Below, piece by piece: positions 1 through 64,000 of a stretch of DNA of 64,000 nucleotides. Source of the stretch: Astropecten irregularis (taxonomy: Eukaryota; Echinodermata; Asteroidea; Paxillosida; Astropectinidae); NCBI GenBank assembly GCA_963971285.1, contig OZ020258.1:2790001-2854000 (forward strand). Reading direction: 5' to 3'. The notes under the pieces are model-generated. The model made no database searches and was not told where the DNA came from. It saw only the letters and a program-made list of their open reading frames with translations. The first letter of the stretch is position 1, and each line of letters starts with the position of its first letter. Made by a program: the position numbers and the translations under genes.

Positions 1-214
1 GAAAAAAGCCACGGTATTTAAACATTCTTTTCACAGAAATTTTGATCTTCCGAAGTTCAAAATTGGTTTTGGTCAATTGGTTTTACTTTTTTTTGAATAA
101 ATACAGCATTTCAGGCAGAAAAAAATCATCTTGATACCTGTAAGTTATAGGGAATTCTGTGAATATTTCTGTTTCGGTATACAAAAGTATGATAGTTCCT
201 TTAATACATGCATG
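1..214 (-). repeat. TTAA-flanked MITE, degraded copy at window edge
   Basis: This is a diverged right-hand part of the commonest repeat family in the window (best copy 25035-25416). It ends in a corrupted terminal inverted repeat near 200-212 (AAAGTATGATAGTTCCTTTAA) and is cut by the window start. The orientation is opposite to the 25 kb copy. No gene is visible from here to 1613. Confidence 0.6.
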
Positions 215-1144
215 CAATCAACCATACTTCGATTGGGCTATACAGCCTATGATCTGCTAGTGGGAACATTGTGTCCTTCGAGCCATCGTCAATACATGCT
301 TGCACTTTTCAAGGCATTGGCCTAGTTCAAGGTTGTTGTTTCTATCACATCGGTAGATTGTTGGCCAAGCCCCATATAGGCCTACTCCCAGTCATCAGTC
401 GCACCACGAGCTAAAGAAGTCCATAGCTTTCAGAACATTTGCCGAAGACTGTTCTCCATTGGTTGGGTAAGTTTCCTCCATGGTTTGCCGTAGTGGAATG
501 ATTACAGGGCGACGGGTCCATCGCAGCTAATTAACCGTCAGATAAACCGACAGCAAGTCCGCTGTTCAAGTTTGTAACTGCCCAAAGTTTTATGTTGCCT
601 GATTGATGGACGGTGCTGGAGCTATACGCATCCACGCCCAAATTGATTATGACGGTGAATCACAATAATTATGGAGCTATATGTATAGCCATGGCACACA
701 TTGACAGTGGAAGCTTCATTTTTAATGTCAAATTGATAAGGCCCAAGCATTGTGACACGCTTCCTTCCTCCATGCACGCAGCAACTTCCTAGCTGTCATT
801 TTATGATGGCATCCGAGTTTCTGCTATGGGTATAGACAAAATGTTGGCATCGGAATGGTAGCTATATAGGTATGACTACATTCAGGGGCCTATATAGCTA
901 TGACTGACTAGAGGGCCGGGATTTCAAGTTGTCAGTACTCGTCTGTATAATGATACCATTACCAGGGCCTGCTTTGAAATATTATTGTTGGGCCTACATC
1001 AGTGTCTGTGCTTATCGGCGCTCGTTTCTTTATCCGTTTTGTAGACCCACTTGTTTATTGATCCGTTTTAGTTGCAAACAACTATTCGCATCGATATCAG
1101 AGCAAGGAATAGACCGTCCTCCCCTCACTGGTTGCAAATACTCT

Positions 1145-1375
1145 CCTAATGCAACTAAAGAGTGAGAAGCCACTCTTCGAAGAGCCATGAAGGACAACTC
1201 TTTTTGGAGTTGTCTCCCATTCTTATAGAGTGAAGTTTGCAACGATTTGAGTGATTGTTCACTCTTGCCCAGAGTGAAAACAACTCCAAAAGAGTGAAAT
1301 AACCACAACTCTTTTTTCAGGAGCCAAGGACAACTCGATTCTAAACGAGTGGTATTTTTCACTTTTTTTGCATAG
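1145..1375. repeat. AGAGTG/CACTCT-rich fold-back stretch
   Basis: Short inverted repeats built on ACAACTC/GAGTTGT and AGAGTG/CACTCT recur here, for example GACAACTC...GAGTTGTC near 1191-1213 and its partner around 1279-1297. It looks like an old fold-back repeat. I see no other copy in the window and no coding exon. Confidence 0.3.
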
Positions 1376-1613
1376 AGAGTACAGACATTATAGGCCTATA
1401 CAGCAACAATTAGGGGACTATTGGTACATTGTGTTGCCCACTGAACTCCACAAACCCAACTTACTCAAATGGGTGTGGCTGTAGACCTACTTCCTTTCAT
1501 ATCTTGAGAACTTCTGACACTGTCACTGCCACAAGTGGGCCACTATAAACGCACTATAGTCTTTGTTTTCGGTTCTTTTTCCATCCAGGTTTCAAAGTTC
1601 TCACAGAACAGGT

Positions 1614-4600
1614 ATGATCTCAAAAATGCGACTCTTCAGCCTGTACACCAGACTGACTCTCGTTGCTGTCCTGATGCTTGGACTAGCCACTGCCGCAGAG
1701 GAAACTACGGGGGTACGGTATTCATTTTGCAGAATAAAACCTATGACATGCACATGCATATAATACGAATTCGGCTTGTACAACCGTTGGTGTGTGTTAT
1801 TTGGGTAGATGTCTGTTTACAAGCCTTTGGATTATGTGTTTGCTCATCGCATTTGTTGATATCTACTTCAGCTAATATGAACTTTGGCTTTGAATTGTCA
1901 AAATACAAGATGACCGTATCAGGTTCGCACTTCTTGCACTTCTTGCAGAGTAAATGCGCAACTTGCGACAATCATCCACCGAGTCCGGCATTCTCTCTCC
2001 TGAAGACGACTAGAGCACACTAGTCGAAACGTCGATAATCCATCCTCATCGGTCCTTTTCAGGACCACACATCTTCATAAAACATTATTACACAAATACA
2101 CATGGTGTCACCGCAAGTCTTACTCATTCTTGCGACAAGCTCATTTTTTTTTATCTTGCGAAGGGGCGTATCTCTTTCATAATAACGATTAGGCCTATAG
2201 GCCCACAGGTAGGTGTAACTCTCCAAAAATGTTGCTCTTCTTGGCAGTGTCGTCTGTGCATCCAGCAGTTTATAGTTGTTATGTCTACCACCCGAAGAAT
2301 GTATGTCAAGGGCAGTGCACTAATCACACAAACAAAGTTTGATATCGATGCAAAACATATATCCATTCTATCTATAGGATGGCTCCTCACCAAAGAGGAC
2401 AAAGGTCATGCTTCTTCTTCTAGATGGCATGCGCTCTGACCTCTACGGAGAGAGACTTCCGGGCCTGAAGTCCATGGAGTTGAACGGTGTGAGGGCGGAG
2501 TGGATGACACCGGCCTATGTCACGCTGTCCATGCCGAATATGTACACCATCGCCACTGGTAATCTTAGCATAGGAGCCTAGGTCCGAATGGACACCATAG
2601 GCACCATTTACTCGAATCCAGCACCCATGACAAATATCGACGATGTTTGGCAAGATAAGAGTCGCAGTTGAACATCCTTGCAGCCTCTTAGTCTTAGTGA
2701 CGTATCACTGCCATTACGTGCAGCAAAACTTAAATAGCACCAACATGACACCGACATAACATCGATACAAGTCGGTTATAACATTTCTGTGACGATGAAA
2801 GAACATGAGTGAAACAACAACATAACACATAAATGTAACACCTTTGCTAAACCAGAGGGCCAACTAATTGGCCCACGACAGTTTCTGCTACCGGCATTCA
2901 TAATGTTTTATTTGCTGTTTCAAGTGTTGTGTCCAAACATCTTGACAATAATTCTGTAACGTTTTTTCCTCTCTGTTTTTATACTAAAGGTTTGTACCCG
3001 GAGAGTCACGGTATAACGTTCAACAAGTACTATAATCTGTCCACGGGTTATAAGTCCAAGACATTTTATGATACCCTGAACATCACCGAGTGGTTCAATG
3101 CTCCGGGTGCGGAACCGATTTGGGTGACGGCAATCAAGCAGGGTCTGAAGGCAGGAACCGTCCAGTACCCGGGCGGAAACGTGGCCATCCGTGGAGTCCG
3201 ACCCACCAAGAACTCCCCCGGTGTGCCCTGGCAGCAGCTCGGTCAGTATCCCCTCACAGGCCTGATAGACATCGGTCTTGACTGGCTGAAAAGCGACGAC
3301 ATGGACCTGGTGTTCGTGTACTCTGGCCAGCCGGACAGTACCTTGCACGGCAAGGGAATCGGTCACAAGAGCACCACGACCAAAATCAAGGAGGTGGACG
3401 AGGCGGTCCAGTACCTGTTTCAGAAAATTCGAGATCTCGGGTGGGAGAACACCCTCGACGTCATCGTGACGAGTGACCACGGGCATGTCAATATAGACCA
3501 ACGCCGCTACGTGGAGTTGTATAATTACATCAACGCAAGCGACATACAGATGGGTCTCCTGGACTACGGCAACACGTTCCAGATCGAGCCAGTTGAGGGG
3601 AAGCTGGATACGGTACGTATTCTTGTCGCCATAGAGCTTTTCTCCGAATGATAGACCTGATTTTTGTCAACATCCAGGAGAACTTAATAAACAAAAATGA
3701 GAGACAATTTCGAAGTTTCCTTCTTGACGATTGTCGCGAACCGGTTGTCCAGTAAATCAGTCGCCTTGTGCCACGTAGGCCCACGTGGCTCTCGCGTTCC
3801 TCCATGATATAGGCACAATTATAAGTGACCGTTACTTTTTTTCCGTCGCCAATATGGTCGCATCTTCTATTTGTTTGTTTCAATTCAACATAAATGATCG
3901 TGATTTAATTTTCTCTTCAGCTTTACAACGCCTTGGTGAATGCACATCCCCAGCTGAATGTCTACAAGAAAGAAGACTTCCCCGTTCGCTTTCACTACGC
4001 CAACAGCGATCGGATCATGAAGCTCCTGGGATACGTGGATTCCAACTGGTATCTCTTCACCGTAAGTAACAGATTTTCCTTTTTCTGATTTTCTGATTGT
4101 AGTCAGAAAACAGAAGTGACTAAAGTGCAGCCATATCATTATTGTACAGACTTCAGGGTAGAGCATAGCCAATGTGGACAGTTTCATAACGAAATCTGGT
4201 GGTATAAATCGCACGGGCCTCACGTCTGTGGATTGTGCTCATCAGTGTACAGTGTGGATGTGTCCCTTACTTCTCTACAATAGATCTCATGCACTGACGT
4301 AACCTCGCCGCCATCTTAGCTAGGCAGCGTTATGATGAAAGTTTTTCTTTTGACCTTTAGCTCAGGGCGTCCTCTTCGCGTAATTATAAGTTTCATCGGG
4401 GCTTTTGTCTGGAAAGATTGTGCCCATCTGGGTATATTGGCGCGGTTTTTATTCCATGATTGAAGTGTGGATTCTCGTATTTGTTCTCTCTCAGAGAAAA
4501 ACAGACAGTAGCTTCTTCTTAGCAGCTGATCATGGCTATGACAACCAGAATCCGGAGATGAGGTCCATCTTCTACGCCCAGGGACCTAGCTTCAAGAAGG

Positions 4601-5289
4601 GCTACAGGAGTGAGCATCTTGAGTCGGTAAGGGTCGTTATCATTGTCTGAGTCCGCTTGCGGTCGCATTTTGTCTCTTCAAATCATATTTCTTCTCAGAG
4701 ATTGTCTGAATCTTTGGAGGAAAAAGGTTTTTCAACAACTTGACACTACAACGGCACAGATGTATTTCCAAACTTTCCAAACGTGAATATCGAACGAAAT
4801 GTGCACTTTTACAAACATGAATATTATTTTGTATGTTTTTTTTTTCGTTCATTTGTAGTTGTTAATTTACTTTCCAATTACGAAGTACACAATGACAGTC
4901 AATATCATCAGTCCTCAGTTCTGACCTATTTGAGTTTTCTAAAGAAACAGAATGAGACTGCACTCCTTAGTGACCCTGTACAATATTGGAAAGCCTTTCT
5001 CAAGTTTCAAGACGTCACTTTTTGTGACATTTTGGCTCCAGCGTGATTGTCTCACTCTATGATTGCAGTCGTTTCATTTAATTGTTTTATCAATCAGGTC
5101 AATATCTACCCCTTGATCTGTGACCTGCTTCACATTGATCCGTCTCCTAACAACGGTTCCCGTAGCAACTACAATGACATGTTGGCCGTCCGTGCCAGCG
5201 GCGCCTGTGGCGTCCATGACAACCGCATGAGCGCCGCCATCTTGGTCGTCATTTACGCCTTTATGGTTGTGGCCCAGCCATTTAATTGA
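1614..5289 (+). CDS. ENPP6/7-like phosphodiesterase, tandem copy 1
   Basis: Six exons: 1614-1712, 2396-2558, 2990-3612, 3921-4061, 4495-4626, 5098-5289; intron phases 0,1,0,0,0; 449 aa, against about 440-460 for human ENPP6 and ENPP7. Residues 1-28 are a signal peptide (a second ATG lies at 1626). Family metal ligands are visible: D43, D203, H207, D250, H251 and H355. The nucleophile position (two before Pro, in VTLSMPN) is S78; ENPP6 uses Ser there and ENPP7 Thr. The tail is a hydrophobic stretch (AAILVVIYAFMVVAQPFN) typical of a GPI signal, as in ENPP6. The family is extracellular zinc phosphodiesterases; ENPP6 and ENPP7 act on choline lipids (glycerophosphocholine/lysophosphocholine, sphingomyelin). 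Substrate here is inferred only. The exon 1 donor (GGG/gtacgg) is weak, so the 5' end is the least certain part. Confidence 0.9.
2000..2033 (+). other. hammerhead-ribozyme-like hairpin in ENPP copy 1 intron 1
   Basis: CTGAAGA is followed by a stem closed by GACTAG and CTAGTC, then GAAAC and GTC. That is the order of hammerhead core elements (CUGANGA, stem II, GAAA, cleavage triplet). There is an extra C before stem II, so the core is not canonical. Penelope-like retroelements are known to carry minimal hammerheads. The downstream text ACATGGTGTCACCGCAAG (2100-2117) recurs in altered form near 24417, so this may be a retroelement remnant. Confidence 0.3.
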
Positions 5290-5667
5290 AGACACAAATC
5301 AGCAAGGAAGATACATGTAATCATCATACATTAACCAGGGTTAGAGGGATAATTATTAAGTATCATACATGTATCAAGGTGTAGGCTCTTAATCAGAAAG
5401 TCTTTTTATTCTAGCCTGTCAACTCACTTATTTCTATGTATATGTACGGGACTCCTTGTGGAACATTATTTTATAGGTATAGGAGTTTAGTAAGATATCT
5501 CGTTATAGGATAGAGGTGACAGTTTATTTCAAATACCATTATATCTTCACCGTAGTGTACATGATTGTAAAGGCATTTAGAATGTCATTTAGAATGTATG
5601 TATTGCAGGCTGAGACCGCTCAGTAATGACAGATGTAGTGTTTTTTTTATGTACAAACAAAATGTAA

Positions 5668-6235
5668 ACAAGCGGCGCTTTTGGCGCCCATGACAACTGC
5701 ATGGCGAGTTGTCATGGGCGCCGCCATCTTATCCGTCATTTTACGCCGTAGTGGTTGTCGCCCAGCTACTTGTATTATTAAGGATGCAAGAAATTACACA
5801 TTAACCAATGGCAGAGAGATATCAGGCATGTATAAAGGCGTACGCTATCAAGAAGCTCTTTTAACACGGGTGATTCCCAATAGTGCGCCTCCAAGAGTTT
5901 GCAATGCGTTGGCCAATCACTATGCCCGAAATCGGTCGACCATTATTTTGCGCATAATTGTGATTGGCCAACGCGTTGCAAACTCTTGGAGGCGATCTAT
6001 TGAATTGCCCGTATTCTAACATTTTACCTTACTTATTTCTATGTTGGTGGCACCTTAAGGAACATTATTTTGTATGGAGACGTTTTATAAGATATTTACC
6101 TCGTTTGGAGAAAGGTGACAGTTTACTTTAAAGTCATTCGATGTTCAATGTACATGTTGGTATTAGGCATTTAGATTGTATGTATTGCAGGGTTAATGGC
6201 AGCTGTGTGGTTTGTTGTAGAATTGTGTAAGAATC
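5668..6235 (+). pseudogene. degenerate tandem copy of ENPP copy 1 last exon and 3' flank
   Basis: The sequence from 5668 repeats the 3' part of the last ENPP exon (5197-5280), including the CATGACAAC and GCCGCCATCTT blocks, with several indels that destroy the frame. Homology continues into the 3' flank: ACTTATTTCTATG, GGAACATTATTTT, AGGTGACAGTTTA and ATGTATTGCAGG recur in order at about 5430-5615 and 6028-6200. It lacks the catalytic exons, so it cannot encode an enzyme. A fold-back element (5867-6011) is inserted inside it. Confidence 0.75.
5867..6011. mobile_element. fold-back MITE, 145 bp
   Basis: The left arm, including CCTCCAAGAGTTTGCAATGC and TTGGCCAATCAC, pairs almost perfectly with the right arm (GTGATTGGCCAA, GCAAACTCTTGGAGG). 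The arms reach the CGGG/CCCG ends, so nearly the whole unit folds into a hairpin. It interrupts the duplicated ENPP 3' flank and is absent from the parent copy, which marks it as a later insertion. No coding capacity. Confidence 0.75.
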
Positions 6236-6237
6236 TT

Positions 6238-6573
6238 TAAAGGTTGTATCATACTTTGGTAAGAGACCAAAACAGAAATGTTATGGTATGAAGATGATGC
6301 TGGTAGAAACATACCGTTAAATTTTTTCCGCCTGAAATGGTGTATTTATCGAGAAATTAGTAAAACAACGACCGAAAATCTTTTTGATCTTTTAAAAGAT
6401 CAAAAATAAAAGAGAAAAGACTTAAGAAATACTTCAGCCGTTTTTTTACGATTTTCTCAAAAAGTGGGCACCGTATGGGACTGAAATCTTCACAGATGAC
6501 TGTGACTGTATCTTCCTTGATATTTGTATCCATGAATCTGGACTTCTTTGACAAAAACTAAAGTATGATGCTA
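6238..6573 (+). mobile_element. TTAA-flanked MITE
   Basis: Begins TTAAAGGTTGTATCATACTT and ends CAAAGTATGATGCTACCTTTAA. TTAA stands at both edges, which fits a TTAA target duplication. The interior carries a palindromic GATCTTTTAAAAGATC block and AAAAGAGAAAAGACTTAAGA. It is flanked by a 105-bp direct duplication of host sequence (6137-6241 and 6583-6692). Confidence 0.8.
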
Positions 6574-6582
6574 CCTTTAATG

Positions 6583-6692
6583 TCATTCGATTTTCAATTT
6601 TCATGTTGGTATTAAAAGGCATTTAGAATGTATGTATTGCAGGGTTAATGGCAGCTGTGTGGTTTGTTGTAGAATTTTGTAAGAATCTTTAA
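6583..6692 (+). repeat. third partial copy of the ENPP 3' flank
   Basis: Nearly identical to 6137-6241 (shared blocks CATTCGAT, CATGTTGGTATTA, GCAGGGTTAATGGCAGCTGT, AAGAATCTTTAAA). With that copy it brackets the MITE at 6238-6573. The bracketed repeat is far longer than any transposase target duplication, so a local tandem duplication must also have occurred. From here to 7543 I see no gene. Confidence 0.75.
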
Positions 6693-7543
6693 ATATAAAT
6701 GTGTACAAGTATACGTAAACATGAACAGCTGCATGGAATGGGAAGTTGCCATTTGTGATTAGGAATGCATGGCTCCTCGAGGTGAACAGCCTTGCTGACT
6801 TTTCGCATTAAAATCTCCTGCATTGTTTCGAGTTGTCAACAGTCACACATTATGGCATCCTGAGCTGTTGCATGACACTGGAAAATTCAAATTCTAAATT
6901 TGTTCTACTTTTTGTTACCGTTAATAAAATTGTTAATTGTTTAGGAAAAAATAACATTTCTTGTCCCCTTGTATACACCGGCTTGCGACCATTAAGCATA
7001 ATTGCAATAGTACTGACCCTTATCATTTATTTTAACGGTATGTGACCGACGATTCGACCCGCATGCCAAACGGCTGTTCCGTTATAGTCCTGCTTCACTA
7101 ATTCCTTTAAAGTTTAAATGTTGGGTTTGCTGTTAGAAAGTTCGGATCCCCAAGGCTGCAGATCAATACAAGAAAATTAATTTTGATAAAACTTGGCTTA
7201 CTCTTTTTCTTAGGGGAGGAGGTATGCAAGAAGGTACCTAACGGTTGGTTCCCCCTTGAAGGTAATATTGATGGTTTCGTTCATGCACATGCCGATTCTT
7301 TTATGGCACGTACGTCTCCTTATCTCAGCCAAAGTACACGTACACACTTATCTAGCAAACATCAAAGTATATAGACAGTATAGACACAATGAAAACAGAT
7401 TGTTCATCAGTAATTATTGATAATACACTCTTCTATCGAGATCAAAAGTCATTTCGGTATGGGCACCTCGTTGGGTTCGAGTGTTTTCCACCGAGTTAAC
7501 GCCGTGCGACACTATAGTCAAGAAAGCAGACCTCGAAACAAAA

Positions 7544-10500
7544 ATGGCAATGGGGAGAATTTTCTGCGGACATTTGTGGCGCAATTTGCCACTCCTGGTA
7601 CTGGGTCTCGTCTTGCTGACCAAGCCAATGGCCGCCAAGGTAAGCAGTCGTAATTAATATTTGACAAAATTGCAGACTGTAAATGAATTCGAGGGTTGGC
7701 ATACCAAGGACACTTACGGTGTAATGGGCATACCATTGAACGTCGGAAAAGCTACTTGCTTATTCGGTCATGTCATTAGCGCGGGCACGACTTTGGTATC
7801 GTGCAGAGGGACATTGTTTGGCCTGTGTCGAGACCGGACCTGAATGCTCCATGCACCCGATAGATAGGCTGGCCACAACACAGCAGAAACACTGGTTAGG
7901 CAATTGCTATAAAAGTTTGCCCTGATTGAAAGCTAATAAATTACACTGCATGCCAAAATGTACAAACTTTGTGTGTCAAAGGAGCTGGTAATTTCCTCTA
8001 ATCTTGACATTGGACAACGACAATCCGCATTAAGTTTATCTGTAATGAAGGCAACACTCTAAGGCGACACCGGCATATAACGACCGTTTGAACTCGTCGT
8101 ATATGATAGTCTTCCTCACACTGACTCGTTAGAATGTGCCCAAATGACAGGAGAAGGTCTTCCTCATGCTGGTTGACGGCCTTCGGTGGGACCGTCTCGG
8201 ATATGACTTCCCGGCCCTGGACATGATGGAGAAGGACGGTGTGAGGGCAGACTGGACGGACCCTGTTTTCATCACGGTTTCCTCGCCAAGCATGATGTCC
8301 ATTGCAACAGGTATCCACATTACTTTTTCATAGTAAGCGTATAGCCATTAAACACCCCAGAGTTGTCCAAGGTGCCAAAGAAATTAGGGGAATAACAATG
8401 TCATACGACGTTAAAGAGCTGATATCAGGCACATTTCACCTGTAATCCAAAGGTGGCAGGGCAGCACACATACAGATGACCATCATGTATAATTGCCATT
8501 GCACGATGGTCAGGGGATTTCAGTTGCTCCTTTGTCTCTCTTGACCGGTAGGGACACACATTAATTGCTCTTGATTTAAACTTCAGAGGGACCGTATTCG
8601 CCTCAAAAGGCCTCCGTGAGGCTGTCTGCAAAAACTGACAAGTCTGATTCCCGCAAAGCGGTGACAATGTTTGGAGAGCTAGTGGATGGTATCAACCATC
8701 CCCAGGAAGGTCTGCCTGACACCAAAGCATTGCCGTCCTGCAGACTATTTTAGGGATTTTCGCACTAGCAATGCGGAAAGGGGTTTTGCCAGCCCACCCT
8801 CACCAAGTCATTGACCCGTATTGAATTACATCACTCAAGATGATCATAGAATGTGAGGTTGCTGTTTCGTTTGACATGATCCACTACCAATTCACAAAAT
8901 TATTATACATGTCCACAGGTCTCTACGTTGAAAGCCACGGAGTGGTACACAACCAACCCTTTGATCCAGAGACCAAGGAGATCGCACCTGGTTACCTAGA
9001 AGGTCTGAACAATACCTGGTGGTTCAACGGCGGAGGGGAACCAATCTGGATCACCGCAATGACTCAGGGTCTGAAGGCGGGCACCTTCATGTACCCAGGC
9101 GGTCAGGTGCCCATCAGAGGGTACCAGCCAACACGCTGGCAGGTGTCCTCGAACGAGGAGAGGAGGCGCTACGCGAACCTGACGGATCGAGTCGACGTAA
9201 TTTTCGACTGGCTGTACGGGGAGGACGACCTGGACATTGTCATGTTCCACGTAGAGGTCCTGGACAACGCCTTGCACGCCTTCGGCTTCAACGGCCTGAA
9301 CGTCGCCAAGAATGAAGCAGCCAAGATCAACGATCTGATCGAGTACATCCTGACGAAGAAGATGCAGGATGCGAGGGTGCGGGACACCTTGAACTTCATC
9401 ATCACCAGTGACCATGGCATGATAGAGACTCCGGCCAACAAGAGGATCTACTTGTACGATTACATCGATGAAGCTGAAGTGGACTTTATTTTTGCGGACA
9501 ACGGTCCATTGTTTCAAATCAAGCCAATAAATGACTCTATAGATCAAGTAAGTATCACATCCCAATCCTGATTGAATAAATTCATCAAAGTATTACCGTT
9601 TTAACAGCTTGTTTTCCTTGAAAGTGTTTCAAAACAAAATCATCAGGTAGCATAAGAGCAGCGAGGGTGTGCAATGTCTTGATTTGAACTTTGAGCAGGT
9701 CTTCAACAACATAGGTATATAGCGGTATGTGCGTGGTTTCATGGCTTCTTACTGCCAAAGTTCCAAGATAATTAACTATTGAGGCCACCACCAACGTAGG
9801 GCTGGATGGCTCAGTTGGTAGAGAGCTATATACAGTATTCAGGAGGTCGCCGGTTAGAATCCCTCTCCAGTCAATTTTCCTTTGTTCACCTTTCAAGGTC
9901 TTCAACAAGTTGAAAAATGCTCATCCTGCTATGTACGTCTACAAGAAAGAGGACTTCCCAGAGAGGTTGCACTATGGTAACAACCCAAGGAACCTACCCA
10001 TTATAGGCTTTGTCGATCCAACATGGACACCCTTGACAGTAAGTGGTCTTGATGTTGTGTCTGACGGTAAAGAACGACAATGGAACTTCTCCACAGTCAT
10101 TGAAGGGCAATAAAATATTTGCACAATCTCCAGTTATTATAATACTCTCCGCCCATTATTTGTTGTCATTAATTGGTGGAAGATTTGCGTCTCCTAAGAA
10201 GTGTCTCCTAAAACGGAAATTACAAGGGTATAGGCCCACATTGTGAGAGCACGGAAACTGGAATATGAAATTAGATTTAGCGGTTTCCCAGCCTGTCAAA
10301 CAACTTTTTACACCACTTTTCCCACGACCTTTCAAATTCAGATACACCTTTTTTTCGAGATGATAATATCATTAAGGAGTCGATTGACAACAAATTTTAA
10401 TCATTTTTCTCGGTCATCAATATGAAAATCTCTTTCTTTTTGGTATAGAAAAAACAAATTTACTTGATGGCTGCCGATCACGGGTATGACAATGAGGACA

Positions 10501-11713
10501 TGAGCATGAAGTCATCCTTCTACGCCATGGGACCAAGCTTCAAGAACGGGTATCGTGCTCCACACTTTGAATCGGTAATGAAAACGAGGTTGCTTATACA
10601 GAATTTCTAGTACTATAGTCAAGGTATTATCTACTCACACAACGTAGTCAGTGTACATTTGCCAAATGAGGCCGCCCCATTGACGCCATTTGTGTTTAGA
10701 TAAAGCACAACCTAGGGCCCTTTTCCAAACCTCGGCTCCGGCTCAGGCTCCGGCTCCGGCTCCATTTCGTGAACCCATTCTAAAATAACGGGTAGCAAAA
10801 TAGAGACTTTTGGCTATGGTGTGGAAGTAGATACTGGTTTGAACCAGAAAACAGAGATTCAGCTTCAATAAAAAGCCACAAGCTATATTTTCAGCATATG
10901 AATGACAGCGCTGGAGCCGGAGCCTGAGCCGGAGCCGAGATTTGGAAAAGGGCCTTGGCCTGCATTTTCAGCTTATGGATGACAGAGACTAAGCCAGAGC
11001 CTGAGCCGGAGCCGAGATTTGGAAAAGGGCCTTGGCCTGCATTTTCAGCTTATGGATGACAGAGACTAAGCCAGAGCCTGAGCCGGAGCCGAGATTTGGA
11101 AAAGGGCCTTGGCCTGCATTTTCAGCTTATGGATGACAGAGACTAAGCCGGAGACTGAGCCTGAGCAGTGGTTTTTAAAAGGGCCCTGGGGGTCGATTTT
11201 ACCAAACTCATCGTATCTTACTATAAATCATAGAAGTTATGATGCATTGCAGCCCTACGTATGATATACGATGGAATATCCTTCGTGACTCGAGTTACGA
11301 TCGATCGACCCTTGGTGTCAAAATCGCATAGTAAACGTATTATAATTATAATGTATAGTGAAGTACTTAGATGTATTTGATGTTAATATACTGTATTAAT
11401 TTGTAATCCATTATTATCAAATATCATAATTATGATTTTTTGACCGACTCGTCCGATTTCTTTCCATGTATAGGTGAATATCTATCCACTGATGTGTGAG
11501 CTACTTGGCATCGTGCCAGCTCCAAACAACGGCTCCAGAAACAGTTACAAGAACATGTTGAAAGCTGATGTGCAACAGCCAACCACAGCCGCTGATAAAA
11601 CCACGTGCCCACCCAACAGCCAATCGGATTGCGGGAATAACGCCGCGGGGGCTGTTCGTTTGTCTCACTGTCTGATTTGTTTGTGGGTGCTGATTTGTTC
11701 CCGCGTTTTCTGA
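7544..11713 (+). CDS. ENPP6/7-like phosphodiesterase, tandem copy 2
   Basis: Six exons: 7544-7639, 8151-8310, 8919-9547, 9898-10038, 10449-10574, 11474-11713; same phases as copy 1; 463 aa. The signal peptide is residues 1-30. Metal ligands are D41, D201, H205, D250, H251 and H353; the nucleophile position is S76 (ITVSSPS). E198, three before D201, matches the position of a choline-pocket Glu in ENPP6, whereas copy 1 has Gly there; this alignment is from memory. The C-terminus is longer, with a Cys/Pro/Thr-rich linker and a short hydrophobic end (CLICLWVLICSRVF) that could serve as a GPI signal. Copies 1 and 2 share exon sizes (exon 4 is 47 codons in both) but have diverged well beyond a recent duplication. 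The exon 4 acceptor abuts a SINE (see findings). Confidence 0.9.
9735..9897 (+). mobile_element. tRNA-derived SINE ending at an ENPP splice acceptor
   Basis: An A box (TGGCTCAGTTGG) and a degraded B box (GGTTAGAATCC) sit in tRNA-like spacing, followed by the family tail (GTCAATTTTCCTTTGTTCAC). Other copies are at 20836, 28684, 30045 and 37355. The right end of this copy, CCTTTGTTCACCTTTCAAG, forms the polypyrimidine tract and AG of the acceptor for exon 4 of ENPP copy 2 at 9898. Confidence 0.8.
10714..10955. mobile_element. MITE with GC-rich hexamer inverted ends
   Basis: The left end reads GGGCCCTTTTCCAAACCTCG, then repeated GGCTCC/CAGGCTCC motifs. The right end is the inverse, finishing CGAGATTTGGAAAAGGGCC. 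Inverted ends are about 45 bp. Related interiors without the clean ends occur at 26060-26270 and 54240-54415. Lies in intron 5 of ENPP copy 2. Confidence 0.75.
10951..11187 (+). repeat. tandem array of the MITE right end (about 84-bp unit)
   Basis: The right end of the preceding MITE is repeated head to tail about three times, each unit running from GGGCCTTGGCCTGCATTTTC through GAGCCGGAGCCGAGATTTGG. The last unit is diverged and ends TTTAAAAGGGCCCTGGG. Confidence 0.8.
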
Positions 11714-11884
11714 TTAAAAAAATAATTATAGATACAACCATTTCGTTCGCCGTAACAATCAGACGCCGTGACCAAGTGTCACTATAATTTAATTCAACAA
11801 AATGTGAGACTATTGAGATACTATCTGTCATCGATAAAAACAAATAAGATTATTTCTTTGCACAGTTAATCAAGTGCTGCCAAG

Positions 11885-12116
11885 CACCGGCGCACCCAGG
11901 ATTTTGTCTTGGAGGGGGGGGGATGCAAAGAAAATTTTTCTCCCACAAAATAATTGTGACTCCCCCCCCCATTCCTCCTCTCTCCCTTTCCCTCTCCCCC
12001 CCCCCTTTTTTTCTTTTTTTTTCTTCTTTTTTTACGTTTTTTTTTTTTCAGGGACCCTCTTGGGGGGGGGCTCAAGCCCCCCGAGCCCCCCCCCCCCCCT
12101 CTGGGTGCGCCACTGA
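11885..12116. mobile_element. hAT-type MITE with poly-C/T core
   Basis: The ends are CACCGGCGCACCCAG and, inverted, CAGTGGCGCACCCAG. They are flanked by a perfect 8-bp direct repeat CTGCCAAG (11877-11884 and 12117-12124), the target-site length of hAT transposons. The core is long G/C and T homopolymer runs with no coding content. From here to about 13760 I see no gene. Confidence 0.65.
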
Positions 12117-12673
12117 CTGCCAAGTACGTATCATGTACTACCTTCTTTTGGAATAATCATTTTTCGAACGATATTAATATTGATAAATTCGAAGTTCAAT
12201 TCGGGTAGTCATTTCAATAAAGACTGTGCATGAATGCGCACCGCCATCACATCGATATTTAGGCTTCCATAAACTTAGATTGAAGAAAACGGTTGCCAAG
12301 GTTACACGAGACAGTGACGACCAAAGTGCATTGGCTTGTAGATTATAAATACTTTTCGTTTTTATACCATCGGTGCTGTCTCGTAACCACACGACATTCT
12401 GATCGTCTCTGTGCTTGTAAAGCTCCTTGTCACCTTTGTCTGATATGTCTGTATAATTATCAAGTCTTTGTCGTTTCTCAATCCAAGCACTGCGTATCGA
12501 GATTTGCCTTTATTTCCCCAGCTGTCATAATCATCATAATGTTGTAATTAAATAGGAAGACTTTATTTACATAAACATCCTCCAAACCAATGACCTTGAA
12601 ATTGAGCGCATTCTCTGTCTTCTATGAAAATATGGACATTAAAAATATGTCTTTGACGGGTAGCTGAAATAAA

Positions 12674-12759
12674 TAGGGAGACACCGAAAAGATTCCCTAT
12701 TAATTTTGCAGAATGATGTCTCCCAAATGTTCACTTTTAGACGCTAAAGTGTCTCCCTA
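12674..12759. mobile_element. short MITE with TAGGGAGACAC inverted ends
   Basis: Perfect 11-bp inverted ends TAGGGAGACAC and GTGTCTCCCTA bracket 86 bp of AT-rich sequence. The TA at each tip could be a target duplication. Single copy in the window. Confidence 0.5.
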
Positions 12760-13758
12760 ATATGCAATTTAGATAAATTTGCCTAATGCTTAATTAATTA
12801 TTCATGTTTGGTATGAAACGGTGGAATTGAATTGAAATTGAAATATGCGTCTATTTAATTGAATTGAATGAATGAACCTATAGTACAAGAGATCAGTGGG
12901 TATCAGATAATCCTTTATTCTATGCGGTAAACTGCAAAAAGGTACATCACACAAAAACTACATAATGCCTAAATCTATAAAACATTTTAAAGACAAATGC
13001 TGAATCCTCCCAAAAGGGCACCAAAATCACTTTAAATGATCGGTTAACATGAATACTTAATAAGCAATCATCTATCTAAGTGTTATAACTGACCGTGTAT
13101 TACTAACTAATGTGATGACCACTCATATCACATAAAAACCTAATCTAATCATTCCAAGTAAATATCCAACGTGCAAAATACGTCTCAGAGGTATCTTCTA
13201 AAATTTCAAAGAAAATGTATATAACTTAAAGGCCTACGTGACTATGGGACAGGTTAGAACCGCTACTAACTAACGAAATCTGAGAGGATGACAAAAACCT
13301 TCTAAATTTGGCTAGTAAGAATGGATAATAGTATGATCGAGATATATTGATGACGTCAACATGGAAAGTTATAACATCACTACGTTGTGTTTACGTTTTC
13401 ACGTGCATTTCTTTCATTCATAATGACATTCATTCACACAAAATTATTGCAGAATACATTAAAACACATTTCAGGTTATCAAAACGGCTATATGATGTTT
13501 TTTTTACAATATACAGAAAATTATTGAGTATAAATCATTTATGAAAGCACGCAACCATGCAGAAGATTCTCTATAACAAAATCCTCAATAAAGGACAATT
13601 CTTAATCTTCCTGTTAGACCTACCTGTCGTAATAGTTACAATGTATATTGCCCCGACTACGATGTATACATACATTATTATGCTTCTATATACAGCATCC
13701 AGCATACGGGATTGAAAAAAAACAGGCCCTCTTACTTGTTTTTAATAACTAATATTAA

Positions 13759-14153
13759 TTAATATTTGTTATATCTGTTTGTAACGTTTTTTTGCCAATT
13801 AACATTCTTCGAAAGAAGGCAGGGGTTAATACCGACGCGTCCGTCGGAACGCTCGTTGCGTGCAAGCCCCGCAACCAGAATCAAGCAGACCCCACCGATA
13901 AGCCCACCGATCACAAAGATCCCCGTAGCGATCCCACCACCGACCGCCCTCATCCCACTGGTCACATTTTGAAGGTTAAGTCCACCTCCTTGTTCCCCGA
14001 TCGTTCCGTCTTGCTTCTCCCGGTCTAGTACTTCGCCCCCGATCCCTCCGTCTTGCTTCTTCTGGTCAACTACGTCGCCCCCGATCCTTCCGTCTTGCTT
14101 CTCCTGGTCAACTACGTCACCCCCGATCCTTCCGTCTTGCCTGTCCTGGTCAA
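13759..14153 (-). pseudogene. out-of-frame repeats and membrane tail downstream of the kinase
   Basis: On the - strand the 42-bp repeats following the kinase stay open in a different frame and read about five units of a 14-residue motif (GIGGDVVDQEKQDG and variants). They run into a strongly hydrophobic Gly-rich segment (GIATGIFVIGGLIGGVCLIL) and a basic tail, stopping at 13759. This frame is offset from the kinase by exactly one base, consistent with one missing base in the repeat unit near 14190. Either the kinase lost this tail through a slip in the repeat, or the assembly has a one-base error. Confidence 0.55.
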
Positions 14154-14245
14154 CTACGTCACCCCCGATCCCTCCGTCTTGCTTCTCCTGGTCAGTACGT
14201 CGCCCCCGATCCCTCCGTCTTGCTTCTTCTGGTCTACTACGTTGC
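13995..14245. repeat. 42-bp coding minisatellite, about 6 units
   Basis: The unit contains CTCCGTCTTGCTTCT and CTGGTCAACTACGTC on the + strand and encodes the 14-aa kinase tail repeat on the - strand. One unit (near 14186-14196) reads GTCAGTACGTC instead of GTCAACTACGTC, one base short, and this is where the frame changes. Confidence 0.85.
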
Positions 14246-15068
14246 CGAGAACAGTGACCACGTCGTATGCACTTGGCCTATCGTGGTGATTTGTCTGCAG
14301 CATTTTCTCCACCAATGCACGGATGCTTTTGCTGATCCGAAGGTTATTCTCCAGTCGGTAGCACGGCACCAGCTGGCCATGAAGGGCTCTCCCGAGACCC
14401 ACTATGCCGTTCTTATCTTCCACGTGGGTTGCTACGAGCGTTTCATCTTTAGAAGACACGGTCTTTCTTTCCAGAAGGCAGGCGAAAATTGCTCCCATTT
14501 GGAAAATATCAGTCTTCTCAGTACAACGCCCGCCAATTACTTCGGGTGCTATGAAGAAGAGGTGGCCATCATGACCTTTCATGTAGTAGTCGCGCAGACT
14601 GCCATCATGCCGGCTGGTCGAGGCGATGTAAGCAAGGCCAAAATCGCCAATCTTGATGGTTTCATCGGCGGTGAGCAGTATGTTGTCTGGCTTCAGGTCA
14701 CGGTGTATGATGCCGTTGCGATGTAGGAAGGCCACGCCTGTGGCGATCTCTGTCATAAATCTAGATTCTCGCTTTAGGTCGAGATCGTGGGACAACAGGT
14801 AATCATTCAGATTGCCGCCGCTGCAGTACTCCAAGACCAGGCAGATGTCCTGATCCAGTCTGACGTTTTTGTAGTAGGTGACAATGTTCGGGTGATCTGG
14901 CAACCCATATAGTGCTTTATATTCATCCAATGATGACTGGGTAAGTGGAACAATCTTCAGAGCACGTTCCTTTCCTGTGTCTCGTTCTTCCCCTCGAAAA
15001 ACCTCACCAAAGCACCCACTGCCCAAACGTATGATATTTGAGTACCTATCTCCCAGTTTGTCTGCCAT
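14154..15068 (-). CDS. intronless Ser/Thr kinase, STK35/PDIK1L-like
   Basis: A single open frame of 304 aa starting MADKLGDRYS. A full kinase domain covers about 9-275: Gly loop GSGCFGEV (16-23), ATP lysine K38, helix-C E49, catalytic loop HRDLKPDN (122-129), DFG (142-144), APE (174-176). The LLERKT block and the VGLGRALHG segment after APE match the layout of STK35/PDIK1L kinases, which are nuclear or actin-associated in mammals. All catalytic residues are intact, so activity is expected. Residues 276-304 are one and a half units of a 14-aa repeat ending in a frameshifted tail and stop. The lack of introns may mean retroposition or simply the usual state of this family. No intron or exon signals lie between 15069 and 15640. 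Confidence 0.8.
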   Translation of the reverse strand: MADKLGDRYSNIIRLGSGCFGEVFRGEERDTGKERALKIVPLTQSSLDEYKALYGLPDHPNIVTYYKNVRLDQDICLVLEYCSGGNLNDYLLSHDLDLKRESRFMTEIATGVAFLHRNGIIHRDLKPDNILLTADETIKIGDFGLAYIASTSRHDGSLRDYYMKGHDGHLFFIAPEVIGGRCTEKTDIFQMGAIFACLLERKTVSSKDETLVATHVEDKNGIVGLGRALHGQLVPCYRLENNLRISKSIRALVEKMLQTNHHDRPSAYDVVTVLGNVVDQKKQDGGIGGDVLTRRSKTEGSGVT

Positions 15069-15642
15069 TTCTTACTCTTCTGTTCCCAACTGACTTGATT
15101 CCGCCTTATTTCTTCAAGTCTGCTTCAGACCACTTTGAGTTCCAGCATGTAATAATGACTACATATGTTGCATATGCTAATGAAGCGCTACTGTTCATGC
15201 CATATGGTGATGGAATTTTCGATATGTTTTTGTGCCTATTGTTGCTCGGAACCCCACCAGGGCTTGGTTCAAGTGACTGGTATGACCTAATATGCGTAAT
15301 TTAATGTACACATAAATAGCATTATACACAATGTGGACTTGACGACAATGCACCTAATGCAAGCGAGACGTTATGTGCACACGTCCGCGTAATGTGTTGA
15401 TGCCAACGAAAATGCCAAAAGGGAGAACGTTTTAACAATCATGTTTTCATCTTTCACAAATTGAAGTTTATCATTCAAGGGATATTCGGTCCAACTCCAA
15501 ATACCATCATGAAAAATGGGTACAGTGAAATATGTTGGTTTGAAGCTGTTGCCCATTTGGTTAGAGCATGAGAACAAAGGAAAGTCCGCTTACGGTATAT
15601 GTAAAATGTGGTATGTATGGGTGTATTATAACCCCAGACATT

Positions 15643-16125
15643 GCCTGTAAGACATACTGGGCGTGGGATACAATGTCTTAGTTGCATTGGGGACATACAC
15701 ATTTGACTCCAGACTGGCCTGCATCATTCTGGTCGTGGGATACCATGCCTGAGTAGCATCTGGGACAGACACATTTTTGACCCAAGACCTGCCTGCATCA
15801 TACTGGGCGTGGGATACCATGATGGTTGAGTTGCATCTGGGACAGACAAATTTGACCCAAGACCGGCCTGCATCAATATACTGGGCGTGGGATACCATGC
15901 CTGCCGTGAGTTGCATCGGGGACAGACAAATTTGACCCAAAACCGGCCTGCATCATACTGCGCGTGGTTGCTTGAGTTTCAACTGGCCGTGGACAGACAT
16001 TAACCCCAGCCCGGCCTGTGTCAGAAAATACATCTTTATATAACTTTGTGTTAGATAGGCCTACCCTGCCCGAGTTTCACCGGGGACAGACAAAATAATT
16101 TACTCCAGACCCTGGCCTGCATTAT
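15643..16125. repeat. minisatellite, about 75-bp unit, about 6 copies
   Basis: Each unit runs GCCTGCATCATACTGGGCGT, then GGGATACCATG, GAGTTGCATC, GGGACAGACA and TTTGACCCAAGACC. Units drift in length (68-80 bp), and the last two are heavily diverged. No coding potential. Confidence 0.85.
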
Positions 16126-16184
16126 TGTGAGAAATGGAGCAGCTGCGGACAACAGAGGGCGCGCTTGTGCAAGCAACTCGCCAG

Positions 16185-17681
16185 TAGGCCTGGGCGATTA
16201 ACTCGATTAATCGATTAATCGCGATTACATTCCTGTGTCGATTACTCGATTAGTAAATTCTGAACTACTCGATTAATCGTGCCAGCGCGATTAGTGCCTT
16301 CGAGTTGCGATTAATTCCATGAGTTACTACTATTCTCAGTCGATCAATAGCCATGCCGTGTGTGTTGCACGGAGCAGCTGCATAGACTTGATGACAAGTC
16401 GTTAGACATTCGTGTTTTGTCCGTCCGTCTGTCAAAATTAGGTACAATCATTGTGCATCATGCATCGTTCGTATAGTGAGGCATCGCGATCTTGATTCAA
16501 TAGGGGTCGAGGGTGTACATGTACCGCGGTCGCGTCCCCGCATGTTGGAAATAATGCAGGACGTAAACAGTGTAATGTGAACACGCACACCGTACCCCTG
16601 GTGTAGCGATACAATTACCGACTTGATATCAAGTCTGCCTGCTGCACGTGCACCGGATGCCCGCCCAATTGTGACAGCACCATGACAACATTTTGAGATT
16701 ACACTGTAATTGGCCAGTAGCCCTTCTAATAATACTGCCTTATATGGTCAACGTGGATGAGGCATGAATGAGGGCTATACCATATTACCATTTCGCTGTT
16801 TATTGAGGTACATTTAGTTATGTTGCATTTTCAATGAATACTATTTATCTCACTTAGTAATGAAACAAAAGGTTGTCGCACACAAACATAAGTTATTGAG
16901 TACATACAGTTTAAACGTGTCGCCGGGGTGAATTTTTATTCAACCCTGACAGCTGACAACGAAGTTTTTCTCAACCTAGGCCCACGTGTTTACAATGGAT
17001 TCGGCTACCATGGCTGGCAAAGGCTTGGCGCATGGCGTGATGATATGACACTCAACTACTCGAGTGCAGACGCTATTCTATTAGACGATTACTGTACTGT
17101 ATCGTATCGTATGATAATCGTGAAGTGAACATGTGGAGTAATCGTGAACTGAAAAATAATCGCAATGTGTTTAGTAATCGTGAACTGAGTAATAATCGTG
17201 TTCACTGTTCAGTAATCGTGAACTGTATAATAATCGTGTTCACTGTTCAGCCTACATTGGGTGTACATTGTGTCATCGTGTACTATCGTTGACCTGTACA
17301 TGCATGGGTGGGACCACGTCTGTGTGTACCTACGTGAGGCAGTAACTGCATGCCTTGTCGGCCAACACTTCGCGAAATTACCCTACTTTACTGAAGGAAT
17401 ACCAATAATTGGGGACGATATTATCTTCACGAATTTTGCATTATACCTTGTCAGAACAAAAATGGCAGTGCTCAATGCCTCGGAAATCTGAACTGATCGC
17501 TGTTAAAACTTGTAAGAATCAATGCATTACGCTAGTGCAGTTTACTGCAGTGTCGCTATGATAAAAACAAGGAACGTGTTGCTTGTATAGTCACTTCCGG
17601 GTAATCGCGATTAATCGATTAATCGCGATTATTTCCTCTGCGATTAATCGATTAGTGAAAAGCACTAATCGCCCAGGCCTA
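16185..17681. mobile_element. non-autonomous hAT transposon, 1497 bp
   Basis: The inverted ends TAGGCCTGGGCGATTA are perfect and are followed by stacks of ATTAATCG. The flanks are a perfect 8-bp duplication, CTCGCCAG (16177-16184 and 17682-17689), as hAT transposases produce. The interior has no transposase frame. It carries a short tandem array of AGTAATCGTGAACTG and TAATCGTGTTCACTG at about 17120-17250, which may be subterminal transposase sites. Confidence 0.85.
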
Positions 17682-17733
17682 CTCGCCAGCGCACAGTAGC
17701 GCTGATACGAAACCCGACTTGGTACAAGTCTAA

Positions 17734-18103
17734 GGCCATAAAAAAAAATGTTGTATTGGAGTATACGGAGGGTTGGAAAATAGGGTAGGGCGGGCGGATT
17801 TTTAATATTTTTTTTAATTTAATTTTTCCTGTATTAAATGCTTTTTTTCCCTGTATATCACAGTATTTGACGAGTCAAATAAAGACAAGAAATGACATAA
17901 CAACTTTAACCAGTCTGGTTTCCATCTTTTGCCCCTTTTAAGCTTTTAATCTGCATAAAAATTTGCGATTTTTTATTTAATTTTTTTTCCCCGATTTTTT
18001 TTTTTTATTTTTTAGTATTTTTTTTTTTGGTTTAAAATGTTTACGGTCGGGGCATATTTTTGGGTCGGGTGGGTAACGCCAATACAACAATTTTTTTATG
18101 GCC
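17734..18103. mobile_element. PIF/Harbinger-like MITE, 370 bp
   Basis: The inverted ends begin GGCCATAAAAAAA and continue TGTTGTATTGG; the other end is CCAATACAACA and TTTTTTTATGGCC. Flanked by TAA on both sides (17731-17733, 18104-18106), the 3-bp target used by PIF/Harbinger elements. The core is AT-rich with homopolymer T. Confidence 0.8.
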
Positions 18104-18169
18104 TAATCGGACATCTGAGTCCCGAGAAAATATCGACTGACTAGTCCCTAATTGATTGACAACGTAGTT

Positions 18170-18508
18170 TAAAGGTAGTATAAGAGACCAAAACAGAAAT
18201 GTTCACAGATTTACGTATACATTTTAGGGTATGAAGATGCTGGTGGTAGAAACATACCGTTGAAATTGTTCCGCCTGAAATGGTGTATTTATCCAGAAAT
18301 TAGTAAAACAACGACCGAAAATCTTTTTGATCTTTTAAAAGATCAAAAATAAAAGAGAAAAGACTTAAGAAATACTGCGGCCGTTTTTCGTTATTTTCTC
18401 AAAAAGTGAAATTTTCACAGATAAATTTTACTGTATCTGTCTTGATATTTTTGCCCTTGAATCTGCATTTTCTTTGACAAAAACCAAAGTATGATATTAC
18501 CTTTAAGT
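18170..18508 (+). mobile_element. TTAA-flanked MITE, left end trimmed
   Basis: Same family as 25035-25416. The left inverted repeat lost its inner half (AAAGGTAGTATAAGAGACC) while the right end is intact (CCAAAGTATGATATTACCTT). TTAA at both edges. It lies about 380 bp upstream of the USP14 start; the space between holds no exon that I can see and should contain the USP14 promoter and 5' UTR. Confidence 0.8.
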
Positions 18509-18885
18509 CAAGTGTACATGCCCTTTAAATACCATTATAGTCTGAATCCTTGTTGATTCTTGGATTCTTGTGTTAAGTTGCACTAAGCGTCTGGGTGTCG
18601 ATTCTCGTGCAATATGTAACCTCTTATGCAGAGTGAAGTTCGCACTGTCGCATTTCTACTCACTGAAATGTGAAATGGTTTGAGAACGAGGTCCATTGGG
18701 AGCGTACGGTCTACGAAAAAAGACATAATCATTGTACAAAAACTACAATGTTGTACGAAGTGCATACATGTACATGTGCGTTAACTGTCGCTGTGTGAAG
18801 CTGTTAAATTGAGTCAAAACACCTTGATTTTACCCCTCATGTAATACCATAAAAGTCTTTGAAGTGTGTTTTTTTATACTTAGAC

Positions 18886-21800
18886 ATGTCGTCATTCAAA
18901 GGTAAGAGATGTAGGCCTAAAATGTGTGTAGAAATGTTCAAAAGTAGACCAACGTTCCTACTTCAGTTTTTTCACTAGGCCTACTTTTTGCTCAGATACT
19001 TCACACCTTTCGTCCTTTGTAGGTGTCTATCACAACTTCAACTTCACTTCTGAAAAGTTTTTCAAAATTTAACCCAGTTTAGAATTCTTAAGCACGTTAA
19101 TAAATTTCAGTTTTAAGTTTTGCTTTTACACGTACACAACTTTAACTATAATATAAGTTATAGCCTACTTTTATAAGTTAATTCATTTCTAAAACTGAGG
19201 TCGGGTTGTTGGTTTTTATCCTCTGGCTTTTCCTTCCTCCATGGTCAAACTAACTGTTAATCATCATCATCATGCTAATCATATCTTTTGTTGACATTTT
19301 CTTTTTTTATTCCGGGAATAAACCACTTCTTCTCAACCTTCAAATAGGCCCCTAGTGTACATATACACTATACAGTGTTTTGACAGTAGCCTAATAATAA
19401 TATTAATAAGATTGATTCAAAACGGAAAGATCTACGACATTTTGTAAAATTAGGAAAGCGTCCCATTTACGGTAGAAAGACCCCATTTTATTGTTGCACA
19501 TCCCTTAAAACATATTTTTTTCAGTACAGAAATAACATTTAAGTTCTTTTGTCAGGAGGAAGGGAAGGCACCTTCCCACACATTTTCATTTTATAGATAT
19601 GGAAATGGCAAATTAATAAATGTAGGCTAACGTTATAGTGTCAGAAACCACTTGTCCTTTTCTTTATAGTTTTGGGAACCACTTGTCCACAATTACTGAA
19701 AATTCATAAAAATTTCTGAACAGAGATAAGATTTTCAGTTATTTAAACTTTTGCAGATTAATTGTCTCAGTGCTGTAACAGACATTGACAATTAATAGAT
19801 TATAATGGAAATTTTGATTTATAATATTTAAATTTATATTTCTGTTTGTATTGTCAGTGAACATCAAGTGGGGGAAGGAGAAGTTCACGGACATTGAATG
19901 CAGCGTGGACGAAGCACCTGATGTGTTCAAGGCGCAGATTTTTGCCCTGACCGGGGTCCAGCCCGAGAGACAGAAGGTTATGCTGAAGGGCGCCACCCTC
20001 AAAGATGGTTGGTCGGGCTTTAAACTCAAGGATGTAAGTGAGAACAATGTTTGGTTTCGAAATAGCATTTGCCCGGCATACAAAGTCTGGCCAATGTAAA
20101 ATGCTCTGGGATCAATTTCACAAAAGGCTAAGACAGATCGTAACAGGCTTATGAATATTAATTGCTAAGCAAAGTGTGATGTCACAATAACAGTTACTAT
20201 GGAAACAGTACAACTCATCTAAAAGATGAATCGTAAATCTTTGTGAAATCGACCACTGGGCTTGCAAGACCAGCTTCCTTGGTTGCCATGTGGGTTAGTG
20301 AACAAATTGTAACCTACCTGGGCCCAATTTCATGGAATCCGTAAACAAAAAATATTCGCATTCTTCAGGGTTTTTTTTTTTGGCTGTTTGCTTTTGTTGA
20401 CAAAAAGTCAGGTGACAAAAAGCATTGATTACCAAAATTAATTGCTGTTATTGCTGTAGATTTGCTGGTTCTTACATTTGACAGTAACACTATGACTAGA
20501 TATGGTCATTGTGCCTTCTCCTGAATAGCACCTTAACTCTGGAACAATTTAATTTACCTGTTGACATCCAGTCTGCTCCGACTCTGGACTAATATGCAAT
20601 GGTCAAAACTATGTTAAAAGCTCATTTATAATCAATCATATTGTAATACATGATTTAGTTATTGTTTGTAGTCTCAGAGTTGTAACCTCTTCATGGGATT
20701 TGGGAGGAGCCTTTCTCCCATATTTCAAGTTTTAAGTTTGGTTTCCTTTCCTTTACCTCTCCTTTCTTTCTAACATGTCTAAGCGCTAAGAAACGTTGTA
20801 TTAAGGGCTGTATAAATATTATTTATTATTATTATCATGGCTTCTGACTGCTAAACGAACAAAGATAATTGACTATTATTAGTCACCACTAACGTAGGGC
20901 TGGATGGCTCAGTTGGTAGAGTGCCTGTACGGTATTCAGGAGGTCGCCGGTTTGAATCCCGCTCTCAGTCAATTTATCTTTGTTCACTTTTCAATGAATT
21001 TAAATTCAGTCAGTTTCCCTTGTGGTTAATTGACATGATTGATGATTATATTATTATTATTATTATTATCCATTGTATGTGTTTAGGGCACCACTTTTCT
21101 CGTCATGGGTTCAGCAGAAGCCCTTCCAGAAGCCCCGGCACAGAAGACGCTCTTTGTGGAGGACATGACCGATGAACAACTAGCCACTGCAGTATGTACC
21201 GTTTGAAATCAGGGCCCAATTTCATGGAATCCATTACCATTAGCAAAAATTCTGCGCTTACGGTAGCAGATTTTTTTGGTTACGGTTAGCGTATTTCACG
21301 GAAGAGTTTCCTTTTTGGTAACAGTAAGCAAGGAATTTGTGCAGAAAGCATACGACAGCGCGTTAGCAGAAAATTATTACGGTTACCGTAGAAATTTTTC
21401 ACTAACTGAAAGGTCTTGCTTACGGATTCCATGACAAGATTTCACGCGTAGCAGTGCCCGTAAGCACAAAAATAGGCTGTAATGGATTCCATGAAATTGG
21501 GCCCAGTACTCAGACATGCTAATTTTCCTCGGATCAGCTGATTTCCTCATTTTTTTCATTACACTTGTACCATTGAAATTAGAAAAACACTGCACAAATT
21601 CTTGGAAAAATTGTAATTTCCTTGTTTTTTTTTAATATAATATTACGTCTGAGTAACATGCCCGAGTACTCTAGAGTCCAAATTTCATTTGAAGAACTTC
21701 TCTTAGAACACAAAAATCAAAATGTACAGCATTCTTTTCTGATGTTGTTTCTTTACTTTTGGAACCGCTTTAAGTGTAACAAAAGGCTAGTGGTAAATTT

Positions 21801-24800
21801 TACACAACACTATTGAAAATTGAATTTTAAATGATTTGTAAGGATCAGCGTACCAAATGCCTCATCACCAGGAAACTGGAAATTGCTCAACCTAACGGAG
21901 TAAAGGCCGCTTTTTCGGACAATATCTGTGAATCCTGCCGTGTTTGTTAAAGCAGTGTTCCACTGTATAGTCTTTTAGGCTTTGCTGAGGTGCATTAAGA
22001 TGAATAGCGCTCCGCACTAATGACGTCACACGAGTGATTTGGCAAGCACGCGCATGAACAAAATCCCCGGATGTCAGACAAACCTCTCATGCATGCACCC
22101 AAGCACACTCACCACACGTTTGCCGTGGTTGCAATGTTTGTCTGAGATCCGGTGTGCTATTTTTAGCGCAAGTGCGGAGTGCTATTGAGGTATACCCTGT
22201 TCCAATTCTCACAACAGAATTCAGGCGTGTTACAAATTCAAAATGCAAACGCATCCCCCCAAAAATTCCGAGATTTTCATCCCGAATGCCTGATTTGTTT
22301 AATACCTCCGCAGTTAGAGCTGTCAACTGGTCTAAGCAACCTTGGCAACACATGTTACATGAACTCCACACTACAGTGTCTGCGTAGTGTCCCAGAGCTC
22401 AGAGACTCCTTGAAGAGGTACGTGCAGGACCACCGAAAGTTTGAATTATTTTAAAGGTAGTATCATACTTTGGAGTATTACCGAAACAGAAATGTTCACA
22501 GATTTACCTATAACTAACAGGGTATAAAGATGGTGATAGTAGAAGCATACTGTTAAAATGTCTCTGCCAGAAATGCCGTATTTATCCAGAAAAGAGTAAA
22601 ACCAGGGACAAAAATTATTTTTGATCTTTTGACATATAGTTATGTCATGAACCTTGCTGCCTATATAATATTTATATAGCCAGTGAGTAAAGCAAATTGG
22701 GCCAAGCAAATATAAACTGACAATAACTGTGCATTGTTCAATACTAAGGTGACCATATTTTGTTGAGATGATCCGGGGACAGTTATTCGTGTCCCGGGGA
22801 GGGGTATAATTTAGAAAAAAAATTGAATCCAGATGGTGCCTACATGCAAAATGGTGGCATCTATGGACATCTTGTCCAGTTGACATGAGTGGGTTACATA
22901 CTTACATGTCTTATGCGGTTGTCTTCCCATACTTCTCTGAAGAATGGGTCTTCTTCAGCACAGCATTTGTGTTCATTTTTTTTTTTTTTAGGACAATTAG
23001 AATTTTCGGGGGCATTTCGTCGAATAGGGGACATTTTCCGGGAAAATTTTTCATCGGGGACGGCACTGTCAAATCGGGGACTGTCCCGGGAAATCGGGGA
23101 CTTCTGGTCACCTTATTCAATACCCTTAACTGACTTAGAATGAAGTCTTGACTGGACCAGTCTTAGCAAACTGTTGACTTTGTCCTTCGTATATCGACAG
23201 GTTCGGCAGCCCTTTAAACCCTTCCATGGCCGGCGTCCAGCCTGCCGTATGCATCACAGCTGCCATGCGGGACCTTTTCAGCTCCTTGGACAAGGCCAGC
23301 GGGGAAGGTCTTCCCCCGTTCATCATGTTGCACGTGCTGCATGCTGCCTTCCCGCATTTTGCCACCAAGACCGAGCAGGGCGTCTTCCAGCAGCAGGTAA
23401 GAACCCTCGATCGACCCTGCTTTCGTTTCGGTTGCTTGTCAGAAGCCGTGAAATTTGTCGTTATGAAAAAGAATGATACAAGTAAGACTTGTGGCTATGC
23501 ATTGAGGGAGGGCCAGAGAGGATATGGTTTGTGGATACACCGTGCACACTTTGGTGTGTGTTTGTGTTGCTGAAAAGAATTGCTGGACACACCAGCTACT
23601 CGGTCATTCACAGGATTAGGACAAGCCTTTCAGCATCAGTGCATCCGTTTCTACAGGCAATCCTCCAATCCACTGCTTAAAGCACTATATTCCAAAGTGC
23701 CCGGAATTCTCCTGAGAACGGGCATAGCACACTGTTCAAAACGTCGAGTCAAACCTCTGTTAACCCTCAGACATGTCAGAATCAAACAAACTCACAAAAG
23801 ACCACCTGGTGTAACTGCCGACCTCATCCTATCTTAGAATATTACAAGTTTGTTGACAATACTTTATAAGACTCCCTACAAATCCCGCCTTGACCCACCG
23901 GGATGACATGAGTGAAGCACTGACATCGTTGCCGCATCATTTATTTATTTTCCCTCCTCAGGACGCCAATGAATGTTGGGTCCAGCTGGTCCGCATGTTA
24001 CAGCAAAAGCTACCCATAGACAAAGCTGGACAAGATCAACCAACAGAAGGCGCTTCAGCATCCAAAAAAGGATTTATCGATCAGTACTTCGGGATGACGT
24101 TTGAAAGCAGGTATAGATACAGTTTCACTGTGCTTTTTATATTATAAAAGGTAGTATCATACTTTGGTAGCATACCCAAACAGAAATATTCACAGATTAA
24201 CGTATTACTTTCAGGGTATGAAGATGGTACTGTTTGAAAGATACCTTTACAATATTTCCGTCTGAAATGGTGTATTTATCCAGAAATTAGTCAAACAAAG
24301 ACCGAAAACATTTGAAATCTTGTGCAAGATTCCAAATTTTGCAGAGCACACACTGCCCGAAATGCTGAGCTACCGGTTCTTCTCAGAGCCACACTCAGTC
24401 GCAGAAGAGTCCAATACATGGTGTCACTGCAAACATAATCCTACATCAAGGACCAAATTGTTTGACCAGTCATTATAAACGACCCACAATGAAGAAAAAG
24501 GGTTTAACAGAATATTGTCCATCCAAGTCCGCAATACAGTTTCCAAGATCCTGCACAATATCCCCACTGTAGATGTTCTTGGTTAATATTCATCTATAGA
24601 GAGCCTGCACGTGACGTCACTTGATAGCTTATCAGCCATTTTGGACGGCACGCGTACGTACCAGCATCATTATATGCACCGCTTCTGCGTACGCGTCCGG
24701 TTGATTTGCAAGCTACGCGTACACATGTGGGTTACATACACTGTACGTACGTGCATTATACATGTGTACAGCGTTGCGGTCCAAAATGGCGTCCTGATCA

Positions 24801-27800
24801 CGTGACTGCACACCCTCTATTAGAACCCTGTTTGTTTGATTCTTTGCATCAGTCTCAAGTGTGCAGAAGCTCCAGAGGAGGCTGTAACCAAGTCAACAGA
24901 GCAGTTCCTGCAGTTCAGCTGCTTCATCACTCAGGATGTTAAGTACCTTCACACAGGCCTCAAGAATGTGAGTAAACTGCTCAAAAATCCAGGGGTCAAT
25001 TTCATAGAGTTACTTATTAAGCACAAAATTTGTTTAAAGGTAGTATCATACTTTGGTAAGAAACCAAAACAGAAATGTTCACAGATTTAGGTATAACTTA
25101 CAGGGTATGAAGATGGTGGTGGTAGAAACCTACTGTTAAAATTGTTCTGCCTGAAATTGTGTATTTATCCAGAAATTAATAAAATTAATTTCATCCAAAA
25201 AACCACGACCGAAAATCTTTTTGATCTTTTAAAAGATCAAAAATAAAAGAGAAAAGACTTAAGAAATACTGTGGCAATTTTCCACTGTTTTCTCAAAAAG
25301 TGGGCACCGTATGTGACTCAAATTTTCACAGATTATTTTTACTGTATCTTCCTTGATATTTTTGCCCATGAATTTGTATTTCTTTGACAAAAACCAAAGT
25401 ATGATACTACCTTTAAGCGTGAAATTCTTCCTTGACCAAACAGGATTACCAACTAAATTTCCATGCGATATTTACTGCTTTTGCCTTGTATTCGGCCATT
25501 GTTTGCTGAGCATAACATCCACAAGGAGTTTTGGCTGGCATACTGATTTTATTCACCAAGGTTTCTGGGCTTTAAGCAGCTCTATGAAATTGGCCCCAGA
25601 CTAGTATGTCAAAAAGCACCCCCCCCCCCCTCCAAGGAAAGTGTTCTGTAGAAAATCACAAAAGTCAGACCCAATTGACCTTGCGTGGTGTGCATAAGGA
25701 CAGTTTCTCCACGTCACAGATATGGGGGCATTTGTCATTACGACAACACAAACCCTTCAATAAGGAACAGGCTGATAGTGTGTGATTATAGGTGCATTCG
25801 TTTAGCTCCCCCGGGTCGACACCATTAAACCTCGTCCCCATTCTCTCGCTTGTTTTGTGCAGTAAAACACGACCATTCCCAGTAAGGGCTGACCCGGGGG
25901 AGCTAAACGAATGCACCCAGTGTTGTTGTGAGACTGTTTGCTTCAATATTTTGTATGCAATATTCGATTATGCATGATATGCTGGCTATCCACGAAAGGG
26001 TCTACGAAACCTTAATGGATAGGCCGAAAGTGTGCAGTGAATTTATACGAGAAATGTAATTCTCCAGTTCCTTCATCCATGATGCTGAAAATATAGATTG
26101 TGGTTTTTCATTGAAGCTGAAGCTCTGTTTGCCTTTTCAAACCAGAGAATCTACTTCCAAAGTGCAACCAAAATCCTCTATTTTGATACCTGCTATTTTA
26201 AAATGGATTTACGAAATAGTGCCGGAACCTGAGCCTGCCCCTCCGTTTCAAAAAGGCCCAAAGAGTCTATAGAAAATTGCGTTCAATAATCGTTCTGTAA
26301 TCATCCTTCAAGAACGTATTTTTTTGTATGGCGAACTCCAGCATGTAATCACACCCAAACAAGTCTATTTCATTCCCCACAATTTGGCACAGACAGGAGT
26401 GTATTGGGTATTTCAAGAATTACTGTATTTCTGAAAAAAACTTTTTATTTGCAGAGACTATCAGAAAACATTGAAAAGTTTTCACCAACACTAGAACGAG
26501 ATGCTCAATACATCAAAGAGGTAAGAATGATTTGAAAGATATATCTCTTTGTATTTTATTTCAAATATATTGTTTTCATCTCTTTTATTTCAAAAACAAT
26601 AAACAGAGTTTAAGGATGTTTAAGAACTGGCTTTTTATGACTCCTTAATATTTTTGCTGAGAAATTGATATTTATCTCAATGGGTATGAACAATTTAAAT
26701 GTACCCTTAAAGGTAGTATCATACTTTGGCAGCATACCGAAACAGACATCTTCACATATTTACGTATAACTAACAGGGTATAATTAAAAGATGGTGATGG
26801 TAGAAACATACCGTTAAAATTTTTCTGCCTGAAATACTGTTTATGTCCAGAAAAGAGTAAAATCGGTGATCCAATTTTTTTTTATCTTTTAAAAATCAAA
26901 AATATTCACAGATGACTGTTACTGTATCTTCCTTGATATTTTTGCTCATGAATCTGCATTTCTTTGACAAAAACCAAAGTATGATATTACCTTTAAATCT
27001 TTCTTTTGAAAGGTATTTTTCTCAATAATGCGACTTCATTTAATGTGATTTTTTGTAAATGTGTTTTTTTTGTAGTGGTGTCAGAAACGTTTTGAGAATT
27101 TTAATGCAAGATGTTAAATTTTTATTCTCTTATCATTTTTAATTTGTTTATTTAAAACTTTTGACTCCAGTCACGGATTTCTCGACTTCCTGCCTACCTT
27201 CCTATACAAATGGTCCGGTTCTACTACAAGGAAAAGGAAGCCATAAATGCTAAGATCTTGAAGGTGAGATCTCTACGTCATTCTGTACCTTTTGTAAATC
27301 ATTATGCAGATTCTCCTGTTTCATTCTGTGTATATTCTATGTTCCATTTTGTATCATTCTGTTTATTTATTGATTTCATTTTTTGTTTGGGTCATTGAAC
27401 AAACTAAAATGATTAGACTCACCGAACAAATCTGTACAAGAACCTACGTTTTGCAGATTTTTGTGGATTCTTTTAATTCTGTACACTTTATCTCATTCTG
27501 TTGAATTTTTACATCATTCTGCAAATTCTTTGTCATTTTCTTCATTTTTATGCAAGCATTAGATTTGTTACATCGTATGTTAGAAGTTTGGGCATTCTGT
27601 AGACTCAAAAGTATTTTATCTTATGTAGATTTGAAGGTTTTGTAAATTCTCGTGCATGTGCCTTCTCAACATCACTGCATATATCTCTTTATGTGTGCAG
27701 TCCAGATTCTTTGCTTCATTCTGTAGGATTTCCTGCCATTCTAGATCACTGATCCTTCATTCCACTCTGTAGATTCTTTGTCATTCTGCAGAAATTTTTT

Positions 27801-29908
27801 CGGTCATTCTGTAGAATTTCCTGCCATTCTAGAGCACTGATCCTTCATTCCACTCTGTAGCCTTCTTTATGTCATTCTGTAGGATTTTTAACCATTTTAG
27901 AGTACTGATCCTTCATTCCACTCTGTAAATTCTTTGTCGTTCTGCAGATATTTTTTCGGTCATTCTGTATTATTTTCTACTATTCTAGAGCACGAATCTT
28001 TCATTCCACTCTGTAGATTCTTCCTCATCTCATAATATCCACATGCTTTCTCTGCAGGATGTCAAATACCCGATGATCCTTGATGTTTTCGACCTTTGTT
28101 CCAAAGAGCTTCAGGACAAGCTTCTGCCCATTAGGAGCAAGTTTAAGGAGATGGACGACCGTAAGGTGAGACTCATTTAGTGATATTTGGGGGGGGGGGG
28201 CCCAAATTAACTGCCGTTGATAAGTGATACATATTTTTCTGCGTGGCAAGCTCAGTATCTTGTACCTAGCATCCTGACAGATTCGGTCTATGGTAGTCCT
28301 TTTTTTTGTTTACTTCTTCCTTTTTTTTATCCTTTCAGGCCAATCAAGCAAAAGTAAAGAAGACACAACAAGCACCAGTGCCGACAGCACCTGAGGAGAA
28401 TGTTGAGTATTTACCCTACGATTTCCCCGACGGTAAGTTGACAATCACCCATCCCTATGCTGGTTACAAAAATTGAAAACAAACCAATGACTTCTCTTTT
28501 TAATCATCAAATAACCACAAGGGAAACTGACTGAATGGACCGTTCTGGCTTTGCTTATAAGCCCCGCACACATGTGTGTTTTACATACAGCATGTGACCG
28601 AGTTTGACCTAGGCTTTCGTGGTCACCTGATTAAAAGGCGTCTTCTTATTGGTCAAAGCGCACAGTTTGATTGACAGGCCGGAAGGGTTCATTTAACGTC
28701 ATTGAAAAGTGAACAAAGAAAAATTTACTGGAGCGGGATTTGAACCGGTGACCTCCTGAATACCGTACAGGCGCACCCTACCAACTGAGCCATCCAGCCC
28801 TACGTTGGTGGTGCTCCCAATAGTCAATTATCTTTGTTTGTTTGGCAGTCAGAAGCCATGACTTCTCTTTTTGTGTAGTGGCTTACAATTAAATTCCATG
28901 TGTACAAACAGTGTGATCAGAAGTGTATACAGAATAAATTTTAGGATTTAAATTTGTTTGGTTCTATCTCTCTCTCACTTTGTGGTTTGAACATAGATAT
29001 TGGAAGTAACAACAGTGGATTCTACGAGCTTCAGGCCGTGCTGACCCATCAAGGCCGGTCAAGTTCCTCTGGTCACTACGTTGGCTGGGTCAGGAAGGCA
29101 GGAGGTAAAAAGGCAATTCATTGAATTTTATGAAAGAGGAAACTCCACTCAGTCAAAGGGTGACCTCCATATTTTATATCGTAAATAAACTTGCCAGTTT
29201 TTAAAGGTATAATACATGATTGGTAAAGGTCACAGAGCAGCACTGACACTTTATCTGAACTATCATGTACATGAAATAATAAGCTTGTGAAAATTGAGCT
29301 CAATCGGACATCTGAGTCACGAGAAAATAAAGAAAAATTAAACCATAAAGAATGGTTTTGATCTTACCCCAAGATCAAAACTTTTTTCTGTCTCTGCTTT
29401 ACTAATTTCTGGATGAATACACCATTTCAGGCGGAAATGTTTTAATGGTATGTTTCTACCAGCACCATCTTCATAACCTGAAAGTTATACATAAATCAGT
29501 GAACATTTCTGTTTGGGTATGTTACCAATCCTGTACTGTACCTTTAAAGATGTGCTTAGAAAAAGAAATTAATCTGGTACTGAGAAATATGTAGAATTAT
29601 TGACCAGAGTAGTCCCTTGTGACATTTTATGCATACTGAGCAAAATTTAAGGTGTATTTCCCATTTCACCCAAATTTTGTCTTTGCTTGTCAAAAAAACA
29701 ACCACCTAAAATCTTGTTTGGTTTCTTATTATGTCATCTTTCAGACGAATGGACCAAGTTTGATGACGACAACGTTTCCGCCGTCACATCGGAAGAGATT
29801 CTGAAGCTTTCGGGAGGCGGGGATTGGCACTGCGCCTACGTCCTGCTCTACGGGCCGCGAAGATTAGAAGTGGCCTCCAAAGAGGACGAACCAATGCAGG
29901 AAAATTGA
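18886..29908 (+). CDS. USP14: ubiquitin-specific protease 14 (proteasome-associated deubiquitinase)
   Basis: Thirteen exons: 18886-18901, 19858-20033, 21087-21191, 22314-22417, 23201-23396, 23962-24110, 24853-24967, 26455-26520, 27171-27263, 28058-28165, 28339-28432, 28997-29104, 29745-29908. All junction phases agree and give 497 aa (human 494). Residues 1-75 are the ubiquitin-like domain that docks on the proteasome ([23 protein letters not shown]). The USP domain starts at about 100: Cys box NLGNTCYMN with catalytic C113, His box [10 protein letters not shown] with H434, and Asp in KFDDDNVS (D450). The C-terminus ([17 protein letters not shown]) matches the family closely. USP14 trims ubiquitin from substrates on the 26S proteasome. 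The introns hold many MITEs but no exon is disturbed. Possible poly(A) signals AATAAA lie at 30437, 30472 and 31159. Confidence 0.96.
20836..20998 (+). mobile_element. tRNA-derived SINE
   Basis: Best-preserved copy: A box TGGCTCAGTTGGTAGAG, B box GGTTTGAATCC, acceptor-like GGGCTGG pairing with the region before GTCAA, and a tail CTTTGTTCACTTTTCAATG. The leading part (CATGGCTTCTGACTGC, ACAAAGATAATTGACT) is an inverse of the tail, so the element also has weak terminal inverted repeats. In USP14 intron 2. Confidence 0.85.
21211..21505. mobile_element. fold-back MITE (GGGCCCAATTTCATGGAATC)
   Basis: The ends GGGCCCAATTTCATGGAATC and GATTCCATGAAATTGGGCCC are exact inverses, and the arms are extended by TACGG/GGTAACAG-rich sequence. 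It starts 19 bp after the exon 3 donor of USP14. A lone end of the same family lies at 20327. Confidence 0.8.
22003..22186. mobile_element. MITE with AATAGCGCTCCGCACT ends
   Basis: Left end AATAGCGCTCCGCACTAATG, right end the inverse (AGCGCAAGTGCGGAGTGCTATT). Other copies: 42967-43108, 56286-56415 and a fragment at 48062. In USP14 intron 3. Confidence 0.8.
22453..22640 (+). mobile_element. TTAA-flanked MITE, left half
   Basis: Intact left end (TTAAAGGTAGTATCATACTT) and body up to the GATCTTTTGA region, then homology stops. USP14 intron 4. Confidence 0.75.
24148..24345 (+). mobile_element. TTAA-flanked MITE, left half
   Basis: Left end AAAGGTAGTATCATACTTTG and body, truncated after TTGTGCAAGATTCC. 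USP14 intron 6. Confidence 0.75.
24603..24810. mobile_element. MITE with TGCACGTGACGTCA/GTCACGTGATCAGGACGCC ends
   Basis: Imperfect inverted ends share CACGTGA and GCCATTTTGGAC (left) with GTCCAAAATGGC and TCACGTGA (right). The middle is rich in ACGCGTAC and TACGTACG. USP14 intron 6. Confidence 0.55.
24991..25599. mobile_element. MITE with GGGGCCAATTTCATAGAG ends, interrupted
   Basis: Left end GGGGTCAATTTCATAGAG and right end CTCTATGAAATTGGCCCC are inverses. The TTAA MITE at 25035-25416 is inserted inside it, so this one is older. It begins 24 bp after the donor of USP14 exon 7. Related units: 32431-32668, 45055-45300, 55263-55501, 62374-62605. Confidence 0.75.
25035..25416 (+). mobile_element. 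TTAA-flanked MITE, reference full-length copy
   Basis: About 380 bp with 20-bp inverted ends (AAAGGTAGTATCATACTTTG and CAAAGTATGATACTACCTTT) and TTAA at each edge. The internal landmark is a GATCTTTTAAAAGATC palindrome followed by AAAAGAGAAAAGACTTAAGA. At least thirteen copies or fragments lie in this window. TTAA target use suggests a piggyBac-like or other TTAA-specific transposase, which is not encoded here. Confidence 0.85.
25791..25917. mobile_element. MITE with GGTGCATTCGTTTAGCTCCC ends
   Basis: Near-perfect inverted ends GGTGCATTCGTTTAGCTCCC and its inverse, extended by CCGGGTC/GACCCGG. Total 127 bp. USP14 intron 7. Confidence 0.8.
26710..26996 (+). mobile_element. TTAA-flanked MITE with internal deletion
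   Basis: Both ends intact (AAAGGTAGTATCATACTTTG ... CCAAAGTATGATATTACCTT), but about 90 bp of the middle is missing. USP14 intron 8. Confidence 0.8.
27320..28035 (+). repeat. diffuse TCATTCTGTAGATTCTT-type tandem repeats
   Basis: Short motifs such as TCATTCTGTA, GATTCTTTG and CCATTCTAGAGCACTGATCC recur irregularly throughout USP14 intron 9. The clearest larger unit is about 110 bp from 27730 to 28020. No open frame of interest. Confidence 0.55.
28684..28857 (-). mobile_element. tRNA-derived SINE, reverse orientation
   Basis: Reverse complement of the 20836 copy, with B box (GGATTTGAACC on this strand) and A box (CCAACTGAGCCA) intact. USP14 intron 11. Confidence 0.85.
29204..29549. mobile_element. 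diverged TTAA MITE relative
   Basis: Ends TTAAAGGTATAATACATGAT and GTACTGTACCTTTAAA. The right half shares GTTTCTACCAGCACCATCTT and CATTTCTGTTTGGGTATG with the main family, while the left half is unlike it. USP14 intron 12. Confidence 0.6.
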
Positions 29909-30044
29909 GAGGCTAATCACCCCCTCCTCACCCCTATGTCTTTTTGGTATTTCCAGCATTTTCCGGTGTTACATGGCAAAAGAAACATCTTCTGTTTCAT
30001 CACATAACCACAAATGAAACTGACTGGATTGGTTTTAACTTTTA

Positions 30045-30165
30045 AGTCATTGAAAAGTGAACAAAGAAAAATTGACTGGAGCAGGATTTGAACAAGCTGG
30101 TCTCACTCCAGTTGATTTTTCTTTGTTGGTTCGAATCCCGCTCTAGTTTCTCTTCGTTCACTTTT
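30045..30165. mobile_element. palindromic SINE chimera
   Basis: Two 3' halves of the SINE lie in inverted orientation: GTGAACAAAGAAAAATTGAC at the left and its inverse at the right, with TTCGAATCCCGCT only on the right side. The A box is lost. It lies in the convergent spacer between USP14 and NDUFS5 (29909-32787), which otherwise holds only MITEs. Confidence 0.65.
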
Positions 30166-31434
30166 CAATTATCTTTAATTTAAATTAAAATCTACTCAAG
30201 AAAATTATGTTTGAATTATGCAAACTCCCCACTGCCTTGCTCTATAAAAATCAAATAAAAATTAAAAAATTAAACAGCATTAAAACCACTTTCAAAAGTG
30301 AAGTAATTAAATTCTTACCTATTAACTGAAAAAAAGAGTAAGGATAAGATCTTTGCGTTCAGTCAAACATAATATTTCTAAATATTGGAAACAAAAAACA
30401 ACATCTCTAAGACTTCAATTAAATGTTGTTTTTTTTTAATAAAGATTTGCATATTTCTTACAGAAATAATGAAATAAAGAATGTATCATTTCTCACCAAA
30501 GTTTTATCCCCGCTAAAAAGTGATCACCCAGGGCATTGACATATATTAATCAGTTCACGGTATTTCTGTGGAAAGTTATAACTTTTCATTGTCTGTTTAA
30601 ACCCTACACAAAATCTGACACCAAGTGTAGAATCGGAGATACTCCCATTGAGAGAAAAGGGGGAAAAAGTAAAGTCCAATTTTAAAAATCCCTATTGCAT
30701 CTTTCAAAACCTTTAAATTCCTATTTGACCAATTGCTGAATTGTGAAAAACAGAATCTTTGTAAAATGTGGAACTGATGTCAAAGGTTGAAAAAAAACCA
30801 ACATTTTGTCATTGTTTAATTACTTGGAAATTGAATGTCATCGACCGTATTTGTCATTTGTTCCATCAGCCACTGTAACCATGGCAATATGAAATCAGGC
30901 TCAGGCAGACAGGCTAGTCATTGTAAGCGAAGTTGTTAAGCAAGTTGTTAAACCTTGTTAGCAAGATTTCACCCAGTGAGGCATTGTTCTTTTAGGTTTT
31001 ACGCTGCGTCTCCTGCAGTTTGCATGTAAAAAGGCATTGCAGATTTTAAAATGTTGGCACCTTATTTTGCAGTGTCCATCAGCGACAGGAAACGGACATC
31101 CCATCATCAGATCATTGCTTAAATCCTTGTTTGTTGTTGCAGGCTGTACGGAATGTGAAAATAAACTAAAGAGATATCAATGTTTCTGTCTACTTTGCCT
31201 GTGAATCAGCTCATTGGTCCGCTTATTAATAACCCATTGGGAAATTTGCTTTATACATGTAGCATCCAAACATCTTCCATGGTTAAATTGGTTTATGGTT
31301 CATAATGGCCAAAAAGATTATCGTGATAAGGAAAATATTTAAGTGGTTTTGTGTGGTAATGTGTGGTTTATGATACAGTCCCCCTGTGGAGACTGGTAAT
31401 GTGTGGTACATGTAGGTGCAGAGGATTAAGGTTT

Positions 31435-31572
31435 AAAGGGGGTGTATCGTCGTTCCTCAGCATCTTTTTTTGGACAGCGCCGCCATGTGGTCCCAGAACA
31501 GTTTAAGTGCTTACAAGACTAATGCCGACGGGTGCATTAGGAACTGAGCCAGCACGACGATACACCCCCTTT
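31435..31572. mobile_element. MITE with AAAGGGGGTGTATCGTCGT ends
   Basis: Perfect inverted ends AAAGGGGGTGTATCGTCG and CGACGATACACCCCCTTT, preceded and followed by TTAA overlap (TTTAAAGGG ... CCCTTTAA). 138 bp. Single copy in the window. Confidence 0.8.
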
Positions 31573-32430
31573 AAGTAATTTAAAACTATTTCACTATAAA
31601 ACAATTCGTGGAAGGAACAAAAATACTCAGCACACTGTTTGATTTGTAATAGTTTTCAGAAACTTACATTTTTATTCTAGCATTAAGGTATTAAAAACCA
31701 ACAATCAACGATCAAATCAACAATCTGCATGCCACATCAAACTGAGAAATCCAAACTCGACAGGGTCCTCCAAGCTGCAATTATATGTAATTACAATCTC
31801 AACAATCTCTTCTGTCAATTGTCTTGCTAACTAATTAGATTCACATCCCCTTCTCTGTCAGGTGCTACTAAAACATACCTAAATCACCTTGTTCACCTCC
31901 GACCTCAGCTGGGAGTTCACAGGAGTAGTAAAACAGTAATTTGCCAAGCTTTCGGATGAACACATGGATGTATAATTACTACACTGATGGACATACATGT
32001 GTGTATTAACCACTGTTTTTCTGTTCAAGGTGGATCTTGCATTTTATTAGCGGCATATGAATGCAAAATGGCGAACACATTGAAACACCTGTGTTTTAAT
32101 TTTAATATTTTCCCCCAAATTGTTGTTTCACTTTTGACATCATCTCATAACTTCTTAGCTGGTTGCATGAAGGGTGTAATTTTTTCACCGTTGGAAAATT
32201 AATTGCCACATCGTTATGATCCCAATATCTCTTGGTTATTTTAGTCATGCTAGTCAACTCAACATAGGTTTTTTATATTATATATACATGAATTAATTAC
32301 TCAAAAAACCTCACACGTCCTCAATATGGTCTCAAATAACAGCAATGTACAAAACCCTTTATGAATCCTGAACTAATGACTGTTCTCTGTTTTGAGCTGC
32401 GAGTTAGTCCAAAGCTAGCTTGTCCGAAAC

Positions 32431-32668
32431 CAGGGACCAGTGTCATAGAGGTGCTTAAGCACAAAAATATTTGCTCAGCATGAAACTCCTTGCTAAAAAC
32501 AGGACGACCAACTGAATGTTCATGTGATATCTATCGCTATTGCTGCTTAGCATATTAACTGATATTCAAGATGGGTTTGGTTTTAGCAACCTGATGTTGT
32601 TTAGTGAGGCTTTCAGGGGATTATATTATGCCATTGGCAAATTTTAACTCTATAAAAATGGCCCCTGG
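32431..32668. mobile_element. diverged GGGGCCAATTTCATAGAG-type MITE
   Basis: Ends CAGGGACCAGTGTCATAGAG and ATAAAAATGGCCCCTG, with the family interior (TGCTTAAGCACAAAAAT, AAAACAGGACGACCAAC). More diverged than the 24991 copy. Confidence 0.6.
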
Positions 32669-32787
32669 ATTCAATGCGGCAACACAAAATTCAAGTATTT
32701 GAGGTCGGAATTGCTGTGCACTTGTTCAGAAATCCATATTGTTACAATAACTGTATTGTAGATTGATGTTTCCATTCAAGATTCTTG

Positions 32788-33583
32788 TTATCGGTGTTCG
32801 GTTGGCGGCGTGTATTTGCCTTCTGCCATCAGCTTCTTCCTCTGAGCCAAGATCGTTTTAAACCTCTCCATCTGTCAAAACATAAACAACAAATAGAGAA
32901 GGTCTTTTATAACACAATAAATTAAAAAAATTTATCCATTATCCTCAGTGACAAAGAAATTTATTGTGGGTCTTTTTGACAGAGCGTCGCAATAAAAGAG
33001 CTCAACTACAAATTGGACTAAGGGGGCCGATTTCACAAACACCCAAATCCATCGCTAAACGGAAAATCGATCGCTACTTTGCGTAGCAATCTTCTGGTTA
33101 GCGATGGAATTGGGCTTTAGCATTGATCGCAAAGCGTTACAGTGAATTCGGCCCCTGGTTAACATGGCAATGCATGGTGTCTTGCTAGTTTTTCCAGAGC
33201 TTGAATATACACCACTGTGGACCACTGTGCCAAAGGTGGCTGAATTTCATTGGTCTGTTTCATGATGGAGTCAAGATTTTTCCCGCCAGAAAATTTGAAC
33301 ATTCCAAGGAGGAATGTTGAGACCAAGGCAGACAAGCGACGAATTCCAGGCTTGGGCAGTGGGCGCTATATATACGCACCTTCTTGGCTCCCTGGTTGCA
33401 CTCCCAGAAGTCTTCCATCTCAGACTTGCACTCAGTCCTTGCCCGCTTCCAGCCAAGTCCGTCCGCACATCGTAGGAAGTCTAACTCCAGATCGGCACAT
33501 CGCGGTTTCTCTCGGACGGGCCCGTCCGGGAACTGCAGGCCGATAAATTTCTTATCCCAGTCGTGAAGGTGAAGGAAAGGCAT
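32788..33583 (-). CDS. NDUFS5: NADH dehydrogenase (ubiquinone) Fe-S protein 5, complex I subunit
   Basis: Two coding exons on the - strand, 33583-33380 and 32871-32788, joined in phase 0, giving 95 aa (human 106). The start ATG gives MPFL, as in the human protein. Twin CX9C motifs are visible at C29/C39 and C52/C62; these form the disulfide-linked helical hairpin of an intermembrane-space protein imported by the MIA40 route. The second exon keeps the family tail (GKYTPPTEH). NDUFS5 is a small accessory subunit on the intermembrane-space face of complex I. An acceptor-like ATCATCAG stands just before the start codon, so a non-coding first exon probably lies upstream, perhaps near 35.3 kb. Convergent with USP14, divergent from the next gene. 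Confidence 0.9.
33022..33156. mobile_element. fold-back MITE (GGGGCCGATTTCAC)
   Basis: Ends GGGGGCCGATTTCACAAAC and GTGAATTCGGCCCC, with ATCGCTAA/TTAGCGAT arms. Inside the NDUFS5 intron. Confidence 0.6.
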
Positions 33584-33668
33584 GGCTGCACCTGATGATA
33601 TCAAGTGAATGGCAATCAAGTAGATCTTGAGAGTATATTTCACAACATCCGTCTGGTTACACTTTGGG

Positions 33669-33918
33669 AAAGAATTCCACTGACGGCCATTACGGAAACA
33701 GGGTTATTTCCTCCAAGAGTTAACTTATTGGATGCAAGTCATGATGAACTTCAATCTCAGGAGTGAAAACTGGTGTAGCTTATCTAAAAAGTGAGATTTT
33801 CAGGGTTTTTTTACCTACTATTATACACTTCGAATGCAGCGGTAGCCATTTTTCTCAAAACGCCCTCTGTTGGTCCCATAGGTTTGTGCACAAGTGATGG
33901 CCGTCAGTGGAATTCTTT
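33669..33918. mobile_element. MITE with AAAGAATTCCACTGACGGCC ends
   Basis: Inverted ends AAAGAATTCCACTGACGGCC and GGCCGTCAGTGGAATTCTTT are exact over 20 bp. It lies about 90 bp upstream of the NDUFS5 start codon. A partial copy (44421-44580) forms part of the 3' flank of the EF-hand gene. Confidence 0.85.
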
Positions 33919-35785
33919 CCACACTTTGTAATGTAGAATGTATTTTGGGGGGAATATAAATCAATTTTACAAGATACGTGGAATGGGATTCTAAAATACT
34001 CAACACTAGAAATAACATTCAGGGAAAATACAATAAAAACTTAAGCAGGGCATAACGAGGCCTTATAAAATAATATAAAGACTTAAGTTAAAAATTTAAA
34101 GGAATCATGCGCTGCCCGCTTTAAACATGTTAATAATACTAATAGTTAGTCCTACTCTTGGTGTTCTGAGTCCGTGACTTGCCTAATAAATGGGTATGTC
34201 ACTACATGTATTTGTATGTGATTGTGAACAAGGAAAAAAGACGGATAAGACAAAGGAACACGGTCAGGCCCAGGAAACATTAAAGTAAGGGCAATACCCC
34301 GCCAAGTGCTGTGCATTATCATGAATGAGCGATCAACATGGTCAAGAACGATAATGTTGAATGTAGGCATAGTCATTGCATAGGGCTACCATGGCTACAC
34401 TAACGTACTTCTTGTTACACGTCACGGACACGGTTTCATTTCAAAATTCAATGACAATGTCAATGGCAATGTGGGATCAGGGAAGTGAATGGCGGGTTAT
34501 TCAGCAATTGCACCTTTTTAGCTGACACTCGTAGGGCCAGCTGTAATTCAATTGTATCTTAAGAACTTAAAGGTTCATTCGTGGGGGAAAGACAATCCGC
34601 TGCTTAGTGTTGTTATTGTCACGTACTTTTTATGTGGTAGAGTTTACACAATGTAGGAAATTATACGTGACAATTACGACGACCAACATTTACTATGATT
34701 TAGTTAATAATTCAGTTGCCGGCCATTAAATCCAGGCATCGCAAGCATCACACTGCCATTATTTCCTGCGAAGTGAATTAATAGCCTTTATAATACTAAT
34801 TATATTCTTATTTTACGAACATTTCCTAGGGCCTACCTCAACTCACGGCTTCCGTCGGGATAGTTGACAAACCGGTTGCAGGATTATTCGCTGGTCTCCG
34901 AAATTATACGCGCGTCATGCATTGGGTGCACTTGCAAATAGTAACACGGGAACCAGTCTTACCGAAACTTACTGGAGGAAGGAATTGATACCTGAACTAT
35001 CAGTTATACAAGGTTTATGGAGAGCCAATATAGCATTTTAATTAATTAAAATCACACGACAATCTTAAGTTTTATATTCAGACTCACAGATATCTTTGAA
35101 ATTAAATCTCGAAAGCAACCGAACGATTCAGTTGTTTTAAGATATCAATTAATCATGACACATATTTATCTCCATTTTTCCTAATGAATATATTAAATTA
35201 TAGATTTCTGTAAATGATTTTTGTCTTAACAAATATTACATTGGCTCGCCATAGCATTCCGTGTCAAAGGTCACCTCAAAATCCACAGTTTGTGTGTATG
35301 GCTAGAGCTCACTCCGTTGTGCACGAATAGGGGACAACGAAGCCGTAGCTATATTGGCTCATTCGGATCGGATAGGCCATAGCAACATTACGAAGCGGAA
35401 CAAGTTGACGTTGACTGAGTGAGCATCGGGACTTGGAATCTAAGTTAGATATTTTACATGGGAATATCTCAACTTGCCGATAATGAAAAGAGATTAAGGC
35501 TTTGGTATGTATCGTACCCTTTTTTGTTGTTCTAATAATCGTTAGCTGGTAGGCCTAACTCTCAAAAGACTCAATCATAATCATCAATGACTGACTCAAC
35601 TCTACCGTCTCCGAGTCCGAGCTCCGATGCGATCCGTACCTCAGCTCACCGTCACCACGGACGCTACCACCACCACCAGTCGGTCGGAGTTCCAGTAGGA
35701 AGTACCAGCAACATGATCAAGTTGCAAAGCAATATTAGGGCCTATATATAAACTGTAGTCAGCTGAGTAGTAGTGGTAAACAGGT

Positions 35786-36592
35786 CAACTCGCCTCCTAG
35801 CCGACTCGCCTCTTACCGTCTCGCCTCCTGGCCGACTCGTCCCCCCAGCCGACTCGCCCCTTGATCAACTTGCCCCTGACCGACTTTTGTGTTTTTGTCC
35901 TTAGGACGATGTTTTTGAGTTTTTGTGACTCTTTGAGATATAATAACTATTTTTTGTTAAATTATCAAATGATGTTTTTTTCTTTACTTCTTTTGTTATC
36001 ATTTTGTTTTGAAATGTCTTGCTTTAACTTTAAGTTTTAGGCCTAATAACTATTTTTTGTTAAATTATCAAATGATGACTGTTTTTTCTTTACTTCTTTT
36101 GTTATCGTTTTGTTTTGAAATGTCTTGCTTTAACTTTAAGTTTTTGTTGAATTTTTTTTGTAGACTTTTTTTTATTAATATGATGATATGTTTTGTTCTA
36201 TGGTTTGTTTTAAAGTGTTGTTGTTGACTTTTTTTTCTTGTTTTTAAGTTGCATTTTTGAATTTTTGATGTTTTTGGTTCTGCGAATGAAATATTAAATT
36301 GCTTGAACTGCAATCGAACCAGGAGTTTGTGTGTTGACTTTTGTGAATTGTTTGTACTAAATTATCAAATGTTCGACATACACATTTGTAGGCCCTATAA
36401 AAGAGTCAGAAGCATTTGGGTATTAATTATGATGCATAAAATTGCATAATTATCTTCACATTTTGCATATCATTTCTGAATAAATTAGGGGGCGAGTTGG
36501 CCAGGGGGCAAGTCGGTCAGGGGGCGAGTCAGCCAGGGGGCGAGTTGGGGAGGAGGCGAGTTGGTAAGGGGCGAGTCGGTAAGGGGCGAGTA
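35786..36592. mobile_element. element whose inverted ends are 16-bp tandem arrays (ACTCGCC type)
   Basis: The left end (35786-35886) is about six head-to-tail units of roughly 16 bp, such as CCGACTCGCCTCTTAC. The right end (36487-36592) is about seven units of the inverse, such as GGCGAGTTGGCCAGGG. About 600 bp of AT-rich DNA between them contains a 113-bp tandem duplication (about 35936-36150). No transposase. The 63 kb element has the same construction. The rest of the divergent spacer 33919-36747 shows no gene. Confidence 0.65.
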
Positions 36593-36747
36593 ATCCTAGT
36601 AGTAGGCCTACTAGTACTAGGCCCTGTACAACAATTACTTTAATAGCATTATCTTTGTAGAGAAAGACCTATCTAAAATTTATAACCAACAGTGTTGAAA
36701 CTTTTGTCTGTCAAATCTTCACTGCACTGAAAACAGATCTGACCACG

Positions 36748-39700
36748 ATGGCTGAGGTACTTGAGAGGAGGCAGGCCATACTTGGTGCCTTCTTCAAGGA
36801 ATATGACACTGACTGCACAGGGGAGCTGACTGTCTGCCAACTACAGTCCATGCACGCCAACTTACGACAGGGAGGTGTGAGTCTTGGACAGGTAAGGAGA
36901 TTTGAAACAAAGCCATCATTATTAAGTAGGCAGTGTATATTTTGCTGGACTGGAATTCTTACTGCAAATGCTATTTTGCCATTCCCTTACTCTGAATGCC
37001 CAATTTTCAGTATTTGAAGGTACCTCCGGAAAAATAACATTTAGAGACTGAAAGCCGATTGTCGACGGATCGAGCATTGGCCAATCAGAAGAATGACGGT
37101 GGCCGGCAAAAATCACTTCCTATCGATGGAGAGCCAAATGTGCTTTGCATGACAATCTTAGAAGTATTTAGAGATATCTTTTGCAAAACATTTTTCAAAA
37201 GAAACAGTCATTGAAATTAAACAGTCATTGAAATGAGTGTTAAACCATCGGATCTTCTCAGAACTAAACACACTTATAGCTAAGAGATTACATGGTGTCT
37301 CAGCTCCGTAGACCTACCTTATTTACTTTCAACATGCATAGCTTTAAAGTCTTATGAAATGGAGAGTGAACAAAGAAAAATTGACTGAAGCAGGATTCGA
37401 ACCTGAGACCTTCGGAACCGCTCTAAAGGTTGTTTGTTCGAATCCCGCTCCATTCAATTTGTTTTTATCACCCTTCAATAATCACATATCATGTAGAGTT
37501 TTTTCTCAGCCTGCCTTTAAAGGTAATATCATACTTTGGTTTTTGTCAAAGAAGTACAGATTCATTGGCAAAAATATCAAGGACGATACAGTAAAAGTCA
37601 TCTGTGAAAATTTCAGTCCCATACGGAGCCCACTTTTTAAGAAAACAGTGAAAAAAAGCCATAGTATTTCTTAAGTCTTTTCTCTTTTATTTTTGATCTT
37701 TTAAAAGATCAAAAAGAATTTTGGTCGTTGTTTTACTAATTTCTGGATAAATACACCATTTAAGGCGGAACAATTTTAACTGTATGTTTCTACCACCACC
37801 ATCTTCATACCCTGTAAGTTATACGTAAATCTGTGAACATTTCTGTTTTGGTGTCTTACCAAAGTATGATACTACCTTCAATAATGTTCTTTGTACATCA
37901 GGTGCAAGCTGCCATGGGTTACTGCTGTCTGACAGACGACGCATGCGAGCCCAGCGAGCTGTTTGCCACTCTCCAGGAGTTGGACCGCCGGTACTTCCTG
38001 CTGCAGGACTTCCGCTGGGAGTTTGCCCTGCTGGACAGGACCCAACAGGATTTAATCACAGAAGACCAGGCTAGGTCGGTCCATCGTCATTAAAACTTCT
38101 CATCTTTTAGTCAGTAGTCTCCCTATTTTTCATTCTCATCATTTGCCTCGTCTCCTGGCATCTTTCGAGAGGAAGTGAGTTTGACATGTGTGAAGTTGCT
38201 AACATTGGCTTTGAATTTAATAGGCCATTATATCAGTGATCCCCTTGGCCTTCTGACAGGCAAAATTCCTCAGTCTGCCAAAGTTCAACTGTAAAAACAC
38301 TTTGACACCCTTGAGCATTATTAAGCTCCATGAAGCTGGGCAGCAGTGATATGATTTCAGCGGATTTACGATGGATCCAAGACCAAATGCCTGGGCAAGA
38401 GTTTTGTATGCAAGGTGGCCATTAAGAAGGCTAAAAATCAAAGCTATCAGAGGTAATAGCAACAGAATCATAAGATTCAGGGCAGCAAAAAATAGGAAAT
38501 TCATCCTAAAAACTGTCTAGATCGTAGTTTGAAGGAAAACATGCTCCAGATATGGAGTTTCAAAGGGGAGTAGAACATAGTGAAGAAAAGAACTCTGTTG
38601 GAATGTAGTGAATAATATACATTCCATCGTGTTTATGGCCCTCTGCTTACTTGCCTCAATCAGGTTCCTGTTTGAATCCGTCCACGGCCAGCTCTTCTCC
38701 AAGCGTCACTGGGAGCAATTCCTCAAGAGCAGACCGGTTCCCGGCAGCGGGGTCAGCTTTGCCGAGATTGAGGTCGACCTCTGCAACATTCCGAGCAAAG
38801 AGGACATGGAGTACGAAGAGATTGAGGAACAGCGACAGAAAGAAGGTATTGTCCCGTGTCTCTACTCTCTAAGAAATCTTGTAGCAAATTTGTAGTTTCT
38901 AAAACTTGAAGCAGTTTTATTTGATTCATAGGAATAAACACAATGTCATCCAAAACAAGAAATGGAATTGACATCATGTTTATAACAATGATCTAATATA
39001 TTCCCTGCTGGTCTAGTTCAAGGCCAGTTGAAGCTGTAGTCAATCTATAGTACTTATGATAAGGATGTTGCCCACTGTTAGGGATTATACATTCTCTGCC
39101 GTTTTAGCCACTACAAGCTGACGGCTTCCATTATTAGTTCTCTCTTATCTTCCAATGTTGCCCTTGTTCTAATGGATGTATCTGTTCCAGCTTCAATGGC
39201 ATCTCACCTCTACAACGCTCTCACATTTTCTTTTTTTCTGTGTCCAGTTTGTCTCCTAACTTGTCATGAGTCATCATAGCTAGATCGCTGGCTTTATATC
39301 CCATGCATTCCAGCTTTATAGCTGCTTTCTCCAAAATGTCATCCTCCCTTTGTATGTTCTTGCCAGATATTGTTTCTTGGTCCGCCTTTTCATCTTGTCT
39401 GTCTAAACAGTGATCTTAACCCTGTACCCTCTCTTTATCTTGATAACAGCTAAAGCCAGACATGCAGAGGAGAAACGGCAGGCCGAGGAGCAGGCCCGGA
39501 TACAGCGGCTGACCAAGATGGAGGCCAAGAGGCAGAGCAAAGCAGACGAGGAGAAGAAGAAGAAAGCCACAGCGGCCAAGAAAGAGGAGGAGATGAAGAA
39601 AGAGAGGGAGGAGGAACAACGTAGGAAACATGAGGAAGGTACGAAAATTGCATTTCACAATGCCGTTTTCACTCTATGAATGTTCTTTGTTCATCCAAAA

Positions 39701-42700
39701 ATCTTACTCGTTTGTGGTTTATTTGACCATAACAAAATATGCCTTAGGCCTTTACCTTTTTGTGGGACACCTGATGGTCTGTTTCTCAGATTTCCAGCAA
39801 TGCTCAAATTTCTTGTATCTTAATTGATGCTTGGAACATTCATAATTAGAATATCTGACTAGGACCTGAAAGACACAAAGACACTACCAACAGACAAAAA
39901 TAGCTAAGATGGTAGAGCTCCGGTGCAGTGTCCTTGAAGATGCAGCTTCCATCTGGTCGTACTTCTGTCGTTTTTTTTCGTTCTCCCCAAAGTGAGTTTA
40001 ATTCATCCAATCTCAACTGCCTTCACTCAAAGTTTGTTTCTGTTGTGAAAACAAATGTTTTGTTTTAAGGAGTTAAGCAACTCTAACACAGTCGTTGATA
40101 TCTCCAGAAAAAAATCCCTTCAATCCTACAAAACCAACCAACACCCTGGTATGGACTCAAGGGATTTTCTAGGATTCACGAGAGTTAGGGTATGCTTTGC
40201 TTTTTAAGCTTAGACTGCCTCAACGTAACATACTTCATTGATCAGGATCCTACAACTAACATCAAATTAAAACAGCCTTAAGTATGGAATTGTCTTGGAA
40301 AACAAAATCTTTGTCACAGCCCAAGGAAAGAAAGAAGCAGAGGACAGAGAGAGGGAAGAAGAGGAGAGGCGAAGAAAGCTACGACTGGAGGAGGAGCTGG
40401 AACGGGAGCGACAGAGGGAGCTGGAGATCATCGAGGTACAGCAGGCCCTGGAGGCCCAGAAGGAAGTGGAGAGGAAGGCCAAGGAACTGGAAGAGCAAGA
40501 GCGGAAGGAGCGAGAGCTGGCTAAGAATGCCGAAGAGGAAGCTGAGGTGAGCGCCAAAAGACTTCTTCGGTCAGGAATATACAAGAAAATGAAAACTTCA
40601 AACAAGTTTTGCAAACTGCAACTGCTGCAAACTGCTCAGCAACCACAATATCTACCTGAAAAATATGACTTAGAGTGAGGAGGGCCTGGCGTTACGATCC
40701 TAGTATGATCTCTCTCAAAGTTTAAATCTTCCTCAATTTAGCCTTTGAGAAAGAACTAGGATTGAAATGTCAGGCCCTCCTAACGATAAGCAAAATGAAA
40801 ACTTGACTAGATGTGCAATGATTCCTTTGGCTTTGTTGACCACAGATTGCAGCGGCTAAGGAGAAGGAGGCAGAGGAAGAACTGAAGCGAGCCAAGGAAG
40901 CCTTGAAGAATGCAACCGATGCAGCAGCCAAGAAGGCAGCTGAAGAGGCTGAAAAAGCTGCCAAAGAAAAAGCCAAACGTAAGACACTATTATCGCGTCA
41001 TCAAGAATGAGGGTGCCATATTCAAAACCCTAACCTTCCCTTGGGCTTCTCAGTAGGGCACCTTTCTTAATCTACCACAATCCTTACCTTACACTACCAG
41101 ATCTGTATCTGGTCTGAGCTGTCCCCAAAATGCCTTCCTCAGGTTTCCCACATTTCAGTTCCCAAGGTGAGACATCCTCAACTTTGCCTCATCTTAAAGT
41201 GTGTTTTAAGATTAGAGATGATGATTTGTTGATTGCAGGTGAGCGCAACGATCGCATCCGCAAGGACCTCAAGGTGGCCATCAAGCAGAAAGACCGCAAA
41301 CTCCTCAACAAGTCGGTCACTGAGTTCAAGAAGGCTAAGCTGGCCGACACGGACGGAGACTTACACAAGGCAGAGAGGATACTGACGCAGTTTCAAGCTA
41401 AGGATGGTAAGAATTCTCTTTTGGCCTCATGGCAAGCCTGAAATTAAATGGAGGCCAGGGGGCCATGGCCTTCTTTGCCCTGGTTCTTGGCCATGGTGCC
41501 CCTTAGACATTATGATTTTCCAATGGAAGTGGCCCTTGCAATGGAAAAGTGGCCTTGCCCCTTTCAGAACTTAATTCCAGGCCTGTCATGGGTGCTTGAA
41601 ATTCACTTCCATGCCATTTTCTTGCCCTTGACTGTCAATCTACAATCAGCATAATTTGAAAAACAAGACTGTCCATTCATTCATACCTCATACAAACCCC
41701 AGATGTTTTCTTGATCCTCATTGTGTAGTTATGCAGTCTTTATCGTCTTCTGTCTGGTAGCTACATGTACCTTCCTTGGTTAGACATGGCTTTGCTGCAG
41801 CCCTCTGCATTTTTCTTTTTATCTGATCAGTCTAATAAAGTTGGCTGTAACACCATGTTCATCCCTTCTTTGAGAGTATTATGTGATTGCGAAGAGAATC
41901 AGATGCTTGACATTTTGAACTCTGACAGTATTAGGAGGCTGCTGAATTTCAATCGAGGTGTAGCTTTATTTCAGTACCATGCAGGTCCAGTGAAGCATGA
42001 CAAAGAGGGATTCTGGGTGTAGGTGTGTAGTATCAACTTGGAGTTGTTATTTGAGGTTCACAGTGCGACTTTTGTCCTTATCTCCTAGATCTCTTGAAAG
42101 CCATGGAGAATCGCAACCTGGAGGAGCTGGAGAAGGCCATCAACTTCGTCAAGAAGAACTCAATGGAGGCCCACATGCCCCAGGAGATGGTGCGGGCCAA
42201 CAAGCTGCTCCTGAGTCTCAAACGCCTCAAGCGCCTCAAGGATGAGATCCTGAACCTGAAGCAGAGCACGGTGGCCGAGATCCGAAGCTACAACAAGCCA
42301 CCCCGGGCCGTCCACATGGTCATGACTGGCACTTATTTGTTGTTAGGCAACAAGGAGAAGGCGCTGAAGGTAGCTGCTTAAATCTATCCTGAGCTGCTTA
42401 AATCTATCCTGAGATCGGGGAAAGAGAGAGAGACTGAGAGAGATCAGCAGTCTCTGAAAGATGCTAGATTGGGGACTTGGAGAGTTGTCACTGTTTCATA
42501 AGTAATTCATGAGTAATTCAGTTTAAAACAGCATCTAGCTTCTTGTTGATGGAGAATCATTCATCTTGCAGCAGAGTTTTGATTGCACCCATTTTGCGTG
42601 GCACTTACGGTACTTCTCTCGTGTGTAAAAATGAAAATGGATGAAAAACATACCAAAACCAGCAAAAAAGCTGGTTTTGGTATGTTTTTCATCCATTTTC

Positions 42701-44391
42701 ATTTTTTTTATTAAAATTTGTATCGACTCGCATTTGATGGTCAAAAGGGTGGGGGGGGGGGATTTATCAGGGCCGCGGGGCATAAATGTATAACAGTGGA
42801 ATTAGCCTTTTTGAGGCCTATAAGCACAATGTGATATTCATCTTACGTCTTTCTGAAACATTGTCATCCTCTAATCATTTTGCACAGTACACTGAATCAG
42901 ATTGTTTGGGTCAATCGTCGCAAATAAAATTATGAGGCCAAATCTGCTGCGCCATTCATCAGCGCCTAATAGCGCTGCGCACTTGCGCTAAAAATACCAC
43001 TCCGAACCTCAGACAAACATTGCAACTGGCCATGCAAACGTGTGGTGAGATGGAGATGTGTGTGGGCGTGCATGCATGGTGTGACGTCATTAGTGCGGAA
43101 CGCTATTATACCTTCAGTGACGACTCTGAGGCCCCGATCAGCAGCTCTGATTAATGCATATCATTAACATAATCCTAGTTCATTCATTGAGAGTGGTGGA
43201 GTGTGTAATGATAATAGTGGTATGCTAATCACATTATAAATACTCATATGCCGTGACGATCAAGGATTGATTTTCCTTGTATTACTGAACGACAAGTGTA
43301 CATTCTCCGATCTTGACCTATCATGTTATGCCGTCGTGGCTTCAAAGTCTGCAAAGGAAGGTTGGGTTCAAATACAAAATGGCTTCAAACTGCACGCATG
43401 GTTATCACAAAGCTCAAGCCTGAAAAGGCCATGGCCTTCGTTGCTCTGGTTCTTGGCCTTGGTGCCCCTTCAAATGTTTCCATAGACATTATGATTTTCC
43501 AATGGAAGTGCCCCTTGCTATGGAAAATGGGCCTTGCCCTCACCAAACCTTATTTCCAGCCCTGAAAGCTTCAAGACTCATGCTGCTTAATCTGATTGTT
43601 CCCTGACAGGATTGGAAAGCGATGCAAGCGCTGGTCGGCAAGACGGGCAAGGAGGGACTGAAAAGACGTGTCCTGGAGAGCAACCCCACTAAGATTCCCG
43701 TGGCAACGGCCAAACGAGCCAAGGAGCTCCTGAAGGAGTTTGACCTGGAGCAAGTCCGAGACGTGAGCGCCGGTGCGGCAGTCTTCTACGCTTGGGTAAG
43801 TCAAAGATATAGGATCAGTAATTAAGAGATTAAGGCTAGTGTGTTGTCAATTTTACATTGATGCCCCTACGATATTCCTTAATTATGGGCGTTTAAGGAA
43901 CAGAGGCTCAGGCTCCATTTCGAAATTAAAAGAGAAAAGACTTAAGAAATACTGTGGCCGATTTTCACTGTTTTCTCAAAAATTTGGCATCGTATGGGAC
44001 TGGGAATTCCACAGATGACTGTTACTGTATCTCCCTTGATAATTTTGCCCATGAATCTGTATTTCTCTGACAAAAACCAAAGTATGATATTGCCTTTAAG
44101 ATATAATGAGAAATTAATCATTCTGGGAATTTGCGCTACAAATTTTGTACACAAAATCTCATAGTCTCTCTATCTGTGCGCGAGTCGCAACCATGGAAGT
44201 GCCATTTTGAAATTTTACCAAGTATCTGTTTTTTCTTGTGTGTTTGTACGCAGGCCTCGGCCACCATTGATGAAATAGAAGACATCATCAAGCAGAAGGA
44301 AGAGGGAATCGAACCCACGACCAGCCACACTGGAGGACCCAGGAAACTCAAACATGAACTGCAGTCTGGAACACTCACCATCACTATATGA
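36748..44391 (+). CDS. EF-hand-like / coiled-coil / dynein-stalk-MTBD-like protein
   Basis: Ten exons: 36748-36891, 37902-38074, 38664-38845, 39450-39638, 40320-40546, 40846-40978, 41239-41406, 42089-42369, 43610-43795, 44254-44391; all phases agree; 606 aa. Residues 1-140 look like paired EF-hand helices (FFKEYDTDCTGELTVCQL resembles one loop; Ca2+ ligands are incomplete). About 165-360 is a long Lys/Glu/Ala-rich helix, coiled coil or single alpha-helix. About 360-450 holds two similar helical-pair repeats. From about 455 a helix leads into AEIRSYNKPPRAVHMVM (PP at 476-477), DWKAMQALVG (from 500), IP, and VSAGAAVFYAWASATIDEI, which matches the order of motifs in dynein heavy chain stalk and microtubule-binding domain. 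No AAA ATPase module is present. I infer a microtubule or ciliary binding protein. The name is unknown to me. Confidence 0.85.
37355..37488. mobile_element. palindromic SINE chimera
   Basis: GTGAACAAAGAAAAATTGAC at the left and its diverged inverse at the right, each with a B-box-like TTCGAA(C/T)CC(T/C). Same head-to-head structure as at 30045. Intron 1 of the EF-hand/stalk gene. Confidence 0.6.
37519..37881 (-). mobile_element. TTAA-flanked MITE abutting an exon
   Basis: Full-length inverted copy; the right end CCAAAGTATGATACTACCTT stops about 20 bp before exon 2 of the EF-hand/stalk gene (37902). The element therefore lies in the branch-point region of that intron. Confidence 0.85.
42627..42706. 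other. perfect 37-bp inverted repeat with 6-nt loop
   Basis: Arms 42627-42663 and 42670-42706 are exact reverse complements across all 37 positions, with AAAAAA between them. The arm contains AAACATACCAAAACCAGC. On either strand a transcript would fold into an 80-nt hairpin without a mismatch. It lies in intron 8 of the EF-hand/stalk gene. It could be a short hairpin RNA source, a tiny fold-back element or a cloning/assembly palindrome. Confidence 0.85.
42967..43108. mobile_element. AATAGCGC MITE copy, reverse orientation
   Basis: Ends TAATAGCGCTGCGCACTTGC and CATTAGTGCGGAACGCTATT; interior shared with the 22003 copy (CAGACAAACATTGCAAC). Confidence 0.75.
43924..44100 (+). mobile_element. TTAA-flanked MITE, right half
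   Basis: Starts at the AAAAGAGAAAAGACTTAAGA landmark and runs to the right end (CCAAAGTATGATATTGCCTT). Intron 9 of the EF-hand/stalk gene. Confidence 0.7.
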
Positions 44392-44420
44392 CTGCAGCTG
44401 ACTAAATACAAACTGGGCAA

Positions 44421-44580
44421 GAATTCCACTAACGACCATCACTTGTGCACAACTCTATGGAACCAGCAGAGGGCGTTTTGAGCTAAAATGGCAGTCAAAA
44501 ACTCCAGTGAAACTAACTTTTGAGATATGCTACCCCAGTGTTACACTGAGAGATTGAAGTTCATCATACCTTGTATCCAG
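44421..44580. mobile_element. partial copy of the AATTCCACTGACGG MITE
   Basis: AAGAATTCCACTAACGACCA, then TTGTGCACAA and AGAGGGCGTTTTGAG match the right half of the 33669-33918 element read on the other strand. It begins 30 bp after the EF-hand/stalk stop codon, so it probably lies in the 3' UTR. Confidence 0.65.
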
Positions 44581-45054
44581 TAAGGTAGGGAATCTTTCTA
44601 TTGCGACCCATTTTCCGGCATGTACCGGAAAACAGATTAATTTTAGGCAATAGAAAATGACGTTCACCGTCATTATCCGGATAATTCAGTGAAAATTTTA
44701 GCGGGTATTTATCCTTGTTTGGGAAGGATAATGGCAAAGAAACTTTCCGGAGCGGAACGGCAATAGATAACGACATCGTTCCAGCTGACTGCACATACCG
44801 GAGAGAACCGGAAGTGCCTGTACGCCTCTTCACGTCCCTAGCATGTGACCCAATGCATGACCTTTAGCCCGCAAACTACTTTAAGTTGTGCTGATCAATG
44901 AAGTGTTATCCGGAAAGCTGAGCGGAGCGTTCGCCACATTTCTCTGCACCATTGGCATCAGAGTTGTCTTTATTGCATCTGCGCAGAAAGTTCTAGTGGT
45001 TTGAAACGCCGATGAGCCACATCATGCCCAGTCAAGACAAAAATCATCCAACCA

Positions 45055-45300
45055 GGGGTCAATTTCATAGAGCTGCTTAGCATCAGAATTTGCTTAAGCA
45101 ACAAAAACCTTGGGAAATAAAATCAGCGTGCCAGCCAAAACTACTAATGAATGTTATGCTCAGCAAACAATGGCCGAATACAAGTCAAAAGCAGTAAATA
45201 TCACATGGAAATTTGGTTGGTAATTCTGTTTGATCACGGAAGACTTTTTATGCTTAAGCAACTGTGCTTACAGTATAAGCAGCTCTATGAAACTGCTCCA
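45055..45300. mobile_element. GGGGTCAATTTCATAGAG MITE
   Basis: Left end GGGGTCAATTTCATAGAGCT, right end AGCAGCTCTATGAAACTGCTCC, with a TTAGC/GCTTAAG interior. An uninterrupted relative of 24991-25599. Confidence 0.75.
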
Positions 45301-45913
45301 AGGGAAGTATCATTTTAACAGCATTTTGTCGGCTGCATGTCTGAGAAAAAATCTCTTTTGTACATTTTAATGAAGATACTTATTGCAAAATGTTATAAAT
45401 TCAAATCGATTTCAATATACTGTAGTTTTAAAATGGCAAGAATGTAATATATTATTGTGATTTTTTATATATATTTTGGGTATAAGTTAATGCTGTGTAT
45501 ATATCTAAAGATATTGGAGATATAGTAAATTCCGTCCTTCATTTGAACTATTGAACTAAAAGAGTTTATGCGTCTTGGTGATTCTTATTTCCAAAGTCAA
45601 AATCTACTTTTGGAGGGGACCTTGATTGTCAATACTATAAAATACCATCATCCTAGGTCATCAAAAGGGCACAAATAGCTCAATGAAGATTTTGTCATGC
45701 CCCATCCAGCCCTCAATACTTATGACTCCAAGGGAGTTTTTCTCCTTTATCAACGCCTGGCACATTTCAAGGTTTGTCATTGTGTCATCTCAGTCGCCTT
45801 AGACCCCATAAAAATGTCAGCTAAATTTATGGTCTTCAATGCTACACAAATAAACATATAAAGCTATATAGGCCTATCAACATCACTCATGAATGTACTC
45901 TCTGCTTCATCAA

Positions 45914-46387
45914 AGGTGTTATCATATATACTTTGGTATATACATGTACCTAAACAGAAATCTTCACAGATATACCTTTAACCTACAGGGTTTTAAAGAT
46001 GGTGATGGTAGAAACAGAGAGTAACTGTACAACTAATGACCCAAAACAATTTATGATATTTTAAAGATCAAAAGTAACGGTGAAAAGATTAATTTTTTTA
46101 AATACTGTGGGCGGTTTTCACTGTTTTCCACTTAAAGAACAACATTAGTGGTGACATAATGAAATATAAGATTGTGTGACTTGCAAAGACAGTTCATGTT
46201 TGTTTGGTAATTGCTTTTAAAGGTAATATCATACTTTGGTTTTTGTCAAAGAAATGCAGATTCATTGGCAAAAACATCAAGGAAGGTACAATAATAGTAA
46301 TTAATCTGTGAAAATTCCAGTTAAGTTATATGTAAATCTGTGAAGATTTCTCATTCGGTATGCTACCAAAGTATGATACTACATTTA
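45914..46387. mobile_element. two broken TTAA MITE copies
   Basis: 45914-46135 is a left half (AAAGGTGTTATCATATATAC). 46217-46387 is a reverse copy with most of the middle deleted but both ends readable (AAAGGTAATATCATACTTTG and CCAAAGTATGATACTACATT). Confidence 0.7.
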
Positions 46388-46849
46388 ATGGCAAATGGTG
46401 AATTACTAATCAGCATAATTTGATATCCTGTACAGTTCCATGATAGAATATTATATATTCATCCATTCGTCTTTTCACCACTTCAAGTTAAGTATCATGA
46501 CTCATTTTCCTACATGATGTAATTGGCAGATAAGGTTATGTGTTTGTCGGAAAGGAACTTATGACTAGTCGATATGTCTTGTTCGTGTCAACTTCTGCAT
46601 CGTATCACCAATTTTTTCATCTGAGACTGATCTTTCGTGTGCAAACTGCGTGACCTGTCGATCACCAGAGTATGGGTCATAATCTCTGAAATGTCACTGT
46701 TGTGAAGACGATTGAGCTATAGGTCTTGCTCATCATGACGGTTAAACCTGGGACGTTTCAAGTGATGTGGACGGGATAAGTCTTCGGATTCTTATAAGTT
46801 CAGGATCATAAACAGGCAAACTATAGGATCAACGTTCCACCTTGGAATC

Positions 46850-46939
46850 CCGGTGTGGCGGTCTCATCTGTCTCCCAGTCTAAGCTGTCCCCCTTTACGT
46901 AGACAGTCGGGAGACTGAGCTGAGACCGCGCCACACCGG
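46850..46939. repeat. 90-bp fold-back
   Basis: CCGGTGTGGCG and TCTCAT...GTCTCCCAGTCT at the left pair with AGACAGTCGGGAGACTGAG and CGCCACACCGG at the right. Isolated; no second copy seen. Confidence 0.6.
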
Positions 46940-47372
46940 ACAGCACGGGCCGGCGTTTGGAACTTCAAGCATGCCCCTTTAATGAGACCCGGCATCCATT
47001 CCCTGCCTGATGAAAAAAAATGGGCGTGAATGACGACACACTTGCTGAAAACCACCTTCATTGTCACACAATCATTTGTAACCTTGAGTAAATCCTCTCT
47101 CAGCCCTCCACATTACCCAGGCCCTGACTGTTTTTGTCAAAACACCCCAACAAAAGACAAGGTCACGTGGAGTCAACATGCTGTAAAAAGCACACAATTA
47201 TGCAAGCACACTTTATAACATGACTCCTCTGAAGGTCTTACAGGAGTCAACATCATATAATGTAACCCCCAACTCAGTCAATATACAAACAGAGACAATA
47301 AAGAAAAGAGCACGACTGACCTTAAAATCTCAATGTCAGGCTACTTCCACTTATAAAAGGCAGAGGTGTTGA

Positions 47373-47480
47373 AGGAATGTGAAAAATTTACGAACCTAGG
47401 GAGTCTGTTAGAGTATGCAAGCTCACCCATTCATGATGGAACTTGTGTGGAAAGAAAACTAGTGGGTACAATAAAGAGTG
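47373..47480 (+). pseudogene. possible decayed LINE reverse-transcriptase remnant
   Basis: A short frame reads EKFTNLGSLLE, then HDGTCVERKLVGTIKSAL before a stop. The pattern (K-F-x-x-LGS, DG-x-C-x-x-x, then a basic helix with A/S-A) resembles the C-terminal part of non-LTR retrotransposon reverse transcriptases. Too short and decayed to be sure. The rest of 46940-48400 shows no gene. Confidence 0.3.
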
Positions 47481-48406
47481 CTCTATCTTGAGGCAAAAGC
47501 ATGGCAAATCTTACACTGAATTTGAGCCTGGTCCATATCTCAGTACATTCCACCATGGAGGTAGCTCCATGATTCCACCATTTTTCTCTTTGTGCTGTGG
47601 GTATTATGTTCCAAGTTGATGACAAGATTGCAATGAAGGATTCTAACTGCCATGATGGTTTCAATAGAGTTAATGACTTCCAAATGTATGTTGTTGGGCT
47701 CAGTGTCTTGAGGCGACAGTGTATGCTAGTGAAGGTTCAATCGGCCATCACCCAATGCCTGGTTTCTGGGTCAGCCTACCTTAACGAGACCCGAGTTTAC
47801 CATGTTACCAAGAAATACTGGAGTGTTTTTGTTTTTTGTAGAGGTAGAAGTCTTAAAGGGTTTATACAGCTGTTTTTGTTTACAGTGGATGTTCACACTC
47901 TTTAATAAGTTAAGGCATGGCCCAACAGGCAACTTGAAATATTCTAGCAAAAACCGCAAATAGTTGACAGTCTGGCTGATTTGTTTCCATTACCTCAAAG
48001 CTGAGATATAAAGCCTTTAAGGTTTTTGATCCTCCATTTGAGCTCTGCATGTCTTCTTCAATAGCGCTCCGCACTAATGATGTCACAAAATTCCCTGATG
48101 CCAGACAAACATTGGCTCGTATTCATAAAAACTAGCAGGTGCTTCCAAGTAAATACTTCTAGTAAGTACTTTTTTCTCTAAGTATTTAGCACAAGGTGAA
48201 GCTTATACTTGATTCCATATTCATAAAACAAACATTTGGTACAGAATGCTAGACTTACAAACTTCAAGGTAATGCTTTGTGGTTTTGTGGTTAAGTACCT
48301 ATTGAATTGCCAGTGGAATACTGATTGGTTTGATGTAAATGGGATTACATGAACAATTTGAGAGAAGAAACCATTGTCAGAGGATAGCAACTGTTTTGCT
48401 CCGTGC

Positions 48407-48624
48407 AGGCGAACAGTTAGGGCAGATTTAGCCTTCAGAAAACAGGGGGGTTGGAAAGCAAAAAGTGTCATTTCGATGAAATCAAGTCCTAAACTGAGTC
48501 GCAATCTGAAAAACTTATTGAGGGACGTGTCATGGCTAGAGCACATCAAATTCTTCGTTTACAGAACAGAATATTTTTTGTAGAGATTTTTCTCCAATTA
48601 TAGGGCATAAAACATGAAAACATG
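48407..48624 (+). repeat. dispersed repeat, left copy flanking the minisatellite
   Basis: Begins GAACAGTTAGGGCAGATTTA and ends GGGCATAAAACATGAAAACA. A closely similar copy lies at 50530-50747 in the same orientation. Both contain an open stretch on the - strand, probably shared by descent from one element. Confidence 0.75.
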
Positions 48625-48879
48625 AATTCATCAGATCTTGGCATGTCAATTGTACATACATTTTGTGATTGTTTTTTTTTTCTCCAATAAAGAAATAATA
48701 TTGGAATGAATTAATTTATAATTGTGTTCTTATTTCAGTGCCTTGTTTCTTTCGAATGAACAATATAATTGTCTGTTCTTTGTTTGGAGTCGTCAAATAT
48801 TAAGTTATACTAACTCAAGTTTTGGATTCTTGCGTTTAACCAAGCTTTTGGACTATTTTGGACTAAGTTCATCTGGGTT

Positions 48880-49013
48880 TTAATTGGACTCATCGTTTTC
48901 GTCATCGGCGGTCTGGTACCCATCCTTCTCGGTACTGCTCTCAATGATCTTCTGTTGTCTTTCCCTGGCTACGTCAGCCATGATCTGCCTCATGTCCGGA
49001 TGCTCTGCCAACA
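48880..49013 (-). CDS. terminal exon of an unrecognised - strand gene
   Basis: On the - strand a strong acceptor (TTGTTTTCTGTCTCCTAG) leads into an open frame of 43 residues in phase 1: LAEHPDMRQIMADVARERQQ, then KIIESSTEKDGYQTADDENDESN and a stop at 48880. The sequence is hydrophilic, with an acidic C-terminus. I do not recognise the family, and no upstream exon is identified; the intron upstream would hold the large minisatellite. It may belong to the same gene as the exons at 56.9-57.8 kb as an alternative 3' end, or to another gene. Confidence 0.5.
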
Positions 49014-49074
49014 CTAGGAGACAGAAAACAAGAGAACAGCCGATCAGAATTAGGCCTACCATATTACAATGGCA

Positions 49075-50525
49075 AACATACTTGGGGTACTACTCCATAC
49101 TGGGGGAACTACTCCATACTGGGGGAACTATACTCCATACTGGGGGAACTACTAGGGGCACTACTCCATACTGGGGGAACTACTAGGGGGCACTACTCCA
49201 TACTGGGGGAACTACTGGGGGAACTACCTGGGGGCACTACTCCATACTGGGGGAACTACTGGGGGAACTACCTGGGGGCACTACTCCATACTGGGGGAAC
49301 TACCTGGGGGCACTACTCCATACTGGGGGAACTACTAGGGGGCACTACTCCATACTGGGGGAACTACCTGGGGGCACTACTCCATACTGGGGGAACTACC
49401 GTGGGGCACTACTTCATACTGGGGGAACTACTAGGGGAACTACTCCATACTGGGGGAACTACTAGGGGGCACTACTCCATACTGGGGGAACTACTGGGGG
49501 AACTACCTGGGGCACTACTCCATACTGGGGGAACTACCTGGGGGGCACTACTCCATACTGGGGGAACTACTAGGGGGCACTACTCCATACTGGGGGAACT
49601 ACCTGGGGGCACTACTCCATACTGGGGGAACTACCGTGGGGCACTACTTCATACTGGGGGAACTACTAGGGGAACTACCTGGGGGCACTACTTCATACTG
49701 GGGGCACTACTCCATACTGGGGGAACTACCGGGGGGCACTACTTCATACTGGGGGAACTACTAGGGGAACTACCTGGGGGCACTACTTCATACTGGGGGA
49801 ACTACTGGGGGAACTACCGGGGGCACTACTTCATACTGTGGGAACTACTGGGGGAACTACCGGGGGCACTACTTCATACCGGGGGAACTACCTGGGGGCA
49901 CTATACTCCATACTGGGGGAACTACCGGGGGCACTACTTCATACTGGGGGAACTACCGGGGGACACTACTTCATACCGGGGGAACTACCTGGGGGCACTA
50001 CTCCATACTGGGGGAACTACTGGGGGAACTACCGGGGGAACTACCGGGGGCACTACTTCATACTGGGGGAACTACTAGGGGGCACTACTCCATACTGGGG
50101 AACTACCATACTGGGGGTACTACCGGGGGGCACTACTTCATACTGGGGGAACTACTAGGGGAACTACCTGGGGGCACTACTTCATACTGGGGGAACTACT
50201 AGGGGGAACTACCGGGGGCACTACTTCATACTGTGGGAACGACTGGGGGAACTACCGGGGGCACTACTTCATACCGGGGGAACTACCTGGGGGCACTACT
50301 CCATACTGGGGGCACTACTTCATACTGGGGGAACTACCGGGGGGCACTACTTCATACCAGGGGAACTACCTGGGGGCACTACTCCATACTGGGGGAACTA
50401 CTGGGGGAACTACCGGGGGCACTACTTCATACTGGGGGAACTACTAGGGGGCACTACTCCATACTGGGGAACTACCATACTGGGGGTACTACCATATTGG
50501 GGGAACTACCATACTGGGGGAACAG
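49075..50525. repeat. 1.45-kb minisatellite, CTACTCCATACTGGGGGAA type
   Basis: Composed of two short modules: CTACTCCATACTGGGGGAA (often CTACTTCATACTGGGGGAA) and CTACCTGGGGGCA/CTACTAGGGGGCA. They alternate in changing order to give higher-order units of about 32-45 bp. Long open frames cross it because the modules lack stops, but their YWGN/GGTT content is repeat-driven and not a protein. Confidence 0.95.
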
Positions 50526-50529
50526 ATGA

Positions 50530-50747
50530 GTCTGAACAGTTAGGGCAGATTTAGCCTTCAGAAAAAAGGGGGGTTGGAAAGCAAAAAGTGTAATTTTGAT
50601 GAAATCAAGTCCTAAACTGAGTCGCAATCTGAAAAACTTATCGAGGGACATGTCACGGCTAGAGCACATCAAATTCTTCATTTACAGAACAGAATATTTT
50701 TTGTCGAGATTTTTCTCCAATTATAGGGCATAAAACATGAAAACATT
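50530..50747 (+). repeat. dispersed repeat, right copy flanking the minisatellite
   Basis: Matches 48407-48624 with scattered substitutions over about 215 bp. The copies bracket both the terminal exon and the minisatellite. Confidence 0.75.
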
Positions 50748-51017
50748 CAAAACACATGCAGGTATGAAAATGGTTTTAAAATGACCAGAATTTTAAAGGG
50801 TGCTCATTTTCGGTCTCCATTTATAATACTGATAGTTACTAATAATACATCGGTCTGCGCTACATCCCGCAAAACCCTCTCTAGATCCGCCACTTGAACC
50901 ATTCCTCACTGAGGTAACATCGGGCAGCATGTCGGACGAAGATGTGACAGACAGCCAGTCAACATTTTCTTCACCAAAATGATAAAAACGCATGAAGTAC
51001 GATGGCCGATACAACAG

Positions 51018-51180
51018 CTCAGCCCAGCCCAGCCCAGCCCAGCCCAGCGCAACCCAACCCAACCCAGCCCAACACATCCCAACCCAACCCAGCCCAGCCC
51101 AGCCCAGCCCAGCCCAGCCCAGCCCAGCCCAGCCCAGCCCAGCCCAGCCCAGCCCAGCCCAGCCCAGCCCCAGGCTGGGC
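51018..51180. repeat. CCCAG pentanucleotide array
   Basis: About 30 units of AGCCC/CCCAG with a few CCCAA variants in the first third, ending in an inverted CAGGCTGGGCTGGGCT that can fold back on the array. Simple sequence DNA. From 51181 to 56920 only MITEs and no coding exon are recognised; part may be 3' UTR of the - strand gene ending at 56921. Confidence 0.95.
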
Positions 51181-51730
51181 TGGGCTGCACTCAGCCCCTA
51201 ACACCATCATCAATGTTCATACAACCACTTTCTTCCATTAAAGCACCACATGATTTATTTCAAAACTAATACACAGAAACAAAAAATTAAAAGACATAGC
51301 ATTGGGAAAGTGGGCCCGTGGACAATAATTTTTAAAATGTTGAGAATTATCCTGTAACTAATGGTTGGTTGACTTTTTGGGGCGGTTTATAGACTGAACT
51401 AGAACAGACAATTTAGCCAGTCATCCATTGATCCTTTGAATTGATTAGGCAGACTTTTCTCCTTTGACTGTTACACATAATTTAGTTTGATCAGGCATGT
51501 CATGGTTATTTGACCATTGAATATACACCTATGACACTGTTGGATCATTGCCAACTGTGCAACATATGCCTATGACATGTATATGGCACCTGTCCAAAAG
51601 TAGAACAGGTGGTACACAAACCAACCAATATGCTTCCAAGTAATACATGGACCATTTCATACACTGATTTGAAGGACCTGAGTCACTGAAACAGACAGTT
51701 CATGCGATATAAAAAATAATCTTTGAACTT

Positions 51731-52094
51731 AAAGGTAATATTATACTTTGGTTTTTGTCAAAGAAATACAGATTCATGGGCAAAAATATCAAGGAAGATA
51801 CAGTAACAGTCATCTGTGAAAATTTCAGTCCCATACAGTTCCCACTTTTTGAGAAAACAATGAAAAACGGACACAGTATTTCTTAAGTCTTTTCTCTTTT
51901 ATTTTTGATCTTTAAAAGATCAAAAATAATGTTGGTCACTGGTTCTATGCTTTTCTGGATAAATACAGCATTTCAGGCAGAAAAATTGTAACTGTATGTT
52001 TCTACTATCACCAAATTCACCATCTTTATAAGTTATAGGTAAATCTATGAAGATTTCTGTTTCGGTATGCTACCAAAGTATGATAGTACCTTTA
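51731..52094 (-). mobile_element. TTAA-flanked MITE
   Basis: Ends TTAAAGGTAATATTATACTT and CCAAAGTATGATAGTACCTT, TTAA on both sides, with the interior in reverse orientation to 25035-25416. Confidence 0.85.
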
Positions 52095-55000
52095 AGTCAA
52101 TCCATCGTAAGAATATCACAAGGTAAAATCTCCATCTTGAAAGTCGGACAATTCGTTGTTTTTTTTTTAATGATGTACATTGTGATCAAGGCTATTATTG
52201 TTTTAACCTCAAAAGTTACAAAAGTTCTAACAAATAAAAAGAAAAAAGAAGAACTTAAACTCCCTACTGTACAAGAATAAAGAAAATCATCTAGCCATAC
52301 GATAATGCTAAGTCGTCAAAATAATAACACTTGGCCCATACATACGACAAAACAAAAAACACAATAATAAAATAAAGAGATATATAAATACACGTAGAAA
52401 ACCATGGTACACAACTAGAAAATAAAATAATGTCATCTACAATATATATAATACAATAAACATATCTAGCGGTCACCTGTAAAATTGTTCCAAAATGTTC
52501 CGAAAATACTCTGACCAAACTTGACTGTTATCGGTGATTGCAAGTTTTGACCCGGTTGACAACGCAACATATACTTTTTCCCGTACAGAGAAAGAATTTA
52601 TTTTATCATTCAGAAATATCCATATGCACTCAATTACGCTGAATGTCTAACCAAAACTATAATATATTTTTTTCAAATAAGAAAATGGTGGCTCTCACAA
52701 CTGGAGGATATGCAAATGATAGTGGTCAAACAAACAAACAAACATGTCAGTGCATAATGGTGTTATCTTTCAGTTCTAAATTCGTTGCACGAATCCATTT
52801 TTATGTTTGTGCACCAAACATTTTGACATATTCAAATATATTCCAAATTGTGCTACAGTGTTGCATTGACATGGCAACATCATTAATTTAAATCATCATC
52901 AAATCTTGGCAGAATGGCAGTGATTTTCTGTTTTGGATTTTCAATTCAAATCCTTCAGTCGATCTATTTATCAAAACAAAAAATCCAGGGAAACAGTCAA
53001 TAACTAATCACAATTGAGGTAGTAATTTCCTTTGTGGAGGAAAAAAGGTGGATAAAAGGCCAATGCACTGTTCAGATTTGTATTCCAACATTTAAAATAA
53101 ACAAGCCAAGCAAAAAAGCCAAAACAAAAAGAACAAATTAATAGAAACGTGGGCTCAAACGTCCACATTACACATGCATTTTGTGTACAAAGTACAATAA
53201 ATGCATATTATACACTGTATGTGTGCACTAAATAAATATTTAACCAATCAGCTTCTTTAAAAAAACAAATGCCTCATCTGTATCAAACTGTTCTTAAGGT
53301 GTATTCTTGTAAAGGTTCGGAGCAGAATTGGTACTGGCACCCAAATCGTCCAGTTTCCATGCGAAGGTCTACTGTTTATCAAGCTGATATTAATATCAAA
53401 CAATAATATCTTAATGTGAAATATTTCCCATTAAACTGCCATCATCCTCAAGACACAGACACCCAAAGACCTAAAATGCAGTCATTGAAATTTAAAATAA
53501 TAGAAACATGCAAGAAGTCACTTCAAAAATTCTTTAAAGAATTGCAAATGAAATGCCAACTATGAAATGTCCACAGGTTTAGTGCTTTGATATGGGGCCT
53601 GTGGGTTTCGATCTCCAGATTTTGCATTGAAACTTTGACTGAAGTTCAACTAGAAGCTTCATTAAAAAAAGAAAACTTTCCCTATAGTCTCAGGCTTGAG
53701 ACCAAGTCTAAATGTGACCTCGCTTGACTCCTTGGGAGCATAGAGGTCAACATGCAGCAGGATGGCACAGTGACTGAGTGACTACCAGACTGCCCTTGCA
53801 GGTACCAGACTGCTTAGTGGAGTAAAGAAATAGCAATCAATTCCCTTGCTCAAGGACACAGAAGCACCAAAGTTCATAGGCTGGGTTTAAGCTCACCCCC
53901 CCCCCAACAATGACTACCCTTCTTTTAATACAAAACAGTACATAAACGTGCACAAACGATCACTACAATAGGGTTGTGTACAGAGTTTGCTTTGATTCTG
54001 TTTTATAAAGGTGAACCTGCTTAAATTGAGCTTAAAGCAACTGTTACCAGATAAAGACATGTGACTCTAACTGACTCTGGACTAGTTTATCATTGTGATG
54101 ATAAACTAGTTGAGGACAGAAATGGTGTACTAACGGTGGGGGCACAATATTTAGTCATTTGTAAGTCCTGTGTGTGTTTGAACAATGTCTGGTAACACTG
54201 ACTCCACTGCTGGCATTTGCATATCAAACAACACCGGTTCCGTCATCCATATGCTGAAAATATGGGTTGTGGTTTTTTAGCTGAAGCTCTATTTTCCTTT
54301 TCAAACCAGAGAATCTACTTCCGAACAGCAGCCAAAAACCTCTATTTTGATACCCGGTATTTTAGAATGGCTTGACAAAATCGTGCCGGAGCCTGAGCCT
54401 GTTTTGAAAAGGCGCTACGTGCATCAGACAATTTCAGGTGGACCCCTAACCTTCAATATCAACAAACAACGAGCTATCCCTAACTTGCCCAAAATTAAAT
54501 AGTATAATAAGTCTTTTTTAAATAAGTTTGTATAACCAATAATTACTTTTACAAACACTATTGATTATGCTAAAACATGGACAAAGGTATACTACAAGTA
54601 AAATCCATTTTTTATGTTTTGTAGTCTTAAAAAAAAAAATGAGAACAAATATAACTTTACTTTAAAAACTGCGTATTCCCTCAATAGCACCGCTGTTCAA
54701 ACACAAAAACAACAACAACAACAGTAACAACTAGTCATACTAACTGCCGACAAATGCACAACTACCGATAAGTACGGACAAGTAACAACAACTAATGACA
54801 AAAACAAGATGGCATCCAATAACGAGAAAAGTAAATTTTTTCTCCCCGAAAAATACTTCTTTTCGGCCCCGGTTAAAAAATAAACCTGAAGTGACATCAC
54901 TGCTTGGCAGTTTTATGAAAGTTCTGTTAATTCGAGCCAAATTAATTGCTTTTTTCACTAGTTGTTGTCCGTAGCTGTCAAAATTTTTCGGTCGGTAAGT

Positions 55001-55262
55001 GTCGGCAATTAAGATGACCCATAACAACAGGCATTCCAACATTAGTACCTCTGACAAGTTGACATGAAACAAAGAATCAGAATTTTTTTTATTTTACAGA
55101 GGTTAGGAGAATAGGAGAGGTTTAGAATACCTTCTCATTTTGTCTACAAAGGTTTATATGTACAGAGTGTCGGGGTTTTTCCTCCGTTTCTGTGGCCTAG
55201 ACCGTTAATATCAGTCATACCCACACCTTATGTCATGGTGGACTGGCCTTTATACAAGAACA

Positions 55263-55501
55263 GGGGCCAATTTCACGGCCCTGCTTAGCACAAAAATTTG
55301 CTAACCATGACAATTCAGTCTTTAAAACAGGGTTAACAACCAGATTTCAAAGTGTTGTGTATTGCTTGTGATTGTTCTTTGGCTGTTATTCGCTGACCAT
55401 GAATATCAAATGAAATTTATAACTGTGGTTTGTTTTATTGGGCAAGACATTTTTGTGCTAAGCAAATTTTTGTGCTTTAGCAGCACCGTGAAATTGGCCC
55501 C
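55263..55501. mobile_element. GGGGCCAATTTCAC MITE
   Basis: Ends GGGGCCAATTTCACGGCCCT and GCACCGTGAAATTGGCCCC, interior TTAGCACAAAAATTTGCTAA. A related, more diverged unit occupies about 55673-55970. Confidence 0.75.
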
Positions 55502-56127
55502 AGATCAACCAGACTTTGATTTAATTGTGATAAAAGCAAACATCTTTTAATAGTTCAATGATATTTTTTTGGAAAATTGCTTTAAAAAGTACAGCTCATG
55601 CAAAACGTTTAAATATATAGTATCTATGATTCCTAAGAAGATGGAATGACCTGTTTCAGCAGCTAAAAATATGGGCCATATTTCACAGGAGTGTTAAATA
55701 AAAAGCCGCATTTGTGCTAAGCAAAAGACATGAACGGGCACCAGCCACAAGTGAATAACACTTGGAATTTGGGCTGGGAACCGGTGGTTTTGCATAGCCA
55801 AGCAATTTTTAAGAGCCAATGAATGGCTATGGCTGTTGCTAACGTTAGTTGAAATTACGGCTTAGATTCATTGCACAGATGCTATTAAACTATAGCCGGT
55901 GCTGTATTCGTAGCCCAAGCCTTCAATTCAGCTCCAGTCCTCCAGCGTAACAACCCTATGAAATTGGCCCAATTAGGTCTTATACCCCGGCCTCCATCAA
56001 ACAGAAGGCACATTAAAACATGTACTGTAGCACCAGCCAGCAGTCAATAAAAAAACACAGGGTCCCGACTATACATTCGTGGGAAAGCTGAGGAAAAAAG
56101 TGGCTTGGCAGAATTCTTCAACTAATA

Positions 56128-56528
56128 GTATACACCGATCCGACGGCGCGGACATGAAAGTAAAAAAGCACCCGCCATTACTGGTGTGTCCCCATCCGTA
56201 TTTTGTCAGGCAACAAAAGGATTTACATCCGCCACACTCTATACTGCAGGGTGTACATCCTCTAATCATGGGACGCACACTCTGCAATAGCGTTCCGCAC
56301 TAATGTCATCACACCTTGCTTGCACACACCCCCACTCACCACACGTTTGCATGGCCACGTTGCAATGTTTGTCTGAGGTTCTGTGCTATTTTTAGCGCAA
56401 GTGCGCAGTGCTATTATAGAGTGCAGCGGAGCATAAATTCTTTTGTTGCCGGACAAAAGGCAGGCGGGGACACACCAGTAATTGCGGACAGTATTTCGTG
56501 CCGTCGGATCGGTCTATACGGTATACCA
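56128..56528. mobile_element. fold-back element with a nested MITE
   Basis: Two arms of about 130 bp are inverses of each other (landmarks ACCGATCCGACGGC, TTACTGGTGTGTCCCC and GGCAACAAAAG). The AATAGCGC MITE at 56286-56415 sits in the loop. Confidence 0.8.
56286..56415. mobile_element. AATAGCGC MITE nested in a fold-back
   Basis: Ends AATAGCGTTCCGCACTAATG and GCGCAAGTGCGCAGTGCTATT; 130 bp. Younger than the fold-back that contains it. Confidence 0.8.
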
Positions 56529-56920
56529 ACTTACCTTTGGATGAAAAATGAAATCATGTAATAATTATAAAAAAACCAAGGTACATTTCAGTCATCGATA
56601 TGTGAACATTTTACAGCCCTGCCATTATTTCCTACCCACGGATACATGGTGCAGGGCCCTTGTTTTTCTTTAAACCAAAAACAACAAACAACACAAAAAC
56701 ACCACACATTTAAAAATCAACTTATCTTCATCATATACCACGACATAAACAAGCAGGACTGAGACATAAAATAGCTCTCTCTTGTCCCTCTTAAAAAGTA
56801 TTCACTGTTTGATTTGTTTTTTTCTTGTGAAAGTTGAGGAGTGATCTGACTACCGTATAGTTTTCTTTTTTAATAGCAACATCCAGGAACACAGGCTAAT
56901 TATCTCGACTGAAGTCGTCA

Positions 56921-57810
56921 TCAATCATGTCGCGACGGCCGCTTTTTCCGTTCTCGTCGGAGGGATTTCAACTGTAGAGAAAAAAGGGGGGGGGGAGTTA
57001 AATCAGGAATGAAATTCTATTAGCCTGACAGAGCTGGAGCAATGAAACTGAAATCAACAGGATTCAGATTGCTTGCAAAGAACTAGAACAGCGAAGCTGT
57101 CATGGCTTGCTGCAGCCTTACCAGTTACAAACATGATAGCAAATTAAGAAGAAAAAAAAGGTAACATTTTACTATTGTCTTTCCGGATTAAAATAATTCA
57201 TTTTAAGAGTTTAAACTCTAATTTGAGGTTGTAGAGATGAATTTTATTACGTTCCCAAAAATATGAAGCACTGAAAAACTTCAACTTTTCATCTGAATAA
57301 AACATGTTAACATTTCATGTGGACGGCCGGCCCGCCCGACGGACAGACGGACGAAAATCGGTATTACATAGACTCGCACTGCTTTGCAGCAGCTCGCCAA
57401 AAAGAGAGAGAGAGATTTGGATTTGTTTTTTTTGTTGCTGCTAGGTAAAGGCAAAAGATGCACAGAGATAAGAAAGTATTGTGTTTTTTCTTTATTTTGT
57501 CTGGCCTCATTGTTGTTTACCTGTTTTGAGAGGTCGTTGATCGTCGACTGCATTCCCTGTATTGTTTCTTCTAAACTGACCACCACCGACTCCAAGTGAG
57601 ACGTCCTTTCGTCTAGTGCCAACTCGTCTAGGATCGTAGAAACCGTTGCCGTATCTTCCTTCTTGCTGTTCTTCTGATGGACTCCGTGTTTGCCATGGCG
57701 ACTCCTGTCAAGCACCTGGTTGACACGTGTGTCGTTGGACCACTGCCCGTCCGCCGAACGTCGCGACCGTGCGGCTCTAGTGTTAGCTGCCAGACTCGAC
57801 GCCACAAAAT
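56921..57810 (-). CDS. last two exons of an unrecognised coiled-coil protein gene (- strand)
   Basis: Exons 57810-57521 and 56971-56921 on the - strand, joined in phase 0 with good donor (CAG/gtaaac) and acceptor (TTCTCTACAG). They encode at least 112 residues: a basic Arg/Ser-rich stretch (TRAARSRRSADGQW), a hydrophilic linker, a predicted coiled coil (LDERTSHLESVVVSLEETIQ through MQSTINDLSKQ), and a very basic end (LKSLRRERKKRPSRHD). The upstream exon must end in phase 1; I could not find it before the window end. A short C-terminal coiled coil after a basic linker is common in multimeric channels, but nothing here proves that. Confidence 0.6.
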
Positions 57811-58147
57811 CTTTGAGGGAGAAAAAAACATCACTCAAAAACATTACCTTCCAAAATTCATCCAAAAAAGGGGGAATTTTCTCAAAGTAAATGAGTTAAA
57901 AAATAGAGAGATGGTTGGTGAAACTGAAATGACTGAGTATTATGACATCCCTCTAGAATGAAAACAGGTTTACGGGATTGAGGGAAACTTTCACCAGGTT
58001 AAGAATTCCGAAGAGACGTTGAAAGAAAAAGCCACAGATTCTATGAAATATTGCATTACATCTAGGAAAAACCAGAGTGAATCGACAACACTGGGTGCCA
58101 AAAAAAAAAGGGACTTAAAATACTACATGTATTTCTTTCTAGCAAAC

Positions 58148-58343
58148 TAGGCTTGCCCTTCACCGACGTGGATGAGCATGCCATGAATAGTGACATTGTT
58201 GAATCAGACTGGCAAATGGAGAATATCCCTTGCTCGTGGCAAGAAGACAATATCATCCTTGTACTAAAGAGAAAGATGTGCATTTATAGCTCCGAGGCAC
58301 AATTAAGCGACATTCAGCGAGCCGTCAATCAATGCACACACTG
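58148..58343 (+). other. isolated open stretch with an acceptor-like start
   Basis: TTTCTTTCTAG precedes a 65-residue frame containing PFTDVDEHAMNSDIVESDW and a stop at 58341. The composition is protein-like, but there is no partner exon or recognisable family. It may be a remnant of a mobile element or chance. Confidence 0.2.
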
Positions 58344-59404
58344 AAGGCTCTCTTGGACTTCCATGATGAAAGCTGTCAAACACAATTACAAAACAAGTCT
58401 CAAATATTTCCCTTACTCCTTGCTGATTTTAGATAAGGGGTTGCGTGACAGTGGATACATTTATTTTATTCATGATACTGGTTGTTTTCAAGCCTGCAGG
58501 AGTTTATAGCGGAAGCGAGATAATGGTAAATTATTTCAAGACACCTCAAAAAATGGTAAAAATTGACCAAAATGGCAAGGGGTACCCCTTGTCGTTTTTG
58601 TCAATTTCAGCCCAAAATTGACGTTTTCTCTAATTGATCAGGAATGCCCTAACGAGTGAAAGGAACAACTGCTGGGCATAGAAGCAGCAATATTAAAGTT
58701 TCAGAAGGCATTTGAACTGATTTCAAGACACCTAAAAAAATGCTGAAAATTTACCAATGCATATAAAATGTAATCAACAGGCTCTAGAACCAGGCTACAA
58801 ACCGCGGACACAGAAGACCAGCGCGACGGACCTCAGATGTCTATGCAGTGGAGTGAGTGAGTGAGTGACATATAGGCCTAGTGCTGAAATGTTGTTACAC
58901 AAATATTGCCTTAGATCTGAAGTTAGAAACACAATCAGCATATTGCTTGGTCAAGAGACCAGGGACTGAGCAAAACAGGACGTCATGGCTAGCCAAACCA
59001 GACACAGAAGGCCGACCACTACACCATGCCTCTTTTTCCTCAAATAGACGAAAAAGGATAACATTGCTAATTTTAGAACCTTGTGTACAATCTGCTGCCT
59101 GTATGCGGTTATTGGGCGTCATTTGCGGTGTCTGTTCGCAGACCTTCGAGGAAATTGATGTGGTTTCCTGGAGAGTCGTGGACAGATTTGTGACATGAAT
59201 ACAGTAGTTGCTTGAGTTGATCATTGTTGAACTGGACTGATCATGCATCAGCGCTCAAGGCTACCTAAATGGTTGACGATGCTGCTTGCTCATGTGGAAC
59301 AGAAAAATAAGCAGCCAAACCAGAAGTTGATGCACCTGTCTAAAAGCTGTCCTTTAATAAGCTTAGGTGCCCCCATTGTTGACCATTTCTTACTCTTCAA
59401 ATTG

Positions 59405-60016
59405 AGAGAGTAACAACTGGGTTATCCTGGGCTATGTGGACCTGTTGAGTATAACCACCTGAGATATTGTGCTTTATGTGGACCTGTTGAGTAGCACCTA
59501 GGATATTCTGGGCAATGTGGACCTGTTGAGTACCACCTGAGATATTTTGGGCTATGTGGACCCGTGAGTACCACCTAGGATATTCTGGACTATGTGGACC
59601 TGTTGAGTACCACCACCTGATATATTATGGACTATGTGGACCTGTTGAGTAGCACCTAGGATATTCTGGGCTAAGTGAACCTGTTGAGAAGCACCTAGGA
59701 TATTCTGGGCTATGTGGACCTGTTGAGTACCACCTGAGATATACTGGGCTATGTGGAACTGTTGAGTAGCACCTAGGATATTCTAGGCTATGTGGACCTG
59801 TTGAGTAGCACCTAGGATATCCTCGGCTATGTGGACCTGTTGAGTAGCACCTAGGATATTCTGGGCTATGTGGACCTGTTGAGTACCACCTGAGATATTC
59901 TGGGCTATGTGGACCTGTTGAGTACCACCTGGGATATTCTGGGCTATGTGCACCATGAGTACCACCTGAGCTATCCTAGGGTACAATTGTATGTGGACTT
60001 GTTCAGTAGCACCCTG
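59405..60016. repeat. 39-bp minisatellite, about 15 units
   Basis: The unit is GAGTAGCACCTAGGATATTC followed by TGGGCTATGTGGACCTGTT, with a second variant GAGTACCACCTGAGATATTC. The two variants alternate irregularly, which suggests unequal exchange between subtypes. Confidence 0.95.
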
Positions 60017-60825
60017 GATCTTACAGGCTACGTATAAGACACTGCACACAACCTATAATAGCCTTGGAATCGCTAATGTCACTGCGCTTGAATCACTTAC
60101 CAGATGGTGGGTGTATATTTTATTTCGGGCTGGGCTAGCAATTTCAATTTCCTTCCTGCTTGGGAGAAATTGACAAACAACTTCCCACAAGCGTCGCCCC
60201 AGGAAGTAGTTAGTCAACTAGCATACATCAGAGAACCCTAAGAAAATATCACCTCCCCCTGCCCTTCCCAGTATCCAAAATGTGATTAGAAACTGCTGTG
60301 CTGCTATCTGCACAAGGTCAATGTCAGTGACCTACAGTGGATGGGAAGATACTAAGCTGGCCAGACAGATCTAGAAGGATTCACAACTAAGATGTTTATC
60401 GTGATTTGTATCCATCCCGAGGATAGTAGTCATAGCCTTCAGATAATTTTGATAGAGGATTTCCTTCAGTGTCAGACTGCCCATGTTTCGTGCGTGGACC
60501 TTGATTTAATACTTCAGAGTGCCACTGTCAAGGATGGTTTTGCAAAACTGCCAGGGGGGTTTAGCATGGTACCCTGCAGGTATGGGTGTGAAAATGTGCA
60601 CAGAATCTGCTTGTTCATTACAAAGACGACATAGGGTTTCACTCCGCGAGAATGCACTTCCTTGGCCCCTTAGCTGCGGCAGAAAACGCTCGATCGGAAG
60701 TCACAGAACGTAGCGGGCTGATGAGATGGAATGACATTGTAATGGACATGTACAGTATGACTGATTACTGAAGGTTTGAAGGAACAAAATCTCATCTGGC
60801 AAGCTGTGTTTGTCAAACGGCACAT

Positions 60826-60935
60826 TTCAGGCTCATCAAATTTGCTTTTGCCTAGCCATTCAGGAAATGTGGCCAAGCGACCAATTTGGGGCTCAGTAAG
60901 TTTGCTTTTGCTTGTCCATTTCAGGAAATTTTGTC
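60826..60935 (+). repeat. short tandem duplication, about 67 bp x 2
   Basis: GGCTCATCAAATTTGCTTTTG...CCATTCAGGAAATG is repeated as GGCTCAGTAAGTTTGCTTTTG...CCATTTCAGGAAATT. No coding role visible. I see no gene from 60.0 to 63.0 kb. Confidence 0.6.
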
Positions 60936-62373
60936 CAGGTGATGGACACAGCATTCTGTTCCCGAACGTCCAGTTTGAACACAAAGCTCTATACAGAACC
61001 ACAAATATATACCGTAAATTCAAAAAGGGTCCATCATGAGTTCACTTCAAGCCTTCAGTAAATTACATCATGATTGTGTACCCACATCATGCAAACCTTC
61101 AAACCATGATAGAGAAACATGTGAGGATGACGTCTAAATACAAACATGTGTATATCAGGTATGTTCCCTCATTGGTCCGCAACACACAGTGAGACGCCTC
61201 AGCACGCCTGCGGACAGTCTATCCCTTGACAAGGGGGCTTGATGGCCCCAACTTGGCCAAAGTCCAAGGAGCCCGGAGCCTTCAAGGAATGATGGATTTG
61301 GGCAGATTCAGGAAAAGTTAGCCCTCCAACGTAAACAATGCCCAAGAATGGATTAGGGTGACACTAAAAGACAGACAATGGCTGATTATACACTAGAAAT
61401 AAAACCTGCGTTTAGAAATGACTGATGCTAGCAAATGACAATGAAACGAAAATCACCATGAAATCGTGGACTATGGCGAATGGTGCCTCTAAGTGCTGTA
61501 TCTGTGTATGTACAAATTTGACAATATTTGTATTAGAAAACAAAAACTGACCCATAAACAAAAATTTAAAGGGAAATTTTGGCTGTCCTCTAATACAAAG
61601 TGGGACTAACCTCACAAAGCTGTCATCTAAATACATTACGGTTTATACAGCTAAGCACCAAAATGAAAAACGGATTACCAGCCAAAATCCAATACACATT
61701 GTGTGACATTTTGACCGGTTTTTCCTTCTTAGACAAGGCCCTTTGTGCTAAGCAATTTTTTTCGCTGCTTAGCAGTTCCCTCAAGCTGGCCCCAAGATGG
61801 TAATTCCAGGTTTCAGACTCGAGTCCTGGTCCAGCAAAATCGATTTCCAAGAGTCCCCTTCTTTTCATTTCTACCTTGTTTAGAAAACAAATAGTTTTCA
61901 ATAATCTTCACAACAAATTTTGAGTTTTGTCCCAAAATTTACGACACAGACAGAGATGACTGTTGCCACGGAGATCCCTGGTTATTCAGACTGTTTTGAT
62001 TTGGGATTTTTTTTTTCAGACAAGGCCGCAAACCAATATAGTTTTCCAGATTTTCCTCACCACCTTCCTGCCCCGCAAGGATTTGTCGAGGTATTTCGGT
62101 TACAGGAAGACTGGTGCATGAGTTTCAAGCAGGGCGGGGTAGAAGTTTACTTGCAAGGAAATGCGCAGAAGGCACACAGAATTAGGGCTGGAAATATTTC
62201 ATTAAAGTCGAGGCCGTTTCAGAGTGTGAGCGACATGTCTACATACCTAGGGGATGATGACAGCAACATTTTTTTTTGTCATCAGGAATTTTTGCTTTTT
62301 TAATAATACAGACAGTTCTTTCTATAAACTAAACTCTACACAGCTTATAACTTAAGCAGTATTCAGGTAACAC

Positions 62374-62605
62374 CTGGGCCAATTTCACAGGCCTGCTTAA
62401 AAATTTGCTAAGCTTAACATTTCTGTTTTAATAAAAACAGGATTAGCAACAAAAATTCCGTGTGTTGCGTACCACTTGCGACTGTTCTATGACTGTTGTT
62501 CGCTGAGCATGAATGTCAATGAAATTCTTAATGGTGGTTTCTTTTATTGAGCGAAACATTTTGTGCTAACCAATTTTGTTATGCTTAACAGCTCCATGAA
62601 ATTGG
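62374..62605. mobile_element. GGGCCAATTTCACAGG MITE
   Basis: Left end CTGGGCCAATTTCACAGGCC, right end AGCTCCATGAAATTGGCA; interior CTAAGCTTAACA. A lone relative lies at 61620-61797. Confidence 0.65.
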
Positions 62606-63091
62606 CACTTGGTCCCATGGCAGCTGTTAATAAAGAAATTTTCAAGCTAAGATTGCTTTTTAGCAAAGCAGCTCCATAAAACTACCCCCCTTCATGTACA
62701 TGTATGTATGCTTTGCAATTTCCAACTCCATATGAATATGTCTTTGAAACAAAATGTTCTAAAATTTGTTTTCCTGTTGTCCACCATGCCCTTGCAAACA
62801 AAGGAATTCATCTGGAGACAATAAGCTTCTAGCTTCTTGCTTCCGACATATCACCTTGAAGCGTTAACACTTCATTGGCAAGTTTTTATCCCTCATGGGG
62901 TTAGAATTTGGAGCCTGACAGCTTAGTAATCAATAGTAATTGGACTGAAGTGTATTAAGTGAGGTGTTGACATAATTATCTGAAAACAACCTGAAGGATT
63001 CGCATCAGGGGAAAGGATTTTTCTCTCAGGTCATGGTAGCTCTAAATATTTCAAATATGCTGCACAGGATTGATAGCAAATTTGGATGTCG

Positions 63092-63771
63092 GTCACTTCG
63101 CCCACTTTCCACTTCGCCCATAACCACTTCGCCCACAACCACTTCGCCCACGCGTCACTTCGCCCACTTACCACTTCGCCCACTTACCACTTCGCCCACT
63201 TACCACTTCGCCCACGAGTCACTTCGCCCACGCGTCACTTCGCCCACTAATTACCAACGCAATTTTAAATACATGTATAAACAAAGTTTAACAACAAATA
63301 AGCTTATTATCACAAACCCTGACCACGAAGGAATTCCCACCTTCAATTACTTCTAGATTTACAATGCAATTCGTAGGCAATAACATAATTATAATTATAT
63401 TTATATACCCAATAAAAAGCACTCCCAAACTAAATTATTTACTTACTATATTTACCTATTATTACTCATAAAAATAACAACATTATAATGACTCTTTCCT
63501 TCCCAACCTTCCATGAAAAATATACCCAATTATCTATCACACAATAATTATGTTCAGATTTTACAAAAAAAGTTGCGGTGTGTGCTCTGTTATGTTGCGG
63601 CTGTTCATGTATGGATGTTGTGTATGGCAGCGTGGGCGAAGTGACGCGTGGGCGAAGTGGCCAGTGGGCGAAGTGGTGAATGGGCGAAGTGACGCGTGGG
63701 CGAAGTGACGTGTGGGCGAAGTGGTTGGGGGCGAAGTGGTTGTGGGCGAAGTGGAAAATGGGCGAAGTGAC
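63092..63771. mobile_element. element whose inverted ends are 16-bp tandem arrays (CACTTCGCCC type)
   Basis: The left end (63094-63248) is ten units of 15-16 bp, such as CACTTCGCCCACTTAC. The right end (63632-63771) is nine units of the inverse, such as GTGGGCGAAGTGACGC. About 380 bp of AT-rich non-coding DNA separates them. Unit length and core (ACTTCGCCC here, ACTCGCCC at 35.8 kb) suggest that the two elements are related. Confidence 0.7.
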
Positions 63772-64000
63772 TGTAAAACGCAAATTTAAGGAGATACTGT
63801 TGTTGCTTTGATTGTCCCTGGTCATTGCCTTGATGCCCCTTATTAAGCTGCACATGAAATTCGAATTGTTCTAATTGAGGAGACCTTGTCTACCAGTACC
63901 TGCCATTTTGCCAACAGGCCTGCCGATATTTGCGGGACATTGGTGGACTCACAACACTTTTGTTGGGTCCTGCTGGACATCTAAGATTGCTGGCCATCTC

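Follow-up and report, generated by a model that had tools for sequence, protein, structure and literature searches.

In discussions of dynein, the tip figures as the slave of a ring that is driven by ATP and shifts the registry of the stalk. Does such a tip also occur in a protein that has no ring? The question is raised by a gene in the stretch of Astropecten irregularis DNA analysed here (64,000 nucleotides, hereafter the window), in which a first-pass annotation had noted an apparent dynein stalk and microtubule-binding domain (MTBD) behind EF-hand-like and coiled-coil regions.

Gene structure

Ten exons at 36748-44391 on the plus strand splice to an intact coding sequence of 1821 nt, from ATG to TGA, that specifies a protein of 606 amino acids; the introns are GT...AG in nine out of nine cases. 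Once the gene had been rebuilt from its exons, the coordinates and the order of motifs in the first-pass annotation proved right, as did its statement that the protein has an ATG and a stop of its own. The motifs are EIRSYNKPP from residue 469, DWKAM at 500-504, IP at 528-529, DVSAGA from 550 and FYAW at 558-561. The exons are as follows.

Exon 1, 36748..36891, plus strand: residues 1-48, with the start codon and the first of the EF-hand-like loops (20-31); from the splice model, with PF13499/PF13405 matching from residue 14 (E=1.2e-4/2.6e-4, under gathering)
Exon 2, 37902..38074, plus strand: residues 49-106, EF-hand-like head with degenerate loop 93-104; from the splice model and a paralogous domain on contig C1 (33% identity over 57-160)
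Exon 3, 38664..38845, plus strand: residues 106-167, end of the EF-hand-like head and beginning of the charged region
Exon 4, 39450..39638, plus strand: charged, single-alpha-helix-like region; from the splice model and charge pattern
Exon 5, 40320..40546, plus strand: charged, single-alpha-helix-like region; from the splice model and charge pattern
Exon 6, 40846..40978, plus strand: to residue ~350, end of the charged helix
Exon 7, 41239..41406, plus strand: helical linker preceding the stalk-like helix
Exon 8, 42089..42369, plus strand: residues ~406-499, CC1-like helix (435-472), PP hinge (476-477) and first part of the MTBD
Exon 9, 43610..43795, plus strand: residues 500-561, remainder of the MTBD, from the DWK motif through DVSAGAAVFYAW
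Exon 10, 44254..44391, plus strand: residues 562-606, a short CC2-like helix with the tail, and the stop codon

A 34-nt repeat (74%) is seen between exons 7 and 8, and a scan for tRNA genes detected none in the window.

The C-terminal domain

When the C-terminal 196 residues are compared with Pfam, the MT family (PF12777) is matched with E=1.5e-4 and 21.3 bits, below its gathering cut-off of 24, and the next families follow at E=0.041 and 0.1. With the 107-residue globular part, PF12777 is the sole family at E<=5 (E=4.5e-4, 19.8 bits). The family is absent at E<=1 from an hmmscan with the whole 606-aa protein and emerges once the charged middle is left out of the query, always scoring under gathering. 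A profile HMM built from the MTBDs of six dyneins, the query being left out, gives 39.6 bits to the whole protein with the HMMER filters off and 39.3 bits to the 107-aa segment, for which the maximum among 5000 shuffles is 10.0. Scores in leave-one-out tests are 66-139 bits for the six dyneins and 32-42 bits for the query. Alignment of the query MTBD with five dyneins by hhalign, over 103 columns, gives 95.7% and E=9.9e-9; identity to five dyneins is 20-31%. As a control, all 1265 stop-to-stop segments of at least 30 aa in the six frames of the window were ranked with the six-dynein HMM: the frame of exon 8 comes first (E=3.4e-6) and that of exon 9 second, with a value that is weak alone (E=0.017), ahead of a third at E=0.97.

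The same relationship is seen in the PDB. In a phmmer search (E<=1) the 196-residue piece matches 28 distinct sequences, the best at E=0.0017; a dynein name is attached to 25 of them. The other three, labelled MKIAA0325, "Radial spoke head protein 9 homolog" (4583 aa) and "AAA+ ATPase domain-containing protein" (4191 aa), are taken for dynein heavy chains; we take MKIAA0325 to be the mouse dynein MTBD of 6rzb, and the AAA+ chain of 8glv is presumably a Chlamydomonas inner-arm dynein. With the globular part, eight of ten matched sequences are dynein-named, the others being MKIAA0325 and the AAA+ chain (best E=0.058). NCBIfam returned nothing for two pieces of the protein.

Compared with mouse cytoplasmic dynein-1, DNAH17 and the 8glv chain (Pfam PF12777), the query has the same order of elements, E-I/V-K/R-S-x-x-x-PP, LLG, D-W-K, I-P, S-x-A-A and W, over ~100 residues. 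Nine columns are invariant among six aligned sequences, and in that alignment a flap insert of the DNAH7 type is absent from the query. Unlike a dynein heavy chain, the protein has a short stalk, an EF-hand-like head and no AAA+ ring that could be found, and it carries Asp at the position of mouse R3382. Judged by its sequence, the C-terminal domain is a true relative of the dynein MTBD, and a distant one since the match stays under the Pfam gathering score. The dynein homology proposed in the first-pass annotation is thus upheld by Pfam, PDB phmmer, hhalign, the six-dynein HMM and the window control; the match to a dynein MTBD profile, the lack of which that annotation would have counted against itself, is significant.

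Two residues of the mouse domain, K3298 and R3382, have been proposed as tubulin contacts; simulations support the contact of R3382 to alpha-tubulin and find no salt bridge of K3298 (PMC4987762). Contact of R3382 with alpha-tubulin is also described in another account (PMC4230729), and a further one finds an MTBD-tubulin interface that agrees with earlier data while some of the tubulin partners are shifted (PMC6629372). We placed the mouse numbering on the sequence through the spacing of E3378 and R3382, upon which K3298 falls on a lysine, as expected. In the PDB phmmer alignment Lys463 and Gln464 of the query fall at K3298 and K3299. The R3382 position is taken by Asp550, next to Arg549. DNAH17 and the L001 dynein have Ser in the R3382 column and, like the query, Arg one place before it; they also have a Lys immediately after it that is missing from the query. 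The net charge of the MTBD is +9 in the query versus 0 to +4 in five dyneins. Given the residues at the contact positions and this charge, microtubule binding by the domain is plausible.

The arm, the linker and the head

Residues 167-350 are 59% E/K/R and 10% LIVMFYW. Oppositely charged residues are paired at i/i+3,4 in 103 cases (shuffle mean 67, maximum 86, n=2000), and in seven windows of 42 residues, with starts at 167-335, the occupancy of heptad positions a/d is 0.08-0.33. With charge pairs so dense, hydrophobic residues so few and heptad occupancy so low, the region is more likely a single alpha-helix than the coiled coil that had been suggested, a reading that the heptad pattern does not sustain. 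The long E/K/R-rich stretch, few hydrophobics and i/i+3,4 opposite charges are common to the ER/K single-alpha-helix spacers of myosin VI/X and caldesmon; the domains at either end are different. Heptads show up only in two short helices, one on either side of the MTBD, with best-register occupancies, taken without a shuffle control, of 0.64 (435-472) and 0.62 (557-584). For the linker (351-471), Pfam gives weak matches, each far under cut-off, to Dynein_C (E=0.036), DksA-like_N (E=0.064) and Fusello_VP2_Capsid (E=2.6), and the PDB gives a single weak one ("Mussoc", E=0.047). A two-fold helical repeat considered for residues 351-458 was rejected, its score being reached by 148 of 1000 shuffles.

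Taken alone, residues 1-166 match PF13499 and PF13405 with the E values given for exon 1, both below gathering. In the PDB they match eight entries at E<=5, the best at E=0.18; myosin regulatory light chains or guanylate cyclase activators make up half of the eight, and the other four have no EF-hand. The genome has one more related domain, at C1:3674552 (L015), with 33% identity over residues 57-160 (E=4.4e-8). Aligned to the head after its two exons had been joined by eye, it scores 158 against a shuffle maximum of 70 (n=2000). It shares an LCN-x-P motif near the domain end with the query; unlike the query, the L015 gene has no match in the MTBD search. At E<=1 a profile of the two sequences matches 180 in the PDB; calmodulin scores best (E=0.0013), and the best 60 of the 180 comprise calmodulins, NCS-1 and one calmodulin-type fusion. 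Profile positions 17-144 align with calmodulin 15-141. In comparison with calmodulin-like EF-hand proteins (PF13499; calmodulin, NCS-1) the loops of the head are degenerate and the scores weak. An EF-hand loop that binds calcium typically has Glu or Asp at position 12 and Gly at position 6. The two recognizable loops, DTDCTGELTVCQ and DRTQQDLITEDQ (20-31 and 93-104), both end in Gln at position 12, and in the second the central Gly at position 6 is missing as well. The "Ca2+-type" N-terminus of the first-pass annotation is therefore retained as EF-hand-like (PF13499 and calmodulin matches); calcium binding finds no support in these two loops.

Genome context

AAA_6 (PF12774), the one AAA module searched for genome-wide, has at least 86 exon-level matches in the genome (475.7 Mb searched) and none on C22, the contig of the gene; at E<=1 the Pfam hits of the 606-aa product include no AAA family. 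Both results bear out the earlier remark that the AAA ring is absent. All 23 MT matches genome-wide fall within 14 loci, each, by eye, at most ~56 kb from AAA_6 matches on the same contig. The 606-aa gene is not among the 23, probably because the profile search runs exon by exon. Its C-terminal 196 residues find their own three exons and nothing else in the genome (three of three matches at E<=10), so that the piece occurs once. Compared by eye, its introns lie at other positions than in the three dynein loci inspected. The mitochondrial COX1 of the genome (L019) gives STNHKDIGTLY, the usual form, under the echinoderm/flatworm code (AAA=Asn, ATA=Ile) and STKHKDMGTLY under the invertebrate code, which makes an echinoderm host probable.

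Searches for relatives gave three pattern stretches in viral contigs and 47 in contigs of prokaryote genomes (bacteria and archaea), none of them confirmed in either set, and their scope has no bearing on conservation among animals. No description of a motor-free MTBD protein was found in the literature searched, most subscription journals being outside its scope. Databases may list such proteins under automatically assigned names.

Discussion

We consider it rather probable that the gene encodes a motor-free microtubule-associated protein, with an EF-hand-like head, a charged arm and an MTBD at its tip, that acts as a static anchor, spacer or cross-linker. The degenerate head (~1-160) would be followed by a probably single-helical arm (167-350), ~27 nm long if fully helical (0.15 nm per residue), a helical linker, and the MTBD on a short antiparallel stalk formed by CC1 (~435-472) and CC2 (~557-584). 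In dynein, affinity is set by the ring, which shifts CC1 against CC2 (PMC6629372). Since no AAA+ ring is there to move the two helices past each other, the tip described here would have one fixed affinity and hold the microtubule statically, and the absence of the ring together with the short stalk makes a constant grip its most likely use. While the tip holds the microtubule, the head might bind another partner and so create a link at a set distance. Having no motor, the protein is probably a passive anchor or spacer rather than an engine. The site may be cilia, a guess from the company that dynein keeps.

The fold may instead derive from an MTBD that has lost microtubule binding and become a protein-protein module. 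This is unlikely but deserves serious consideration: Asp550 and Gln464 replace the basic residues R3382 and K3299, the stalk is short, and the query falls outside the dyneins compared (32-42 versus 66-139 bits, leave-one-out). The net charge of +9, however, exceeds that of the five dyneins compared, the K3298 equivalent is kept as Lys463, and DNAH17 and the L001 dynein, with Ser in the R3382 column and Arg before it, are likewise without a basic residue there. A calcium-switched microtubule adaptor, in which the EF-hand head senses Ca2+ and alters the tip or the arm, was the idea of the first-pass annotation; it appears improbable, for although the head is EF-hand-like, Gln occupies position 12 in both loops (20-31 and 93-104) and the second has no Gly at position 6.

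The dynein-related domain could also mark a remnant or truncated copy of a heavy chain, either a pseudogene or an assembly fragment. An intact ten-exon frame with ATG and stop, the lack of AAA_6 matches on the contig, an identity of 20-31% to five dyneins, intron positions unlike those of three dynein loci (by eye) and an N-terminal domain of another kind, which has a paralogue elsewhere in the genome, make this very hard to sustain. A chance resemblance of helical, coiled-coil-like sequence might be suspected from a Pfam match under gathering, but the matches fall in the globular part with the charged helix excluded and none of 5000 shuffles approaches the score, leaving that explanation barely credible.

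A further reading, which we put forward with rather more doubt than confidence, is that the dynein tip exists as an independent, motor-free module within a structural protein, where a charged helical arm carries it as a static stalk. The MTBD diverges so strongly that it may go back to a split before or near the radiation of the dynein heavy chains and not be a recent fragment. It may also be a later offshoot of the heavy chains that has evolved fast. Should the fold or microtubule binding fail, the 606-aa product would be an ordinary divergent helical protein. If the proposal is true, a natural ring-less tip would provide a native experiment on what the MTBD does alone and a marker for where the dynein stalk came from, and the animal would possess an unstudied microtubule anchor.

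Features surrounding the motor-free MTBD gene and its relative on contig C1

Some family and domain matches in the window and on C1, another contig of the same genome
2851-3651, + strand: type I phosphodiesterase/nucleotide pyrophosphatase (PF01663) family match, first of two frames
8825-9571, + strand: PF01663 family match, second of the two frames
14154-15071, - strand: protein kinase domain match in a single long frame
33260-33703, - strand: NDUFS5 match (PF10200, E=5.9e-9)
G000:C1:3674552-3674866, + strand: another gene whose EF-hand-like head is related to that of the MTBD gene (L015; also L017)

The two phosphodiesterase-type frames are perhaps ENPP-like genes in tandem. On the minus strand, the kinase frame continues into a 42-bp tandem repeat, and the NDUFS5 match lies upstream of the motor-free MTBD gene, on the opposite strand to it.

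Several introns of the motor-free MTBD gene carry repeats. Intron 8 holds a perfect inverted repeat with 37-bp arms 6 bases apart (42627-42706), and introns 7 and 8 share two blocks in direct repeat, at 93% and 85% (41461-41585 and 43427-43564). Introns 1 and 9 contain 180-bp copies in inverted orientation (87%; 37517-37696 and 43920-44099), which may represent a dispersed mobile repeat. A long minisatellite lies at 49077-50523, and its repeat units come in several lengths between 19 and 235 bp; long frames stay open across it, including a repeat ORF of 364 aa, and the array and these frames are likely non-coding.

Downstream of the EF-hand-like head on C1 are frames in which helix motifs of the ALEQKYDILREKLL type recur. 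Together, head and frames could possibly encode a large helical protein.
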